NCBI GenBank assembly: GCA_947473045.1
Contig: CANJCO010000009.1
Coordinates: 1 to 64,000, forward strand
Source: Myxococcales bacterium
Lineage (GTDB): Bacteria; Myxococcota_A; Polyangia; Polyangiales; Polyangiaceae
Reading direction: 5' to 3'
DNA: 64,000 nt
The position numbers and the translations under genes are program-made. Below are positions 1 through 64,000 of this stretch, piece after piece. Numbering within the stretch: the first letter of the stretch is position 1; each line of letters begins with the position of its first letter. The notes below the pieces were generated by a model. It was not told the DNA's origin, searched no databases, and was given only the letters and a program-made list of their open reading frames with translations.

Positions 1-147
1 AGGGTGTTGAAAAACACCCTGATAGTAATTGGCGAAGCCAATTGCGTGGGGTGGGGACCCCGAAAAACCGCGTTTTTCGGGGCGGGGAGGTGCATACCTC
101 CCCGAGATGAAAGGCTAGCAGGCCGTTCTTCAACGGCCTGCTAGCGC
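1..147. repeat. Six-hairpin intergenic repeat, copy A
   Basis: The first 147 bases are almost wholly consecutive inverted repeats. H1 is 1-20 (8-bp stem, GAAA loop). H2 is 27-43 (7 bp, GAA loop). H4 is 58-82 (11-bp stem around CGC, with runs of five A and five T). H5 is 83-104 (9 bp, GCAT loop). H6 is 114-145 (14 bp, CTTC loop). A weaker G-rich/C-rich pairing (48-61) competes with H4. A second, diverged copy lies at 15641-15791, so this is a dispersed element and not a chance palindrome. The left end may continue beyond the window. It sits just after the 3' end of the minus-strand oxidoreductase gene. Function is unknown; a 3'-end RNA structure, terminator or REP/MITE-like element are all possible. 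Confidence 0.85.
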
Positions 148-154
148 GCTCGCC

Positions 155-206
155 AGCGCGCCCAACATGACGCGACTTACAGCGCGCCCAACATGACGCG
201 ACTTAC
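155..206. repeat. 26-bp perfect tandem duplication
   Basis: Bases 155-180 and 181-206 are identical and adjacent. The second unit carries the stop codon (203-205, TAA on the minus strand) of the luciferase-like oxidoreductase gene, so the first unit is a duplicated copy of that gene's stop and 3' flank. Its perfect identity suggests a recent slippage or strand-misalignment event at the junction with the hairpin repeat. Confidence 0.9.
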
Positions 207-1180
207 AGCGCGGCCAGCAGCTCGATCGACCGCAGACGCGCGGCGAGGGTGGGTCCGGGATGAACCACCATGAGCTCGTCGGCGCCTGAGAGCAGCGTGA
301 ACCGCTCGACGTCGCGGCGAACCTCGGGCGGAGTGCCTATCGCGGAGTAGGTGCTCATCGCCGTGATGCTGCGGCCGGCCGGAGATTCGAGCACCTGGTC
401 GGCCTCGTCGTCGGTCCAGTCAGCGCCGCGGCCGAGGAGAATCTTGACGCGCGTGCGCTGCACTGCGCGAAACTGAGACTCGGCCTCCGCTGCGTCATCG
501 GCGGCGATCACGTTGAGGCCCGCGATCACGTAAGGTAGCGGATGCTCGGGCGACGGCCGGTACTCGCGGCGGTAGAGCGCGACGGCCTGCTCGAGCGCCG
601 CCGGCGCGAAGTGCGACGCGAACGCATAGGGCAGCCCGAGCCTCGCGGCGAGCTTGGCGCCGAAGAGCGATGAGCCGAGGATATACAGCGGTACGTGCGT
701 TCCTTTGCCCGGCATGGCAAAGACGCCGGGCAAGAGCGAAGTGTCGCTAAAATAGGCCTGCAGCTCGAGCACGTCGCTCGGAAACGAGTCGGAGGCCGAC
801 GGATCGACGCGCAGCGCGCGCGAGGTGGTCGGATCGGTGCCGGGTGCGCGCCCAACGCCGAGATCGATGCGCCCCGGATGCAAGCACGCGAGCGTGCCGA
901 ACTGCTCGGCGATCACCAGCGGCGCGTGATTGGGCAGCATGATGCCACCCGCCCCGAGGCGGATCGTCTTCGTGTGCGCCGCCACATGCGCGATGACGAC
1001 GCTCGTCGCCGAAGAGGCGATCGCCTGAAAGTTGTGGTGCTCGGCGTACCAGACGCGGCGATACCCCAGCGCCTCCGCGCGCTGCGCGACGACAACGGTG
1101 TCGGCGAGCGCGTCGCCTGGTGTCTGCCCAGGAGAAACAATCGCGAGGTCGAGAATCGAAAGGGCAGCGGCGAGCGGCAT
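203..1180 (-). CDS. LLM-class flavin-dependent oxidoreductase (MsnO8-like)
   Basis: The 325-residue product is a bacterial-luciferase-like TIM-barrel monooxygenase that would use reduced flavin. Family signatures are the early segment ending in RVWYAEHHN (about residues 41-50), the glycine-rich [21 protein letters not shown] segment split around residues 76-96, and [12 protein letters not shown] near residue 106. Length and order match the MsnO8 subfamily of stand-alone oxidoreductases, whose substrates are mostly unknown. The ATG at 1180 gives a cytoplasmic protein without a signal peptide. The stop codon lies inside a 26-bp tandem duplication, and the six-hairpin repeat follows directly. 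No partner gene points to a pathway. Confidence 0.9.
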
Positions 1181-1302
1181 TGGCCAGTAGCTTTAGCCTG
1201 AAGCGAGGCGGTTGCCATGTTTGTTCGCCCGGCAGGGCTCGGTCGAGCGATGCTCGGGCCCGCGCGACATCTACGCCGCCTGCCCGCGGCTGCGCTGAGA
1301 TT

Positions 1303-2055
1303 TCAGCGCGCAGGCGCGGCGGAGGCGGAAGGCGCTGGCGAACCCGCGTGAGCGGACGCAGAAGAGGACCTGTAGTTTGCAGGTACTTGAAACAGCATAT
1401 CGGGCTCCGATTTCTTATCTATCTTCGTCGCCTCTACTTTGGTAACGATCGCGCCCGACGCATCGAAGGTTTCGGCCCGCAACGGAAAGCCGCGCGCGCC
1501 CACGGCTTCCATCCATGAGCCAAAACCGAAGTCCTTCATCGGACCGCCGCCGAGGCCGATGAACGCGAGGCCGGAGCTGACGCACGCGACCGTACGAAGG
1601 TGCGTCACGGGGTCGGTGAACTGGAGCTCGTCGCAGGCGTAGCCGGCCACCTTCGACGATTTGCCTGTTTTTAGCAGCACAGGGCCGGGCGCGCCGCCGG
1701 AGGCCTGACCAAGCGGCGCCTCGACGAAAGAGTGCGTAGCGGGCGAGAGCCAGTAGGCCTTTTGCGCGGGCGAGTCGACGATGACGACGATTTCGAACAC
1801 GGTCGCGGTCGGAAATTCGACGCGCATGCGGCCGCGCTTCACCCGAAATCGCGCGGTGGCAGGCGCGGGCGCTGCCGAGGCGGGCGCCGTCGTGGCGATT
1901 TCGATTTCGCCCTCGAATCCAACGAGGCTCCCCACCGCCGCGGCGACCGGGGCCAGATCGATTCCGCCGTCGGCCCGCGTGCCGCCCTTGCCCCTGCACG
2001 CAGCCAGCGCAAACGCGCCCGCGGCCGCGATCGCCAAAACCCTGCCACGCAGCAT
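1303..2055 (-). CDS. DUF4412-like lipoprotein
   Basis: The product is a 250-residue exported lipoprotein of unknown function. A basic start, a hydrophobic stretch and the lipobox LAAC (Cys about 19) give a type II signal peptide. The mature part, with its phrase for a lipid-binding-like beta fold (FRVKRGRMRVEFP, later VAGYACDELQFTD), resembles DUF4412 proteins. The tail is rich in Ala, Ser and Pro. A GTG at 2064 is an alternative start. I chose the ATG at 2055 because a TANNNT element (minus strand, 2068-2063) lies 7 bases upstream and no ribosome-binding site is visible. It is divergent from the histidine kinase only 42 bases away. Confidence 0.75.
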   Translation of the reverse strand: MLRGRVLAIAAAGAFALAACRGKGGTRADGGIDLAPVAAAVGSLVGFEGEIEIATTAPASAAPAPATARFRVKRGRMRVEFPTATVFEIVVIVDSPAQKAYWLSPATHSFVEAPLGQASGGAPGPVLLKTGKSSKVAGYACDELQFTDPVTHLRTVACVSSGLAFIGLGGGPMKDFGFGSWMEAVGARGFPLRAETFDASGAIVTKVEATKIDKKSEPDMLFQVPANYRSSSASAHAGSPAPSASAAPAR

Positions 2056-2062
2056 GACGCGC

Positions 2063-2068
2063 ACTCTA
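2063..2068 (-). promoter_or_regulatory. Candidate -10 element for a leaderless transcript (lipoprotein)
   Basis: TAGAGT on the minus strand ends 7 bases before the ATG at 2055. No Shine-Dalgarno sequence lies between, which fits a leaderless mRNA. No clear -35 box is seen. Confidence 0.3.
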
Positions 2069-2082
2069 CACGCAGCGCGGGC

Positions 2083-2088
2083 TACGAT
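2083..2088 (+). promoter_or_regulatory. Candidate -10 element for a leaderless transcript (histidine kinase)
   Basis: TACGAT ends 9 bases before the ATG at 2098. The 42-base divergent region has no Shine-Dalgarno sequence for either gene, so both transcripts may begin at or near their start codons. Confidence 0.3.
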
Positions 2089-2097
2089 GCGGCTGCC

Positions 2098-3489
2098 ATG
2101 CTCCTTCCTACGCCGCCGTCCAGCATTCGGCTCCCCGAGGCAGGCGCGCTTCGCGAAGAGGCGCGTCGCGTCTCCGACCGCGCGTCGCTCAAGGGTCGCC
2201 CGAGGCGGCGATTTCTCACCGAGCGACGCGATGCCCTCGCGCGCGCGCTGGTGCCCGTCGCTGCAGTGGTCTCCGCGATCACCATCGGCGTGGCCTTGCT
2301 CGATCTGCTGCTGTCATCGTTTCCTCCAAGCCTCGCGGCGTCGGTGACCCTCGCGGTGACGGCGATCGCGCTCGCGGCCGTCGCCGCAGCAGCGTTCAGC
2401 GCGCGCGGACGTTACGGAGCGCTCATTGGGCTGGCGATCGCCGCGGGCGCGCTGGCGACGCTCGGATGGGGCCTCGCATGCCGCCTCACCGGGGGCGGCG
2501 CGAGCCCTTTTTTGCTGGTCGTCGTGCTGGCGAATGCTGCGTTTGCGAGCGTTGCTCCGGTGCCTCCGCGCGCGGCCGCGACGATCGGCGCGTGCGCGCT
2601 CGCCGGCGTCGGTGTGGCTTCGCTTTCGTCGCCCGCCTACGCGTGGCTCCTCGCGCTCACCGCCGCCGCCGGCAGCGTCATCGTCGCACGCGCGCGCCAC
2701 GATCAGGCCGTGCGCACCTTCCGCAAGGTCGAGCGCATCGGCGCCGCGCTGTCGCGCATGCGGCGCGTTCAGGAGCAGCTCGTCGTCGTTGAAAAACTCG
2801 AGGCGCTTCGGGTGCTCGTGGGCGGGATGGCGCACGAGCTCAACAACGCGCTCGCCGTCAGTCAGGCCTCGAATCAGCAGGCCGCGCGCGACCTCGACAA
2901 AGGCATCGAGCTGGCGAGATCGGCGCTGGCGCGCAGCGACGGCGGACTCGCGCGCATCAAGCGCACCGTCGATCGCCTGCGCCGGTTCGCGATGGCCGCC
3001 GAGGGTGTGCTCGAGCCGGCTGACGTCTCTGCGATGCTCGACTTCGCGCTCGAGAGCGCGATCGGCCGCGCCCGGAGCGGCGTCGTCGTCGAACGCGTGT
3101 ATGATACAGACGTCGGCGCGATCGAGTGCCATGTGTCGGCGCTCGCCGAAGCGCTCTTTCAAATCGCCCGCAACGCGATCGAGGCGATGCCGGGCGGGGG
3201 CACCATCGAGGCGCGCGTTCGGCGCGAAGGTGAGCTCGTGGTGCTGTCGGTGAGCGACGAAGGGCGCGGAATTCCGTCCAGCGAGCTCGCGCGGGTGTTC
3301 GATCCCTTTTTTTCGCGCGCTCCCGGCAAGAGCGCGAGCAAGAGCGGGCTCGGCCTCTCCGCCGTCTACGGCCTCGTCACGGCGCTGGGCGGGCGCGTCG
3401 ACATCCAGAGCGAAGTCGGCCGCGGCACGGTCGTTTCCATCGCGATGCCAGCGCGCCAGGTCACCGCAAACAAAGCGCCGCCGCGCTGA
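2098..3489 (+). CDS. Membrane sensor histidine kinase
   Basis: The product is 463 residues. An N-terminal cytoplasmic stretch is followed by about five or six hydrophobic segments (roughly residues 48-195), a short linker helix and a kinase core. The H-box is GGMAHELNNALA with the phospho-acceptor His about 246. The N-box (NAIEAM), G1 (DEGRGI), F-box (FDPFFS) and G2 (GLGLSAVYGLV) are all present, so it should be catalytically active. The sensing unit appears to be the membrane region, since there is no PAS or periplasmic domain. No response regulator is adjacent, so it is an orphan, as is common in myxobacteria. The ATG at 2098 is chosen; upstream codons in this frame lie antisense to the neighbouring gene. 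Confidence 0.9.
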   Translation: MLLPTPPSSIRLPEAGALREEARRVSDRASLKGRPRRRFLTERRDALARALVPVAAVVSAITIGVALLDLLLSSFPPSLAASVTLAVTAIALAAVAAAAFSARGRYGALIGLAIAAGALATLGWGLACRLTGGGASPFLLVVVLANAAFASVAPVPPRAAATIGACALAGVGVASLSSPAYAWLLALTAAAGSVIVARARHDQAVRTFRKVERIGAALSRMRRVQEQLVVVEKLEALRVLVGGMAHELNNALAVSQASNQQAARDLDKGIELARSALARSDGGLARIKRTVDRLRRFAMAAEGVLEPADVSAMLDFALESAIGRARSGVVVERVYDTDVGAIECHVSALAEALFQIARNAIEAMPGGGTIEARVRREGELVVLSVSDEGRGIPSSELARVFDPFFSRAPGKSASKSGLGLSAVYGLVTALGGRVDIQSEVGRGTVVSIAMPARQVTANKAPPR

Positions 3490-3539
3490 CCGGGCGCCGC
3501 CGGCAGCGTCGGCACGGAGCGTGATTGCGCTGGGTGGTC

Positions 3540-4100
3540 ATGGGTCAGTACAGCTGGCGTGATCTCGTGCGCGTCCCGGGGCTGCTGAGCCTCGCCCGTC
3601 TGCCGCTGGCGGCGGTCTTTCCCGTGGTCGCCGATGAGCCAAGGCTCGCGCTCGCCGTGCTCGGCGCAGCCGCGCTGAGCGACGTGCTCGACGGCTGGTA
3701 CGCGCGCAGATTCGGGCAGGTCACGGCAACGGGCGCCGCGCTCGATCCGCTGACCGACAAGCTCTTCGTGATCGTCGTCGTCGTCACGCTCGCCGCGCGG
3801 GGGCTCGTGTCGCCTTCCGAGTTTGTGCTCGTCACGACGCGCGAAATCGGTGAGCTGCCGCTCGTCGTCTGGCTCGTGTCCGATCGCGCAGCCCGCCGAA
3901 CGCGGGCGCTCAGCGCCACGGCAAACGCGCCTGGAAAACTCGCGACTTCGCTGCAGTTTGTGAGCATCGTGCTGGTGCTGATCCGCTCGCCGTTTGCGCG
4001 CGATGCCATCGTGTGGACCGCGCTGGCCGGCGCAGCGGCCGCGGTGCTCTACTGGTCGCGGGCGCTGCGCGAGTCGCGGAGCGGTCGCGCGCGCGAATGA
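3540..4100 (+). CDS. CDP-alcohol phosphatidyltransferase family protein
   Basis: The product is a membrane enzyme of about 186 residues that would transfer a phosphatidyl group from a CDP-activated lipid to an alcohol. The full family motif D-x2-D-G-x2-A-R-x8-G-x3-D-x3-D is present (D48, D51, G52, A55, R56, G65, D69, D73), so both metal-binding aspartate pairs are intact. About five hydrophobic helices follow the usual pattern. The acceptor (glycerol phosphate, inositol, serine or other) cannot be read from sequence; length is close to PgsA-type enzymes. ATG at 3540 is preferred over in-frame GTG 3534 and TTG 3525. It starts 50 bases after the histidine kinase and may be co-transcribed. Confidence 0.85.
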   Translation: MGQYSWRDLVRVPGLLSLARLPLAAVFPVVADEPRLALAVLGAAALSDVLDGWYARRFGQVTATGAALDPLTDKLFVIVVVVTLAARGLVSPSEFVLVTTREIGELPLVVWLVSDRAARRTRALSATANAPGKLATSLQFVSIVLVLIRSPFARDAIVWTALAGAAAAVLYWSRALRESRSGRARE

Positions 4101-4126
4101 GGCGCGTCGCCTGCAGCCGAGCGGTG

Positions 4127-4741
4127 TCAGTCGCTGCCGCGCAAGAGCATCGAGCCCTCTCCAAAGCCCTCCGGGAGCTGATAGTGAAGCCTCCCGCGAG
4201 CGTGCCGCGTCGAGTGGCGCTCGCACCACAGGCGCGCCCCCCGGGAGCTTCGCTGCACCGAGAGGCAGTCGGCGCAGGGCGGCAAGATCTCGGGGACGGA
4301 GCTGGCGTGGTAGTCGCGTCCCCGCATCACGAGCACTGGACACGACGCCTTACGCACGACCTGCTCGGCGACCGAGCCGATCACGAGCCGCTTCAGCGTC
4401 GAGTAGTTGTGCGTCCCGACCACGATGAGATCGGCATGCAAATTGGCTGCAAGCTGCACGATTTCGAGCCATGCAGCGCCCGCCGCCAGGTGCAGCATCA
4501 CGCGCGAGGGTCCCACGGCCTGCTCCGCCATCCGCTCGAGTAGCTGCCGCCCGCGTTCGAGCGTGCGCGTGGTGCTCTGCGCTGCGTCGAGCGGCAACGG
4601 CAGGCAGTGCACGAGGTGCAGCTCGCCACCGCCGTAAGTCGCCTCTCGCGCGCCGCCGCGCACGACCTCCGCCGCGGCCTCGGAATCATCGATGGCGGCC
4701 AGCACGACGTGACGCGGACGGTCAGCGGATTCGGGTGTCAT
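4127..4741 (-). CDS. Universal stress protein with Cys/His tail
   Basis: The 204-residue product has one UspA domain (about residues 9-140): the start VVLAAIDDSEAA, the strand DLIVVGTH and the nucleotide-loop region ending IGSVAEQVVR, then CPVLVMRG. The loop reads GTHN where many ATP-binding Usps have GxxG, so nucleotide binding is uncertain. A 60-residue C-terminal extension carries a CxxC (PPCADC) and, 16 residues later, CxRH. This could bind a metal and is unusual for the wider family. It lies downstream of rplC but is separated from it by a strong terminator, so it is likely transcribed alone. Confidence 0.85.
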   Translation of the reverse strand: MTPESADRPRHVVLAAIDDSEAAAEVVRGGAREATYGGGELHLVHCLPLPLDAAQSTTRTLERGRQLLERMAEQAVGPSRVMLHLAAGAAWLEIVQLAANLHADLIVVGTHNYSTLKRLVIGSVAEQVVRKASCPVLVMRGRDYHASSVPEILPPCADCLSVQRSSRGARLWCERHSTRHARGRLHYQLPEGFGEGSMLLRGSD

Positions 4742-4859
4742 ACCGGCGGCTCAGTCGCAAGGCACGTGCCGATGAGATCTGCGAAAATGCGGGGCGATTT
4801 GCGCCGGACGACTGCCGCCGCTGCGCGAGCGCGCCGAGATTGCGTCGCGCGGTGCGCAC

Positions 4860-4897
4860 AAAAGAAAACCGCCGGAGCACTTGAAGCGCCCCGGCGG
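4860..4897 (-). terminator. Intrinsic terminator of rplC
   Basis: On the minus strand a 7-bp perfect GC stem (CCGCCGG pairing with CCGGCGG, 4869-4875 with 4891-4897) is followed by TTTTCTTTT. It lies 27 bases after the rplC stop and is oriented to end rplC transcription. Confidence 0.85.
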
Positions 4898-4923
4898 CCG
4901 TCGCGCTCGCGCGCGCCTTTCGT

Positions 4924-5592
4924 TCAGCGACCGGCCTTGCGGACCCGCTGCTTGACCGCGTGACGGACGAGCACGAGGCTGCCCTTCGCACCGGGGATGC
5001 CGCCCTCGATGAGGAGCAGGTGCTTTTCGGAGTCGATGCGCGCGATCTTGAGGTTTTGCATCGAAACGGTCTCGTCACCGTAGTGACCGGCCATCTTGAT
5101 GTTCGGCAGGGTGCGACCGGGCGTCATGTTGGTACCGATCGAACCGCCGTGACGGAAGTACTCGTGCGTACCGTGCGAGCTCACGCCGCCTGCGAAGCTC
5201 CAGCGGCGCATAACGCCGGTGAAGCCGCGGCCGCGAGTGCGACCCTGCGCGTCGACCTTCTGGCCCACGGTGAAGATTTCGTCGACCTTGAGCACCTGGC
5301 CGACTTCGAACTTGGCGGCGTATTCTTCGGTGACGCGGAGCTCTTTGACGATGCGCTTGGGGGTCTGGTTCACCATCTGAGCCGCGACGATCTGCGCTTT
5401 GTTGGTGTGCTTCTCTTTGCGCTCGCCCATGCCGAGGATGAGGGCCGAGTAGCCGTCTTTTTCCTTGGTGCGCTTGCCGATGACCGTGACGGGCCCCGCC
5501 TCGACGACGGTGACGCGCGTGACGTTGCCGTCATCCGTGAAAAACTGCATGTTGCCGAGTTTGATGCCGATGATGCCGGGATTCGAGTTCAT
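4924..5592 (-). CDS. rplC: 50S ribosomal protein L3
   Basis: The 222-residue product is ribosomal protein L3, which binds 23S rRNA near the peptidyl transferase centre. Recognisable parts are the N-terminal IIGIKLGNMQ, the long loop beginning GRTRGRGFTGVMRRW, the segment SIGTNMTPGRTLPNIKMAGHYG with the usual Gly/Arg pattern, and the ending LVLVRHAVKQRVRK. ATG at 5592 is preceded by AGGA at good spacing; an upstream in-frame ATG at 5655 would add 21 residues that do not match the family. The gene stands alone: rpsJ, rplD and rplW, its usual S10-operon partners, are absent. It has its own terminator and a leader of up to about 200 bases containing a GGGTCG/CGACCC hairpin. Confidence 0.93.
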   Translation of the reverse strand: MNSNPGIIGIKLGNMQFFTDDGNVTRVTVVEAGPVTVIGKRTKEKDGYSALILGMGERKEKHTNKAQIVAAQMVNQTPKRIVKELRVTEEYAAKFEVGQVLKVDEIFTVGQKVDAQGRTRGRGFTGVMRRWSFAGGVSSHGTHEYFRHGGSIGTNMTPGRTLPNIKMAGHYGDETVSMQNLKIARIDSEKHLLLIEGGIPGAKGSLVLVRHAVKQRVRKAGR

Positions 5593-5805
5593 GGTGAGGT
5601 TTCCTGCTGCCGCTCGCGGGTGATGGACGATTCGCTGCAATTTCCTCGGGATCATCGCTCGCGGGTGCGAGGCGAAGGGTCGGAGCGGCGACCCGTCTTG
5701 ATCTTTCGGAAAGGGGCCGGGTTTTTCCCGCTTTTTTCTTCTCTCGTCAAGCTCTACGCGTGGTCTATGCTCCGCGCTTCGAACCGCCCGCAGAGGAGAA
5801 ACCGC

Positions 5806-6255
5806 GTGGACGCCCTATTTTCCAGCACCAGGAAGCTCGTCGAAGCCACGCTCACCAAGCTCGGGATCGACGCCGAAACCGCCCGCGTCAAGGACGACCC
5901 CGAGCAGGCCAGCTGGACGCTCGTGCGCGGCAGCGCGGCCGTCGTGGTCTCGGTCACTGCGCGCCCGGAGCAAAACGCTGTGTTTCTTCGCGTAGCGGCG
6001 CCTGTTATCGCGCTGCCCGCGAGCGGGCATGAGGCGCTGTTTCGTCACCTGCTCGAGCTCAACACCGCGGGCCTCGCAAACGCCGCGTTCGGCCTCATCG
6101 GCGATCGCGTCGTGGCCGTGAGCGAGCGACCGGCCGGTGGCCTCGATCAGAGCGAAGTCGAGCAAATGATCCGCCATCTGTCCGCGGTCGCCGACACCTA
6201 CGACGATCGCCTCGTTCAGGCGTTCGGCGGGCAGCGCGCCTCCGACCGGGCCTGA
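5806..6255 (+). CDS. YbjN-domain-like protein
   Basis: The product is about 149 residues with alternating helices and strands resembling the YbjN / type III chaperone-like fold: an N-terminal helix, a strand pair around SWTLVRGSAAVVVSVTARP, then an ELNTAGLANAAFGLIGDRVVAVSE-type segment split over residues 82-105. YbjN proteins are thought to act as chaperones or regulators; the role here is unknown. The start is GTG 5806 because GAGGAGAA (5793-5800) lies 5 bases upstream; an ATG at 5767 lacks a site and would overlap it. The gene is divergent from rplC. A 4-bp CGGG/CCCG hairpin with T6 (5718-5737) precedes it on the same strand. Confidence 0.75.
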   Translation: MDALFSSTRKLVEATLTKLGIDAETARVKDDPEQASWTLVRGSAAVVVSVTARPEQNAVFLRVAAPVIALPASGHEALFRHLLELNTAGLANAAFGLIGDRVVAVSERPAGGLDQSEVEQMIRHLSAVADTYDDRLVQAFGGQRASDRA

Positions 6256-6265
6256 TCGCAACAGC

Positions 6266-7780
6266 ATGAAGCGCGACGTCGGCATCGTCGCGTGCGCGGC
6301 CCTGCTGGCGGTCGCAACCGCAGCGCGCGCTGAGGGAGAGATCACAAGCGACACGGCGGCGCAATTTTACGACGTGCGCAGCCCCACAGGCGAGACAGTG
6401 CTCGCGCGCCGAAGGGTCACGACCACCCTCGGGGTGAGCGCCTTCGACCTGCTCGGCAAAGAGCGGAGCGCCGGGCAGCACCACGAGCCGAACCTCATTT
6501 TTCGCGCGCGCCTTCGCTACGACGCCGACTACGGCGCCGACGCGGCCTCGGCCAGTCCCACGTCGCTCGACAAGCTCGTTCCCGGCTTTTCACGCGGCCC
6601 TGTCGACATCATGTACGGCTACGTCGAAGGCCGACGCTTTGTCGGTGGCGCGCTCGGATTTCGTTTGGGGCGTCAGCTCATGACCGACGCCCTCGGCTGG
6701 TGGTCGTTCGACGGCGGCGAGGTCAAGGTGACGACCCCGGCGTACTTCGCGGTGGAGGGTTACGGAGGCCTCGAAGTGCGGGGCGGACTGCCGTTTTCAG
6801 GAGCGGCGGGACGATGGGAGCGCGACGGCGTGAGCCGCGGCGATCGCTCGGGTTACGACGCCGCGACCTATCCCGGCTTCCTCGACGCCGACGTGGCGCC
6901 CGCGTTCGGCGCCGCGATCGAGAGCGCGGGCGTATCGTGGCTGTCGGCGAGGCTGTCGTACAGGCGCGTGTATAATACCAATACTCCGTTCAACGGCGCG
7001 CCGGGCGATGCGCTCGCGGCGCCGCCCCTCGTCGCCGGTCCGCGATTGTCATCCGAGCGGGTCGGCTACGCGGTGAACGCGACGGCGCCGAAGGTCGGCG
7101 CGCTGCAAGCCGGCCTTGTCTACGACGTGTACGCGGGCCTGCTGTCGAACGTGTACGCGACCGCCGACGTGTTCGCGGGCCGCAAGGTCACCGTCTCCGC
7201 CGACTTCGACTATTTCAGGCCCACGTTCGACGCCGACAGCATCTTCACGTTCTTCGCCGCCGAGCCCACGGCGGATCTCGGGCTCCGCGCCCACGTCGAC
7301 GCCACCGCGAGACTGAGCGCGTCAGCGAGCGCGCACGTGCGCACGATGGAGACACAGACCGCGCCGCATCTCGAAGGCGCGACCCGGGCCTTGTCGGCCG
7401 CGGGCGCGATCTACCCGTCGAACGGCGTGGCGTTCAACGAGGGCGGCTCAGTGCAGGCCCGCTATCGCCGGCTCGACACCACTGCGCAGCTTCGCGCGAC
7501 CGGCAACTTCGGCGACGGCGGCGATCGCGTCGGCGCCGATCTGTACGTCGAGCGGGTACTCGAGACCCGCTACCTGCTCTCCGGCCGCGTCGGGGCCTGG
7601 CAGTGGGACGACAAGTTGCGACCCGATCGGAGCGCGGTCAACGTCGGCTACGCGGCGGGGATTGGATACCGCTTCGCGCCGAGGTCGCGCGCCAGCTTCG
7701 AGTTCGAGCACAACGCAAACCGCCTCGTGGGCCAGCGCCTGCGCTTCATGCTTTGGCTAAGCGTCGCGGTGCTCCCATGA
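6266..7780 (+). CDS. Putative outer-membrane porin of a cytochrome conduit
   Basis: The 504-residue product has a clear signal peptide (basic MKR, hydrophobic core, cleavage after ATAARA about residue 22). The rest is a series of amphipathic strands with aromatic girdles and short turns (for example RARLRYDADYG, ARLSYRRVYN, VSADFDYFRP), which fits a large beta-barrel of 16 or more strands. No conserved family name is certain. The last four bases are ATGA, shared with the start of the 13-heme cytochrome gene, so the two proteins are translationally coupled. By analogy with MtrB/PioB-type porins this barrel could house the cytochrome across the outer membrane. That role is inference from context. 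Confidence 0.7.
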   Translation: MKRDVGIVACAALLAVATAARAEGEITSDTAAQFYDVRSPTGETVLARRRVTTTLGVSAFDLLGKERSAGQHHEPNLIFRARLRYDADYGADAASASPTSLDKLVPGFSRGPVDIMYGYVEGRRFVGGALGFRLGRQLMTDALGWWSFDGGEVKVTTPAYFAVEGYGGLEVRGGLPFSGAAGRWERDGVSRGDRSGYDAATYPGFLDADVAPAFGAAIESAGVSWLSARLSYRRVYNTNTPFNGAPGDALAAPPLVAGPRLSSERVGYAVNATAPKVGALQAGLVYDVYAGLLSNVYATADVFAGRKVTVSADFDYFRPTFDADSIFTFFAAEPTADLGLRAHVDATARLSASASAHVRTMETQTAPHLEGATRALSAAGAIYPSNGVAFNEGGSVQARYRRLDTTAQLRATGNFGDGGDRVGADLYVERVLETRYLLSGRVGAWQWDDKLRPDRSAVNVGYAAGIGYRFAPRSRASFEFEHNANRLVGQRLRFMLWLSVAVLP

Positions 7781-9033
7781 TCTCCCGCCTGCTCGCCATC
7801 GCTCTGTTTTTGGCCGCTGCACTGGCCATCGCCAGCCCTCCGGCGCCCGCGACGACGCCGCGGCCCTCGCCGCTTCCGCCCGGAGCGTTCGAGCCCGACA
7901 CCGGTCCGTCCGACGTCATTTATCCCGCCCAGTCGATCCCCCTGCGCTTCGACCACAAAAAGCACGTCAAAGACCTGGGACAGCGCTGCACCAGCTGTCA
8001 CCCCGGCGGCGCCACGAGCACGCAGGTGGCCGACCGACTCACGCCTCCCGGCACGAAATGCGACGGCTGCCACGCATCGAGCCACGCCGATTTGTCGGCG
8101 GTAAGGGCGGGCACAGGCTCGGCCCCCGGCGCATGCGCGACCTGCCACGAAGGCTACGTCCCCGGCGACGGAAACACGGTCGCGCGCGTAATCATGCAGA
8201 GCGCGAACATGGTCTTTTCGCACGCGAAACATTCGGTCAGAAACATCGGCTGCGCGCAGTGCCACGGCGCCGTCGAGGAGCTCGGCATCGCGACCCGCGA
8301 CCAGCTCCCGCGCATGCGAGGGTGCTTTTCGTGCCACCAAAAGTCCGACGCGGCCTCGCGCGGCGAAGCGAAGGGCGCGTGCGACACGTGCCACATCAAG
8401 GGACAAGGCGGCGAGGCCGGGCTGATCAGGACGCGCTTTCCGAGCGGCGCGCTGAAGCCTCCCGCGTGGCTGCGCGATGCCGAGCACGGGCCCGATTTCA
8501 TCGAACGCCACAAGCGCGCAGCCGGCGCCGACTCGCAGTTTTGCGGCAACTGCCACAAAGAAGATTTCTGCACCGACTGCCACGACGGCCGCGTGCGCAC
8601 GGCAGCGATTCACCCCGCCGACTACCTGAGCATGCACCCTGTCGAGGCGCAGCTTCAAACGCAGCGCTGCACCAGCTGCCACCGCGAGCAGAGCTTCTGC
8701 GTGCCGTGTCACCAGCGCCTTGGCATCACCCAGAGCGGTCCCGGCGGCGCCCACACTGCCGCGCGGTTTCATCCGCCGCCGAGCGTGTGGAGCGACGCGC
8801 CACGAAAGCCGGGCCATCACGCGTTCGAGGCGGAGCGAAACCTCTCGGCCTGCGTGAGCTGTCACGTCGAGCGCGATTGCGTCATGTGTCATGGCGGCCG
8901 GGGCATCGGCGGCGGCGTCAGCCCCCACTCGGCGGGCTTCCTCGCCGGGTGCGCCACCCAGCTGCGCCGCAACGCGCGGCCGTGCTTCATGTGCCACGAC
9001 CCGCGCGACGCGGAGCTCGCCCAGTGCCGCTGA
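7777..9033 (+). CDS. 13-heme c-type cytochrome, periplasmic
   Basis: The 418-residue exported protein has a signal peptide and a Pro-rich linker, then thirteen CXXCH heme-attachment motifs between residues 71 and 407 (CTSCH, CDGCH, CATCH, CAQCH, CFSCH, CDTCH, CGNCH, CTDCH, CTSCH, CVPCH, CVSCH, CVMCH, CFMCH). Extra histidines in FDHKKH, FSHAKH and similar phrases are likely distal heme ligands, giving bis-His, low-potential hemes. Heme density and length resemble periplasmic electron-transfer cytochromes such as decaheme MtrA. The ATG at 7777 overlaps the stop of the upstream barrel gene (ATGA). It would carry electrons between the periplasm and the outer membrane. The terminal partner cannot be told from sequence. 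Confidence 0.88.
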   Translation: MISRLLAIALFLAAALAIASPPAPATTPRPSPLPPGAFEPDTGPSDVIYPAQSIPLRFDHKKHVKDLGQRCTSCHPGGATSTQVADRLTPPGTKCDGCHASSHADLSAVRAGTGSAPGACATCHEGYVPGDGNTVARVIMQSANMVFSHAKHSVRNIGCAQCHGAVEELGIATRDQLPRMRGCFSCHQKSDAASRGEAKGACDTCHIKGQGGEAGLIRTRFPSGALKPPAWLRDAEHGPDFIERHKRAAGADSQFCGNCHKEDFCTDCHDGRVRTAAIHPADYLSMHPVEAQLQTQRCTSCHREQSFCVPCHQRLGITQSGPGGAHTAARFHPPPSVWSDAPRKPGHHAFEAERNLSACVSCHVERDCVMCHGGRGIGGGVSPHSAGFLAGCATQLRRNARPCFMCHDPRDAELAQCR

Positions 9034-9174
9034 GCCGAAAAAAAGCACGGCGTTTGGCACACCCGGCCGCGGCCCCGCGCGACGAAAGCGCCGCATTGCC
9101 CTTGCGCGCGCTGCCTTCGGAGCGATATACCGTCCGTCTTCTGAAATTCGGCCCAGCCGCCGAGGAGGACGTCC

Positions 9175-9429
9175 GTGAAAGAGCTCGTTGCCTACCTTCT
9201 CGACAACATGTACCTCGACTTCCAAGGCGAGGTTTCGATCGACACCGTTCGTCAGCTCCTGCGGGGCGACGAGAGCCGCGAGGCGAAGGCCTTGCTCTCG
9301 AAGCTGATCGCCGACAAGGGCGTCGAGGACCTCCTCATCACGCTGGCCGACTGCCTAAAAGACAACCTGCGCTCGGGCATCACCGAGAACACGGTCCGAG
9401 AGCAGCTCTCTCTCTACTCCGACAGCTGA
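9175..9429 (+). CDS. Small acidic helical protein of unknown function
   Basis: The 84-residue product is not recognised. It is soluble, acidic and predicted helical, with the opening KELVAYLLDNMYLDF and a middle resembling a heptad pattern (VRQLLRG, AKALLSKLIAD, LLITLADCLKD). It has no signal peptide and only one Cys. The start is GTG 9175, preceded by GAGGAGG at about six bases. It lies between the 13-heme cytochrome and the heme lipoprotein gene and overlaps the latter's most likely start, so it belongs to the same transcription unit. A cytoplasmic regulatory role is only a guess. Confidence 0.7.
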   Translation: MKELVAYLLDNMYLDFQGEVSIDTVRQLLRGDESREAKALLSKLIADKGVEDLLITLADCLKDNLRSGITENTVREQLSLYSDS

Positions 9430-10352
9430 TCGGCGCGGCGCTCGTCGCGCTGCCGATTGCCTGTGATCAGGGCCCCGCGGACGACCTTCCGTCGCGAGGC
9501 CCTGCGGTGCATCTCGTCCGCACCAGCGTGAGCGCGGCCCAAACGTCGCCCGCCGACGCGCCGCTCGTGTTCGCGTTCGACCGTCTCCTCAACCCGGCGA
9601 CGATCACGCGCCAGTCGTTTTCTCTGCGCGATGCGTTTGGGCAGGCGCCCTCGTCGCCCATCGTGGTCTACGATCCGGTGGCGCGCACCGTCACGCTGTC
9701 GAACGCGAGCCGCGGCGCAGCGTGGTTGCTCGAAAATCAGCCCTATCGCGTCGTACTGGGCGTCCCGAAAGATGGGGCGGATCTGGGCGGCGTGCGGGCG
9801 ATCGATGGCGCCACGCTCGAAAACCCAGTGATCGTGGAGTTTCTGACCACGCGGGCGGCAGGCGTGACCGCAACGCCGACCGTGTCTTACTGCGCCGACG
9901 TTGCTCCAAAGTTCAAGGCCTGCGCGGGCTGTCATGACGCCGCAGGTCCCGACGCCGGCGCGCCCTACATGGGGCTCGCGATGACCACCGAAGATGGGCT
10001 GCGCGCGAGCGCGATTGGGCGCGTGGCGAGGCAGCTCACGACGGGAGCCCGCGCAGGCGTGCAGCCGCCCGGCGCTGCATTCGCCGTCAACATGCCCATC
10101 ATCGATCCGGGAAACCCTGGAAACAGCTACTTGATCTACAAGCTGCTTTCTGGCGGCGAGCCCGACAATCCCGACGCGGCCGGCGATCCGGCGGCTGCGC
10201 TGCATGCGCCGCTGGCTCCGGACGAAGCCGCGCGCCTGCGCGAGCAAATCATCGGAGCGCCGATGCCTGTGAACGCCCCGCGACTCAGCTTCGGCGAGCT
10301 CGAGCTCGTTCGCGCGTGGATCGCGCAGGGCGCCAAGCTGGACTGCCCCTGA
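9426..10352 (+). CDS. Heme-binding lipoprotein with Ig-like domain; start unresolved
   Basis: The product, about 308 residues, has a lipobox (ALPIAC) followed by a beta-rich bacterial Ig-like region of the kind with a LVFAFDRLLNPATIT-type phrase. It then has a single CXXCH (CAGCH, about residue 166) and a helical C-terminal part. It would be a lipid-anchored monoheme protein on the periplasmic or outer face. No ATG, GTG or TTG exists in frame nearby. CTG 9426 overlaps the previous stop as CTGA and fits coupled translation, but gives a short signal peptide without basic residues. A CTG at 9351 would give a longer, basic n-region. The frame is open from far upstream, so a frameshift from the preceding gene is also possible. 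Confidence 0.75.
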   Translation: MIGAALVALPIACDQGPADDLPSRGPAVHLVRTSVSAAQTSPADAPLVFAFDRLLNPATITRQSFSLRDAFGQAPSSPIVVYDPVARTVTLSNASRGAAWLLENQPYRVVLGVPKDGADLGGVRAIDGATLENPVIVEFLTTRAAGVTATPTVSYCADVAPKFKACAGCHDAAGPDAGAPYMGLAMTTEDGLRASAIGRVARQLTTGARAGVQPPGAAFAVNMPIIDPGNPGNSYLIYKLLSGGEPDNPDAAGDPAAALHAPLAPDEAARLREQIIGAPMPVNAPRLSFGELELVRAWIAQGAKLDCP

Positions 10353-10360
10353 CCGGAGTT

Positions 10361-11272
10361 TTAGCCGGCGACGCGATTGCGACCGGCCTCTTTGGCGGCG
10401 TAGAGCGCCTGATCGGCTCGCTCGTAGAGACGCTCGGGAGACTCGCCGCCGCCCCACTCCGCCACGCCTGCGCTGATCGTCGATGAGAAGAGGAGATCGA
10501 CGCCAAACTTGGTCGCGGCCACGGCGCGCCGCACTTTTTCTGCGAGCTTCAGCGCGTCGGCGCGGGCAACGTCGGGCAGCAGCACCCCGAACTCTTCGCC
10601 CCCTGTGCGCGCGAACACGGCCGGCGGAGCGACGAGCGGAGTGATGGCCGCGGCGAGCTGACGAAGCACGGCGTCGCCGACAACGTGCCCCTGGGTGTCG
10701 TTGGTGCGCTTGAAGTGATCGATGTCGAGCAGCACGAGCGACAGCGGTCCGCCATCGTTCGCCGTCCGCCCAACTTCGCGCTCGAGCGCCTCGTCGAAAT
10801 AACGGCGGTTGTAAGTCTGCGTGAGCCCATCGATGGTCATGAGGCGGTAGATTTCCTCGTGATAATTCGCCTCGACGTTGGCTCCAGAAAGAAATTTGAA
10901 GATGTTCCGCCCAATGCGGACGCGGTCGCCGTCTTCGAGAATGTGTTCGACGACGGGCCGATCACCGACGAAGGTTCCGTTCGTCGAGCCGAGATCGGAG
11001 AGCAGAAACACGAGCGCGCGCCGCTGAATTTTCGCGTGCGAACGACTCACTGCGTCCTGATCGAGCGTAATGTCGCTCGACGACGAGCGGCCGATCACCA
11101 CCGTTTCGGCGAGCAGCCAGCGCTTGCCGATTTCCTCGCCGTAGATGCAGACGAGGCATGCGTGCCCAAACTCGAGGCCGCTCGAGCGCTCCGCGGCCTC
11201 GCCGACGCGGCGCGAGCGCGTGATGGTCACGGTGTCTTCGGGGCTACGCGTGAGCTTCTTCGAGCGCGGCAC
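10361..11272 (-). CDS. Diguanylate cyclase with N-terminal FHA domain
   Basis: The 303-residue cytoplasmic protein combines an FHA phosphothreonine-binding domain (about residues 38-128; GRSSSSDI, SRSHAKI and DLGSTNGT present) with a GGDEF domain (about 138-303). The active-site motif is GGEEF at 224-228, a functional variant, and DIDHFKRTND supplies the metal-binding residues. It should make cyclic di-GMP from two GTP. The RxxD inhibitory site expected just before the motif is absent, so product inhibition is unlikely. The FHA domain suggests control by a Ser/Thr kinase. It converges on the cytochrome cluster with only 8 bases between the stops. Confidence 0.93.
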   Translation of the reverse strand: MPRSKKLTRSPEDTVTITRSRRVGEAAERSSGLEFGHACLVCIYGEEIGKRWLLAETVVIGRSSSSDITLDQDAVSRSHAKIQRRALVFLLSDLGSTNGTFVGDRPVVEHILEDGDRVRIGRNIFKFLSGANVEANYHEEIYRLMTIDGLTQTYNRRYFDEALEREVGRTANDGGPLSLVLLDIDHFKRTNDTQGHVVGDAVLRQLAAAITPLVAPPAVFARTGGEEFGVLLPDVARADALKLAEKVRRAVAATKFGVDLLFSSTISAGVAEWGGGESPERLYERADQALYAAKEAGRNRVAG

Positions 11273-11320
11273 GACTTCAGTCTAGCTGAGCCGAGCGAAA
11301 GCGATCGATCGAACGTGCGA

Positions 11321-12409
11321 CTAAATCGTCACTTCGCGAAGGCGGATCGCCGCCCGGTCGGCGACGCCCAGGCCCAGATCGCCGGCCGCCTGAATGTAGG
11401 CGGGCTCGCGTCCCTCGGCCGAAAGCGTACGAAGTCCCCGCTTTTTGCGGTGATCCTCGACAACCTCCCAGCCTATGCGATCCATCGCCACCGGATCGGT
11501 GCTCGCGTAGACGGCCTCATAGGGGGCGCGGTACTGCGGGTATTTGTTGAGCGGCCCGCCGTGATACATGACCTTGAACGCGTCGGTGATGGTCAGCCGC
11601 AGACGGCTTTTGATAACGTCTTGTGCCGCGAGCAGGGCGATCTGCGGCGAGGCGTGGTGCACGTGAAAGTCGTGCGGGTTGATGGTGCATCCGTGCGTCA
11701 TGTTCTTGAGCGCGCCGGTGTAGCCGCAAATCGAGTGATCCTTGATGAGCGCGAAGTTGATCAGCGCGGTCGACTCGGTGAGCACACGGACGAACTTCGT
11801 CTGCACGCCCGTGCCGGGGATCATGCGGTAGTCCATCGTGGCGTCGGCGTTGTTGTGAACCGCCACCTTCACTCCAGCCGGCACGTTGCCCGCGTGAATG
11901 CGCGTACCGGCCAAAAACGATGAATACTGCTCGAGCACGGTGATGTTGGCCGCGGGGACGCCGCCCGCGATCATGGCCTCGATGAACGGCAGGATGAGCT
12001 CTTTGTTGGTCGACATTTCAGACAGCGCGATGCCGTTCGGCTTGACGCAGACTTTGTCTTCCGGATGCACGAAGAGCTTCACCGCCTCGACGAGATCGGT
12101 CTTGCCGGTGAGCTCGGCAAGCACGCGCGTGAGCATCGCCTTCGCGTCGTCGGCCTTGGGATAGAGCTTGTTCGGCATGAGGCTGTCGGCCTTGGAGACC
12201 TTGACAACGGTGCCGGGCGAAGCGAACGGCGTGAAGCCGGCGGGCGGCTGCGCTGCGAGATTTTGCGGCGCGGCAGCGGCCTTGCCTGCGAGCGCCGCTT
12301 TTGCGCCGAGCGTCGTGACGGCAGCCGCCGCGACGGCAGCCGCGCCCACGAAAGAGCGTCGGGAAAGCGCGTCTTCACGCTGGGTTTCGAGATCGCGATC
12401 GTCAGCCAT
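11321..12409 (-). CDS. Tat-exported DUF362 protein
   Basis: The 362-residue product begins with a twin-arginine signal (SRRSFVG, Arg 17-18, then a long Ala-rich segment), so it is exported folded. The mature domain matches DUF362: VCVKPNGIALSEM, then an FALIKDHSICGYTGALKNMTHG-type segment (about residues 215-240) and ending phrases such as STDPVAMDRIGWEVVE. DUF362 proteins often accompany iron-sulfur or cofactor proteins; the reaction is unknown. No CxxC cluster motif is seen here. ATG 12409 has GGAGG four bases upstream and is chosen over an in-frame TTG at 12427. It appears monocistronic. Confidence 0.85.
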   Translation of the reverse strand: MADDRDLETQREDALSRRSFVGAAAVAAAAVTTLGAKAALAGKAAAAPQNLAAQPPAGFTPFASPGTVVKVSKADSLMPNKLYPKADDAKAMLTRVLAELTGKTDLVEAVKLFVHPEDKVCVKPNGIALSEMSTNKELILPFIEAMIAGGVPAANITVLEQYSSFLAGTRIHAGNVPAGVKVAVHNNADATMDYRMIPGTGVQTKFVRVLTESTALINFALIKDHSICGYTGALKNMTHGCTINPHDFHVHHASPQIALLAAQDVIKSRLRLTITDAFKVMYHGGPLNKYPQYRAPYEAVYASTDPVAMDRIGWEVVEDHRKKRGLRTLSAEGREPAYIQAAGDLGLGVADRAAIRLREVTI

Positions 12410-12516
12410 GAGACCTCCAGGGGGCAATCACGCACGGGTAGACGTGCCTGACACCGCACGCAAGCTACCATGAAGTGAGGCCGGCATCCGACCGGGCTCA
12501 CGGGGAGGAAATTACC

Positions 12517-12843
12517 ATGGCGACGCGCGCAGAGCAGTCCCGCAGTGCATCGGAGCGCAAACACGATGCCGCACACCCAAAGAAGCGGGCATCGACAACG
12601 ACGAGGCCGAAAAAGGCGACCGCCAGGGGGCCCCGAAAAAAGTCGCCCGCTCCCTACGCGGCGGAGGCGAAGCCGGCGGCCGGCAAGCGACCGTCGCGGC
12701 GTTCGTCGCGCGCCTCGCACGATCACCTGCGCAGCGACACGGCCATGGTGTTGCGGTCCGAGCTTCGCGCGCGCGCCCCCGAAAACCAGGCGCGCGGCGC
12801 GAAGGCGAAGGCTGCGCGGGTCAAGGGCAAGCCCACGCGCTGA
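12517..12843 (+). CDS. Small Lys/Arg/Ala-rich basic protein
   Basis: The 108-residue protein is strongly basic, with many KK, KKA, RP and PKK steps and almost no hydrophobic core, so it is probably unfolded alone. Composition resembles histone-H1-like or nucleoid-associated tails, suggesting nucleic-acid binding, but no domain is recognised. Existence is supported by a strong ribosome-binding site (GGGGAGGAA at 12502-12510) six bases before ATG 12517. The start given by the longest frame (12475) has no such site. It is divergent from the DUF362 gene. Confidence 0.65.
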   Translation: MATRAEQSRSASERKHDAAHPKKRASTTTRPKKATARGPRKKSPAPYAAEAKPAAGKRPSRRSSRASHDHLRSDTAMVLRSELRARAPENQARGAKAKAARVKGKPTR

Positions 12844-12997
12844 GCGCAGGTTGGGCCGAGGGCCGCGGCCATGCAGCTGGCTGGCCCCCGCCCTGGCCCC
12901 CGGGCCAAAGGGCCACCCCGGCGCCCTCCGAATTTGCTGTTTTTCCGCCATAATCGAGGCGTTTCGAGCTGGCATGCGGCTGGCTTTTGGGGGGCGC

Positions 12998-13597
12998 ATG
13001 AAGCTCCTCAACTCGCTGGTTTGCGCATTCGTCGTGTCCTTCGCTGCGGGGTGCTCGTCCGCGCCCGGCTCTTCGCCCGCATCCGTCGGCGACCCCGACC
13101 CGCTCGTGGCCAGCGGCGGCGCGCTCGCTACGGCCTGCGTCAACTGCCACGGTGCCGATCTGTCGGGGAGCGCGGCGATGCTGCCGGGCACTTCGATTTA
13201 CGCGCCCAACCTCACGCCCGATTTCGCCACCGGCCTCGGGTCATGGAGCGATCACGACGTCGCGAACGCGATGCGAGCCGGCGTCGACAACGAGGGGCAT
13301 GTTCTGTGTTCGGTCATGCCGCGGTTCGACATGCTGAGCGACAGTGCCGCGCGAGAGCTCGTCGCGTATTTGCGCTCGATTCCAGCCGTGAGCCACGCTC
13401 CGCACGAGGGGGCGTGCGAGGCCTCTCCCGACGCCGCAACGCCCGAAGTCGACCCATGCGACGGCCTCGCGGATCCGTCCACGCCCGCGCGCTGCGACGC
13501 GTGCCTCGGAGAGGGCTGCGCCCCGAACGGTTGCCGCGCGAGCTACTGGTGCGACACGCGCGATCGCGCCTGCGTGCCGCGACCCTACGGCTGCTAG
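12998..13597 (+). CDS. Monoheme cytochrome c lipoprotein with Cys-rich tail
   Basis: The 199-residue lipoprotein has a signal peptide ending in the lipobox AAGC (Cys about 18). It carries one CXXCH (CVNCH, about residue 49), a phrase typical of small cytochromes (GTSIYAPNLTPDFATGLGSW) and a likely Met ligand in SVMPRFDML. It would carry electrons at a membrane surface. The last 45 residues add nine further cysteines spaced CDxC, GCAPNGC, WC, ACVPRPYGC, a disulfide-type tail not usual for this family. ATG 12998 follows GGGGGGC; another ATG at 12974 would add eight residues. The segment between 12844 and 12997 holds a GC-rich palindrome around GGCCCCCGGGCC. Confidence 0.85.
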   Translation: MKLLNSLVCAFVVSFAAGCSSAPGSSPASVGDPDPLVASGGALATACVNCHGADLSGSAAMLPGTSIYAPNLTPDFATGLGSWSDHDVANAMRAGVDNEGHVLCSVMPRFDMLSDSAARELVAYLRSIPAVSHAPHEGACEASPDAATPEVDPCDGLADPSTPARCDACLGEGCAPNGCRASYWCDTRDRACVPRPYGC

Positions 13598-13616
13598 ACT
13601 GCTGCTCGGCGGCCGC

Positions 13617-14264
13617 TCACGGCCCGGAGTAAAACGCCACGCGCACGCCGAGCTGCAGCCAGTACGCGTCGATCGAGCTCGCCGTGATGTAGTTGTATTC
13701 TACAGTTGGCGCGATCGTCAGGTGCCGCACAGGCCTCAGCTCGTAAAACGCACCCGCGCCGAGCACCGACTGCGTGCCGGCGGCGCCCTCATACGATCCG
13801 CGCGAGGGGTCGAGCCTCGCCGCGCCGACGCCAAACTGGGCCACGAACCCGAGATCGCGCAGCGCGGGACGCACCGAATAAAGCGGGAACGCTTCGAGCC
13901 TGAAGCCGCCCACATAGCCGGTCATCGACCAGTCGCCGTTACCGAGGCGCGAGGTGCCGCCAAAGAGACCGAAGTTGAACACGTCGGCGAGCGCGCCCAT
14001 CACGAACGCCGAGCCGCCATAGCCCGGCATCAAGCCGCCCGCAGCGTAGTACGCCGGCACGTCGACCTTTTGGATGTCGTTCGGGTAGCCGCTCGCCGTG
14101 CCGAGCGAAAGCCCCGCCGACAGGCCGACCACGAGCCCGCTGCGGCGCTCGGCGGGCGAAGCGAGCGCGGGGTCGTTCGACCCGGCGTCAGCCGCGAACG
14201 CGGGGTGGGGGGCTACCAGCCCGAAGGACACAACAGCCGCAGACAGGACGCGCGAGAGCTTCAC
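13617..14264 (-). CDS. Outer-membrane beta-barrel protein
   Basis: The product, about 215 residues, has a signal peptide (VKLSRVLSAAVVSFG to AFA, about residue 24). It is then an alternating strand pattern with glycine turns and a terminal strand ending in FYSG. Phrases such as GFVAQFGVGAARLD and LTIAPTVEYNYITA are typical of small 8-10-stranded OmpA/OmpW-like barrels. No specific family is recognised. GTG 14264 is chosen because any further upstream start would run into the glyA promoter and gene. Both genes are divergent, with 94 bases between starts. Confidence 0.7.
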   Translation of the reverse strand: MKLSRVLSAAVVSFGLVAPHPAFAADAGSNDPALASPAERRSGLVVGLSAGLSLGTASGYPNDIQKVDVPAYYAAGGLMPGYGGSAFVMGALADVFNFGLFGGTSRLGNGDWSMTGYVGGFRLEAFPLYSVRPALRDLGFVAQFGVGAARLDPSRGSYEGAAGTQSVLGAGAFYELRPVRHLTIAPTVEYNYITASSIDAYWLQLGVRVAFYSGP

Positions 14265-14321
14265 GGCACTGCTTCTAGCGAAATTCGGGCGCGCGCGCGA
14301 GCCGGCAGACAGTGCGCGCCC

Positions 14322-14350
14322 CTGCCAGACTCGCCAACATCGTGTAGTAT
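14322..14350 (+). promoter_or_regulatory. Candidate glyA promoter (leaderless)
   Basis: CTGCCA (14322-14327) and TAGTAT (14345-14350) are 17 bases apart, each matching four of six consensus bases. The -10 box ends 8 bases before the glyA ATG and no Shine-Dalgarno site is present, so transcription would start at about the start codon. Confidence 0.4.
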
Positions 14351-14358
14351 CCCCCGCC

Positions 14359-15639
14359 ATGCTCGAGCCCGATCTCCGCGCCGCCGACCCCGCCATCGCC
14401 ACCCTCATCGACGACGAAAACCGCCGCGAGCACGAGTCGCTGCGGCTCATCGCGAGCGAAAACTACGCCTCGCGCGCGGTCATGGAAGCCACCGGATCGT
14501 GCCTGACGAACAAATATTCCGAGGGCTACGCGCGCAAGCGCTACTACGAGGGACAGCAGGTCATCGACCAAGTCGAGGAGCTCGCGATCTCGCGCGTCAA
14601 GGCGCTCTTTGCAAAGACGCGGGGCAAGGGCGAAGGGCAGGACGACCTCCACGTGAACGTGCAGCCCTACTCGGGCAGCCCCGCCAACCTCGCCGTCTAC
14701 CTCGCGTTCTGTCAGGCCGGCGATACGATCATGGGCCTCGGCCTCGCATCGGGCGGTCACCTGACGCACGGCCACTCCGTCTCGATCACGGGCAAATATT
14801 TTAAGAGCGTGCCTTACGGTGTGCGCCGTACCGACTGCCGCATCGACATGGACGAAGTGCGCTCGCTCGCCAGGGAGCACAAACCGAAGGTGCTCTGGGC
14901 GGGGACTACGGCGTACCCGCGCGCCCTCGATTTCGCCGCCTTTCGCGAGATCGCAGACGAAGTCGGCGCCATCCTCGCGGCCGACATCGCGCACATCTCG
15001 GGGCTGGTCGTGGCGGGCGTTCACCCGTCGCCGGTCGGCTACGCCGACGTGATCACCTCCACCACCCACAAGACCTTCCGCGGCCCTCGCGGAGGCATGA
15101 TTCTCTGCAAAAAAGAGCACGCCGCAGCGATCGATCGCGCCGTGTTTCCGGGGCTGCAAGGCGGCCCGCACAACCACACCACCGCTGGCATCGCCGTCGC
15201 TGCCCACGAAGCCGCGCGGCCCGAATTCGTGCAGTATGCACAGAACGTCGTCGACAACGCGAAGGCCCTCGGCGAGGCGCTCTCCGCGCGCGGTTTCGCG
15301 GTCGTCACCGGCGGAACCGACAACCACCTCCTGCTCGTCGATGTGACCGCCAAAGGCGTCACCGGCAAGGTGCTCGCGCAGGCGCTCGATCGCGCCAACA
15401 TCGTACTCAACTACAACGCGGTGCCGTTCGACCCGCGCAAACCGTTCGATCCGTCGGGCATTCGCATCGGCACGCCCGCCGTGACGTCGCGCGGCATGGG
15501 CCGCGACGTGATGCTGATGCTCGCCGAGTGGATCGACCGCGTGACCGCTGCGCCCGCCGACGATTCGGTCGTGGCCGGCGTTGCGGCCGAGGTCAAGGCG
15601 CTCTGCGAGAAATACCCGGCGCCCGGCCTGCGGCTTTAA
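14359..15639 (+). CDS. glyA: Serine hydroxymethyltransferase
   Basis: The 426-residue enzyme interconverts serine and glycine with tetrahydrofolate, using pyridoxal phosphate. Key segments are IASENYAS (about 33-40), NKYSEGYARKRYYEG, the YSGSPANLAVY segment, the GHLTHGHSVS segment, the aspartate region AADIAHISGLV, and the PLP-lysine motif TSTTHKTFRGPRGG with Lys about 238. Length and all motifs are normal, so it is functional and cytoplasmic. The ATG at 14359 has no visible Shine-Dalgarno site and lies 8 bases after a candidate -10 box. Its stop codon is one base before repeat copy B, whose hairpins would form in the 3' end of the glyA mRNA. Confidence 0.97.
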   Translation: MLEPDLRAADPAIATLIDDENRREHESLRLIASENYASRAVMEATGSCLTNKYSEGYARKRYYEGQQVIDQVEELAISRVKALFAKTRGKGEGQDDLHVNVQPYSGSPANLAVYLAFCQAGDTIMGLGLASGGHLTHGHSVSITGKYFKSVPYGVRRTDCRIDMDEVRSLAREHKPKVLWAGTTAYPRALDFAAFREIADEVGAILAADIAHISGLVVAGVHPSPVGYADVITSTTHKTFRGPRGGMILCKKEHAAAIDRAVFPGLQGGPHNHTTAGIAVAAHEAARPEFVQYAQNVVDNAKALGEALSARGFAVVTGGTDNHLLLVDVTAKGVTGKVLAQALDRANIVLNYNAVPFDPRKPFDPSGIRIGTPAVTSRGMGRDVMLMLAEWIDRVTAAPADDSVVAGVAAEVKALCEKYPAPGLRL

Positions 15640-15640
15640 C

Positions 15641-15791
15641 AGGGTGCTCGAAAAACACCCTGTTAGTAATTGGCGAAGCCAGTTGCGTGGGGTGGGGACC
15701 GGCGAAAAACCGCGTTTTTCGGGGCGGGGAGGTGCATGCCTCACCGAGATGAAAGGCTAGCAGGCCGCTGCTTCAACGGCCTGTTAGCGCG
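15641..15791. repeat. Six-hairpin intergenic repeat, copy B
   Basis: This is a diverged copy of the element at 1-147, in the same orientation, starting one base after the glyA stop. Hairpins correspond to H1 (15641-15661, 6 bp), H2 (AATTGGC with GCCAGTT), H4 (8 bp around CGC), H5 (one mismatch) and H6 (15756-15788, 12 bp). Relative to copy A, three stem changes give U.G, U.G and G.U pairs when read as plus-strand RNA. The outer or inner ends of H1, H4 and H6 are eroded. Its right part forms the 3' end of the minus-strand MYXO-CTERM gene, supplying about the last 13 codons and the stop. It probably acts at the 3' end of glyA mRNA or as a mobile palindromic element. Confidence 0.88.
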
Positions 15792-17135
15792 CCGGCGCGC
15801 GACGAGCGCTGCCGCAACACCGAGCGCGAGCCACGCTCCCCTGCCCTGCGCTCCGAGGCCTGCTTGCTGGCAGCCGCAGCCGGCGTCCTGATTGACGGGC
15901 GACGACGCAGCGCCAGGCTCGACCGCCTGGCCTCGAACCCGCACGTCAACCAGCGGGGCCAGCGGGTCGTTCGATCGCACGTGCACGAGCAGATCGATCG
16001 CGCCGACCTGCAGCGGGGTCACGATCACCCGCGAGCCAGCCTGCACGTTCGACGCGATGTCGAGGTGGGGCACGTCGAACGTCGCGAGGGTCGAGGTCGA
16101 CTCCAGGTCGGCGATGAGCGAGTCCTGTCCGAGATTCGCGATCGGCAGCACCGCGGCGCCGGCCGTTCCCAGCGCGATCTCGCCGAGATCGACGTCGGTG
16201 CGGGCGACATCGATTTCGGGGAGCGGCACGTGCACCGGCAGCGGCTCAAAGTCCCACGGCGCGGGGGCGCCTTTGGGCAGATCGACCGGGAGTTGCGCGA
16301 TGGGCAGGCTGAATTTGCTGCCGAGTATTTTGAAATAAAACGCCGGCACGAGCAGAAGCGACACTTGCCGAACCACTTCGCCGTGAACAAAGAGCGTCGT
16401 GTCGAAGGCGGGCGCGCGCGTAATGAGCTCAGACGTGGTCGGGTGCAGGAAATCGACCACGCCCGCGGCGCTCTGCTGCGACAGCTCGTCGAATCCGATG
16501 CGCAGCGTGTCGTAAGACGCTGCGAACGTCGCCGAACCGTCGAGCTCGAAGCCGCCCGAAATGCCAGGGATCGGAATGATCGAGCTTGTGAGGTTCACCC
16601 AGGCCAGCGTCTGGAGCGGGGTGGTGGCTGTCACCGTCGGAAGATTGGAGTCGCCAGCAAATGCCCACGGATCGAAGGCGACCGCGTTCTTCGCGAGCAG
16701 CGAAACTCCCGGCAGACCCGGCATATTGCCCTGCCATTTGTAGTTCACGCCCGCCACTTGCACGTCGAAGCGCGCCTGCAGCGCCAGCTCCACGCCGTCG
16801 TCGATCGCGAGCAGTCCGGCGCCGCGGACCCCCTTCGGAGAGAGCGTCACGGCCGAAGGCCACGTGGCGTCGAGGGTGCCTCCGAGGTCAACGCGGGTGC
16901 GATCGTGCAGGGCGGCAACGAAGCGCACCTGCACCGGCGAGTTGGCCGGAAGCCAGCCTGTGTCGAAGTCGAAGTCGGCAGGACCACGCACTTCTTTGCT
17001 GAGCGAAAGCGTCGCGCGCTCGCAGGTGGGCTCGGCCGCCGAGCACCGCGACGCGACCACAGGTCCGGCGAACGCGGGCGATATCCACAGCGCGACGGCG
17101 GAGGCCGCACACGCGACGGGCCATGCGCGCTTCAT
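15741..17135 (-). CDS. MYXO-CTERM surface protein with ASH-like domain
   Basis: The 464-residue exported protein has a signal peptide (MKRAW to ISPAFA, about residue 22) and a beta-rich body. A choice-of-anchor-D/ASH-like module lies around residues 300-410 (VDLGEIALGTAGAAVLPIAN, VHVRSNDPLAP). A MYXO-CTERM sorting tail has Cys in GCGCQQAG, a hydrophobic helix (WLALGVAAALVA) and Arg-rich end. Such tails are known to be cleaved by myxosortases and lead to surface display. After RRRAN the frame runs into repeat copy B, adding 13 residues before TGA at 15741, so the natural stop was replaced. ATG 17135 is chosen; earlier codons to 17258 do not resemble a signal. Confidence 0.85.
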   Translation of the reverse strand: MKRAWPVACAASAVALWISPAFAGPVVASRCSAAEPTCERATLSLSKEVRGPADFDFDTGWLPANSPVQVRFVAALHDRTRVDLGGTLDATWPSAVTLSPKGVRGAGLLAIDDGVELALQARFDVQVAGVNYKWQGNMPGLPGVSLLAKNAVAFDPWAFAGDSNLPTVTATTPLQTLAWVNLTSSIIPIPGISGGFELDGSATFAASYDTLRIGFDELSQQSAAGVVDFLHPTTSELITRAPAFDTTLFVHGEVVRQVSLLLVPAFYFKILGSKFSLPIAQLPVDLPKGAPAPWDFEPLPVHVPLPEIDVARTDVDLGEIALGTAGAAVLPIANLGQDSLIADLESTSTLATFDVPHLDIASNVQAGSRVIVTPLQVGAIDLLVHVRSNDPLAPLVDVRVRGQAVEPGAASSPVNQDAGCGCQQAGLGAQGRGAWLALGVAAALVARRRANRPLKQRPASLSSR

Positions 17136-17292
17136 CGGAGAGCCGCTTTGCCGGCGGAGCCAAACCGTATCGTGACGCGTCTGACGCTCGAAACGCACAT
17201 GCTCACGCTCCCTGCCGAACAAGGCCCTCAGGGTATCTCTGCTGACCGGCAGGCGCAATTGCGCAGCGCGCGCAGCCAGGGCATGCCGGGAG

Positions 17293-18171
17293 TCATTTGC
17301 CGCAGAACAGACCGCTCACCTGCTTGAACAGCGTCGCGAAGTCGGGACCGTTGCACACCGTCGCCGCTGCGCCGCCGTCGGCGAGCGCGGACTGGCACGC
17401 CGACACGTCTGCGTATCCCTTGCACAGGCATTTATCGGCGTTGGTCACGCACGTATTGAACGCGGTGAAGGATGCCTGGGTGGTGATCGGGCAGTTGACG
17501 CTGTTGCACGACGTGCTGGAGCACCCTTCGCGCGCCTGAATGGCCTTCGCGCACGGCAAGTTGCACGTCTCGGCGACAGCGATGCAGCCCGCGACGTTGA
17601 CCGATGCGTAGGCGCCGTGGTCGACGACCGGCCCCCACTGAGGATCGGTCTCGAGCGTGTAGACGCAAGCAAAACAGGCCGCGTTGTTCGTCTGAAACGT
17701 GGTGCACGCCGCCGCGGAAGACAAAATCGGATCGAAGCAGTCGTCGTAGAATTTCTGCGCCTGCGCGGCGGTGCAGAGGTTCTGGTGGGCGCTGGTCGGT
17801 GCCGTCCATTTCGGAACGTACTTCGAGACCGAAGACGGAGCGCAGACAGAGTTGTTGTTGCTGACCGGGCAGGCGCTCGCGTCAAAGCCGCCGTCGCCGA
17901 GCGCGACTGCTTTGCAGGCGACGGAGCTGTCGGGGACCGGCGCGGCGTCGGGCAGCGGCGCGTAACTGTCGGGCGGATCGACGGAAGAGTCCTGCCCCGG
18001 CGTCGCGCTGTCGGGCCCGGGCGGGTTCACGGACGCATCGTGGCCCCCGTCGACGCCGCCGGCTACAGCCCCATCGACGTCGTCGACGATCGGCAGTCCT
18101 TTGCTGCATGCCAGCGCGAGCGCGGCGCCCCACGCGGAGATCACGACCATGGCTACCGGGCGAAAACGCAT
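17293..18171 (-). CDS. Cys-rich lipoprotein of unknown function
   Basis: The 292-residue lipoprotein has a signal peptide ending in the lipobox ALAC (Cys about 19). An Asp/Gly/Pro-rich linker typical of myxobacterial lipoproteins follows. The C-terminal half (about residues 130-290) has about 15 regularly spaced cysteines (for example CTAAQ, CFDP, CTTF, CFACV, CIAVAETCNLPC), suggesting a disulfide-stabilised repeat domain. No family is recognised. ATG 18171 is chosen because it starts the signal peptide; the longer frame runs antisense to the permease gene. Confidence 0.75.
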   Translation of the reverse strand: MRFRPVAMVVISAWGAALALACSKGLPIVDDVDGAVAGGVDGGHDASVNPPGPDSATPGQDSSVDPPDSYAPLPDAAPVPDSSVACKAVALGDGGFDASACPVSNNNSVCAPSSVSKYVPKWTAPTSAHQNLCTAAQAQKFYDDCFDPILSSAAACTTFQTNNAACFACVYTLETDPQWGPVVDHGAYASVNVAGCIAVAETCNLPCAKAIQAREGCSSTSCNSVNCPITTQASFTAFNTCVTNADKCLCKGYADVSACQSALADGGAAATVCNGPDFATLFKQVSGLFCGK

Positions 18172-18244
18172 GTCGAAAAACTCCCTCACGCCGAATTTCC
18201 CACGGTATCGCTCGCGCGCCGGGCGCGCAACCGCTGCGCGTCGT

Positions 18245-19501
18245 TCACCTGGGAGCCGCGCGGGCGCTGAGCGACCTTTGCGCAACGAAGAGCGCGGCGC
18301 CGAGGGCGCAGGTGCCGGCTGCGACTGCCCACTCCCTCGCATGCGCGCCGGCGATGAGCGCGATGGCCACGATCGCCGTCGGCACGGCCGACCACGCGCG
18401 CAGCGGCGTGAGGTCACGCTTGCGCTCGAGGCCGAACTTAGCGAGCACCACGGCCACCAGCAGGTACTGCATCACGACCGACAGGCTCGACAGCGTGAGA
18501 AGCTCGCCGAGCTTGCCAATCAGCACGAGGACGACGACGACGGCCCAGGTCGTCCACAACGCCGCGCGCGGCACGCCGCTGCTGGTCTCGACCGCGAAGC
18601 GCGACTTCGGCGCCAGCGACGACAAGAAGCGCGGCGTGGTCGCGACCATCGCGAACGCGATGCCGAGCGACGAGACGTTGAGGCCCGTCTTGACGAGCCA
18701 CGCCATCCGCGCGCCACCATAGGCGCTCGCCGTGGCCACGAGCGGAGACCCTTGCTCGGCCAGATCGCGAACGCCGGTGACGGCCCCACGAATCAGTGCA
18801 ATATACAATAAAGTAGAGATCGCGAGGGAGCCGAGCACCGCGATCGGAATGTTCCGGGCCGCGCCCTTCGCCTGCCCCGCCACCACGGGCACGATCTCAA
18901 AACCCTGAAAAACGAAGGTCGCGGTAAGCGCGGCGCGCAGCCAGTGGGTCTCGCCCGCGGGCGTCAGCACCGCCGGGCCGCTCGCCGCCGGAAGCAGCGA
19001 CGCGATCACCGCGAGGCCGATGAGCGGCAGGAGCTTCAGCACCGTGAGCGACGACCAGACGCGGGCCGAGATTTTCACGCCGGTCGACGCCACCAACGTG
19101 AGCACGGTCAGCAGCGCGACCGCCGCGCCGCGCACGAACCAGTCGCCGCGATCGCCGAACAGCGCGCCCATGAAGCCCGAGAGCACTGCGCTCATGCTGA
19201 AGAGGGCGGCGGTATAGGCGAGCCAGCCCACGATAAAACCCGCGGCCTCGCCGAAGGCCACGCGGGCGTAGAGCACCGGGCCGCCGTCTTCGTCGAACCG
19301 CCTGCCCATCGTCGAGACGGCCAGCGCCACGGGCACGAGCGCGAGGCCGGTGCCGCCGACGACCGCGATGCTCGTCCATCCGGGCGCGAGCTTGGCGATC
19401 TCCTGAGGCGCAAAGAAAATGCCCACGCCGACGATGCCGTTGATGCCAAGGGCGAGCAGAGAGCCCAGGCCCAGGTGTCGTTGTCTTGCTTGTTCGCTCA
19501 C
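18245..19501 (-). CDS. APC-family amino acid permease
   Basis: The 418-residue inner-membrane protein has about 12 hydrophobic helices. The signature at the start, LGLGSLLALGINGIVGVGIFF (residues 10-30), includes the glycine-rich substrate-binding break of TM1 in the amino acid-polyamine-organocation family. The helix with FVFQGFEIVPVVAGQAKGAARNIP matches the conserved TM6 and loop segment. It likely imports an amino acid or related cation; the substrate cannot be predicted. The start is GTG 19501 with GGAGC upstream. It stands alone between unrelated genes. Confidence 0.87.
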   Translation of the reverse strand: MSEQARQRHLGLGSLLALGINGIVGVGIFFAPQEIAKLAPGWTSIAVVGGTGLALVPVALAVSTMGRRFDEDGGPVLYARVAFGEAAGFIVGWLAYTAALFSMSAVLSGFMGALFGDRGDWFVRGAAVALLTVLTLVASTGVKISARVWSSLTVLKLLPLIGLAVIASLLPAASGPAVLTPAGETHWLRAALTATFVFQGFEIVPVVAGQAKGAARNIPIAVLGSLAISTLLYIALIRGAVTGVRDLAEQGSPLVATASAYGGARMAWLVKTGLNVSSLGIAFAMVATTPRFLSSLAPKSRFAVETSSGVPRAALWTTWAVVVVLVLIGKLGELLTLSSLSVVMQYLLVAVVLAKFGLERKRDLTPLRAWSAVPTAIVAIALIAGAHAREWAVAAGTCALGAALFVAQRSLSARAAPR

Positions 19502-19565
19502 TGTGCTCCGTGCCCCTCGCGCCGACCTTACCCGACCACGCGTTCGAGCCGAAATTTGCAGGCGG

Positions 19566-20645
19566 TCAGAGCTCGCCCGAGCGACTGGCCGCGAGCGCGC
19601 GGTGAGAGAGCATCTGCACGGCGACGATCATCATGGCGAAGCGCTCGTCGCGCGTGAGCCCCTGCTTGTAGCGGGCGTAAATCTGCTGCGCGACCACTGC
19701 CGTTTTGAACAGCGCAAAGCAGTAATAAAAGACGATGTTCGAAGTGTCGCGGCCGGTTTGTGCGGCATACCGCGCCACGACTTCGGCGCGGCGAAGGCTG
19801 CCCGGCAAGTGCGTCGGCCCGAAGGCGAAGCTCTTCGAGGCGTCGTCGTCCGATGCGTCGACCCAGTACGAGAGCGTCGTACCCAGATCCATCAGCGGAT
19901 CGCCCACGGTGGCCATTTCCCAGTCGAGCACGCCGACGATGCGCGACAAATCGCGGGGCTCCAGCACGAGGTTGTCGTACTTCCAGTCGTTGTGGAGCAC
20001 CGTCGGCGCAGGCGACACAGGCACGCGGTCCAGCAGCCAGCGGGCGATCTGGGGCACCTCCGGAATGTCATCGGTGCGGGCCTTTTCGTAGCGCTCGGCC
20101 CAGCCCGTCACCTGGCGCGCGACGTAGCCCTCGGGCTTGCCGAAGTCGCCGAGGCCAGCCGCCACGAAATCGACGGCGTGCAGCGCGGCGAGGCCGTCGA
20201 CCACCGCTGTGGAGAGACGTCGAAGCGCCGCTTCGTCGAGCGCGACGCCCGCGGGAAGCCGCTTGCGCAAGATGGTGCCGCGAACGCGATCCATCAGGTA
20301 AAATGGGGCCCCCAGCACGCCCGCGTCGTCGCAGTGGGCAACCACGTTGGGGGCCTGCGCGTAGTGCGGACGAAGCGAAGTGCAAATGCGCACTTCACGG
20401 CCCATATCGTGGGCCGACTTCACCCGATTGCCCAGCGGCGGACGCCGCAGCACGTACTCACGTCCCCGAATTTGCAGCAGGTACGTGAGGTTCGAGTGGC
20501 CGCCCGGAAACTGGGAGATCGCGATCTCACCAGCCGTGACGTCTCCCAGTCCCGCGACGCGCTCAGCCACAAACCCGGTGAGCGCTTGAACATTGAGCTC
20601 TTCGCCCGGTCGAACTGCGCGGGTCTCGCTTGCGGCCGCGTTCAC
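19566..20645 (-). CDS. Aminoglycoside-phosphotransferase-like protein (ACAD10/11 kinase type)
   Basis: The 359-residue protein has the APH/choline-kinase fold: [23 protein letters not shown] near the N-terminus, catalytic [13 protein letters not shown] (Asp acting as base) and metal-binding [18 protein letters not shown]. Homologues near acyl-CoA dehydrogenases phosphorylate 4-hydroxyacyl-CoA as in mammalian ACAD10/11, allowing its breakdown. The acyl-CoA dehydrogenase gene lies two genes upstream, which supports that role. The start is GTG 20645, overlapping the fabI stop as GTGA, so the two are translationally coupled. Confidence 0.88.
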
Positions 20646-21553
20646 GGCTGAGGAGGCGAGTAGCGGTCAACGACGGCCTTGCCCATCGCGCTGTAGCCCT
20701 TGTCGACATACACGACTGAGCCGGTGATGCCCGCGGCCAGCGGCGAGAGCAGAAAGGCTGCCGTGTTGCCCACATCTTCGGCGGTGATCGCCTCGGGAAG
20801 AGCCGAGTTTTCTTTCGCGTAGGCAACCATGTCATCGATGATGCCGATGGCGCTGGCAGCGCGCGAGGCCCACGGCCCCGCGGAGATGGTGTTGACGCGC
20901 ACGCCCCACTTGCGACCGGCCTCGAATGCGAGCACGCGGGTGTCACTCTCGAGGGCGGCTTTGGCGCTCGACATGCCGCCGCCGTAGCCAGGGATCACCC
21001 GCTCGCTCGCCATGTACGTGAGCGACACGCACGAGCCCCCGGGACGCATCAGCGGGCCAAGCCGCGAGACCATCGACACCATCGAATACGCGCTGACGCC
21101 GACTGCCTGCAGATAGCCTTTGCGAGAGGTCTCGAGCAGCGGCTTTTTGACTTCGGCGCCGTTGGCGAGCGAGTGCACAACGATGTCGAGGCAGCCCTCA
21201 CCGAAGTCGGCCCGAAGCTTCTGGGCGAGGCCCTCGATCGAGAAATCACCTTTGTCGGCGTAGCGCTTGCTGGAGCGCAGCTCTTCGGGCGCGGCGTCCA
21301 GGGTGTCGAACTCGGCGTCGAGCGCGTAGATCTCCTCGAACTCGAGCATGGCCCCGCTCGAAAGCGTGCGGGATGCATCCATTTTTCCGCGCGACAGCAG
21401 CGTGTTGAAGATGCCGTAGGCGGGCGGCCAGGTGCCGGCGATGACGGTGGCCCCCGCCTCGGCGAGAGCCTTTGCGATGGCGAAGCCGAAGCCCCCGTCG
21501 TCGGCGAGGCCTGCGACGAGCGCGCGTTTTCCGGTGAGGTCGATGGCGAGCAT
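20642..21553 (-). CDS. fabI: Enoyl-ACP reductase, plant/cyanobacterial-type FabI
   Basis: The 303-residue enzyme reduces trans-2-enoyl-ACP with NAD(P)H in fatty acid elongation. It has the Rossmann start [20 protein letters not shown] and a long insertion with acidic residues (about 45-100). The catalytic segment has Tyr-x7-Lys ([13 protein letters not shown]), where E. coli FabI has Tyr-x6-Lys. The spacing, the insertion and the phrase ending [17 protein letters not shown] match plant and cyanobacterial enzymes. ATG 21553 starts at the first conserved residue; the upstream codons to 21589 do not. It lies between an acyl-CoA dehydrogenase and a coupled phosphotransferase gene. Confidence 0.92.
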
Positions 21554-21640
21554 GATGCGGTTATCGCGCGGGAGCGCGCAGGCAGGCAAAGCAAAGATGC
21601 GCGAGCGGGCAAAAAGCCTTCGAAAGGCGCTCTGCGCGCG

Positions 21641-22846
21641 TCACGAAGACTCGACGCCGTAGCCGCGCAGGATGCGCCTCGCCACGAGGCTCTTGTGCAC
21701 CTCGTCGGGGCCGTCGTAGATGCGCGCCGCCCGCTCGAAGCGATAAAATCCGGCGAGGGGCGTGTCATCGGTCAGCCCGAGCGCACCGTGCGTCTGAATC
21801 GCGCGATCGACCACTTTTTGCAGCACATCCGCCACGAAAAACTTGATGATCGAGATCTGCTCGCGGGCCGCGTAAGCGCCCTCGCGCTGCATCTTCCACG
21901 CCGCGTGCAAGACCATGAGGCGGGCCGCGTCGATCTCGGCGCGACTGTCGGCGATCCACGTCTGCACAGCCTGTTTGTGAGCGAGCGGCTTGCCGGGAGA
22001 CAGCTCGCGCGAAGCTGCGCGGGCGCACATCAGCTCGAACGAGCGCTCGCACATGCCGATCCAGCGCATCGCGTGATGAATGCGGCCGGGCCCGAGGCGC
22101 TCCTGCGCGATCAGAAAGCCGGCGCCTTCCTCGCCGATGCGGTTGGCCTTCGGCACGCGCACGCCCTCGAAGCGCAGCTCCGAGTGGCTCGCCCACCCGT
22201 CTCCCTCATGACCCATCACCGAAATGTTTCGCACGCGCGTCAGCCCGGGCGCGTCCATCGGCACGATGATTTGACTGGCCCGCGCGTGGGGGCTCGCGCC
22301 TGCGTCGGTGACGGCCATGACGATCGCGAACGCCGCTCCGTCGGCGCCCGTCGTAAACCATTTGTGGCCGTCGATGACGTAGTCGTCGCCGTCGGCGCGC
22401 GCGGTGGTGCGAAGCCACGTGGGGTTGCTGCCCGCGACGTCGGGCTCGGTCATCGCGAAGCAGCTTCGCACGTCGCCCGCCACGAGCGGCAGCAAGTAGC
22501 GCTCGCGCTGCTCGGGCGTGGCGAAGAGCGCCAGTATCTCCATATTCCCCGCGTCGGGCGCCTGGCAGTTAAACACGTAGTGCCCCAGCATGCTGCGACC
22601 CAGCTCTTCGCTGACGCGCGCGTGCGAAGCGAGCGGCAGCCCCATACCTCCCAGTTCGGTGGTGAGCTGTGGACACCACAACTTGCGCGCCTTCACGTGA
22701 TCGCGCGCCGCCTGAAGCTCGGGGCCGATCGCCCGCATCGATCCGCGCGACGCGTAGAGCGCTTCGAGGGGGAGCACGAAGGCCGTCATCACGTCGCGCA
22801 CGCCGGCCAGCACGGCCTCGAGCGGAGCAGGCGTCGAGAAATCCAT
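21641..22846 (-). CDS. Acyl-CoA dehydrogenase (ACAD10/11-like)
   Basis: The 401-residue flavoenzyme oxidises an acyl-CoA to the enoyl-CoA. It has the FAD-binding FAMTEPDVAGSNPTWLRTTA segment and GHKWFTTGADGA. The late segment IQTHGALGLTDDTPLAGFYR is followed by IYDGPDEVHKSLVAR, typical of the ACAD10/11 group. Start at ATG 22846 opens the family's N-terminal helix; the longer frame to 23008 reads antisense to the MFS gene. Spacing of 29 bases to the upstream transporter and 87 bases to fabI suggests one operon for use or remodelling of an unusual acyl chain. Confidence 0.9.
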   Translation of the reverse strand: MDFSTPAPLEAVLAGVRDVMTAFVLPLEALYASRGSMRAIGPELQAARDHVKARKLWCPQLTTELGGMGLPLASHARVSEELGRSMLGHYVFNCQAPDAGNMEILALFATPEQRERYLLPLVAGDVRSCFAMTEPDVAGSNPTWLRTTARADGDDYVIDGHKWFTTGADGAAFAIVMAVTDAGASPHARASQIIVPMDAPGLTRVRNISVMGHEGDGWASHSELRFEGVRVPKANRIGEEGAGFLIAQERLGPGRIHHAMRWIGMCERSFELMCARAASRELSPGKPLAHKQAVQTWIADSRAEIDAARLMVLHAAWKMQREGAYAAREQISIIKFFVADVLQKVVDRAIQTHGALGLTDDTPLAGFYRFERAARIYDGPDEVHKSLVARRILRGYGVESS

Positions 22847-22875
22847 CGCGCGAGTATACGCGCGATCGCCGGGTT

Positions 22876-24252
22876 TCAGGCAGCCTCGGCGCGCTCCTTG
22901 CGGGCCATCCACCCGCGGGTGACGAGCATGCCGATCGGGCCGACGATGGTGCTCGCGCCGATGATCGCCCAGAGCAGCGACGCGTGACGCGGGCCCTCTT
23001 TCGGGCAAAATGTCGCGAGCAGGTAGCCCGAGGTGGGCCCGACGAGCAGCTTTGCGCAGAAGAACGGCAGCGCCGACAGCGAGATGTACGTCGCCTCGCG
23101 CCCACGCGGCGCGATCGACAACGTGTATTCATACGAGCGCGGCGACCACAGCGCCTCTCCGATCGTGAGCACGACGATCATCGTGATTTGCAGGGCCATC
23201 GACGAGCCGAGCACGAGCACCAGCGGGCTGAGCGCGGAGATGAAGGCTCCCACCAGCAATACGTCGAAGGCCTTGAAGTTGCGGGTGAGCGCAGTGCCGA
23301 GCGGCGCGAGCCCCAGAATCAGCAGCGAATTGAGCGACCACACCGAGCCGACCGGGAACGCCTCCCCCTGCTCGCGCGTGATGTATTTCGGCCATGTAAA
23401 ATGCATGTGTTGAAACATCATTTTCACGACGGACAAGAACGCGAGCAGCAGCATAAAGCGCCAGAACGAGCGCGCCGAGATCACCTCGCGCATGGCCGTG
23501 ATGGGGTTGGGTTTGCGCGGCGGAGCGGGGCCGTCCTCGGGATCGATCCGGTGCTCGAACGACGGGCGCAAGGTCGAGATGACGACCGCAGCGGCTACCG
23601 CAAAAACGAAGCCCCACGCCATGATCGTCGAGTTCGCCGTCATCTCGCGGGCGCCGATGAGCGGCAGCTGCACCGTCCTGGACGCGAGCTTGCCGGTGGC
23701 ATCGAGAAACGCGTGGCGGGTGCGATCGATGATGAGCGGCCCGCAGAGCGCGCCGGCGAGGTTGAAGCTGACGTACCAAAGCGTGAAGGCGAACGCGCGG
23801 GTGCGCTTGCTCGACGCGCGCTGCACGGCCGCCTGCAGAACTGGGGAGCTGGTGGCGAAGGCAAAGCCAAACGCGAGCAGCGCCACGATCGCCATCGTGG
23901 GAGAAGGCGCGAGCGCCATGCCCAGACGCGTGACGGCGGCGAGCGAAAACGAAATGATGAGCGTGCGGCGGATGCCGGCGGCGTCGGCGATCGCGCCCAC
24001 CATGAAGACAAACAGCGTCAGCAGCGTGGAGAACGTTGCGGCCCAGTAGCCGGCCGCTTTGTCGCTCATTCCGTAGTCGCTCGACAGCCACAAAGTGAGC
24101 GTCTGCAAAAACGAAAAGACGCCGAGATATTCGAGAAACGTGGCCAGGAAAATCAGCCACAGCTCGCGCGGACACGCCAGCAGGGCGCGCAGGTCGGACA
24201 TCAGGCTGGGCTTCGGTGCGGACGCTTCGGCGGTTGTGCTCACGACCGCCAC
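22876..24252 (-). CDS. MFS transporter
   Basis: The 458-residue inner-membrane protein has about 12 hydrophobic helices in two six-helix halves, separated by a loop around residues 215-250 rich in Pro and Glu. The motif between TM2 and TM3 is present (GAIADAAGIRRT), and TM5 carries a Gly/Ala-rich break. The closest general resemblance is to POT/muropeptide-like MFS members, but the substrate is not clear. Start GTG 24252; an in-frame GTG at 24243 is an alternative. It is first in the run of minus-strand lipid genes. Confidence 0.83.
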   Translation of the reverse strand: MAVVSTTAEASAPKPSLMSDLRALLACPRELWLIFLATFLEYLGVFSFLQTLTLWLSSDYGMSDKAAGYWAATFSTLLTLFVFMVGAIADAAGIRRTLIISFSLAAVTRLGMALAPSPTMAIVALLAFGFAFATSSPVLQAAVQRASSKRTRAFAFTLWYVSFNLAGALCGPLIIDRTRHAFLDATGKLASRTVQLPLIGAREMTANSTIMAWGFVFAVAAAVVISTLRPSFEHRIDPEDGPAPPRKPNPITAMREVISARSFWRFMLLLAFLSVVKMMFQHMHFTWPKYITREQGEAFPVGSVWSLNSLLILGLAPLGTALTRNFKAFDVLLVGAFISALSPLVLVLGSSMALQITMIVVLTIGEALWSPRSYEYTLSIAPRGREATYISLSALPFFCAKLLVGPTSGYLLATFCPKEGPRHASLLWAIIGASTIVGPIGMLVTRGWMARKERAEAA

Positions 24253-24279
24253 CGTACCTCATCGGCCGATGACGGGGCG

Positions 24280-25803
24280 TTATGTCTCGTAGTCGGCGTC
24301 GGCGATAATCATCAACTCGTCACCGGCGGCAAGTCGGCACTCGCCCGGGTTGAGCGTGGGCGCGCCACCGCCGGTCGCGAGGGCCACGACGAGCACGTTC
24401 TGCTCCTGCTTCATGTGCGAGAGCGCCTCCACGAAGCTCTTGCCGATCAGGCCGCGCGGTACGGGGATGCGGCAGAACTTGTGATTGGAGCGGTGGGTCA
24501 TGAGCTCATTGAGCACGCTCATCGCGCCGTGGTTGAGCGCTGCTTGCGCGAGCAGAAACGCGCTGTGCTCGCCGCCCACGACGCACTCGTTGATGCAGCC
24601 GCTCTTCAAGTGCGCCGAATACTCGCTGCGGTTGAGCTCGGCGCAGCGGTAGACATGCGGGTGGAGGCTCTGAATCGTGAGCGCCGTCAAGATGGTGCGC
24701 GCGTCGGCGTCGGGCTCGCTGCGACCGCCCGAAGTGTCGCTCAAAATCACGCAGGTCGAGGCACGCGCGATGCCCGCGCGCTCGAGGGCTCCGATTCGGG
24801 TGAAATCGTCATCGATGAACTGCACGCGGCCGATGAGCCTCGGGTCGGCGAAATTGCGCTCGGCGTCGTGCGTGGCGATCACGACCAGCGGCGGCGCGTC
24901 TTCTTTGCTGCCGTCGATGAACTCGCGGGCGATGATCTCGGCTTTTCGACTCCACCCGCAAATGATGGTGTGGTCCTTGATCTCGTTCAAATCCACGATC
25001 TTTGTCTCCAGTTTCAGGCGCGACAGCACCACCGCCGACACCGTTCCGGTGAGCACCGCGAACGTACTGAGGCCCACAAATATGAGAAACAGCGAGACGA
25101 GCTTGCCCCCGAGCGTCATCGGCACATCGGGCGTGGGCTGCGTCGCGAATATCGAAAACAGGCTAAACCAAAAGGCCTGATCGAGGCTCGCGAGGCCGGG
25201 GTTTTTGCCGCTTTCGAAGGCGAGCAGCGCCGCGGTCGACACCACGACGCACAGGGCGACAATCCCCAGCAGCGCGAGCGCGCGCCTCGGGCCCCTGTGA
25301 TGCACGAAGCCGGTAAATAACGGCACGCGGCGCACCAGCGCGATGAGCCGATACAGCCGCAGCAACCGGAACAGCAGCAGCACCGGCGACGGCGGAAGCA
25401 GCAGCGAGAGCGGCACGGAGAGCAGCGCGACGACGTCAATCCAGTATTCGAGCAGAAACGCGGCAGGCTGCGACGCCGCGCGGAGCCTTAGGCCAAGCTC
25501 GATGGCGAAGAGCACGGCGAGGCCGGTCGAAAGGCGATCGAGCCAGGTCGCCGCGAGCGTGCCCGGCGCCGCGGCGAGCTCAGAGAGCGTGAGAGCGACC
25601 CACGCGAGCACGAGCGCGATCGTGACGAGCTGGAACGCGGGCCGGAGCGCGACGGGCCTCGCGGCAGACCTGGTGGGCGAAGGGGAATGCACGGCGACGA
25701 CTGCCCGGGACGGTAGCGCAGAAAAGATTCGTAAAGCGAGACGGCGCACCGGCGCGTGCTCGTCCCAATCGTAAAGAGGAGCCGCGGAGAGGTCACAGTG
25801 CAC
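24280..25803 (-). CDS. Ion channel with TrkA-like NAD-binding domain and degenerate filter
   Basis: The 507-residue protein has an N-terminal region, a voltage-sensor-like set of helices (Arg-rich RLLRLYRLIALVRRVP near residue 145), a pore region and a long cytoplasmic part. The cytoplasmic part starts IKDHTIICGWSRKAEIIAREF, a TrkA-N/RCK Rossmann fold, followed by a TrkA-C-like end. The pore loop reads FATQPTPDVPMT where potassium channels have TVGYGD, so the two filter glycines are replaced. It may have different selectivity or be a regulated cation channel. Start GTG 25803 is the longest option and uncertain. Confidence 0.8.
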   Translation of the reverse strand: MHCDLSAAPLYDWDEHAPVRRLALRIFSALPSRAVVAVHSPSPTRSAARPVALRPAFQLVTIALVLAWVALTLSELAAAPGTLAATWLDRLSTGLAVLFAIELGLRLRAASQPAAFLLEYWIDVVALLSVPLSLLLPPSPVLLLFRLLRLYRLIALVRRVPLFTGFVHHRGPRRALALLGIVALCVVVSTAALLAFESGKNPGLASLDQAFWFSLFSIFATQPTPDVPMTLGGKLVSLFLIFVGLSTFAVLTGTVSAVVLSRLKLETKIVDLNEIKDHTIICGWSRKAEIIAREFIDGSKEDAPPLVVIATHDAERNFADPRLIGRVQFIDDDFTRIGALERAGIARASTCVILSDTSGGRSEPDADARTILTALTIQSLHPHVYRCAELNRSEYSAHLKSGCINECVVGGEHSAFLLAQAALNHGAMSVLNELMTHRSNHKFCRIPVPRGLIGKSFVEALSHMKQEQNVLVVALATGGGAPTLNPGECRLAAGDELMIIADADYET

Positions 25804-25834
25804 GGACGACAGACCGTGAGCGCGGCCGCGCGCG

Positions 25835-26338
25835 TCACGGCGTGAGGTCGGCCCCGTCGTCCGGCGGCTCGTCGCCGACGCGTGTCCACATGGCGCTCTG
25901 CTCGCCAGTGTAGACGAGCGTTTGCCCCTGGGTGAAGGCGAACAGGTAGCGGGCGAAGACCCCGCGCGACCCGCGCCGCACCTGCGTGGCAGTGCACTCC
26001 AGAATCATCGCTTCGCCGGGCCGCGCGAGCGCGCGAAATCGCGCGTCGTAGATGCGGCCGCCGTAGCCGATCCATCCGTCTTTGTGACGCAATCCCAGCA
26101 AAAAATAGGCGTGCGCGAAGGCCACCATGCCCGTCATGTGCACCATCAGCCCGCCGGAGACATGCCTCGGATGGCGCGTGGGGTGCGCGCGCTGTTCGCG
26201 CGTGAGCGGCAGCTCGTCGTGGGTGGGCATGCGGGCGCGCAGCGTGCTCGTGGCCTCGTCGACCAGCACGATGTCGTCCAGCAACATGCCGCCCGGGCCG
26301 TAGGGACAGTCCGCGACGAAATCAGGATCGAGCGCCAT
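25835..26338 (-). CDS. Hotdog-fold (FabA/FabZ-like) protein
   Basis: The 167-residue protein has the hotdog-fold pattern: an early GGMLLDDIVLVDE strand, then HPRHVSGGLMVHMTGMVAFAHAYF corresponding to the FabZ active-site helix start (HFPGxPxxPG). Strands with an Arg-rich segment follow. Conserved His and Gly suggest a thioester substrate, such as dehydration or hydrolysis of acyl-CoA or acyl-ACP, but the acidic catalytic residue is not identified. It lies just upstream of the ion channel gene, with which it shares no obvious function. Confidence 0.7.
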   Translation of the reverse strand: MALDPDFVADCPYGPGGMLLDDIVLVDEATSTLRARMPTHDELPLTREQRAHPTRHPRHVSGGLMVHMTGMVAFAHAYFLLGLRHKDGWIGYGGRIYDARFRALARPGEAMILECTATQVRRGSRGVFARYLFAFTQGQTLVYTGEQSAMWTRVGDEPPDDGADLTP

Positions 26339-26377
26339 GGCTCACGGCCTCTATCACGACGCCGGGGCCTCGCGCGG

Positions 26378-27603
26378 TCACTCGAAGCGCAGGGCGTCGA
26401 TCGGGTCGAGCCGCGAGGCCTTGTGGGCGGGATACAGGCCAAAGACCACCCCGACGAGCGCGCTGAACGCGACCGAGACCGTGATGACTTCGGGCTGAAT
26501 CAAGGTCGCCCAGTGAAAGCGGGACGCGAGCCACTGCGCCGATCCGACGCCGAGCAAAACGCCGAGTACGCCTCCGGCGAGCGAGAGCGTGAGCGCCTCG
26601 ACGAGAAACTGCGCGAGGATCGCCGACGGCCGGGCGCCGACCGCCATGCGCACGCCGATCTCCCGGGTGCGCTCGGTCACGCTGACGAGCATGATGTTCA
26701 TGATACCGATGCCGCCGACCAGCAGCGAAACCGCGGCGACCGACGCGAGCAGGGTCGTCATCGTGTCGGCGCCCTGCTGCTGAGCGCCGGCGATCTCGCT
26801 CAGGTTTCGCAGGGAGAAATCGTCAGAGGCCCCGGCGGCGATGTGGTGGCGGTCGCGAAGCAAATCGGAGATGTCGCGCTGCGCCTTCGAGGTCGTGTCG
26901 GCCGACATCGCGGCGACTGCGATCGAGCCTTGAATGTATTTACCGAGGCCGCCCTGAATCTTCCGCGCGAACGTGGTCACAGGCATGAACGCGGCGTCGT
27001 CGTAATCTTGTCCAGTGGCCGACTGGCCCTTCTTTCCGGCGACTCCCACCACGACGAAAGGCGTGGTGCCGATGCGCACAGTCTGCCCGACCGGATCCGC
27101 GCTCGCGCCAAACAGCTTGTCGACGACGGTCTGCCCGAGCACCACCACGTTCGTCGCGGCGTCGACGTCACCCTGCGTAAACGCCGCGCCCATGGAGACA
27201 GGCCACGAGCGAATATCGAAATACTCGGGCGAGGTTCCGGTAATTCCCGTAGTCCAGTTTTGGTCTTCGCTCACTACAGGCATGTTCGAACGAAGCGTCG
27301 GCGCCGCGTATTTGACAGTCGATACTTCGTTACGGATCGCCGTTAGATCTTCCCATGTGAGCGTCGGCATCGAGCCGAAGCCGCCCTGCACGCCGCCGGC
27401 GCTGGTGGAGCCCGGGAGAATGATGAGCATGTTGGTGCCCATCGCCGCGAAGGCCTGCTCGACCTGCGCCTTGGCGCCCGCGCCGATGGCCATCATCGCG
27501 ATAACGGCCGCCACGCCGATGATGATGCCGAGGGTCGTCAAAAAGGCGCGCATCTTGTTGCGGAGCACCGCCCGGGTCGCCACGCGAACCGTGATGAACG
27601 GGC

Positions 27604-27607
<4 letters not shown>
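26378..27607 (-). CDS. ABC transporter permease, MacB-type
   Basis: The 409-residue membrane subunit has the MacB/FtsX pattern: one N-terminal helix (FLTTLGIIIGVAAVIAMMAIG), a large periplasmic domain (about residues 45-270) and three C-terminal helices. The conserved phrase VGGIGIMNIMLVSVTERTREIGVRMAVGA precedes the last helices. It would pass mechanical signals across the inner membrane to a MacA adaptor and efflux substrate such as macrolides, lipoproteins or peptides. The nucleotide-binding subunit overlaps it by four bases upstream. In E. coli both parts are one polypeptide. Confidence 0.92.
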
Positions 27608-28314
<707 letters not shown>

Positions 28315-28323
28315 GCGGGGGGC

Positions 28324-29628
28324 CTAAAACAGGCGCCGCGCGCCGCCGGTGGTCGCGCCGGCAGGGCTCGCGGCCGGCGTCGAGCCTGCGGGCATCGTCG
28401 CATCGATCACCACGGAGTCGCCCTCGGCGAGCGCCCCGCCGGTGATCTCGGTGACCGTCCCGTCGCTCAGGCCCACCTTGACGCTCACGGGGGTCACCAC
28501 GCCCGCGCGTTGCACCCAAAGCGTCCTGGAATCAGCCTCGTCGGGGGCGGGCTTGCCGCGACGGCCAGCGCTGCCGCTCGCCGCGGGCGGGGCGCTGCCG
28601 GCGACCCCGGGCGGCGGCCGAAAACGCAGCGCAGCATTCGGAACCGCCAGCGCGTCTTCGCGCGTGTCGAAGTTGATGGTGACGTTCGCGGTCATGCCGG
28701 GCCGCAATTTCAGCTCGTTGTTGTCGACGTCGATGACGGCGTCGTACGTCACGACGTTTTGCACTGCCTGCGCTGCGTTGCGTATCTGCGAGACCTTGCC
28801 CGCGAAGCGCATGCCGGGAAAGGCATCGACCACGAACGAGGCGCGCATCTCGGCCTTGATGCGGCCCACGTCGCCCTCCGACACGTTCGTATTCACCTGC
28901 ATTTTCCGCAGGTCTTCGGCGATGGTGAAGAGCACCGGCGCCTGCAGCGACGCGGCGACGGTCTGACCCACGTCGACGCTTCGCGAGATCACCACGCCGT
29001 CGATGGGCGAGACGATGCTCGTGTAGGAGAGGTTGACCCGGGCGAGCTCGAGCTGCGCCTGTGCCTGGAGCAGCGACGCCTTCGACACGTCGAGGGCCGC
29101 CGTCGAAACCGCGAGCGCCGTCTCGGCGGCCTGCACGTCGACGCCGGTGGCCAGCTGCTGCGCGGCGAGGCCCTGCACCCGAGCGCGCGTAAGCTGCGCG
29201 TCGGAGAGCTTCGCCTGCGCCTGCGCCACGTTGGCGCGCGCCGCCGAATAGTTGGCGCTGGCCTGAGCAACCGAGGCAGCAAACAGCTGCGGGTCTATCT
29301 TGGCGATGAGCTCGCCCTTTTTGACCGGCGAATTGAAGTCAGCATAAAGGTGCTGAATACGCCCCGATACCTGACTGCCAATTTGTACGGTGACGACGGC
29401 CTGCAGGGTACCCGAGGCGGTGACCCGGCCGACGATGCGCCGCTTCGATGCGGTCGCGACTTTGTATTCGGGCTCAATCGGGCTGCGCGTCGCGGCGTAG
29501 CGCCGATACCCAAAATAGCCGCCGGCGCCGATCGCAAGCACCAGCACCCACGGCAGCGCTGCGCGCAGCCGGCGCAGGATGCGCGGGCCCGCGGGCGCGT
29601 GAACGGGCTGAGCGACGATTTCGGACAT
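28324..29628 (-). CDS. macA: MacA-type periplasmic adaptor (HlyD family)
   Basis: The 434-residue membrane fusion protein has an N-terminal signal-anchor (about residues 25-45). It has a lipoyl-like half (ASGTLQAVVTVQIGSQVSGRI), a long coiled-coil hairpin with many Ala and Gln residues (about 110-205), the second lipoyl half and a beta-barrel with PGMTANVTINFDT. It would bridge the MacB-type permease and an outer-membrane TolC-like channel. No TolC gene is in the window. A Pro/Ala/Gly-rich insert (about 345-370) precedes the end. Its start ATG 29628 follows GAGAG. Confidence 0.92.
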   Translation of the reverse strand: MSEIVAQPVHAPAGPRILRRLRAALPWVLVLAIGAGGYFGYRRYAATRSPIEPEYKVATASKRRIVGRVTASGTLQAVVTVQIGSQVSGRIQHLYADFNSPVKKGELIAKIDPQLFAASVAQASANYSAARANVAQAQAKLSDAQLTRARVQGLAAQQLATGVDVQAAETALAVSTAALDVSKASLLQAQAQLELARVNLSYTSIVSPIDGVVISRSVDVGQTVAASLQAPVLFTIAEDLRKMQVNTNVSEGDVGRIKAEMRASFVVDAFPGMRFAGKVSQIRNAAQAVQNVVTYDAVIDVDNNELKLRPGMTANVTINFDTREDALAVPNAALRFRPPPGVAGSAPPAASGSAGRRGKPAPDEADSRTLWVQRAGVVTPVSVKVGLSDGTVTEITGGALAEGDSVVIDATMPAGSTPAASPAGATTGGARRLF

Positions 29629-29708
29629 AACTCTCAGCTCATTCCCATGCGTCGGCGGCCGGGCGGCGCCAAGGTCGTTTGCGAAGCTTCACAATCGGTG
29701 ACTGTGAG

Positions 29709-31019
29709 CTACAGCAAATTCGCGGCCACTTCGGCGAGCTCGCTGCGCTCGCCCTTCGTGAGCACGATGTGCGCCGCGAGCTTTTCGCCTCGAAAACGGT
29801 CGGCCGCGATGGTCAGGCCGTTGGAGGCGCTGTCGACGTAGGGATTGTCGATTTGCTCGGGGTCGCCGGTGAGCACGATCTTCGTGCCGTCGCCGGAGCG
29901 CGTGATGATCGTCTTCACCTCGTGCGGCGTGAGGTTCTGAGCCTCGTCGACGACCATGTATTGCTGCGGAAGCGAGCGACCGCGAATGTAAGTGAGCGGC
30001 TCGACCTGCAGCTGCCCGCTGTCGAGCAATTCGGCGTAGGCACGCGGCCCGCGACGGGAGCCCGACGCGTAGAGGAACTCGAGATTATCGAATATCGGCT
30101 GCATCCATGGGTTGAGCTTTTCATCAATATCGCCCGGCAAAAAACCGATATCGCGCCCGAGCGGCATCACAGGACGGGACACGAGCATGCGCGTATACAC
30201 GCCCTCCTCGACCGTCTTTCGCAGTCCGGCGGCGAGCGCGAGCAGCGTCTTGCCGGTGCCGGCCTTGCCCACGAGCGTGACGAGGCGGATGTTTTCGTCG
30301 AGCAGGACGTCGAGCGCGTAGCTCTGCTCCTTGTTGCGCGGACGCACGCCCATGAGGCCCTCGCGGGGCGTGCGCAGGGCGATGATCTCGCGCTTGGCGG
30401 CGTCGTAGCGACCCAGGGCCGTATGCGAGGGGTTGTTGCGATCGCGCAACATGACGCCGCCGTTGGCGACGACGCCCTCGGGCTGCATCGGCAGCCGTCC
30501 CTCGTGAAAGAAAATGTCGATGTCGGCGGTAGCGACTTCGATGTCCTTGATGCCAGTCTGAACGCGCTCGGCCTCGACGCGCGTGTTTTCGTAGTTCTCC
30601 GCCGCCATGCCGAGGGCGTCGGCGCGGATGCGGAGGTTGGTGTCCATCGTGACGAAGACGGTGGGCTTGCCGAGGTCGTGATCGCGGACATCGAACGCGC
30701 ACTGCAAAATGGCCCCGTCCATCGCGTTGTGGTCGATCGCGCTCGGCAGCTCCGGACGCTTGCCAGGCACCGCGACCCGCAGACTGCCGCCGCTGTCGAG
30801 GGTCACCCCAGCCGAGAGCGTGCCGCCTTTTTCGCGGAGATCGTCGAGCATCCGCGAGATCTGCCGCGCGTTGCGGCCGCGCTCGGAGCCTTCGCGCTTG
30901 AACTGGTCGACCTCCTCGATGACGTAGATCGGGATGATGACGTCATTGTCCTCGAAGCGAAAAATCGAGCGGGGATCGTGGAGCAGCACGTTGGTGTCGA
31001 GGACGTAGTTCTTTTTCAA
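29709..31019 (-). CDS. PhoH-family protein with N-terminal PIN domain
   Basis: The 436-residue protein joins a PIN-type RNase domain (YVLDTNVLLHDP at the start, later FVTMDTNLRIRADALG with its acidic residues) to a PhoH ATPase. The ATPase has Walker A LVGKAGTGKTLLALA, Walker B YMVVDEAQNLTPHE, and the TGDPEQIDNPY segment. Such PIN-PhoH proteins (PhoH2-type) couple RNA unwinding and cleavage. The start is TTG 31019 with GGAGAAG six bases upstream. It diverges from the QEGLA gene with 66 bases between. Confidence 0.93.
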   Translation of the reverse strand: MKKNYVLDTNVLLHDPRSIFRFEDNDVIIPIYVIEEVDQFKREGSERGRNARQISRMLDDLREKGGTLSAGVTLDSGGSLRVAVPGKRPELPSAIDHNAMDGAILQCAFDVRDHDLGKPTVFVTMDTNLRIRADALGMAAENYENTRVEAERVQTGIKDIEVATADIDIFFHEGRLPMQPEGVVANGGVMLRDRNNPSHTALGRYDAAKREIIALRTPREGLMGVRPRNKEQSYALDVLLDENIRLVTLVGKAGTGKTLLALAAGLRKTVEEGVYTRMLVSRPVMPLGRDIGFLPGDIDEKLNPWMQPIFDNLEFLYASGSRRGPRAYAELLDSGQLQVEPLTYIRGRSLPQQYMVVDEAQNLTPHEVKTIITRSGDGTKIVLTGDPEQIDNPYVDSASNGLTIAADRFRGEKLAAHIVLTKGERSELAEVAANLL

Positions 31020-31085
31020 TCGTCTTCTCCGCAGGCGTTGTCCTCACTCTACTCCGACTCTGCTTTGGCGCATACTCGGGGCGCC

Positions 31086-32150
31086 TTGATTCGCGACGCC
31101 GCCACGATCAATCGCGCGCTCGCGCTGGCCGCGGGAGCCGTGCGTCTGATCGCGGCCACCACCCCGGACAACGCGGCGAGCGAGCGTGAGCGGGTGACGT
31201 CAGCGGTCGCGGCGGGCACGCTCGTCACTCCGACGTTGCGCTACTGTGCGCCGCGCCCGGAGCTTCGGGAGCTGGGTGGCTGGCTTCGCGACATCGCCGC
31301 GGCCGTCCGCACCGCCCTGCCCGCCGACCTTCGCGATCTTTACCTCGCGCGCATCGACGAGGTCGACCTCGAGGCGCGCATCGCGATCGCCGCGGGCACG
31401 GCGGCGCTGGGACCGCTTGCGGCTGCGCGGTTCGGCCCGGTGACCGACCAGCGCATCGCGGCCCGCTGGGCGGGCGCGACGGCCACCGACGACGACGACG
31501 AAGAGCGAATCGCCACAGATTCAGGCGATCCGCGGTCGCTGCTAACGTTGATGCGAAGGCGCGTGCAGGAGCTGGAGCTCGACTTCGACGTCGTGGTGCA
31601 TGCGTCGCTCTCCGCGCTGGCCGCGACCGGAGATCACCACATCTACGTCGCGCCAGGGCGGCACGTCAGCCTCCGCGTCGCCCAGCGCACGACGCTCCAC
31701 GAGACGCTCGCTCACGCCGTGCCGCGCCAACGGGCGCGCTCGGCGCCGCTCGCCCTGCTGGCCATCGGCACCGCAGGCGGACACGACGATCAGGAAGGGC
31801 TCGCCCTGTGGCTCGAGCAGCGGCACGGCTTCCTCGATGCGGCGCGCAAGCGCGAGCTCGGCGCGCGACACCTGTCGGTTGCCCGAATGCGAAGTGGGGC
31901 CAGCTTCGTCGAGGTGACGCGCGCCCTGCTCGCAGGCGGGTTCACGCCCGGCGACGCCGTAACGATCACTTTGCGCGTGTTTCGCGGGGGCGACGGCACC
32001 TGCGCCGGCCTTGGGCGCGAAGGCGTCTACCTGCCGGCGTTTCGCCGCGTGCGCGCGGCGCTCAAGACCTCTCCCGGCCTGCTCGACATCCTGAGTTCGG
32101 GTCAGGTGTCGTGTGACGCGGCGGAGACGCTCGCGCGAGCGGCTCACTGA
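31086..32150 (+). CDS. QEGLA-motif protein (DUF1704/MATCAP-like putative metallopeptidase)
   Basis: The 354-residue protein carries the QEGLA motif (236-240) that names the 'flavohemoglobin expression-modulating' family TIGR02421. It also carries HExxxH (HETLAH, 205-210), the zinc-binding motif of the MATCAP/TMCP metallocarboxypeptidase superfamily; the Glu of QEGLA would be a third ligand. It is therefore a likely zinc peptidase of unknown substrate. Start TTG 31086 is the only candidate near the divergent promoter; the frame upstream of it lies antisense to phoH. The stop overlaps the end of the convergent lipoprotein gene by seven bases. Confidence 0.82.
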   Translation: MIRDAATINRALALAAGAVRLIAATTPDNAASERERVTSAVAAGTLVTPTLRYCAPRPELRELGGWLRDIAAAVRTALPADLRDLYLARIDEVDLEARIAIAAGTAALGPLAAARFGPVTDQRIAARWAGATATDDDDEERIATDSGDPRSLLTLMRRRVQELELDFDVVVHASLSALAATGDHHIYVAPGRHVSLRVAQRTTLHETLAHAVPRQRARSAPLALLAIGTAGGHDDQEGLALWLEQRHGFLDAARKRELGARHLSVARMRSGASFVEVTRALLAGGFTPGDAVTITLRVFRGGDGTCAGLGREGVYLPAFRRVRAALKTSPGLLDILSSGQVSCDAAETLARAAH

Positions 32151-33187
32151 GGCAAGCAGGCCAAGGCCGCCGCGCCGCCGCCAACAGGTGCAATTTGCAC
32201 GCATTTATAACCCGAGCGGCACGCGCCCGGATTGCAGCCGCGCAGGCAAAATCCTTCGCCGCCGAGGTTTCCGCACACGGCCCTGCGACCGCCGCCCTCC
32301 GGATCGGTCGGACACGGACGCTGCGCAGAGCAGGTCGCCGTGCAGAGCCCGCCGGGAGCGTTGACGGCGCAGGTGCCTGACGCGACGCCGGCGCACATCC
32401 CGTCGCCGCAGCACGAGTCTCCCACCCATGGGCTCGTCGCGCTCCCAAAGTAGCTAAGCTGCGCGCCGTAGAGCTGCCAAACGTTAAAAAAGAGCCAATT
32501 TCCGCCGGGCGCCCCCTGCGCGACCACAGGCGCATACTGGTAGAGAGCCGCAGTGGCCTCGCTGGCTGGCGAGACGTGGACGCCGTCGAGGCTCAGCGCA
32601 TCTTGACCGACCGCCCAACCTCCCGCGGTCTGCGCGCTCGTTCCGCACACGAGCTGCAAGCTGGCGCGGAGCGCGCTGCCGAGGCAATCGACCTGCTTGC
32701 CGAAACCTCCCTGCGCGGGCTCACACGCCGCGCCGCCGCCGGGACAACCGCAGCCAAACACATATTCGACCTTCGCAGGAGAAGCAGGATACCCAGCCGC
32801 GGAGACCAGACCGGCGTCCATCTCAGCGCGCACGAGGAACACGAGCGGGTTGAGGCCGTAGCGGCGCGCGGCGAGCGCGATCGACTGCGACGCGCGCAGA
32901 CCTCCCGATACGTAGGACGCGAGAAAGCTGGGATGTCCATAGGGAGTCTTTTCGAGAAAACCTTGAATATCGGCCACCGACGCCACGCCCTCGGAGTCGG
33001 TAAACGACGCCGTGTCGACGATGAGGTTCTTGTCGAACGGCACCTCCGAAGGCGCGAGATCGAGCGGGTCGAGATCGCCGATCGACGACGATTTCGCGCA
33101 GGAAGCCGCGCCAGCGCAGGCGATCGCCAGACAAAAGCCGGCCCGGCGCGCCTGTGCGGAAGCAGACCTCGGAGCGCGCGCGGCCAT
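32144..33187 (-). CDS. Cys-rich lipoprotein with possible lysozyme-like domain
   Basis: The 347-residue protein has an export signal and a lipobox-like SC (about residue 30). It has a middle domain starting DSEGVASVADIQGFLEKT, then a helix ARRYGLNPLVFLVRAEMDAGLVS and later NWLFFNVWQLYG. This arrangement (Ile-Gln-x-Phe-Leu, then a YGxNP helix with Glu) is reminiscent of lysozyme-like cell-wall enzymes, with Glu in RAEMD as possible catalyst. The last 90 residues are a disulfide-type tail with about 13 cysteines. It is the last gene of the TonB-receptor operon, 12 bases after the previous lipoprotein. Confidence 0.72.
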   Translation of the reverse strand: MAARAPRSASAQARRAGFCLAIACAGAASCAKSSSIGDLDPLDLAPSEVPFDKNLIVDTASFTDSEGVASVADIQGFLEKTPYGHPSFLASYVSGGLRASQSIALAARRYGLNPLVFLVRAEMDAGLVSAAGYPASPAKVEYVFGCGCPGGGAACEPAQGGFGKQVDCLGSALRASLQLVCGTSAQTAGGWAVGQDALSLDGVHVSPASEATAALYQYAPVVAQGAPGGNWLFFNVWQLYGAQLSYFGSATSPWVGDSCCGDGMCAGVASGTCAVNAPGGLCTATCSAQRPCPTDPEGGGRRAVCGNLGGEGFCLRGCNPGACRSGYKCVQIAPVGGGAAALACLPQ

Positions 33188-33199
33188 TTCTTGCGGCCG

Positions 33200-34273
33200 C
33201 TATTTCACGAACACCGGAAAGCTGACCCACGCGACGCCGTCGCGGTTGTCGTGCACCACAATCCACACTCGGCCCGAATCGGCGTCGTGCCCGGGAATCA
33301 GGCGGTTTGCGCTGTCGTCGACGCGGCCGCGCACAGGGTCGAAGACAATGCGTCCGGTGCTCTTCGTCTTGGTCGTGCGCGTCGTGTAAAAGTAGGATGC
33401 GTAGAGCTGCTCGTGGCGCACGCTGCCATCGGAGCCCTTGTCGGTCGGGTTGAGCTCCCAGCTGGCGTCGGGCACGTGAACCTCGAGAGCATGCTCGCAG
33501 TCAGCCTCGTTGTCAGACGCGCACCTGGGAAGCACCACGCCCTGCGTAAGGTCGACCGGCTTTCCGTCGAGCAGCACGCCGTCGACGACAGGGTTTTCGT
33601 TCGTGAGCGCGTCGTAGGCGTAAACGCGGGTGAACGCGAAGACGAAGTCGCTGGCGCCGAGCAGGTTGTCCTTGTCGGGGCCGCAGCCGACCGGCAGGGT
33701 CTGGCCCGAGACGTTCGTCTTGTCGGGAGGCAGCAGAAACACCCGGCCCGCGCACGCGACGAAGAACGAAATCGAAAGCCCGTACGGGGCCGGCGCGCCA
33801 TCGACCACCGGGTGCGACGACACGAGATCGGGCGGAAGGGCAACCGAGTACGACGGACCTTCCTGCAGGAACGCAGTGATGTCGATCGGCTCGGAGATGG
33901 AGCTGGGAAGCTTCGGTAGCGCGCCGCCGTCGGGGCCAGCGTCCGGAACGCCGCCGTCCGGAGCCGCGAGCCCCCCGCCGAGCAGCGAAGCGAAGCATGC
34001 ATAATACAAGTCGGCGCGCGGATTGTTGCAGACGAGCGGCAGCCAGTAGACATGCATCGGCGCGCCCGGGGTCTCGCGGCCGTCGACGGTGAGGGCGTCG
34101 ATTTGCACCGTGTCGCCGGGCTTCGCGAAGGGCTTGTCGGCGCGGGTCGCCAGCACGCGCACGGAGGTGAGCTTCGAGGAGGGATCGAAGCTGCCGCCGC
34201 TGCAGGCAAAGACGAACCCGGCGGCTGCGACGACGGACCCGAAGGCCGCGAAAAGGGAGGGACGACGCTTCAT
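33200..34273 (-). CDS. Lipoprotein of TonB-receptor operon
   Basis: The 357-residue lipoprotein has a signal peptide ending in FVFAC (Cys about 20). Its mature part begins with a beta strand KLTSVRVLATRADKPFAKPGDTVQIDALTVDGRE, split over residues 27-60. It has paired Cys and several strands like an Ig-type or fibronectin-type fold. The second half contains many conserved aromatic strands (ASYFYTTRTT, DSGRVWIVVHDNRDGVAWVSFPVFV). It starts four bases after the TonB-receptor stop, so the two are surely co-transcribed and the protein may be a surface partner of the receptor. Confidence 0.8.
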   Translation of the reverse strand: MKRRPSLFAAFGSVVAAAGFVFACSGGSFDPSSKLTSVRVLATRADKPFAKPGDTVQIDALTVDGRETPGAPMHVYWLPLVCNNPRADLYYACFASLLGGGLAAPDGGVPDAGPDGGALPKLPSSISEPIDITAFLQEGPSYSVALPPDLVSSHPVVDGAPAPYGLSISFFVACAGRVFLLPPDKTNVSGQTLPVGCGPDKDNLLGASDFVFAFTRVYAYDALTNENPVVDGVLLDGKPVDLTQGVVLPRCASDNEADCEHALEVHVPDASWELNPTDKGSDGSVRHEQLYASYFYTTRTTKTKSTGRIVFDPVRGRVDDSANRLIPGHDADSGRVWIVVHDNRDGVAWVSFPVFVK

Positions 34274-34277
34274 GGCT

Positions 34278-36911
34278 CTACAGCTCCCCGCGAATGCCGA
34301 GGCTCGGCAGGATGGGCAGCCCGGTGGCGTAGGACTGCCTCGTGAAATTGTAATTGTAGCTGATGCCCTCGACGTTGCCCTGATTGTAGACGTTCTGCAC
34401 GTCGGCATAGACGCCGAGCTGCCAGTTCGAAAACTTCCAGGTTTTGTCGACCCGGATGTCGATCTGATGAAACATCGGCAGTCGCGATCCGTTGGGAGGA
34501 TAGGCCCGCTGCGCGAGGTTCGCGCCAGCGTTCGCGTCGAAGAACCCGTAGAGATTGGGAGTGTACAGGTTGCCCGAGACGAGGCGAAAGCGCGCGCCGA
34601 CCTCCCAGCCGCGCCCCAGCCGGTAGCTGCCCAGCATGGTGAGAATGTGCGTCTGGTCGAACGACGCGAGGCGAACCGCGTCTTCGGGTGTGTCCTGGCG
34701 CTCGCTGTGCGACAGCGTGTAGGCGATCCAGCCGAAGAAGTGCGAGTCGGGCTTGTAACGAATCAGCGTCTCGAGGCCGTAGACCTTCCCGCGACCGTCG
34801 TTGAGGTTGCCGGGGACGACCTGCTGATCGAGCTGCTTGTAAAAGCTTTCGACCGACACTTCGAGGTTCTTGGTGATCTCGCGCTCGACGCCGCCAGAAT
34901 ATTGAAGCGCGCGGTTGGAGAACAACCCGGACTGCCCGAATACGGGCGACGACTCCTGCGGCTGCGGCGGCTGATAAAATACGCCCGCGCCGCCCTTGAG
35001 AGTCGTGCGCGGAAACGAGGGGCCCACGTCCTGACGAACGACAAAGCGGGGACCGAGGTCCCAGCGCTTGGTGTCCTTGGCATAATCGAGCCGCACGCCT
35101 GGAACGATGCGGGTTCCCCGAAACGGCGTGAGCTCGAACTCGGCGTAGAGGCCGGGGCGGTAGAGCGAGCCCGACTGCTGCGACTGCAGAGGGGGGCGCG
35201 AGAGCCCCGGGCCGCTCGGCGGCTCGCCCGGACGCGGAATCGACGGCAGCCGCGCGTCGACCGTGTAGGGAGACTCGAGCATGTCGATGCCGAAGTTCGC
35301 CACGACGCCCTGCGAAATTTTCTGGGAGATCTCCGCCCGGCCCGTGATGGGATAGGTGGTGAGCTTGAAGTAGACGTCTCCGAGCGAGAAATCGATGAAG
35401 TCCTGCCCTACGGCGGCGCTGAGCTTGAACTCTGTCGTGGGCGAGAGCCTGTTGCGGTAGAGCCCTTGAGCGCGCCAAAAGCCGGTGTGCGCGCTGATGC
35501 CGCCGCCGATGCTCGGATCGCTGGCGTTGGAGTCTTTAATGAGCAAATCGAGGCGATCGTCGGAGCCGAACACCAGCGCGCGAAATGACTGATCGCGGCT
35601 CCAGCGCTTTTCGAGCATGGCCTGATAGTCATAGTAGACGGGGGCGGTGGTCACGCCGGCGCCCGTCTGCTCGAGCACGGGCTTGAGCCATGTGTCGACC
35701 CACGATCGGCGGCCAGCCACTGCGAAGCTCCAGCCGTGGCCGAGGGGGCCTTCGGCCAGCAAGCGCACGTCGATGAGGTCGACCTGCGCCAGCGCGTGAA
35801 TTTTGTCCTGCTTCGGATCACGGATCGCGGCGTCGACGATGCCGCCTTGCGCGCGGCCATACTGCGCGCTGAAGTTGCCCGGGTAGAAGTCGATGCGGTC
35901 GAGGAGCTCGGTGGGGACCACGCTCGACAGGCCGCCGAAGTGATAGACGAGCGGTATGGGAGTCCCGTCGACGAAAATGAGGGTGTCCTGGGGGGCCGCG
36001 CCGCGCACGACGAGCAGTCCGGCGAGGCCTGGCGGGCGCGCGACTCCCGGGAGGTTCTGAAGCGCGCGAAGGGCGTCACCGTTGGAGCCGGGGATACGCA
36101 GCAGCTCGCGCTGCTCGATGGTGCGCTTGGTGACCTCGCGCGCAGGCTTGTTGCCCTTGACGGTGACCTCTTCGACGTCGTCGTCGCTGGTTTTCTTCGA
36201 AGGCGCGGCGGTCACTGCGGCGGGCGCATCGGCGTCGAGCCGCAAGACATTCGACGCCTCCTCACCGGGCGCGAGCGGTTGATCGACCGCCTGGGCAGAA
36301 AACCCCGAGGCCACGACCGAAAGCCGGTAGTCGCCGAACGGGAGGTCGACCGCGCGAAACGTGCCGTCGGCGGCGGTCTGCACGCTCGTCACGACGGCCC
36401 CGGCCTTCGACACGGTGAGCGTAGCCGCTGCGATCGGCTTGCCCGTAGCGCGGTCGGAGATTTTGCCTACGATTCGCCCCGGCGGCGGAGAAAAAACGTA
36501 CTGGTGCTTGATCCGCGCCGCGACCGGGACCGCGTTTCGCGTGGCCGGGTCGAACTCGAGGGTGCTCGCAGCGGCCAGCGCGGCCTCGTCGAAGCCGTGC
36601 CCCTGAGGCGCCTCGACACGGGAATCTTTTACGCGACCCGCGGCGTCGATGGTGAGCACGAGCACGACCGTGACCGCGTCGCGAACGCCGTCTTTAATCG
36701 CCGCGGCGGGGTAGGTCGCGCCGTCGTCGCGGCGGAGCACCGGCAGCGTGATCGTCGCGGGAGCCGGCGGCGGCGGCGCTTCGGCGCTGGCAGGCGCCCT
36801 GACGGCGGCGCCCTGCCCGCCCCCGTAGGGAGCGTCCTGAGCCAGAGCGGGCGCGGAGAGCGCGTGCGCTCCAAGTGCCGCGGAGAGGGCGATGAGCCTG
36901 CGTGCGCGCAT
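34278..36911 (-). CDS. TonB-dependent receptor with N-terminal TonB-C-like and CarboxypepD-like domains
   Basis: The 877-residue outer-membrane protein has a signal peptide (MRARRL to SAPALA), then a TonB C-terminal-like domain (about 50-140; ITLPVLRRDDGATYPAAAIKDG and DAAGRVKDSRVEAPQGHGFDEAAL). A carboxypeptidase-regulatory-like domain follows (GRIVGKISDRATGKPIAAATL). Then come a TonB-dependent plug (around residues 260-390, IEQRELLRIPGSNGDALRALQNLPG) and a beta-barrel with repeated aromatic strands, ending in GIRGEL. It imports a large substrate using inner-membrane energy. The TonB-C-like part is normally found in the energy-transducing TonB itself, so the fusion is unusual outside related bacteria. 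Confidence 0.9.
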   Translation of the reverse strand: MRARRLIALSAALGAHALSAPALAQDAPYGGGQGAAVRAPASAEAPPPPAPATITLPVLRRDDGATYPAAAIKDGVRDAVTVVLVLTIDAAGRVKDSRVEAPQGHGFDEAALAAASTLEFDPATRNAVPVAARIKHQYVFSPPPGRIVGKISDRATGKPIAAATLTVSKAGAVVTSVQTAADGTFRAVDLPFGDYRLSVVASGFSAQAVDQPLAPGEEASNVLRLDADAPAAVTAAPSKKTSDDDVEEVTVKGNKPAREVTKRTIEQRELLRIPGSNGDALRALQNLPGVARPPGLAGLLVVRGAAPQDTLIFVDGTPIPLVYHFGGLSSVVPTELLDRIDFYPGNFSAQYGRAQGGIVDAAIRDPKQDKIHALAQVDLIDVRLLAEGPLGHGWSFAVAGRRSWVDTWLKPVLEQTGAGVTTAPVYYDYQAMLEKRWSRDQSFRALVFGSDDRLDLLIKDSNASDPSIGGGISAHTGFWRAQGLYRNRLSPTTEFKLSAAVGQDFIDFSLGDVYFKLTTYPITGRAEISQKISQGVVANFGIDMLESPYTVDARLPSIPRPGEPPSGPGLSRPPLQSQQSGSLYRPGLYAEFELTPFRGTRIVPGVRLDYAKDTKRWDLGPRFVVRQDVGPSFPRTTLKGGAGVFYQPPQPQESSPVFGQSGLFSNRALQYSGGVEREITKNLEVSVESFYKQLDQQVVPGNLNDGRGKVYGLETLIRYKPDSHFFGWIAYTLSHSERQDTPEDAVRLASFDQTHILTMLGSYRLGRGWEVGARFRLVSGNLYTPNLYGFFDANAGANLAQRAYPPNGSRLPMFHQIDIRVDKTWKFSNWQLGVYADVQNVYNQGNVEGISYNYNFTRQSYATGLPILPSLGIRGEL

Positions 36912-36995
36912 GGTATGCCGGTGTGAACTAGCCGCGCGGAAAGCCGGCTGCAACCGCCCCGAAGGTTGATGCTGCGCAGGCGCCCGCAGTTGCGC

Positions 36996-37001
36996 GATAA
37001 T
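36996..37001 (+). promoter_or_regulatory. Candidate -10 element for a leaderless transcript
   Basis: GATAAT matches five of six bases of the -10 consensus and ends six bases before GTG 37008. The transcript would begin close to the start codon. The -35 region is only a weak TGCGCA. Confidence 0.35.
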
Positions 37002-37007
37002 CGGCGG

Positions 37008-37346
37008 GTGGCAGACAATCTCGCGACGTACGCCTTTCTTGGCTTTGGGCTGATCGCGATTTTCATCGCCGCGCGCGCGTTCTTCGACCGCAAGACCACG
37101 GAGCCGGCGCGCTACGTCGGCTCGCAGCTACACTACGACGACGTACTGGCGACCCTCGACACCGTGGCGCGCCGCATCGTCGTCGCCCATCCACACGAAG
37201 ACGAATTTGCGCAAACGCGTCGGGTCCGGGACGAGCTCATCCTTGGCAAATTTCGCAACGCTGATCAGTATGAGGCAGTGATTCTCGGGGTCGTGAAGCG
37301 ACTGAGAGGCGCCGAGGCCGCCACCGTGCGAGAGTGGACCGACTGA
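37008..37346 (+). CDS. Small membrane protein upstream of fmt
   Basis: The 112-residue product has one transmembrane helix near its start (LATYAFLGFGLIAIFIAARAFF) and a cytoplasmic domain with acidic and basic helices (ARRIVVAHPHEDEFAQTRR, NADQYEAVILGVVKRLRG). No family is recognised. Start GTG 37008 is preferred because a GATAAT box lies six bases upstream; an upstream ATG at 36969 exists in the same open frame region but lacks support. It ends in TGATG, overlapping the fmt start codon by one base, so fmt is translationally coupled to it. Confidence 0.6.
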   Translation: MADNLATYAFLGFGLIAIFIAARAFFDRKTTEPARYVGSQLHYDDVLATLDTVARRIVVAHPHEDEFAQTRRVRDELILGKFRNADQYEAVILGVVKRLRGAEAATVREWTD

Positions 37347-38317
37347 TGAGAGCCATTTTCTTCGGCACCCCCGAGTTCGCGGTGCCCTGCCTCGATGCGC
37401 TGACCGAAATCGCCGACGTGGCGCTCGTCGTCTGCCAGCCCGACAAGCCTTCCGGTCGCGGGCTGACGCTGACAGCGCCGCCCGTCAAACTGCGCGCAGC
37501 GGCGCTGGGACTGCCGCTCGCGCAGCCCGCCAAGGTGCGCACCGGCGAGCTCGCCGAGCTCGTGCGGGCCCAAAACGCCGACGTCGCCCTCGTCGTCGCG
37601 TACGGCCGCATTCTTCCCGGCGACGTGCTGTCGGGACCGCGGCTCGGCTGCGTGAACGTACACGCGTCGATTCTCCCTCGCTACCGCGGGGCCGCGCCGA
37701 TCACCTGGGCCATCGCGAGGGGCGAGCGCGAAGCCGGAGTCACCCTGATGCAAATGGACGCCGGCATGGATACCGGCCCGACACTCGAAGTGCGCGCGCT
37801 TGCGATCGGAGCCGACGAGACCGCCGGCGAGCTGTCGCTCCGCCTCTCGCAGCTGGGCGCCCTCGCGGCGCGGGAGGGGCTGCCGCGCTACGTCCGGGGC
37901 GAGCTTGCGCCCGCACCGCAAGACCACGACCACGCCACGGCCGCGCCGATTCTCAGCAAGGACCACGGCAAGATCGACTTCGCGCTCGACGCGCAGTGCG
38001 TGCACGACCACGTGCGCGCCATGAACCCGTGGCCCGCCGCTTCCGCACAGCATCGCGGCAAGCGGATAATGGTGCACAATACACGAATGGTAGGCGAGGC
38101 TCCGGCCGGCGCCGTCCCCGGACAAGTCGTGCTCGCCGACAAGTCGCGCGTTGTCGTCGCATGCGGCACCGCGCGCGGCGAAGGCTACGTCGGAGCGACC
38201 GGCGCGGCTCCGCGGTGCGTCGAGCTGGTGCGCGTGCAGCTCGAGGGCAAAAAGCCCGTTCGCGGCGGCGACTGGTTTTTGGGGCGGGGCGTCCAGCAGG
38301 GTGACAGACTGGGGTGA
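37346..38317 (+). CDS. fmt: Methionyl-tRNA formyltransferase
   Basis: The 323-residue enzyme formylates initiator Met-tRNA with 10-formyl-tetrahydrofolate. It has the start IFFGTPEFAVPCL, the catalytic NVHASILPRYRGAAPITWAI segment, the aspartate GVTLMQMDAGMDTGP and a C-terminal OB-fold part. ATG 37346 overlaps the previous gene's stop; the longer frame from 37334 lies inside that gene. A strong hairpin terminator follows directly. Confidence 0.95.
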   Translation: MRAIFFGTPEFAVPCLDALTEIADVALVVCQPDKPSGRGLTLTAPPVKLRAAALGLPLAQPAKVRTGELAELVRAQNADVALVVAYGRILPGDVLSGPRLGCVNVHASILPRYRGAAPITWAIARGEREAGVTLMQMDAGMDTGPTLEVRALAIGADETAGELSLRLSQLGALAAREGLPRYVRGELAPAPQDHDHATAAPILSKDHGKIDFALDAQCVHDHVRAMNPWPAASAQHRGKRIMVHNTRMVGEAPAGAVPGQVVLADKSRVVVACGTARGEGYVGATGAAPRCVELVRVQLEGKKPVRGGDWFLGRGVQQGDRLG

Positions 38318-38327
38318 GTTGCCCCAT

Positions 38328-38363
38328 AACCGCGCCGGCGCGTTCCAATCGCGGCGCGGTTTT
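38328..38363 (+). terminator. Intrinsic terminator of fmt
   Basis: A 10-bp perfect stem (AACCGCGCCG at 38328-38337 with CGGCGCGGTT at 38352-38361) is followed by TT and lies 10 bases after the fmt stop. The T-tract is short. Confidence 0.65.
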
Positions 38364-38550
38364 CCAGTCCGCCGAAAAATGCCTTGTAAATTCGAGGATC
38401 CGGGTCGGACTTTCGACGCTCTGGTTGCTACGAGAGTGGCTGGTTGCGCGCGCACAGGCGCTACTTTGCCGGAGTTGCCCATGAGCCGAATCGCCTCTGC
38501 CTGCTCCATCGCCGCATTTGGCGGCGCCCCTGGCGTACTGAGCCACTGAC

Positions 38551-38775
38551 ATGCGGTCTACGGCGCTCCAGTTCATGCGCGTCTCCGTCGCACTCGCGCT
38601 CGTCGCCGTTTCGAGCGGCGCCTGCAGTCATGTTGCGCCCTACCAACGCGGACGCCTCGCGCATCCGACGATGACCGGCAGCGAACTCGGCGCGGGCGAA
38701 GCTCACGTCTACGCCGTGCAAGAAGGCGCTACGGGGGGCGGGACGGTCGCGGAGAGCGGCTGCGGATGCAACTGA
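38551..38775 (+). CDS. DUF4266 small lipoprotein
   Basis: The 74-residue lipoprotein has a signal peptide, the lipobox SGAC (Cys about 25) and the family phrases HVAPYQRGRLAHPTM and EAHVYAVQEGATGG, ending in GCGCN. DUF4266 proteins are usually encoded with a thioredoxin-like and a DUF3570 gene. Neither is here, so this copy is an orphan. ATG 38551 has no strong ribosome-binding site; an ATG at 38575 is an alternative. The 233-base gap before it holds the fmt terminator and otherwise no clear feature. Confidence 0.8.
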   Translation: MRSTALQFMRVSVALALVAVSSGACSHVAPYQRGRLAHPTMTGSELGAGEAHVYAVQEGATGGGTVAESGCGCN

Positions 38776-39056
38776 AGCACTGCCGAGGCTGCCCCGCCGG
38801 CGGCTGCGCATCCACGGGGACATCTGCGCGGCCGTTGCGTCGATCATCGACGTGCGCTCGACAGTCGACGGGGGGCGCAGCCTGCGCGTCGGACCGCACC
38901 TTCGTCTTCGCGGCCGTGCGCCGAGGCGGCGTGCTCACCGCGGCCGGGCTTGGGTGCGCCCTGGCCTACGGCTTCTGAGCAAGCTCAGCGGCGCTGGCCT
39001 TACGCCCCGATTCGCGCGATGCTTGGGGCTTCACCCGTAACGCTGAGGCGGCCATC

Positions 39057-40577
39057 ATGCACACGCGACAACGCGCTTTCATTTCATCTCTCGCGCTCGT
39101 CGCGCTGGGCTCCGCCTGGGCTTGCGGCAGCGACGACGCGCTCTCCATCTCGCTTCCCGACGCAGGCGGCGACGGCATGGCCACAGGCGACGGCAACGCC
39201 TTCGACGGCAGCGCCTTCGACGGCAGCGCCTTCGACGCGGGCGGCCCCGACGCTGCGGTCGTCGACAGCGCGCCTCCGTGCGTCGGCCTCGAGTGCCAGC
39301 AGGTCACGTGCGACGGCGGGGCGACGACGCAGGTCTCCGGCACGGTGCTCGATCCAGCGCTGAAAAACCCCGTATACAACGCGATCGTGTACGTCCCGAA
39401 CGGGCCGCTGGCCGCGATCAAGCACGGCCCTTCGTGTGATCGCTGCGCAGACGCACCGAGCGGCAGCCCGCTCACCATCACCACCACCGGCGCCGACGGC
39501 AAGTTCACCCTGACCAACATGCCCGTGGGCGTGGACATTCCGCTCGTCATCCAGATTGGCAAGTGGCGCCGCGCGACCAAGGTCACGGTCGCGGCCTGCT
39601 CCGACAACGCGCTCCCGCAGACACTCACGCGATTGCCAAAAAACTCTGCCGAGGGCGATTTGCCGCAAATGGCGATCGCGATGGGGGCGTGCGATCCGCT
39701 CGAGTGCCTGCTGCGCAAGATTGGTATCGACGACAGCGAATTCACCCCTTCGAACGGCAACGGTCACGTCCACCTCTATCAGGGCACCGGCGCCGGCAAC
39801 TCGCAGAGCGGCGGCAACGGCACGCAGCCGTCGACGGACCTGTGGGGAAGCAAGCTGGGCGCTTACGACGTGGTGCTCAACGCGTGCGAGTGCTCGCAGC
39901 CCGATCCGAACAACAAAGTTCCGGTATCGACGGTCCGTGATTATGCCAATCAGGGCGGGCGCGTCTACGCGTCGCACTACCAGTCTCACTGGATTCAGCA
40001 GGGGGCCGCCCCGTTTCCGGCGACCGCGACCTGGAACGGCAACGGCAACGTCGTTGCGAACAACCCGGTGACGGTCAATCAAGCCTATGACAAGCAAAAA
40101 GCCCTGGCCAGCTGGCTGCTCGCCACGGGCGCGAGCGGCATGAAGGGGCAAATCACGTTGGCCGATCTGCGCCCCGACGTGCTGCAGGCGAGCGCGCCGG
40201 CGATTGCGTGGCTCGAGATACCCAAGAACGGGCAAAACCCGAACCTCGTTACGGCCTATACGTTTCAGGCTCCGTTCAGCGCGGCGGTCGATGGGGGCGC
40301 GGACGGCGGGCTCGACTCCGGCGTCGACAGCGGCGCGGACGCGGGGCCCGATGGCGGCGCAGGCCCTGCCTGTGGCAAGGTTGCGTTCGGCGACTACCAC
40401 GCTGGCGCCCAGCTCATGAACGCAAACGTCTCGTTCCCGGCGCAGTGCGGCGGCGGCGGCGACGCGGGAGCGCCCGCGATGACAGCCAATGAGAAGCTCA
40501 TGGAATTCATGTTCTTCGATCTGATGTCGTGCATTCAGGACGACACCCAGTCGCCTGTCGTGCCCCCGCGCAAATAG
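39057..40577 (+). CDS. Large lipoprotein with carboxypeptidase-regulatory-like domain and 15-bp repeat
   Basis: The 506-residue lipoprotein has a signal peptide with lipobox SAWAC (about residue 23). Asp/Gly/Ala linker includes three near-copies of AFDGS. A carboxypeptidase-regulatory-like beta domain (VSGTVLDPALKNPVYNAIVY) follows. A ThuA-like glutamine-amidotransferase-fold part (GAYDVVLNACECS, YANQGGRVYASHYQSHWIQ) is next, and a second Asp/Gly/Ala linker and a C-terminal Cys-containing end. The role is unknown; the ThuA-like part suggests a carbohydrate-related function. ATG 39057 follows GAGG. The region 38776-39056 before it (281 bases) has no clear gene. Confidence 0.82.
   Translation: MHTRQRAFISSLALVALGSAWACGSDDALSISLPDAGGDGMATGDGNAFDGSAFDGSAFDAGGPDAAVVDSAPPCVGLECQQVTCDGGATTQVSGTVLDPALKNPVYNAIVYVPNGPLAAIKHGPSCDRCADAPSGSPLTITTTGADGKFTLTNMPVGVDIPLVIQIGKWRRATKVTVAACSDNALPQTLTRLPKNSAEGDLPQMAIAMGACDPLECLLRKIGIDDSEFTPSNGNGHVHLYQGTGAGNSQSGGNGTQPSTDLWGSKLGAYDVVLNACECSQPDPNNKVPVSTVRDYANQGGRVYASHYQSHWIQQGAAPFPATATWNGNGNVVANNPVTVNQAYDKQKALASWLLATGASGMKGQITLADLRPDVLQASAPAIAWLEIPKNGQNPNLVTAYTFQAPFSAAVDGGADGGLDSGVDSGADAGPDGGAGPACGKVAFGDYHAGAQLMNANVSFPAQCGGGGDAGAPAMTANEKLMEFMFFDLMSCIQDDTQSPVVPPRK
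39198..39236 (+). repeat. 15-bp tandem repeat in lipoprotein linker
   Basis: Two full units and one nine-base partial unit of GCCTTCGACGGCAGC encode repeated AFDGS in the linker behind the lipobox of the large lipoprotein. Confidence 0.85.
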
Positions 40578-40581
40578 GCAA

Positions 40582-41292
40582 TCAGTACAGCCCGTAGCCG
40601 CGCCCCAGCGCCTCCGAAAACAGATTGCACAATACATGAAACCCGATGGAGGCGCCGACGCCTCCGGTGCGGGCGCGCAACCAGCCGAACACGAGCGACG
40701 GAAAGAACACCGCGAGGCGCGCGGGGTCGCGGACAGTGAGCAGGTGGCCGAGCGCAAAGACCGCCGACGTGATCAGCAGCCCGGGGCCGACGCGCGCGCC
40801 CAGCACAAGCCACTGCGGCGGCAGCGCGTCGTCGAGGCGCGACTGCAGGTAACCCCGGTAAAACGCTTCTTCCGGGAGGGCCACGAGCATCAACTGGCCG
40901 GCCACGAGGTTGAGTGTCTCGTAGGGCGCGACCACGAGATGAAACGCGGCCCGGGGATGCCACCAGGTGCGCCAGCCGAAGTAGAACGGGACGAACGCGA
41001 TCGTTGCGGTCGCGAGCGCCCACGCAAGCGCGCGGAGCCCATCGCGAGCCAGCGCCTGCGCGCGCGGCAGCGGACCGCTCACGAGCCCGCCGAGCGACAA
41101 GCCTGACGCGGCGACGCGAACGTCGTCGTGACGCCAGACGAGCCACCACACGGCCGCGAGGAAGGTGAGCCCGACGCCGGTACCGGCGTGCCGACGGGGC
41201 ACCGCTGCAGCGACCGAAGCGACCGCGGCGCTCACCGCGAGCGACGCGATCGCCGCCTCGATCAGCGCCCGTCGGCGCGTTAGTTCGAGCAC
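40582..41292 (-). CDS. CPBP intramembrane glutamic endopeptidase, myxosortase-like
   Basis: The 236-residue membrane protease has six or seven hydrophobic helices and the CPBP catalytic motifs EExxxR (LPEEAFYRGYLQ), the middle His (FALGHLL) and HxxxN (HVLCN). The segment AVFFPSLVFGWLRARTG before HVLCN resembles myxosortases of the MrtX kind, which cut MYXO-CTERM tails; one such tail protein lies at 15741-17135. That assignment is inference from pattern. Its start overlaps the upstream kinase gene by 13 bases, so translation is coupled. Confidence 0.82.
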   Translation of the reverse strand: MLELTRRRALIEAAIASLAVSAAVASVAAAVPRRHAGTGVGLTFLAAVWWLVWRHDDVRVAASGLSLGGLVSGPLPRAQALARDGLRALAWALATATIAFVPFYFGWRTWWHPRAAFHLVVAPYETLNLVAGQLMLVALPEEAFYRGYLQSRLDDALPPQWLVLGARVGPGLLITSAVFALGHLLTVRDPARLAVFFPSLVFGWLRARTGGVGASIGFHVLCNLFSEALGRGYGLY

Positions 41293-43913
41293 GCGAGCTT
41301 ACCGACGAAGGCCTCGGAGTGGCCCGCTTCGGCGTCCTGCCACGCGAGGTACCACTCGCCTCTGATTCGCCCGGGCACGAGCGCCGGACGCGCGCTCTCG
41401 GTCGTGATCCTGGCGACCGAGCTGACGCCGACCACGCCTTCGCGGGTGAGCGCTCCCACCTTCACGCTCCCCTTTTCGAAGAATGCCACCATTACGCGGC
41501 CCTGTGCCGACACCCCGAGCGAAGGGTGCCCGCCGGTCGCGGTGAAGCGCTTGTGCCACACCACGCGGCCCTGTGCGGGCTCGATGAGCGCGACGCTGGC
41601 GCCGCCCTTTTCTTCATGCCACGAGACGAAGCAGCCCTCGGCCCCGCACGCGATCACCGGCGCGTCGCCCGGCGCTTTGTCCTCGCTGACGAGCTTCACG
41701 TCCATGCCGAGCTCGCGATCGCGTCGGCCGATGACGGTGCCGAACACCGGCTCGTCGAGACCGCGCGCGAGGTCCGACGAGTCGAGCGGCAGGCGCAGGC
41801 GGTTGACGAGATGCACCGCGTCGCGTTCGAGTTTGTAGGCCACAAACACGTTGTTGCTCGCGACCGCGACGCTCGGCGATCGCACGCTCACCAGCTTGCC
41901 GCCGCGAATCGGCGCGTAGTCGGTCAGGCGCACCTCGCGGCCGACGGGCTCGAGCTCGGAGGTGAGCTTGCGCAGAAAAATATCGTCGCCCTCGCGGTCG
42001 CGGTCGTCCTGCCACGCGACGATGTAGCCCTCGGGGACCTTGTCGATCGAAGGCCAGAAATTGCCCGCGCGCGCCGCGCCCACCAGAGCGCTCGGCCCCG
42101 CGATGCGCCCCCCTTCGTCGAGCCAGCGCACGCGCACGCCGGCCTCCCGTCCCGCCCGGTCGGAGTAGAGTAGCACCGTGCGGTCGCCGACCGGAAAGAG
42201 CACCGGCCGCGCGACCTCTCCGGCCTCGGGAGTGAGGTCGCGCACGGGCGAGACGGGCCGGCCAACGTCATCGAGGGTGATCGCGTACGCGTGGTCGTGC
42301 CCGGCCTGCTCGTGGTCGTCCGTCCACACCACGATGGGACCGCGCTTGCTTGAAACGATCGAGGGACGCCCCACAGGCATCGGCTTGTCGCTGAGGCGCG
42401 GATGCGAAAACATCGTCATCCGGCAAGGGCCGGTTCCGCTCGCCGCCGCGCGCGTCTGCTCGGTGAACGTGCGCGCGATCGTTACGGCCCCGAGGTCTGA
42501 GGCCTCCTTGAACTTGCGGTGCGAGCCGGCGAGATCGCCCTGCGCGAAAAACGCCTGCCCCTCGTGCAGCGCGGCCGCCCACTTCGGCTCCGCGTCGGGC
42601 GCCGGGGGAGCCTCGGGCGAATCGGACGGTGCACCGGCGGCGGTCGCGGTCGACGTGACCAGGGGCGTCCATACCTGCGGGCTGAGCATTGCACTGTACA
42701 CGTAAATCGCGCTGCCCGTTCCGCCAGCGAAAAGCAGCGCCGAAAACACGTAGCGCAGCACCGTCGGGCGGCGCTGCGGCGCGAACGCAAAGGCGGCAGG
42801 CGCCGGAGCGAACGGGCGTTCGGGCAGCGCTGCGACCGGCAAGGCTGCGGGTTCGAAGGCGGGGGGCCGCGGATTTGCTGGCGCCGGCGCAGGCGCCACG
42901 ATGCGAGGCGGCGCGGGCGCAGGCGGGGGCGCCACGCTGCGAGGCGGCGCGGGCGCCTGAGCGAGCGCGTCCATCACCGTGGCTTCTTCAAAGTCGACTG
43001 GCGGCGGCGGAGCGACCCGGCGCGGCCGGGCGAGCGCGAATTCGAGCGCGTCGGACAGCTCGCGCGCGTTCTGAAAGCGCCTCGCGACGTCGCGTTCGAG
43101 GGCCTTGACGAACCACGCGTCGAAGGCCGGCGGCAGGTCGGCGCGCGCACGCGACGGAACCGGGAGCGGGTGCGTGATGATGGCCGCGAACGTCATCGCG
43201 AGCCCCTGGTCCATCTCCCACACCGGACGACCGACCAGACACTCGTAGGCGATGCAACCCAGGGCCCAGAGATCGGACCGGTGGTCGGCGTCGCGCTGCC
43301 CGCGCACCTGTTCCGGCGACATGTACGCGGGCGTTCCGAAGACGGCGCCCTCGCGCGTGAGGCGCGCCGTTTTCTCATCGCCGGCGACCGGCGAGTAGAA
43401 TTTGGCGAGCCCGAAATCGAGCAACTTCACGACCTCGTCGCCGTCGTCGCCGCGCACGAGGAAAATATTTTCGGGCTTCAAGTCGCGGTGAATGATGCCG
43501 GCCGCGTGCGTCTTGACGAGGGCTTTTGAGCAGTGCGCGATCACGCGCAGCGTCGTAGGCACGTCGAGCACCCGCAGGCGCGCCATGCGATCGTAGAGGC
43601 TCTCGCCGACGAGCATCTCCATCGCGATAAACGGTCGCCCGTCCTCGAGCTTGCCCGAGTCGTAGATGTCGACGATGTGCGGGCTCTTTACGCTCGCGGC
43701 GGCCCGCGCCTCCCGAAAGAAACGCTCGATGACCACGCTCGACCCGGCGAGCTCCGACGCCAGCACCTTGATCGCGACCTTCTTGCCGAGCGCGAGATGA
43801 TCCGCCTCGTAAACCGCAGCCATGCCGCCGCGGCCGATCTCGCGCGTCACGCGGTACTTGCCCACGAGCAGCGCACCGACAGGGATGTTCGACTCGTTCT
43901 GGACGGGACGCAT
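41280..43913 (-). CDS. Membrane Ser/Thr protein kinase with sialidase-like propeller sensor
   Basis: The 877-residue protein has an N-terminal Hanks-type kinase (about 18-295) with ATP-binding Lys49, catalytic HRDLKPEN (142-149) and DFG (166-168), so it is active. A Pro/Ala-rich linker (300-385) and one transmembrane helix (about 386-408) follow. The periplasmic part has repeats of the type RPVLFPVG...VLLYSDRAG, FWPSIDKV...VAWQDDRDREGDDIF and ARPALVP...YLAWQDAEAG, a beta-propeller of sialidase or TolB-like repeats, likely a ligand sensor. The last 13 bases overlap the CPBP protease gene. It is divergent from a small histidine kinase gene. Confidence 0.9.
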   Translation of the reverse strand: MRPVQNESNIPVGALLVGKYRVTREIGRGGMAAVYEADHLALGKKVAIKVLASELAGSSVVIERFFREARAAASVKSPHIVDIYDSGKLEDGRPFIAMEMLVGESLYDRMARLRVLDVPTTLRVIAHCSKALVKTHAAGIIHRDLKPENIFLVRGDDGDEVVKLLDFGLAKFYSPVAGDEKTARLTREGAVFGTPAYMSPEQVRGQRDADHRSDLWALGCIAYECLVGRPVWEMDQGLAMTFAAIITHPLPVPSRARADLPPAFDAWFVKALERDVARRFQNARELSDALEFALARPRRVAPPPPVDFEEATVMDALAQAPAPPRSVAPPPAPAPPRIVAPAPAPANPRPPAFEPAALPVAALPERPFAPAPAAFAFAPQRRPTVLRYVFSALLFAGGTGSAIYVYSAMLSPQVWTPLVTSTATAAGAPSDSPEAPPAPDAEPKWAAALHEGQAFFAQGDLAGSHRKFKEASDLGAVTIARTFTEQTRAAASGTGPCRMTMFSHPRLSDKPMPVGRPSIVSSKRGPIVVWTDDHEQAGHDHAYAITLDDVGRPVSPVRDLTPEAGEVARPVLFPVGDRTVLLYSDRAGREAGVRVRWLDEGGRIAGPSALVGAARAGNFWPSIDKVPEGYIVAWQDDRDREGDDIFLRKLTSELEPVGREVRLTDYAPIRGGKLVSVRSPSVAVASNNVFVAYKLERDAVHLVNRLRLPLDSSDLARGLDEPVFGTVIGRRDRELGMDVKLVSEDKAPGDAPVIACGAEGCFVSWHEEKGGASVALIEPAQGRVVWHKRFTATGGHPSLGVSAQGRVMVAFFEKGSVKVGALTREGVVGVSSVARITTESARPALVPGRIRGEWYLAWQDAEAGHSEAFVGKLACSN

Positions 43914-44009
43914 GACGGGAAAAGTGTGGACGGAGCCTCCTCCATCGTAGCGTAGTTTGGCCGCGGATTGGCGCTTTGATTGGCGCGCGATGCGCTAGCG
44001 TACCGGCGC

Positions 44010-44666
44010 GTGGAGGGCAGCAGCGACAAACGCCGGATGACCCTGCGCGAGCTCGCGTCGCTGGGCGAGGTGTCTGCCGAGATCGCGCATGAGCTCCGCA
44101 ACGCGCTGCTCGTGATCTCGGCCAGCGCCTACCTCGCGGCGCGCGATCCGGCTGCCTCCGCGCCCCATCTCGCCAAGATCGAGCGCAACACGCGCGCGGC
44201 GCAGAGCATCGTAGACGGCATGCTCGCGCTGGTCCGCGGAGACGCGCTCGTGACGGAAGAGCTGCCGCTTCGCGCGGTGCTCGCTGACGCACGCGCGGGG
44301 CTCGGCGACGGGGCCGCCATTTTCGAAGATCACGTCGATGATTGCATCATACATGCACATGCCGCTCTGTTGCCGCGCGTGTTTCGCTGCCTGTACGAAA
44401 ACGCATCGCAAGCCTCGGCGCCGGCCACGCCGCGCATCATCACCACCGCGACGCGCGAGGGCGCGCGCACGGTCATCGAGGTGAGCGACGACGGCCCGGG
44501 CGTCCCCGAGGCGATCGCGGGCAGCGTGTTCGAGCCGCTCGTTTCGGCCCGCGAAGGCGGCACCGGGCTGGGCCTGTCGCTTTGCCGGCGCATCGTCGCC
44601 GCGCACCATGGCGTGCTGTCGCTCGAGCCGGCGGCGCAGGGCGCGCGTTTCCGCGTCGTTATCTGA
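44010..44666 (+). CDS. Small soluble sensor histidine kinase
   Basis: The 218-residue kinase has a dimerisation helix with phospho-acceptor His in SAEIAHELRNALL. The N-box is weakly conserved (FRCLYENASQA), followed by G1 (DDGPGVPE) and G2 (EGGTGLGLSLCRRIV). No sensor domain or membrane helix exists, so it must be controlled through partners. No response regulator adjoins. Starts GTG 44010, TTG 43980 and ATG 44037 are all possible; I favour GTG 44010. It lies 30 bases before uvrA. Confidence 0.82.
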   Translation: MEGSSDKRRMTLRELASLGEVSAEIAHELRNALLVISASAYLAARDPAASAPHLAKIERNTRAAQSIVDGMLALVRGDALVTEELPLRAVLADARAGLGDGAAIFEDHVDDCIIHAHAALLPRVFRCLYENASQASAPATPRIITTATREGARTVIEVSDDGPGVPEAIAGSVFEPLVSAREGGTGLGLSLCRRIVAAHHGVLSLEPAAQGARFRVVI

Positions 44667-44696
44667 TCCCACAAGCCCCCGAGAGCCACCCCCCGC

Positions 44697-47600
44697 ATGC
44701 ACGACATCCGCCTTCGCGGCGCCCGCACCCACAATCTGCAGGGGATCTCCCTCGATTTGCGCGCCGGCGAGCTGGTCATGGTCACCGGCCCGAGCGGCGC
44801 CGGCAAGAGCTCGCTCGCGATGGATACGCTCTACGCCGAGGGGCAGCGGCGGTTCGTCGAGAGCTTCAGTCCTTACGCGCGGCAGTTTCTTGAGCGCCTG
44901 GAGCGACCGCCCATCGACTCGCTCGATCCGATCGCGGCGACGGTGGCCGTCGACCGCCGCGCGCCGGTCAAGTCGAGCCGTTCCACCCTCGCGACGATGG
45001 CGGATCTCGAGCCCTATCTGGCCGCGCTGTTCGCCAAGGAATCACGCCCGGTGTGCCCTGACTGCGGGGTGATCGCCGAAGAGACCAGCGCCGCGAGCGC
45101 CGCCACGCGCGTGCTCGCAGAAGCGACCGGCGCGCCGCGAGCCGTCGTAGCCTACGCGCTCCGCCCCGAGAGTCCCGACCACTTCCTCGAGCTTCGCGAG
45201 TCGCTCGCGAGAGACGGCTTCGTGCGTTTGGTCATCGGTGGCGAGACGCGCGATCTCGATCTCGTGCGACCCAGCGACGCGCTCGCGCAGGGAGCCGATC
45301 CGCACGTGGTCGTAGACCGACTCAAGCTTGAGCCCGCGAGCCGGCGCCGCATTCAGCAGGCCATCGAGAGCGCATGGGAGCGCAGCTCCGGCCGAGCCCG
45401 GGTCGACGTAGCGGGCGGCCCATCGATGACCCTCGCCCGAGGCCTCGTGTGCCCCTCGTGCGCGCGCACGTTTCAACCCGCGGCGGCGGGGCTGTTTTCG
45501 TACAACTCGGCGCTCGGCGCCTGCGGGGGCTGCAAGGGCTTCGGTCGCGTCATCGCCGTCGACTGGGAGAAGGTCATCCCCGACCCGAAAAAGTCCCTCG
45601 CGAAGGGCGCGATCAAGCCGTGGGGCGGAACATCCGCCGAGTCGGAGCGCGAGCTGCTCAAGGAGTTTTGCACGCGCAAAAAGATTCCGATGGACGCTGC
45701 CTGGGAGCGCCTGACCGCAGCGCACCAAGCGCTCGTGATCGACGGCGAGGGCACCTGGACTTCCGGCAAGTATCCCGGCGTCCGCGCGTGGTTCAAATGG
45801 CTCGAGACGCGCACTTACAAAATGCATGTGCGCGTATTTTTGGCGCGCTACCGCGAATATTCAGTGTGCGACCAATGCCACGGCGCGAGGCTCAACGCGA
45901 GCGCGCTCGCCTATCGCATCGCGGGCAGAAACCTCGGAGCGTGGCACACGCTGACGGTGCGCGAAGCCCTCGCGCTGATCGCGACCGTCTCTCCGCGCGA
46001 CGCGCAGGGCAAGCTGGCCAGGAGCGAGCTCGCCGCGAGGCTCGGCTACCTGGAGACCGTCGGGCTCGGCTATCTCGGCCTCGATCGTCAGGCGCGCACC
46101 CTCTCGGGCGGCGAGGCGCAGCGAGCCGGACTCACGACCGCCCTGTCAGCCACGCTCACCGGAGCGCTGTTCGTCCTCGACGAGCCTACCGTCGGCCTGC
46201 ACCCTACCGACGTTCCGAGGCTCAACGTCGCGATGCGTGAGCTCGCCCAGGCCGGCAACGCAGTGCTCGTCATCGAGCACGACGAGCGCGTGATTCGAGC
46301 GGGCGATCGCGTGATCGAGCTGGGCCCCGGGGCGGGCAAGAGCGGCGGGCATGTGCTGTTCGACGGCACGCCAGCGGCGCTCGCCGAGCGCACCGACACG
46401 CCCACGGGACGCGCGTGGTCGCGGCCGCACGACGTCGCGCGGACGCCACGAAAAGCAGCCGCGCAGCTCGCGATCCGCGGAGCCAGCGAGCACAACCTCA
46501 AGAGCGTCGACGTCGATGTGCCGCTCGGCGTCCTGTGCGCCATTTCGGGTCCGAGCGGCTCGGGCAAATCTTCGCTCGCCCGCGACATCGTTTATCGCGG
46601 CGTCGCCAGGGCGCTCGGCGACACCACCGTCGCCAGGTCGGGCTCCGTTCGCTCGCTGACCGGCTGCGACCAACTCTCACGCGTGGTGCTCGTCGATCAG
46701 TCGCCGCTCGGGCGGACGGCGCGCGGAAATGCTGCAACCTACACCAAAGCGTGGGACCGGATTCGGGCGCGCTTCGCAGCCGAGCCTGCGGCGCTTCACG
46801 GTGGTCTGACGCCCGCCCATTTTTCGTTCAACGTCGCCGGCGCCGGGCGCTGCGAGGCGTGCGCGGGCGAGGGCTACGAGACGATCGAGATGCAGTTTCT
46901 CGCCGATGTGTCGCTGCTGTGCGCAGTGTGCCACGGCAAGCGCTTCACACCCGCCGTGCTCGAGGTGCGCCATCGCGGACTGTCGGTGGCCGACGTGCTC
47001 GCGATGACGATCGAAGACTGTCTCGCCACGTTCGATTCGCGCGAGTCCGATGATCCCGTCTTCGGGCGGGCGCTCCGCCCGTGCGTGCGCGTCGGGCTTG
47101 GCTACCTCCCGCTCGGGCAGCCGCTGTCAACGCTGTCGGGCGGCGAGGCGCAGCGTCTCAAGCTCGCGCGCGCGCTTTCGGAACGCGCGGCCCGGACGCT
47201 GTTTGTGCTCGATGAGCCGAGCGCGGGACTCCACGCGCAGGACACCCGCCACGTCATCGACGCGATGCACGCCCTCGTCGACGACGGCGCGAGCGTGGTC
47301 GTGGTCGAGCACGATCTCGACGTGCTCCGGGCGGCCGACTGGCTCATCGACCTCGGTCCGGACGCAGGGCCCGACGGAGGAGAAATCGTCGCGCAGGGCA
47401 CCCCTCTCGAGGTCGCGGCCTGTGGCTCGCGCACCGGCAGGGCGCTGTCTGACGCGAGCGCTGAGGTCGCGTCTGCGCCGCTCCGTCGCGAGCCTGCGAA
47501 AGCCGCCATCGTCGTGGAGCGCGCGCGCGAGCACAACCTGAAGGCGGTGAGCTGCGAGATCCCGCACGGCAAGCTGTGCGTCGTGACCGGTCCGAGCGGA

Positions 47601-50003
47601 TCGGGAAAATCGTCGCTCGCCTTCGACGTCGTCTTCGCCGAGGGACAGCGACGGTTCATGGAAACGCTGACGCCGTACGCGCGCCAGTTTCTGCCGACGC
47701 TGCCCCGCCCCGAGGTCGATCGTGTGGTCGGCGTTCCGCCCTCGGTCGCCCTCGAACAGCGCACCACGCGCGGAGGCGCCAACTCGACCGTCGCGACGGT
47801 GACTGAAGTGGCGCACTACCTGCGGCTGCTGTTCGCGAAGCTCGGAGAAATGCGCTGCCCCGCGTGCGACACGGTGGTGGCGCCGAGCGCGCCCGACGAC
47901 CTGTTCGAGCGCCTCGTGACCACCCCGTCGGCAGACAATCACACGCTGTACGCGCCGGCTGTGCGCGCCCGCAAGGGCACCTATCTCGACGTGCTCACCG
48001 CGGCCTCGCGCGGAGGCGTGCAGACTGCACGTATCGACGGCGCGATCGTCGGCATCGATCCGCCGCCGCGCCTCGCGAAGACGAAGGAGCACACGATCGA
48101 CCTCATCGTGTATTTCGGCCCGCTCGCCAAGCTCACGCGGGCAGCGTTCGATCGCGCGCTCGCGTGGGGTTCGGGCGCGCTGCGAATCGCGGACGGTTCG
48201 CCGTCGGGCGCTACCGACGCGTCCGAGCGCCTGGTGTCGACCGCGCGCGCGTGTCCGGCCTGCGGCACCGGAGTGCCCGAGCTCGATCCGAGGTGGTTTT
48301 CGTTCAACACGAAGCAGGGCCAATGCGAGGCCTGCGAAGGGTCGGGCGTGCGCGGCGGACCGGTCGCCGCTGAGGCCGGCGAGACGAAGCGCTGCCCCGC
48401 GTGCGCCGGCACCAGGCTCGCGCTCGTGCCGCGCAAAGTTCAGCTGTTCGGCAGCACCTATTCCGAAGCGACCGCGCTGGACGTGAGCGCGGCCCACGCG
48501 CTCGTTTCGTCGTGGCGCTTCCATGGCAAGGCAGCGCTCATCGGTGCGGCGCCTCACGCCGAGCTGCTCCGCCGGCTCGCGTTCGCCCGCGATGTGGGTC
48601 TGGGGTATCTGGCGCTCGACCGCGCGGCGGCCACGTTATCCGGAGGCGAAATGCAGCGCCTTCGGCTCTCGGCGCAGCTCGGCAGCGGGCTCACCGGCGC
48701 GCTGTACGTGCTCGACGAGCCCACCATCGGCTTGCACCCGCGCGACACCCGACGACTCATCGACAACCTGCGCGCGCTGACTGCTTCCGGCTCCACGGTG
48801 CTGGTCGTAGAGCACGACGCCGACACCATTCGCGCCGCCGATCACCTCATCGATCTGGGGCCCTCGGGAGGGCGCGCCGGTGGCCAGATCATCGCCGCCG
48901 GACCCGCCGCGGACGTGCTCGCGCAGGCCGATTCGCCTACGGCGCAGGCGATCGCTGAGCCCATCCGGGCGTGGCGTACGACGCTGGCGCCGCCGAAGCA
49001 CGAGCTGGTTCTGACCGGCGCGCGCGCACACAACCTGAAAGACGTGACCCTTCGCATTCCGCTGGGGCGAATGACCGTGGTCGCCGGCGTGAGCGGCTCG
49101 GGCAAGAGCACGCTCGTGCGGCGAGTCTTGTACCCGGCCCTGCGACGCGCACTCGGGCTTGTCGCAGACGCGCCAGGGGCGCACGGCAAGCTCACGGGCC
49201 ACCAGCACGTGCAGCGCGCTCTGGCGGTCGACCAGTCCCCAATCGGCCGAACGCCCCGAAGCGTGCCTGCGACCTTTCTCGGCATCTGGGACGAGCTTCG
49301 CAAGCTCTTCGCCGGCCTTCCCGAAGCGAAAATCCGCGGGTATTCGGCCGCGCGTTTCTCCTTCAACACGCCCAAAGGCGGGCGGTGTCCGGCGTGCGAA
49401 GGCCAGGGCGCGATCGTCAGCGAAATGGCTTTTTTGCCCGACGTCGTCTCGCCCTGCGAAACCTGCGGAGGCACACGCTTCGAGCCGGCCACGCTCGAGA
49501 TCACGTACGCCGGCCGATCCATCGGCGACGTGCTGCATCTGTCAGCCGAGGAGGCCGCCGAAGTCTTCGTCGCCCATCCAAAAATCGCGCGTCCGCTCGC
49601 GACCCTTCGCGATCTCGGGGTCGGCTACCTGCAGCTGGGGCAAGGCTCGCACACGCTCTCCGGCGGAGAGGCGCAGCGGCTGAAATTAGCCGCAGAACTC
49701 ACCGCGGGCTCCGCGCACGAGCCGACCGTCTACGTCCTCGACGAGCCCACCACCGGCCTGCACCTGTCGGACGCGCGGCGCCTCGTGGCGGTGCTGGACC
49801 GACTCGTGGCGCGCGGCGACACGCTCGTGATTGTGGAGCATCACCCCGACGTGATCGCCTCGGCCGACCACGTCATCGAGCTCGGTCCCGACGGGGGCAC
49901 CGCGGGCGGAACCATTGTCTACGAGGGCACGGCCGCGAAGCTTGGTCGCGCGAAAACGGCTACGGGACGCTTCTTCGCGTCCCTGCGCGCGTCCCTGCCC
50001 TGA
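44697..50003 (+). CDS. uvrA: Double-length UvrA with four ATPase cassettes
   Basis: The 1768-residue protein is twice the usual ~940. It has four Walker A motifs (about 31 GPSGAGKSS, 618 GPSGSGKSS, 965 GPSGSGKSS, 1464 GVSGSGKST) and four LSGGE signatures (about 469, 813, 1314, 1654), each with a DEP Walker B. The order is NBD1-NBD2-NBD1'-NBD2'. Both halves keep the EGQRRF...YARQFL segment and CxxC zinc sites, including CEACAGEG...CAVCHGKRF in the first half and CPACEGQG...CETCGGTRF in the second. UvrA normally works as a dimer finding DNA damage for UvrB; here the dimer appears covalent. A boundary lies near residue 940. The ATG has a weak ribosome-binding site. Confidence 0.93.
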
Positions 50004-50008
50004 GCCGC

Positions 50009-50227
50009 TCAGCCGAGCACATTCAGCGCGCGACCCAGGTCGGCACCTGCTACCGGCTGATTGACGCCCAGCTGCGCGCGGACGGCCCGCTCCCCCTGCG
50101 CGGATGCCGCGTCTGCACGGCGAATGCCCGCAGGGCCGTCTTTCGCGTGCGCCGGATCGACGCCGCGCTTGGCGAGCGCCTCGTCGGAGCAGTCGCGGCA
50201 AACGTAGCCATTGACCATCGCAATCAT
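50009..50227 (-). CDS. Small CxxC protein of unknown function
   Basis: The 72-residue product has one CxxC (VCRDC, early) in MIAMVNGYVCRDCSDEALAK, then a charged segment, and no further Cys or membrane helix. It is not recognised. The start ATG 50227 has GGAGG four bases upstream, which supports a real gene. It converges on uvrA with five bases between stops. A single CxxC may bind metal as a dimer or be redox active; this is inference. Confidence 0.5.
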   Translation of the reverse strand: MIAMVNGYVCRDCSDEALAKRGVDPAHAKDGPAGIRRADAASAQGERAVRAQLGVNQPVAGADLGRALNVLG

Positions 50228-50322
50228 CGGCGCCTCCGGCACGATCACAGGCCGCCGGCGGCCTGGGACCCTGTGCTTACTGAGTTACGCACGAGCGTGG
50301 CGCCCGGTTTCGGTAAAAGCGA

Positions 50323-50643
50323 TCAGTCGCAGGCGACGTCGTCGAACTCGACCGCGGTCGCCGTGACGTTGGCTGCGAGGCGAGCGCCGCCGAGGTGGTG
50401 CTTGACCGCGCCAGTCGCGACGAACGTGCTCTTGGTGCGCGGGACGGTGAACTTGACGGTCACTTCCGTACCCACGGGCAGGTTCGGCGGAAGGTCGACG
50501 AGAATGCCGCCGGCAGACACGTTGTGAGCCGTGCTGATGTGCTCACCGAGAGACGCGGTCGAAACGCTGACCGAGAAGTCCTGCTCGATGCGGCTGGCGC
50601 GACGACGGTTGTTGGTGCTGGTTGCGGCTGCTTTGATCGACAT
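50323..50643 (-). CDS. PilZ-domain protein
   Basis: The 106-residue protein is a single PilZ domain that would bind cyclic di-GMP. The RxxxR-type start (RRRASRIEQDF) and NxSxxG (HNVSAGGI) are present, with the following strand pattern. It may act as a c-di-GMP receptor for enzymes such as the FHA-GGEEF cyclase. The start ATG 50643 has AGGAG eight bases upstream. It is the first gene of a small regulatory group. Confidence 0.88.
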   Translation of the reverse strand: MSIKAAATSTNNRRRASRIEQDFSVSVSTASLGEHISTAHNVSAGGILVDLPPNLPVGTEVTVKFTVPRTKSTFVATGAVKHHLGGARLAANVTATAVEFDDVACD

Positions 50644-50720
50644 GGTGCGGGCTCCTGCTGCAGGTGGAACCCTGCAAGCTACCGATCGGCACGGGCAGTG
50701 GCCAAATTAGCGGCGGGGCT

Positions 50721-51317
50721 TCACTTGGCGGGCGGCCATTTGATGCCCGACTTTTCGAGGACCTCCTGCAGATTCAACTCACCGGTCAGCACCGTGGGCG
50801 AGTCTTCAAAACGTCCGGCGGGCGCGTTGCCAACGATCACGCCCGTGGCCGCGGCGCCGTAGTCGCCACGCACCGCCGCGAAGATGCGCACCGTCATGGA
50901 GACGCCTCCGCCGAGGGTGATCACGTCGCCGTCGGAGAGCTCGACCGCGTCGCGAATGCGCGCGCCGTTGACGAAGGTGCCGTTGGTGCTCGCGAGATCG
51001 CGGATCATCACGCTGTAGCCGTGTTTGCGAACGACGCAGTGGCGCTTGCTCACCAGCGGATAGGCGGGGCGCACATCACACCCGGTCCCGCGTCCGATCG
51101 TCAGCGCCTTGTCACGGACCGCGATCTCACGCTGCTCCCCCGCGCCCTGCGTGACCTCGAGCGTGGCGTACACCGCGACCGATATCTGACGCTGCTCGAG
51201 CAGCTCCGCGAGCCGCAACGTGAGCGGCGAGCCGCCCTTCAAAAGCAGCACGCCGTTTTCGTCGTAGAGGGGATAGCGGAGAACCGTTCCCGTGGTGATC
51301 GAATTGCTTTCCGTCAT
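50721..51317 (-). CDS. FHA-domain protein
   Basis: The 198-residue cytoplasmic protein begins with a short alpha/beta part (YPLYDENGVLLLKGGSPLT) of PilZ-linker-like or unknown kind. An FHA domain (about 85-160) has IGRGTGCDVR, SKRHCVVRK and DLASTNGTFVNG. FHA domains bind phosphothreonine. The C-terminal part (VLEKSGIKWPPAK) is unrecognised. ATG 51317 is preferred over 51407 because it precedes conserved sequence. It diverges from the AAAPKK-tail protein. Confidence 0.85.
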   Translation of the reverse strand: MTESNSITTGTVLRYPLYDENGVLLLKGGSPLTLRLAELLEQRQISVAVYATLEVTQGAGEQREIAVRDKALTIGRGTGCDVRPAYPLVSKRHCVVRKHGYSVMIRDLASTNGTFVNGARIRDAVELSDGDVITLGGGVSMTVRIFAAVRGDYGAAATGVIVGNAPAGRFEDSPTVLTGELNLQEVLEKSGIKWPPAK

Positions 51318-51537
51318 GCGTCGGCGCTTCGGTGGGACGCTCGCCGGGCGCGCATGGCTCGAAAGAGCGAACCACTCGATCGGACGACGTTCGGCCTGCG
51401 CTGTCAACCCCGCCCGCCCCGCCGAACGCTGCGCGCTGCGCCTTCAGACTTGAGCGCGGGCGCGCGAGGCACGATAGTGCGCGCCGCGCAGGCCGTCCCC
51501 TGGCCCCAACGCGCGAAAAAAAGAAGAGAGAACGACG

Positions 51538-52020
51538 ATGAAGAGCGACGTCTGGCTGCGCGGATTTCTGGCGAGCGTGGGTGCGGCTGCAAGCGAAGAA
51601 CCGTTCGATACGGGGCGCAAGCTGCCCGCGTTCGTCGACCTGCTGAGCGACCTCGAGTGGCTGCTGGTCATCCTGTCGATCGAGACCGAGCTGAAGGTCG
51701 ATGTGCCCGAGAAGCTCGCCGGCAGCCGAAGCGTCACGATCGCCCAGTTCATCGAGCGTGTCGCCGCGTTGCCGAAGGTGAAGCATCCCTACTGGAACCT
51801 CAACCGGTTCGGCGCGTTGACCTCCGCGATCCTTGAGCTCGATCATCCGGCCAAAGAGGCCGCCGCTCCCAAAAAGGCCGCCGCTCCCAAAAAGGCCGCC
51901 GCTCCCAAAAAGGCCGCCGCTCCCAAAAAGGCCGCCGCTCCCAAAAAGGCCGCCACTCCCAAAAAGGCCGCCGCTCCCAAAAAGGCTGCCGCTCGCAAGA
52001 CGTCGCCCGCGAAGCGCTGA
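51538..52020 (+). CDS. Acyl-carrier-like protein with AAAPKK repeat tail, no pantetheine serine
   Basis: The 160-residue protein has an N-terminal domain (about 1-105) and a basic tail. Residues 37-59 align with the ACP core (SDLEWLLVILSIETELKVDVP against D-S-L-D-T-V-E-L...E-I-P); the phosphopantetheine Ser position is Asp38. The tail (about 108-150) is seven AAAPKK-type units (one AATPKK), resembling histone H1 tails that bind DNA or RNA. It should not carry an acyl group. ATG 51538 has AGAAGAGAG upstream. It lies between an FHA gene and an FHA-sigma-54 activator. The fold call rests on short alignment. Confidence 0.7.
   Translation: MKSDVWLRGFLASVGAAASEEPFDTGRKLPAFVDLLSDLEWLLVILSIETELKVDVPEKLAGSRSVTIAQFIERVAALPKVKHPYWNLNRFGALTSAILELDHPAKEAAAPKKAAAPKKAAAPKKAAAPKKAAAPKKAATPKKAAAPKKAAARKTSPAKR
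51859..51984 (+). repeat. Seven 18-bp tandem repeats encoding AAAPKK
   Basis: Seven tandem copies of the 18-bp unit GCCGCCGCTCCCAAAAAG run without gaps; the sixth has one change (GCC ACT CCC). A degenerate eighth unit follows. In-frame units of 18 bp would expand or contract by slippage, so tail length may vary among strains. Confidence 0.93.
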
Positions 52021-52093
52021 CAGACCGCCGATGAGCCGCGCGAGCGTACGGCGGGGTTCCGTGCGCTCCGTGCGGGGCGCGCTATGAAGCTGC

Positions 52094-53818
52094 ATGTCCG
52101 TAGGATCGCCGCGCGCGGATGAACCCACCTCAACGAGGCCCGGCCCGCAACCTCAAGCGCCGGGCGCTTCCCCGAAGCTGTCGCTCCATGTCATCCGTGA
52201 CGGTCACGCTTCCACCCTTGCGCTGACGATCGGACACTCCCTCGTCATCGGCCGCGGGCGAGACGCGGACGTCCGCATCGACGACGCAGCGGTATCGCGC
52301 CGGCACCTGTCGCTCGAGTACGGCGCAGCGTTGCGATTGACCGACCTCGGCAGCGTCAACGGCGCGCTCGTCGGAGGGCGGCGCTTGAGGCGCGGCGAGT
52401 CGACCACCATCGAACCCGGCACGGTCATCGAGCTCGCCGGCGCGCTGCTCGTCGTCAGGCAACCGGGCGCGAGCGAGCCCCCCCCGCGCCGTGTGTGGAC
52501 GCACGGCTACTTCGAAGGTCGGCTGCAGGACGAGTGCGCCCGCGCCGAGAGGCACCGCGACGCGTTCGCCGTGCTTCGTGCCCACGTCGACGTGCGCGAC
52601 GAGCCCGCTGCGCTCGACGCGCTCTCAAGCCACCTCGGCTTCGAGGACGCGCTGGCGGTCTATGCGCCGGGGGAGATCGAGGCCCTCGTGGTCGGGCCGA
52701 CCCCTGCCGCCGCGAGCGACATCGAGGCGCGCGCACGCGAATGGCTGGCGCAGGCACGCATCGTCGGTCGCGTGGGGGCCTCGACGTTCCCCCGCGATGG
52801 GCGCGCCGGCGACGCCCTGCTCGCCGCGGCCAACGACCGCGCCACTGCCGGCGGCGCACCTGCGGCCGGACGACGCACATACGGCCACCACATCGCGGAG
52901 CTCGAGCGCACGTTCAAGCCCATCGCATGCGGCGATATCAACGTGCTCATCTGCGGCGAAACCGGGGTCGGAAAGGAGATCGTCGCGGCCCGCATCGTCG
53001 CGCTGTCGCCGCGCGCGCGAAAGCCGCTGCTCAAACTCAACTGCGGGGCCTTCACCGAGACGCTGCTCGCGAGTGAGCTCTTCGGACACGAGCGCGGGTC
53101 CTTCACCGGAGCCGACCGCGCGAAGGCGGGCCTGCTCGAGTCGGCCGACGGCGGCACGGTATTCCTCGACGAAATCGGCGAGCTTCCGCTCGCGCTGCAG
53201 CCCAAGCTTCTGCGCGTGCTCGAGGACGGCGACGTGATGCGCGTCGGCGCGCTGCGTCCCAAACATGTCGACGTCCGATTCATCGCCGCGACCAACCGCG
53301 ATCTCGAGTCCGAAGCCGCGGCCGGCCGGTTCCGCAGCGATCTGTACTACCGGCTCGCCGGCTTCGTGGTCGACGTCTCGCCCCTGCGCGATCGCCGGGA
53401 CGAAATCGCAGACCTCGCGCGAGGCCTCGTCGCCGATCTCTCCGAGACCGCGCGGTGCGAGGCGCCCGCGATCTCCGGGCCGGCGCTCGCGCTGCTCGGC
53501 GCCTACGCCTGGCCTGGCAATGTGCGCGAGCTCCGCAATGTCATGCAGCGCGCCCTGCTGCTCGCGGCCGGCGACGCGATCGGAGTGGAGCACCTGCCGG
53601 TCGAAAAGCTGCTCGCGCGCGTGGCCGCGCCGCCCGCTCCCCACACCGGCGCGATCGAAGCGAGCGGAGAGCGCGCGCGCATCATCGAGGCCCTCTCGCG
53701 CGTGGGTGGCAACCAAACGCACGCCGCGCGGGCCCTCGGTGTCTCGCGCGGAACGCTGCTTTCGCGCATGGACACCTTCGGTCTGGTGAGGCCTCGAAAG
53801 CGACCGAACGGGAGCTGA
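52094..53818 (+). CDS. Sigma-54-dependent activator with FHA sensor
   Basis: The 574-residue regulator has an FHA domain (about 28-125; VIGRGRDADV, SRRHLSLEY, DLGSVNG), a middle region and an AAA+ sigma-54 interaction domain (about 270-505). The AAA+ part has Walker A GETGVGKE, Walker B GGTVFLDEIGELP and GSFTGA (a working variant of GAFTGA). A C-terminal helix-turn-helix follows (GGNQTHAARALGVSRGTLLSRMD). It activates sigma-54 promoters when its FHA domain binds a phosphothreonine. Start ATG 52094 is 73 bases after the previous gene. Confidence 0.93.
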   Translation: MSVGSPRADEPTSTRPGPQPQAPGASPKLSLHVIRDGHASTLALTIGHSLVIGRGRDADVRIDDAAVSRRHLSLEYGAALRLTDLGSVNGALVGGRRLRRGESTTIEPGTVIELAGALLVVRQPGASEPPPRRVWTHGYFEGRLQDECARAERHRDAFAVLRAHVDVRDEPAALDALSSHLGFEDALAVYAPGEIEALVVGPTPAAASDIEARAREWLAQARIVGRVGASTFPRDGRAGDALLAAANDRATAGGAPAAGRRTYGHHIAELERTFKPIACGDINVLICGETGVGKEIVAARIVALSPRARKPLLKLNCGAFTETLLASELFGHERGSFTGADRAKAGLLESADGGTVFLDEIGELPLALQPKLLRVLEDGDVMRVGALRPKHVDVRFIAATNRDLESEAAAGRFRSDLYYRLAGFVVDVSPLRDRRDEIADLARGLVADLSETARCEAPAISGPALALLGAYAWPGNVRELRNVMQRALLLAAGDAIGVEHLPVEKLLARVAAPPAPHTGAIEASGERARIIEALSRVGGNQTHAARALGVSRGTLLSRMDTFGLVRPRKRPNGS

Positions 53819-53861
53819 GCCGTCGCGGGTGCGGCATGCAGACTGCACCAACCCGCCAGCG

Positions 53862-54746
53862 ATGAAGCTGCTCCCCGCCCTCGCCCTGTCGCTGCTCACG
53901 CAAGGCTGCAACGAAACGGCCGACAACGCAGACGCAAGCCGGCTCGACTCGGGGGAGACCGACGCGTCCTTCGACGACGTGGGCGCACAGGATGCGCGCG
54001 CGGATCAGGCCGCGGGCGACGCTGGGGCCGAGGCCTCGAGCGCGTGTCCGGACGCAGGCGGCTTCCTGGGCCCGCCTCGTTGCGAGTGCCGAGATTTTCT
54101 GCTGTGCGACGACTTCGAAGGCCCCGCCCTCGACACCAACCTCTGGAAGGTCGACGAGAGTCAGGCGTCGCACGCCATCACATCCGAAAAGTTCGCGCGG
54201 GGCTCGCACGCGCTCGCGCTTCACGTCTCGCCGCATGCAGGCGCCCGGGCGCTGGTCTCAGAGCGTGCGACGTTTCCCGCGCCCAACAACGACTTGTGGG
54301 TGCGATTTTTCGTGTTCGTAGCTCCCAGGTCGCCCCAGGCGCACGTCGGCCTCGTCTCGGCAGCCGGTCCGGGATCGGCCGGAACGATCGAGGAGCGAAT
54401 CGGCACGCAATATGGCCAGATAAGACCCAACTACATGGCGCCCAATGCCGAGTACGGAATCTTCAATTCGATGCCGCCGACGCAGCTACCGATCGAAACA
54501 TGGTCGTGTTTCGAAGTGCACTACGCCGGCGGGCACAACGAGATGCGCACGTTCTTGGGGGAACAGGAGCTGGTGGAGATTGCAGTTCCGAGCGCCCACA
54601 TCCCAACGTGGACAGCGCCCCTGTACAACGTGCTCACACTGGGGCCCATTCTTTATGGCGACGACTCTGCCACGAGCCCGGGGGGATTCGACTACTGGTT
54701 TGACTCGGTGGCCGTCGCGACCACGCGCATCGGCTGCTACCTGTGA
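53862..54746 (+). CDS. Lipoprotein with concanavalin-like domain
   Basis: The 294-residue lipoprotein has a signal peptide ending in LTQGC (Cys about 16), an Asp/Ala/Gly-rich linker and two early cysteine pairs (CRDFLLCDDFEG). The body (FEGPALDTNLWKVDE, SHALALHVSPHAGARALVSERATFP, DLWVRFFVFV, DYWFDSVAVATTRIGCY) resembles concanavalin/LamG jelly-roll domains common in myxobacterial surface lipoproteins. Function is unknown; ligand may be a polysaccharide. It starts 43 bases after the sigma-54 activator gene. Confidence 0.75.
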   Translation: MKLLPALALSLLTQGCNETADNADASRLDSGETDASFDDVGAQDARADQAAGDAGAEASSACPDAGGFLGPPRCECRDFLLCDDFEGPALDTNLWKVDESQASHAITSEKFARGSHALALHVSPHAGARALVSERATFPAPNNDLWVRFFVFVAPRSPQAHVGLVSAAGPGSAGTIEERIGTQYGQIRPNYMAPNAEYGIFNSMPPTQLPIETWSCFEVHYAGGHNEMRTFLGEQELVEIAVPSAHIPTWTAPLYNVLTLGPILYGDDSATSPGGFDYWFDSVAVATTRIGCYL

Positions 54747-54753
54747 TCGGCTG

Positions 54754-56145
54754 TTACACCATGAGCTCGCCCAGCGCGTGCGCCGCGAGGGACGAATGCC
54801 CGAACGTAGTGGCATTTACGCCGGCGAACTGCAGCATCGACACGAAGAGATTGGCGAACGGCTGCTGCTGGTGCTGCCCCGACCCGCCCGGACCAGCCGT
54901 AATGTGCTGACCCATCTTGGTAACCGTCCCGCCGCCACCCGCGAGCAGCACGGGCATCGTGCTGTGCGAATGCAGCTGACCATCACCGACGTCGCTCGAC
55001 ACGAAGACAAGCGTATTGTCGAGTATCGTGCGACCGTCGACGTCAATCATCGAATCGAGCGTCGATAGCAAATGCGCAATTCGAGCCGACTGCCAGGTGC
55101 AGATCGCATCGAGCTTGCCGCCCGGAGTCAGGCCGCAGGACGGATCGACCGAAGTCGAATCAGGAATATGCGTCAGCCCGTGATGCTGATCGGAAAAACC
55201 GAGAAACTGAAAATTCGAGAAGAACCCGCACGGGAGCATGAACGACGCGCTGCGCGTGAGATCACAGGCAAAGGCGTGCGCGAGCAGGTCGCTCATGGTG
55301 TCGATGTGGGCCGTCAGGCCGGTCGTCGCGTTTTTTCCGAGCGAGCCGTCGTTGTTCAGAGCGCCCGGCATCACAGGCGGCGCTACTCCGCAAAGGCTGT
55401 TCGATTGGGCCTTGGCCTGAAGGGCGACGAGCCCGGCGAGGTACTGGTCGACCTTCGAGCGGTCGGCCCCTCCCAACTTCGAGCGGAGCGCCTGTCCGGA
55501 GCCGCTGGCGTAGTCGAGCACCGCCTTTTGGTGCGCCCGCTGGCGCGCCAGCTCGTCGGGCGCGGCGATGATTTGACCAAAGAGCCGTTGAAACAGCCGG
55601 GCGGCGTCGATCTCCTTGGCGATCGGCGTCGACCCCACCCACGACAGATTGGCTCCGAGCGTCGGATTGATGCCTCCGTCCGGATACTCCACACCCAGCA
55701 CCAGCGAGGAGATCGGCGTCGAGGAGCCGACATGATCGGCATACACCTGATCGACCGAGGTTCCGTTCAGCGGCGAAGACCCTGTCTGCTGACACGGATA
55801 CGACGTAAGCAGTCCGCCAACGCCGCCCGAGTGATTGTCGGCGCCCGCCGACACAGCCACGCTGTTGTCGAGGTTGCTGATGATGGTGAGCTTCTTCTGC
55901 AGCGGAGCGAACGGAAGCAGAACACTCGGGAGGGTATAGGGCGTGCCGTTCGACGGGGTATCGACGGGGGTATAGCTCGATGTGTGCTTGAAGCCGTTGG
56001 GAATGTAGATGAACACGAGTCGCTTCGGCGCCTTCGCGCTGTCGGCCCGCGCGCCCGGGATAGCGCCGGTCAGCGCCTGAATCATGGGCAGCGCAGCGGC
56101 GGCGCCGAGGGAGGCCTGGAGCAGATTTCTTCTAGACAGCTTCAT
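54754..56145 (-). CDS. Tat-exported DUF1552 protein
   Basis: The 463-residue protein has a twin-arginine signal (SRRNLLQASLG), the phrase IYIPNGFKH, HSGGVGGLLTS, SLVLGVEYPDGG and a C-terminal DNTLVFVSSDVGDG segment, typical of DUF1552. DUF1552 belongs to the alkaline-phosphatase/sulfatase-like type and is found next to DUF1592 proteins in Planctomycetes and Myxococcota. Its biochemical function is unknown. The ATG overlaps the DUF1592 stop as TGATG, so the two are translationally coupled. Confidence 0.9.
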   Translation of the reverse strand: MKLSRRNLLQASLGAAAALPMIQALTGAIPGARADSAKAPKRLVFIYIPNGFKHTSSYTPVDTPSNGTPYTLPSVLLPFAPLQKKLTIISNLDNSVAVSAGADNHSGGVGGLLTSYPCQQTGSSPLNGTSVDQVYADHVGSSTPISSLVLGVEYPDGGINPTLGANLSWVGSTPIAKEIDAARLFQRLFGQIIAAPDELARQRAHQKAVLDYASGSGQALRSKLGGADRSKVDQYLAGLVALQAKAQSNSLCGVAPPVMPGALNNDGSLGKNATTGLTAHIDTMSDLLAHAFACDLTRSASFMLPCGFFSNFQFLGFSDQHHGLTHIPDSTSVDPSCGLTPGGKLDAICTWQSARIAHLLSTLDSMIDVDGRTILDNTLVFVSSDVGDGQLHSHSTMPVLLAGGGGTVTKMGQHITAGPGGSGQHQQQPFANLFVSMLQFAGVNATTFGHSSLAAHALGELMV

Positions 56146-58325
56146 CACAGTCCTCCTGCGCGGGTAACGAACGGGACGCTGCTCGTGACAGCGTGAATCA
56201 TGTCTCTGAGCCTGTAGCGGTTGGGGGCCACCTGAGCCGCGAGCGACGCGATGACGGCCGCGTCTCCTGAAGTCGCCTGCTGCCCCATCGCGTAGCTGTA
56301 GAGCTGACTGCTGACGCACGGGATGAAGGCCGGATTGACTTTCACCGCCGCCGCGAGCGACGCAATGTCGTGAATATCGGCTCCGTTGTAGGTGAGTCCG
56401 GTGGTGTCTACGGGATACGGTCCGTCGGCCGTTCGATAGACCCCGACGCCGTCGAAATTCTCCATCGACAGCCCTATCGGGTCGAGGCTCGTATGGCACG
56501 AAGCGCACGCCGCGCCCGACTTGATATGCGCTTCCAGACGCTGCCGTACCGAGCCCTCCGAGGTGTTTTCATTGAACGGCGGCACGTTCGGCGGCGGCGG
56601 CGGCGGCATGCTGCACAGCAGGCGACTGAGCACGAATTTTCCGCGCAGCACCGGTGACGTACGATTGGCCATCGAGGTCAGCGTCAGAATTCCGCCTTGA
56701 GAGAGCAGACCGGCTCGGTGCGTTCCGCTCAGGGAAGTCTGCGCGAAGTCCGCCGATGGTTGCGGCATGCCGTAGTGGGCGGCGAGGGTCTGGTCGATAA
56801 ACGTGTAGTTTGCATCTATCATGTCGGGCAAGGCCCGGCCCGGCTGCAGAAAGTCGTTGAAGAACCGGGTTGTCTCCCGGACCATCGAGGCGAGGACGTT
56901 GTGGTTGAACTTGGGAAATATCTTTGGGTCGGGCGAGGCACCGGCGAGCTTGCGAAGCTGCAGCCACTGACCCGCGAAGTTTTCTGCGAGGGCCGAGGCC
57001 TTCGGATCGGCCAGCATGCGCTCAACCTCCGCATCGAGGACGACCTGCGTGTGCAGTGTGCCCGCGGCGGCCTTTGCGAAGAGCGCGTCGTCGGGCATCG
57101 AGCTCCACAGGAAATACGACAGCCTGCTCGCCAGCTCATAGTCGCCAACCGGGTGCGGTGTATTCGACGCCGGATCAGGGTCGAGCTCGGGCCTGTAAAT
57201 GAAGTTCGGTGAGGTCAGCGACGCGGCTAGCGCGAGGCCGATCCCGGAGTCCCACTTTTGCTGAAGCGAGCCAGTCTCGGTCGGGCTCGACACGCTCGCC
57301 GTGACGATCTGCGCGAGTGAGGCGACCTCGGCGGGTGTAACCGGCCTGCGCCACGCGCGGGGCAGCCACGACGACAGCACGTGAGTCGTGCACGCTTCGC
57401 TCGCCGGGGCGGCCGCGCCGCAGCCCAGCAACTTCGCGGCGACTGCAGGCGACGCCTGGCCCCCGGCCGCCGACAGGGCGATCTCGCCCACGTAAAGCGT
57501 GCGGGAAAACGCCGACGACGTATTGCTGACGTTCGGCAGAAACTCGCTGAACGCCTGCACGGAGTGCAGACCCGCGGCGAGGTCGACGGTGAGGGTGAAC
57601 GCCTGCGGGTTCGATGGCCCCGCGCTCGTCACGTCAAAGGCCTTTTCGGTCGTGTCCACGAGCAGGTGCAGGCGCACCGGGCACGGGCTCGCCCCGCACG
57701 AAATCGGGGTCGAGAACGCTTTGACCGAGAGCGAGTAGCTTCCGGGCAGGTTTACCGCGACGCCGTCTTTTGACAGCAGGGTCCCCGGAGCGCGCTGGGA
57801 GGGGAGCATCCCCCAGTATCCCGTCGGGCCTGCGCCGCTGTACCATCCCCCGCCTGTGGTTCCGCAAATCTGGGAGGTCGTTAGGCCGCTGCACGCCTGT
57901 CCATAGCCGGGCTCGGGAACGATCGCGTAGGACTGCGAAAGCGGGTGCAGGCTGGCCACCAGCCCCGATGCGAGCTGCATCGCGATATCGGCGTAGCGCT
58001 CAACAAGCAGCGGCGAGGTGACGAGTGAGACTCCGTCATTGTCATATCCCAGCTCGTTCTGCTGGTCGTCGGGCAGCTGGTCGGCCACGGATGCCTGCAC
58101 GCCGAGCAGATCGCGCAGGGTGTTGCTGTACTCCTGACGATTGAGTCGGTGCACCACGCGCTGCTCCCACGAGCTGGGGGCGATCGGGCCCGGGTCGCCA
58201 GGCGGAGTGTTGGTCTGTGGGGGCGCGTCGCCCGAGGTGCTGAAGCAGGCGGCAGCGGCCGCGCACGCGACAGCGAGCCACGGCAGGGCCACGTACAGCG
58301 GCGGCTGAGTTGGAAGATGCGTCAT
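56145..58325 (-). CDS. DUF1592/DUF1588/DUF1595-type lipoprotein with heme motif
   Basis: The 726-residue lipoprotein has a signal with lipobox AAACF and the domain set of this group. It has DUF1587 (HRLNRQEYSNTLRDLLGV), DUF1595 (LPRAWRRPVTPAEV), DUF1592 (SPNFIYRPELD, ELASRLSYFLWSSMPDD), DUF1588 (NRTSPVLRGKFVLSRLL) and DUF1585 at the end. One CXXCH (CASCHTSLDPIG) could bind heme. Such proteins with DUF1552 partners are thought to be surface or periplasmic enzymes of unknown substrate. The gene reads into DUF1552 with a one-base overlap. Confidence 0.92.
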   Translation of the reverse strand: MTHLPTQPPLYVALPWLAVACAAAAACFSTSGDAPPQTNTPPGDPGPIAPSSWEQRVVHRLNRQEYSNTLRDLLGVQASVADQLPDDQQNELGYDNDGVSLVTSPLLVERYADIAMQLASGLVASLHPLSQSYAIVPEPGYGQACSGLTTSQICGTTGGGWYSGAGPTGYWGMLPSQRAPGTLLSKDGVAVNLPGSYSLSVKAFSTPISCGASPCPVRLHLLVDTTEKAFDVTSAGPSNPQAFTLTVDLAAGLHSVQAFSEFLPNVSNTSSAFSRTLYVGEIALSAAGGQASPAVAAKLLGCGAAAPASEACTTHVLSSWLPRAWRRPVTPAEVASLAQIVTASVSSPTETGSLQQKWDSGIGLALAASLTSPNFIYRPELDPDPASNTPHPVGDYELASRLSYFLWSSMPDDALFAKAAAGTLHTQVVLDAEVERMLADPKASALAENFAGQWLQLRKLAGASPDPKIFPKFNHNVLASMVRETTRFFNDFLQPGRALPDMIDANYTFIDQTLAAHYGMPQPSADFAQTSLSGTHRAGLLSQGGILTLTSMANRTSPVLRGKFVLSRLLCSMPPPPPPNVPPFNENTSEGSVRQRLEAHIKSGAACASCHTSLDPIGLSMENFDGVGVYRTADGPYPVDTTGLTYNGADIHDIASLAAAVKVNPAFIPCVSSQLYSYAMGQQATSGDAAVIASLAAQVAPNRYRLRDMIHAVTSSVPFVTRAGGL

Positions 58326-58488
58326 AGCCAGCGCCTCTGCGATGACCGTGCCGCCTCAAAATACGGCCGATTTAAGGTCTTTTTTGGTTTCGGCAGGGCG
58401 ATCGATGAACAGTTCGCCTTGCGCGTCACACAGTTTGTACAGGCGCCGCGAGAGGCGCGCCCGCCACGACGCCGCGCGCGTCATGGGC

Positions 58489-58494
58489 TATTGT
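58489..58494 (+). promoter_or_regulatory. Candidate -10 element for a leaderless transcript (aldehyde dehydrogenase)
   Basis: TATTGT ends eight bases before ATG 58503 and no Shine-Dalgarno sequence lies between them. No good -35 box is visible. Confidence 0.3.
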
Positions 58495-58502
58495 TTGCCC
58501 CC

Positions 58503-59885
58503 ATGCCGAAGCTGATCGTCGACAATCCATTTACCCTCGAAGAAGCCTGCGCCGTTGACCTCGCGGACGACGCGGAGGTGTCAAGCGTGCTCGATCACGG
58601 AAGGGCGGCCGCGCGCAGCTTCGCCCGCACCACAGTGGGCGAGCGCATGGCGCTCGTCGTCCGGGCGACGGCTGCCATGGAAGCCCGGAGCGAGGAGATC
58701 GCGCAGGACATCTCTCGCATGATGGGCAAGCCGGTCGCGCAGGCCCGCGGCGAAGTGGCCGGTATGGCCGAGCGCGCGCGGCACATGGTGTCGATCGCCG
58801 AGGCCTCGCTCGCCGACATCGTGCTGCCGAAAGAGGGTTTCGATCGGCGCATCGTCAAGGAGCCCCTCGGACTGGTGCTCGACTTGCCAGCCTGGAATTA
58901 CCCGCTCCTAACCGCGATCAACGTGGTTGCGCCGGCTGTGCTCGCGGGCAACGCGGTGGTGGTCAAGCACTCGCCGCGTTCGCCCCTTTGCGGCATGCAC
59001 TTCGCGAGAGCGTTCGCCGAGGCGGGCGCTCCCGAGCACCTCGTGCAGTCTCTCAACTGCGACCACGCGACCAGTGAGCGCATCGTCGGTGATGCCCGCG
59101 TAGACCATGTCGTCTACACTGGTTCAGTCTACGGCGGTCATCGCATTCGCCAAGCGGCGAGCGGCCGCTTCGTCAACGTGGGCCTCGAGCTCGGCGGCAG
59201 CGATCCCGCTTACGTCGCGGCCGACTGCGACTTCGATCGCACAGTCGCGAACATCGTCGACGGATGCATCTACAACGCCGGGCAGAGCTGCTGCGCGGTC
59301 GAGCGCGTGTACGTGCACGAGTCGCTCTACGCGCGGTTCATCGAGGCGTGCCTTCCGCTCGTGGCCGCGTATGTGCAGGGCGATCCGATGCACGAGGCCA
59401 CAACGCTCGGTCCGATCGCGCAGCCGAATCACGCGAAAGAGCTCGAGGACATGGTGCGCGACGCAGAGCGACACGGCGCGCGCCTGCTCCATGGCGGCCG
59501 AGCATCCCAGGTGGGAGGTCGCGGCCGGTTCTTTGAGCCAACGCTGGTAGTCGACGTCGAGCAGCGCATGCGTCTGTTTCGCGAAGAGTCGTTTGGCCCC
59601 ATCGTCGCGATTGCGTCCGTGAAGAGCGACGAAGAGGCCCTCGCGAAAATGAACGACTCCACGCTCGGACTCACCGCCAGCGTATGGACGAGCGACGCCG
59701 ACCGCGCGCGCCGCATGGCCCGCGCGCTCGAGGCCGGGACGGTCTACATGAACCGCTGCGACTCGGTCGACCCCGCGCTGCCGTGGAGCGGCGTAAAAGA
59801 TTCAGGCGCCGGCTGGAGCTTGAGCTCCCTCGGTTTCGATCAGCTCACGCGCCCGAAGTCGCTGCACCTGCGCACCAGCTGGTGA
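58503..59885 (+). CDS. Aldehyde dehydrogenase family protein
   Basis: The 460-residue NAD(P)-dependent enzyme oxidises an aldehyde to an acid. Present are WNYPLLT (substrate), the NAD-loop VVVKHSPRSP, catalytic Glu in LELGGSDP (about 230), catalytic Cys263 in NAGQSCCAVERV and EESFGPIVAI. It is slightly shorter than typical enzymes (480-500) because the N-terminus is short, as in succinate-semialdehyde-type members. The substrate is unknown. ATG 58503 is chosen; the open frame upstream is antisense to the DUF1592 gene. It is divergent from that gene, with 177 bases between starts. Confidence 0.92.
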   Translation: MPKLIVDNPFTLEEACAVDLADDAEVSSVLDHGRAAARSFARTTVGERMALVVRATAAMEARSEEIAQDISRMMGKPVAQARGEVAGMAERARHMVSIAEASLADIVLPKEGFDRRIVKEPLGLVLDLPAWNYPLLTAINVVAPAVLAGNAVVVKHSPRSPLCGMHFARAFAEAGAPEHLVQSLNCDHATSERIVGDARVDHVVYTGSVYGGHRIRQAASGRFVNVGLELGGSDPAYVAADCDFDRTVANIVDGCIYNAGQSCCAVERVYVHESLYARFIEACLPLVAAYVQGDPMHEATTLGPIAQPNHAKELEDMVRDAERHGARLLHGGRASQVGGRGRFFEPTLVVDVEQRMRLFREESFGPIVAIASVKSDEEALAKMNDSTLGLTASVWTSDADRARRMARALEAGTVYMNRCDSVDPALPWSGVKDSGAGWSLSSLGFDQLTRPKSLHLRTSW

Positions 59886-59897
59886 GCGCAGCGCCCG

Positions 59898-60368
59898 CTA
59901 CGTGACGCGCGTGATCGAAAACGCGCGCGTTTTTCCGGCCAGCACGACCTCGCATTCGTCGCCTTCGCGCAGGCCCAGCAGCGCCTTTCCGAGCGGCGAC
60001 TTTGTGGTGACCACCGCAACCGCGGGCTCGCCTACGCGCTTGCCGCCGCCGTGGGGACTCAAGAAAAACCGCTGCGGCACGCCGCCTTCATCGACGTCGA
60101 CGAGGGCGCCCAGCGCGGCGGGATCTCCGGGAGCGAACGTGCGGAGCCGCATCGCTTCGACCTCAGCGACCCCCACCTTCAGCTCTTCGATGCGGAGCGA
60201 CTGGCCGCGCGCGAGGTACGAGGCCTCGAGCGCGCGCGTGTCTTTGTCGTTTTCGGGCTTCGCTTCCTCGTGCGTTGCGGCTTCGCGCGCAGAGGCCTGG
60301 GCGCGGTCGAGAATTTCGAGGTCGGCGCGCAGCAGCGCCACCAGCGCGTCGCGCAGGGCATTTTTCAT
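59898..60368 (-). CDS. GreA-like transcription elongation factor
   Basis: The 156-residue protein has an N-terminal coiled coil with an acidic tip (EEAKPENDKDTRALEASY) and a C-terminal FKBP-like domain ending SPLGKALLGLREGDECEVVLAG, the GreA/B pattern. Acidic residues at the tip are expected to reach the RNA polymerase active site and promote cleavage of backtracked RNA. It is not a standard GreA by sequence and lies alone. A role as an accessory paralogue is likely. Confidence 0.85.
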   Translation of the reverse strand: MKNALRDALVALLRADLEILDRAQASAREAATHEEAKPENDKDTRALEASYLARGQSLRIEELKVGVAEVEAMRLRTFAPGDPAALGALVDVDEGGVPQRFFLSPHGGGKRVGEPAVAVVTTKSPLGKALLGLREGDECEVVLAGKTRAFSITRVT

Positions 60369-60444
60369 GGGCGCGCCATCATCGTCCGCCGCGCGTCATG
60401 CTCCCAATCGTCCGGAGCCGACCCCCGGCGCGAATACGGAGCCT

Positions 60445-62253
60445 TCAGCCCACAGACCACTTGCCGTGCATGCTCTCGATGCGCGCCAGCAGCAGCTCGC
60501 GCTGAAGCTTGAGCGCGCGCGGCATGGTCGGCCCCGTGGCCTCGAAGAATTCGCCTTGTGACTCAAGCTCGAGGCGCCACTCATCGAGGTCGATCGACGT
60601 CGCGGCGTCGACCTGCTCCGAGGAGATGTCGAGCCCTGACAGATCGAGATCTCCCGCCTTGGGAACCCAACCGAACGGAGTCTCCTGACCACCCACACGC
60701 AGGCGCGCGCGGTCGACCACCCACTTGAGCACGCGCATGTTTTCGCCGAAGCCTGGCCACAGGAACTTGCCGTCTTTCTGCCTGAACCAGTTTACGAGAA
60801 ACACCTTGGGAGGATAGGCAATCTCCGACTGCATTTCGAGCCAGTGGGCGAAGTACTCTCCCATGTCGTATCCGCAGAACGGCAGCATCGCCATCGGATC
60901 GCGGCGCACGACGCCAACCTTGCCGGTTGCCGCCGCAGTGGTCTCGCTGCCGAGGGTCGCGCCCATAAACACGCCGTTGGTCCAGTTGAACGCCTGCATC
61001 ACGAGAGGAATCGTGGTCGCGCGGCGCCCGCCGAAGATGATCGCGCTGATCGGCACGCCCTCGGGGTCATCGGCGAACTTGCTCTTGACGGGGTTGTTCG
61101 ACGCGGGCGCGGTAAAGCGCGCGTTGGGATGCGCGGCCTTCTCGGTCGAGCCCTTCTTCCAGGGGCGTCCTTGCCAGTCGGTGAGCTCGTCCGGGACTTC
61201 GCCGTCCTTGCCCTCCCACCACACATCTCCGTCGGCGGTCAGCGCCACGTTGGTGAAGATCGTGTCCTTCAGGACCGTCTTCATCGCGTTGGGGTTGCTC
61301 TTGTAGCTCGTGCCCGGGGCGACGCCGAAGTAGCCGGCCTCGGGGTTGATGGCATAGAGGCGTCCGTCGTCTCCGACGCGCATCCACGCGATGTCGTCAC
61401 CCACCGTCCAGATTTTCCAGCCCTTGAAGCGCTTGGGCGGAATCATCATGGCGAAGTTGGTCTTCCCGCACGCGCTGGGGAACGCTGCGGCGACGTAGGT
61501 CATCTCTCCCTCGGGGCTCTCGACGCCGAGGATGAGCATGTGCTCGGCGAGCCAGCCCTCTTTCTTTCCGAGGTAGCTGCCCACGCGCAGCGCGAGGCAC
61601 TTTTTGCCGAGCAGCACGTTGCCGCCGTAGCCCGAGCCAACGCTCCAGATGGTGTTGTCCTGCGGGAAGTGGCAGATGAAGCGGCGGTCGGGGTTGCAGT
61701 CGAGCACCGAGTGCAGGCCGCGGTTGAAGTCGTTCGACTCGCCCAGCATGTCGAGCGCCTGCCGGCCCATGCGCGTCATGATGCGCATGTTGAGCACGAC
61801 GTAGACGCTGTCCGTCACCTCTACGCCGACCTTCGACAGGCTCGAGCCGATGGGCCCCATCACGTACGGCACGACGTACATCGTGCGGCCCGTGTGGGCG
61901 CCGTCGAAGAGCTTCGCGAGTTTGGCGTAGGCTTCGTCAGGCGCCATCCAGTTGTTCGTCGATCCGGCCTCTGCCTTGGTCGGCGTGCAGATGAACGTGA
62001 GGTTCTCGACGCGCGCCACGTCGTTCGGATTCGAACGGTGCAGGTAGCAGCCCGGGAGCTTCTGCTGATCGAGCGGGATGAGCACGCCGGCCGCGACCGC
62101 GATCTCGGTCAGGCGCTGCTTCTCAGCCTCGGAGCCGTCGCAGAGCACCACGTGGTCGGGCTTGGTGAGGGCGACCATCTCGGCGACCCAGGAGGCGACC
62201 TGAGCGTTTTTGATGGTGACCGGAGAGCCAAACGAATCGACGATTTGAGCCAT
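60445..62253 (-). CDS. pckG: Phosphoenolpyruvate carboxykinase (GTP)
   Basis: The 602-residue gluconeogenic enzyme makes PEP and CO2 from oxaloacetate with GTP. It has the P-loop [21 protein letters not shown], the active-site segment [14 protein letters not shown] and the [19 protein letters not shown] end. Length is typical of the GTP class. ATG 62253 is preceded by AGAGG at good spacing. It likely links amino-acid use to sugar synthesis. Confidence 0.96.
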
Positions 62254-62440
62254 GGCGGGGACCTCTTTGAGGGCCGCTCACTAGCGCAAAGCGGGTCCGT
62301 TTGCACCGTCTGCGGAGCGGCTTCGCCCGCATTTTTTCCGCCTGTTCGCACGCACTGCGTCATACGCCTTGCCCGTGGCGCGATCGCGGGGAGGGTTCCG
62401 TGGATGCAACTTCGCGCGGCTTCGGCCATCATTGACGCAC

Positions 62441-63154
62441 ATGTTCGCGCTTCGCCCAGCCCTCGCCACGCTCGCGCTCGTCGCGTGCTCGTCCAACAAC
62501 GTGACGCCGATTGGCCCCGTCGCTGCCGCGCCGCCGAGAGATGACGGCAAGTCCGCCCAGGGCGGGGCGGGAGGCGTCGAGCACGCCGCCGCGCTCGAGC
62601 AGCTCAAGGCCGCCCCGCTGACCCCCGCGTCCGACCGGCAAGGCGCAATCCGCGTCGCGCTGCCCGACGCCGAGCACTGGATGCGCGTGAAATTCTGGGG
62701 CATCCCCACCCTCGTGGGATTCCGCTACGGCCAGGGACACCACGCGGTGATTGGCGGCTACGTCACCCACGTGCCCGACAACGCGGCTCCGGGCGCCTGC
62801 GCAAAGAGCTTCGAAGAATGGGCGGTGCCGCTGATCGACGCCTACGACATCGACATCCAGCGAGACTCGCCCCGAACGGTCTCCTGGAAGCGCAAAGTCA
62901 CCGACGAAAGCGCGACGATCGCCGGCATCGAGTCGCTCGTGGCCAAGGGCGCGACCTTGATGGAGCGCGAAGAATACGCGGCGGCCTACGCCACGTATCC
63001 AGCGTGGAAGGGCGCATGTCTCATCCTCGGCGTCGCGGTCCCCGTGCGCGATGGCGACATGGCGCGCGCGATGGCGGTGCGCGATCGCTTCGCGACCGAG
63101 GTGCTGCCCGCGGTGCAAATTCTGTCGGATAGTGAGCCACTTCAGCGATTTTAG
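62441..63154 (+). CDS. Lipoprotein of unknown function
   Basis: The 237-residue lipoprotein has a signal peptide ending in LVAC (Cys about 16) and a Gly/Ala linker. The mature domain contains WMRVKFWGIPTLVGFRYGQGHHAVIGGYV and later DESATIAGIESLVAKGATLME. No family is recognised. ATG 62441 starts the signal peptide; the longer frame from 62369 adds unlikely residues. It is divergent from pckG. The 187-base region between holds no clear site apart from a possible pckG promoter. Confidence 0.75.
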   Translation: MFALRPALATLALVACSSNNVTPIGPVAAAPPRDDGKSAQGGAGGVEHAAALEQLKAAPLTPASDRQGAIRVALPDAEHWMRVKFWGIPTLVGFRYGQGHHAVIGGYVTHVPDNAAPGACAKSFEEWAVPLIDAYDIDIQRDSPRTVSWKRKVTDESATIAGIESLVAKGATLMEREEYAAAYATYPAWKGACLILGVAVPVRDGDMARAMAVRDRFATEVLPAVQILSDSEPLQRF

Positions 63155-63206
63155 CAGGGTGGCGCTCGCCTCGCGCTGCAACCTGTGATTAGCTTGTAGA
63201 CTACAC

Positions 63207-63548
63207 ATGCGAAGCTCTCTCGTCGCCCTCCTTGCCGCCCTGTCCTTCGCCGTCGCGTGCGGCTCCGACACCGAAGTGACCGACGCCGGCCCGGCCGCCG
63301 ACGCCGCGAAAGACGCCCCCGTCTCGCCCTGCGGGCCGCTGCCTGCGGTCACGTGCAAGCCCGGCAAGGCAGGCGCCGTTTGCGATACCATCGCCAAGCC
63401 ACTGCAATGCGCGAGCGGCTCGACCCAGTGGGCATGTCCCGCCGGATCCGTCCCGGCCGATCAGTGCGGCTGCAACACCGGCAGCTTCCCCGGACTGCAG
63501 CCGGGCGATGCGTGCCCGGGGTCCGCGGCCGACGCAGGCACCGACTGA
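63207..63548 (+). CDS. Small Cys-rich lipoprotein
   Basis: The 113-residue lipoprotein has a signal peptide with lipobox AVAC (about residue 18), an Asp/Ala linker and eight further cysteines (CGPLPAVTCKPG, VCDT, QCASG, WACPAG, QCGCNTG, DACPG). The pattern resembles small disulfide-knotted secreted proteins. No family is recognised. It lies 52 bases after the previous lipoprotein and may be co-transcribed. Confidence 0.75.
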   Translation: MRSSLVALLAALSFAVACGSDTEVTDAGPAADAAKDAPVSPCGPLPAVTCKPGKAGAVCDTIAKPLQCASGSTQWACPAGSVPADQCGCNTGSFPGLQPGDACPGSAADAGTD

Positions 63549-63581
63549 GCGAAACGCTCAACCCGCAACTCGCTCGCTCCG

Positions 63582-63947
63582 ATGGCATCAAAGTCGCTCG
63601 TGACCCAGGTATTTCGCGCCCTCGCGACGCTGCTGGCGTTCTGCATGCTGCTCGGGGCGCGGCAGCACGTGGTGGTTGTCGCGGCTTCGACGACGACCTG
63701 TGCTTGCGTGTCCGCGCCCGCTGCCCGTGAGACGGCAAATGATGACGCCACGCTCGAAGTCGAGCTGGACGACGACGATCAAGACGACCGGGACGACGAC
63801 AACGGCGACCACGCTGCGTGGCTCGGAGCGCCTTGTGCAATGGTCAGCGCGCCCCGCGAACGCATCGCCAGGCTGGCGGCCGCTGCGCCTCGTCCCGCAC
63901 AACCCGACTGCGCCGGAGACGCCGAACCGCCACGCCGTGACGCCTGA
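63582..63947 (+). CDS. Small secreted or membrane-associated acidic protein
   Basis: The 121-residue product has a hydrophobic start (ALATLLAFCMLLGA) and a later run of Asp (DDDDQDDRDDD with nearby DDDNGD) that is strongly acidic and could bind divalent metal. CxC (CAC) lies in between. No family is recognised. It may be a small exported protein; existence as a gene is likely but not certain. Its end is near the window edge but complete. Confidence 0.55.
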   Translation: MASKSLVTQVFRALATLLAFCMLLGARQHVVVVAASTTTCACVSAPAARETANDDATLEVELDDDDQDDRDDDNGDHAAWLGAPCAMVSAPRERIARLAAAAPRPAQPDCAGDAEPPRRDA

Positions 63948-64000
63948 ATCAGGCTCACGTCGTTGATATCGCGGGCACCGGCCCGCGGGAGGTTTCGGTC

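Follow-up and report, generated by a model that had tools for sequence, protein, structure and literature searches.

The first 64,000 nucleotides of a Myxococcales contig (the window, meaning here the whole stretch of DNA that was analysed) contain the same hairpin-rich repeat twice, and the locus raises the question of what this repeat is and whether its folding is maintained for the sake of an RNA read from one strand. The original prediction had described a dispersed element of six hairpins whose substitutions keep pairing when it is read as plus-strand RNA. The answer developed below is that the repeat is probably a non-autonomous IS5-type MITE with a structured interior.

The repeat in the window and in its genome

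Both copies are real, with limits refined to 1-140 (copy A) and 15640-15783 (copy B). Since window position 1 is base 1 of the contig (C9), copy A is missing the left flank as well as its first C. Copy B adjoins glyA, as had been noted, its start at 15640 following directly on the glyA stop codon. The features are as follows.

1..140, + strand: copy A of the putative MITE, young type; initial C cut off by the contig start
1..20, + strand: H1, left terminal hairpin AGGGTGTTGAAAAACACCCT; the inverted repeat CAGGGTGTTGAA is its outer arm
25..45, + strand: H2 hairpin, GTAATTGGC-GAA-GCCAATTGC
46..90, + strand: conserved core common to several genera, GTGGGGTGGGGACCCC-H4-GGGGCGGGGAGG
83..103, + strand: H5 hairpin, CGGGGAGGTGCATACCTCCCC
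114..144, + strand: H6, right terminal hairpin; outer arm with the inverted repeat (reverse complement CAGGCCGTTGAA), outermost 4 nt being the target duplication
141..144, strandless: CTAG, right target duplication of copy A; the left one is missing beyond the contig end
14098..15639, + strand: ORF with glyA (serine hydroxymethyltransferase), upstream of copy B; a translation, named from recognisable sequence and the original prediction, with the true start of the gene probably inside it
15636..15639, strandless: TTAA, left flank of copy B, including the glyA stop codon
15640..15783, + strand: copy B of the putative MITE, older type
15784..15787, strandless: TTAG, right flank of copy B; first 3 nt the same as in the left flank

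Copy A folds much more stably than shuffled sequences, with z -9.1 on the plus strand and -9.0 on the minus strand; the fold of copy B is weaker (z -3.3 and -3.1, respectively) and its predicted fold does not include all the hairpins. Six hairpins are one too many, because H3 (GGGG..CCCC) and the lower stem of H4 compete, and the predicted minimum fold of copy A has five. Relative to copy A, copy B reads ACCGGCG instead of ACCCCG at the foot of H4, and one pair of H5 is broken, which agrees with the stem-breaking change already reported there. The three pair-keeping differences claimed between the copies fared unequally: those in H2 and H5 do give U.G on the plus strand, but the one in H6 (CTGCTAG to CTGTTAG) sits in the flanking target duplication and thus reflects the insertion site, not selection on the stem. 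Four G4 tracts are suggestive of a G-quadruplex, yet the hairpins remain the preferred fold in ViennaRNA when quadruplexes are permitted.

Some other repeats were observed in the window. At 150-208, GCGCGCCCAACATGACGCGACTTACA occurs twice as a short tandem duplication adjoining copy A. An 18-bp tandem repeat of about nine copies lies at 51851-52012 and can encode a lysine/alanine/proline-rich, histone-H1-like tail. A motif like LDEP(T/S).GLH.. of UvrA-type ATPases is found four times at 46170-49784, which suggests either a pair of UvrA-like genes or a single gene that has been duplicated in tandem.

Across the 5.15-Mb genome the repeat forms a dispersed family of about 141-144 nt, many copies of which are identical and the most divergent about 75% alike. 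A search with 20 element bases, allowing up to 2 mismatches, gave 155 genome-wide matches (83 forward, 72 reverse), and the reversed-pattern control gave 0, so that the repeat is far more frequent than chance would allow. The covariance model that had been proposed as a check, built here from 35 distinct copies (R1; alignment A1), found at least 150 matches in the same genome. As about 78 of the model matches listed lie at contig ends, we estimate some 110-120 copies, an approximate count given that the assembly breaks in the repeat; the 21 full copies in a 0.80-Mb sample agree with this figure. About 80 of the 276 contig ends fall in the repeat, which accounts for the fragmentation of the assembly. 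Lone 23-bp palindromes with YTAR-like flanks, consisting of little beyond two MITE ends, were also seen (L138:7164-7193, L120:11101-11130 and L132:19700-19730); they are perhaps minimal MITE derivatives.

Ends, insertion sites and a candidate transposase

The element spans CAGGGTGTTGAA to TTCAACGGCCTG, with terminal inverted repeats CAGGGTGTTGAA / CAGGCCGTTGAA, and the 4 bases flanking it on each side are YTAR-like. Young copies (at most 3 edits from the young consensus, n=16) carry a YTA(R) target duplication: the first 3 flanking nucleotides match left and right in 15/16 and all 4 in 10/16, position 4 of the duplication being mismatched in the other 6. At flank position 1 they show C/C in 11 cases, T/T in 4 and T/C in 1 (Fisher p=0.003). 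Among old copies (at least 13 edits away, n=16) the flanks agree in 1/16. The flank agreement is thus the trace of a target duplication, which is gradually lost as copies age. Tandem copies have one CTAG in common, as would result from the insertion of a copy into another copy's duplication.

Placement was scored for 34 copies on codon-usage-based gene calls. None of them lies within a gene, in a sequence that is 89% coding; 14 lie between convergent genes, in gaps that account for 16% of the intergenic sequence (p=0.0003). About half of the copies directly adjoin a stop codon. CTAG itself occurs in this genome at 0.07 of expectation. The abutment on stop codons is explained by the target, since YTAR includes TAG or TAA, and the placement at gene 3' ends by the CTAG target together with the avoidance of genes.

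Two DDE transposases are encoded in the genome, on contigs C83 and C54. The first belongs to an intact 1,339-bp insertion sequence (IS), CTAA-CAGGACGTTGAGAAA ... GAATTTCAACACCCTG-CTAA, whose right end read inwards gives the inverted repeat CAGGGTGTTGAAA, identical to the left end of the MITE. Its transposase is assigned to the IS5 family (NF033581; score 273 bits, cut-off 140). Six relatives of this IS in other genomes, 55-68% identical, all have CAGG..G(T/C)TGAA ends and are flanked by CTAG, CTAA, TTAG or TTAA, the same on both sides in four and with a one-base difference in two. YTAR is the target duplication motif of IS5 (PMC10359306).

The element thus has the terminal repeat CAGGSYGTTGAA, the YTAR duplication and the genome in common with an IS5-family IS of the NF033581 type, but it is one tenth as long, has an unrelated interior and, at about 141-144 bp, is without a transposase gene of its own. 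Only the outer 12-13 bp or so are common to the C83 IS and the MITE, and on inspection the core is absent from the IS; the MITE therefore did not arise from this IS by simple internal deletion. Many MITEs likewise have an interior that does not derive from the parent IS by deletion, so this point is not decisive. Among the DDE loci inspected in other genomes, none was an IS with matching ends plus the core. The second transposase, of the IS701 family, was rejected as the mover because the ends of its IS are different (CACTACTTTGACA) and the IS has itself been inserted at the CTAG of a copy. This IS (L190, G000:C54, 148-1533; 412-aa transposase; ends CACTACTTTGACA..TGTCAAAGTAGTG) lies beside a MITE copy with CTAG on both sides.

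From these sequence comparisons we infer, with a probability of roughly 0.9, that the element is a non-autonomous IS5-type MITE moved in trans by the single IS5-family transposase of the genome. This transposase would recognise the ends CAGG(GT/CC)GTTGAA and insert the element at YTAR, mostly in the form of CTAG or TTAG, with duplication of 3-4 bp. With CTAG being rare and often containing a stop codon, surviving copies would be those between genes and at stop codons. Pairing is kept in source copies that go on transposing, and individual copies decay regardless of pairing or strand. The hairpin core would be a module of its own, whose probable advantage is to aid transposition or to make insertions tolerable.

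Described prokaryotic MITEs such as QMITE2 of Coxiella and MITEAba12 are likewise short and intergenic, with terminal inverted repeats, duplications that fade with age and strongly folding transcripts (PMC10969869). The present element differs from them in being G+C-rich, in having a hairpin at each end and in possessing a core that is conserved between elements of different ends and hosts. A literature search found no report of it.

Strand asymmetry and other explanations

The strong folding and covariation of the repeat, and the location of many copies at the 3' ends of genes and in the gaps between convergent ones, are also what a functional structured RNA read from the plus strand (a terminator, a 3'-UTR stabiliser or a small RNA) could show. 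Selection on such an RNA should tolerate G.U pairs and not A.C. In the 35 distinct copies, with flanks and weak pairs left out, the stem changes private to one copy comprise 8 G.U, 11 A.C, 23 mismatches of other kinds and a single case in which both bases changed and form a standard pair, and the distinct derived stem states come to 13 G.U and 13 A.C. Mismatches thus fall equally on both strands across the further copies, and the plus-strand-specific selection that had been proposed is not borne out. Among the changes common to several copies, 12 cells have both bases changed so as to form a standard pair, a figure in which inherited changes are counted repeatedly. In H1, nine copies have a C.A, which can pair on the minus strand but not on the plus strand.

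Nor is the element consistently oriented towards its neighbouring genes. The original prediction had suggested comparing its strand with that of nearby genes; of the genes that abut a copy, more run antisense to its plus strand than along it (13:4, p=0.049, a weak effect). Copy B has no U-tract or other intrinsic terminator. Rfam 15 at the gathering score gave nothing relevant in the window or in 11 related loci, and copy B at a relaxed threshold gave chance-level matches only. We consequently hold the structured-RNA explanation to be improbable. The wider claim of a dispersed element with stems kept by paired changes did stand: covariation exceeds that of shuffles and of slid controls, and H4 is rewritten yet paired. 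The transposing lineage keeps its pairing, on either strand, and single copies are free to decay. Conservation of the pairing is seen in source lineages and is strong between genera.

REP, BIME and REPIN sequences, which are associated with RAYT, are likewise palindromes that are scattered outside genes and have a tetranucleotide at their foot. The CTAG at the foot of the terminal hairpins and the existence of lone hairpins would suit a REP/REPIN-like repeat that depends on a Y1 (RAYT) transposase for its movement, or a single-strand element of the IS200/IS605 type. This explanation is very improbable, however, and is largely refuted by the absence of a Y1 transposase from the genome (99.98% complete; one each was found in genomes G022 and G056); moreover, the element has target duplications, which are not expected under such a mechanism. 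Hairpin-rich msDNA-related repeats have been described in the myxobacterium Nannocystis, but an origin from a retron or reverse transcriptase is the least credible of all, as no reverse transcriptase is present in the genome or in G005 and the data are better explained by IS5 ends and 3-4-bp duplications at YTAR. A search of IMG/VR viral contigs and plasmids gave no match.

The hairpin core in other genera and phyla

MITEs are usually regarded as empty shells defined by their ends. The recurrence of the core of the present MITE, GTGGGGTGGGG(A)CCCC-hairpin (H4)-GGGGCGGGG-hairpin (H5), in elements with other ends in other bacteria was unexpected. The R1 model found copies in 11 of 59 genomes of relatives, the host included. 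These have H2, GTGGGGTGGGG(A)CCCC-H4-GGGGCGGGG and H5 in common and differ in their outer hairpins, which are AAGGTCTGTC..GACAGCTCT in G022, AGAGACTG..CGCGCTCT in G056 and GAGAGTGGCCG..CACTCTC in G004; the same core therefore sits within elements of different ends. In other genera the H4 stem is fully rewritten yet paired. The 32 distinct H4 sequences contain 156 Watson-Crick cells, whereas 1,000 arm shuffles averaged 124 and never exceeded 138.

A strict core pattern was matched in 14 of 184 Polyangiales genomes and its reverse in 0; as the pattern fixes the G tracts, their conservation is partly circular, H2, H4 and H5 being unaffected except for the fixed G/C runs. In a phylum sample of 379 genomes the core was present in only 8, all from the family of the host. 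In Emb289 and Labilithrix some copies seem to be the core alone. Among the Polyangiales elements with the core, target duplications were seen only in those of the host genome.

The core was also found in three MAGs titled Acidobacteria, with 16 copies in one; the binning may be wrong, but three MAGs agree. In MAG BP9.bin43 (L196, L209, L247 and L316) it belongs to a dispersed element of about 272 bp with a 17-bp inverted repeat, CCCAAATCCCGCGATTG, and 4-6-bp duplications in 3 of 4 copies (GAGAT, CTCCAG and AAAG). This element apparently uses a different transposase.

Our best guess is that these elements share the core as a structural module, one that assists the transposition of small elements or makes them easier to tolerate. 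A more specific proposal, which we advance tentatively and with the odds against it, is that H2, GTGGGGTGGGG, H4 and H5 form a portable module passed between miniature elements of unrelated transposases in Myxococcota and Acidobacteria, selected because its fold, as RNA or single-stranded DNA, helps small elements to multiply or be tolerated. If so, the core would be a shared 'engine part' of MITEs. The ends differ by host, and the structured core is recognisable across genera and two phyla with its stems rewritten by compensatory change, suggesting that selection acts directly on the interior of some MITEs.

One near-identical copy of the young type was observed in another genus, at 2-119 of L142 (G006:C52), at the start of a 5-kb contig; it reflects either horizontal transfer or contamination.
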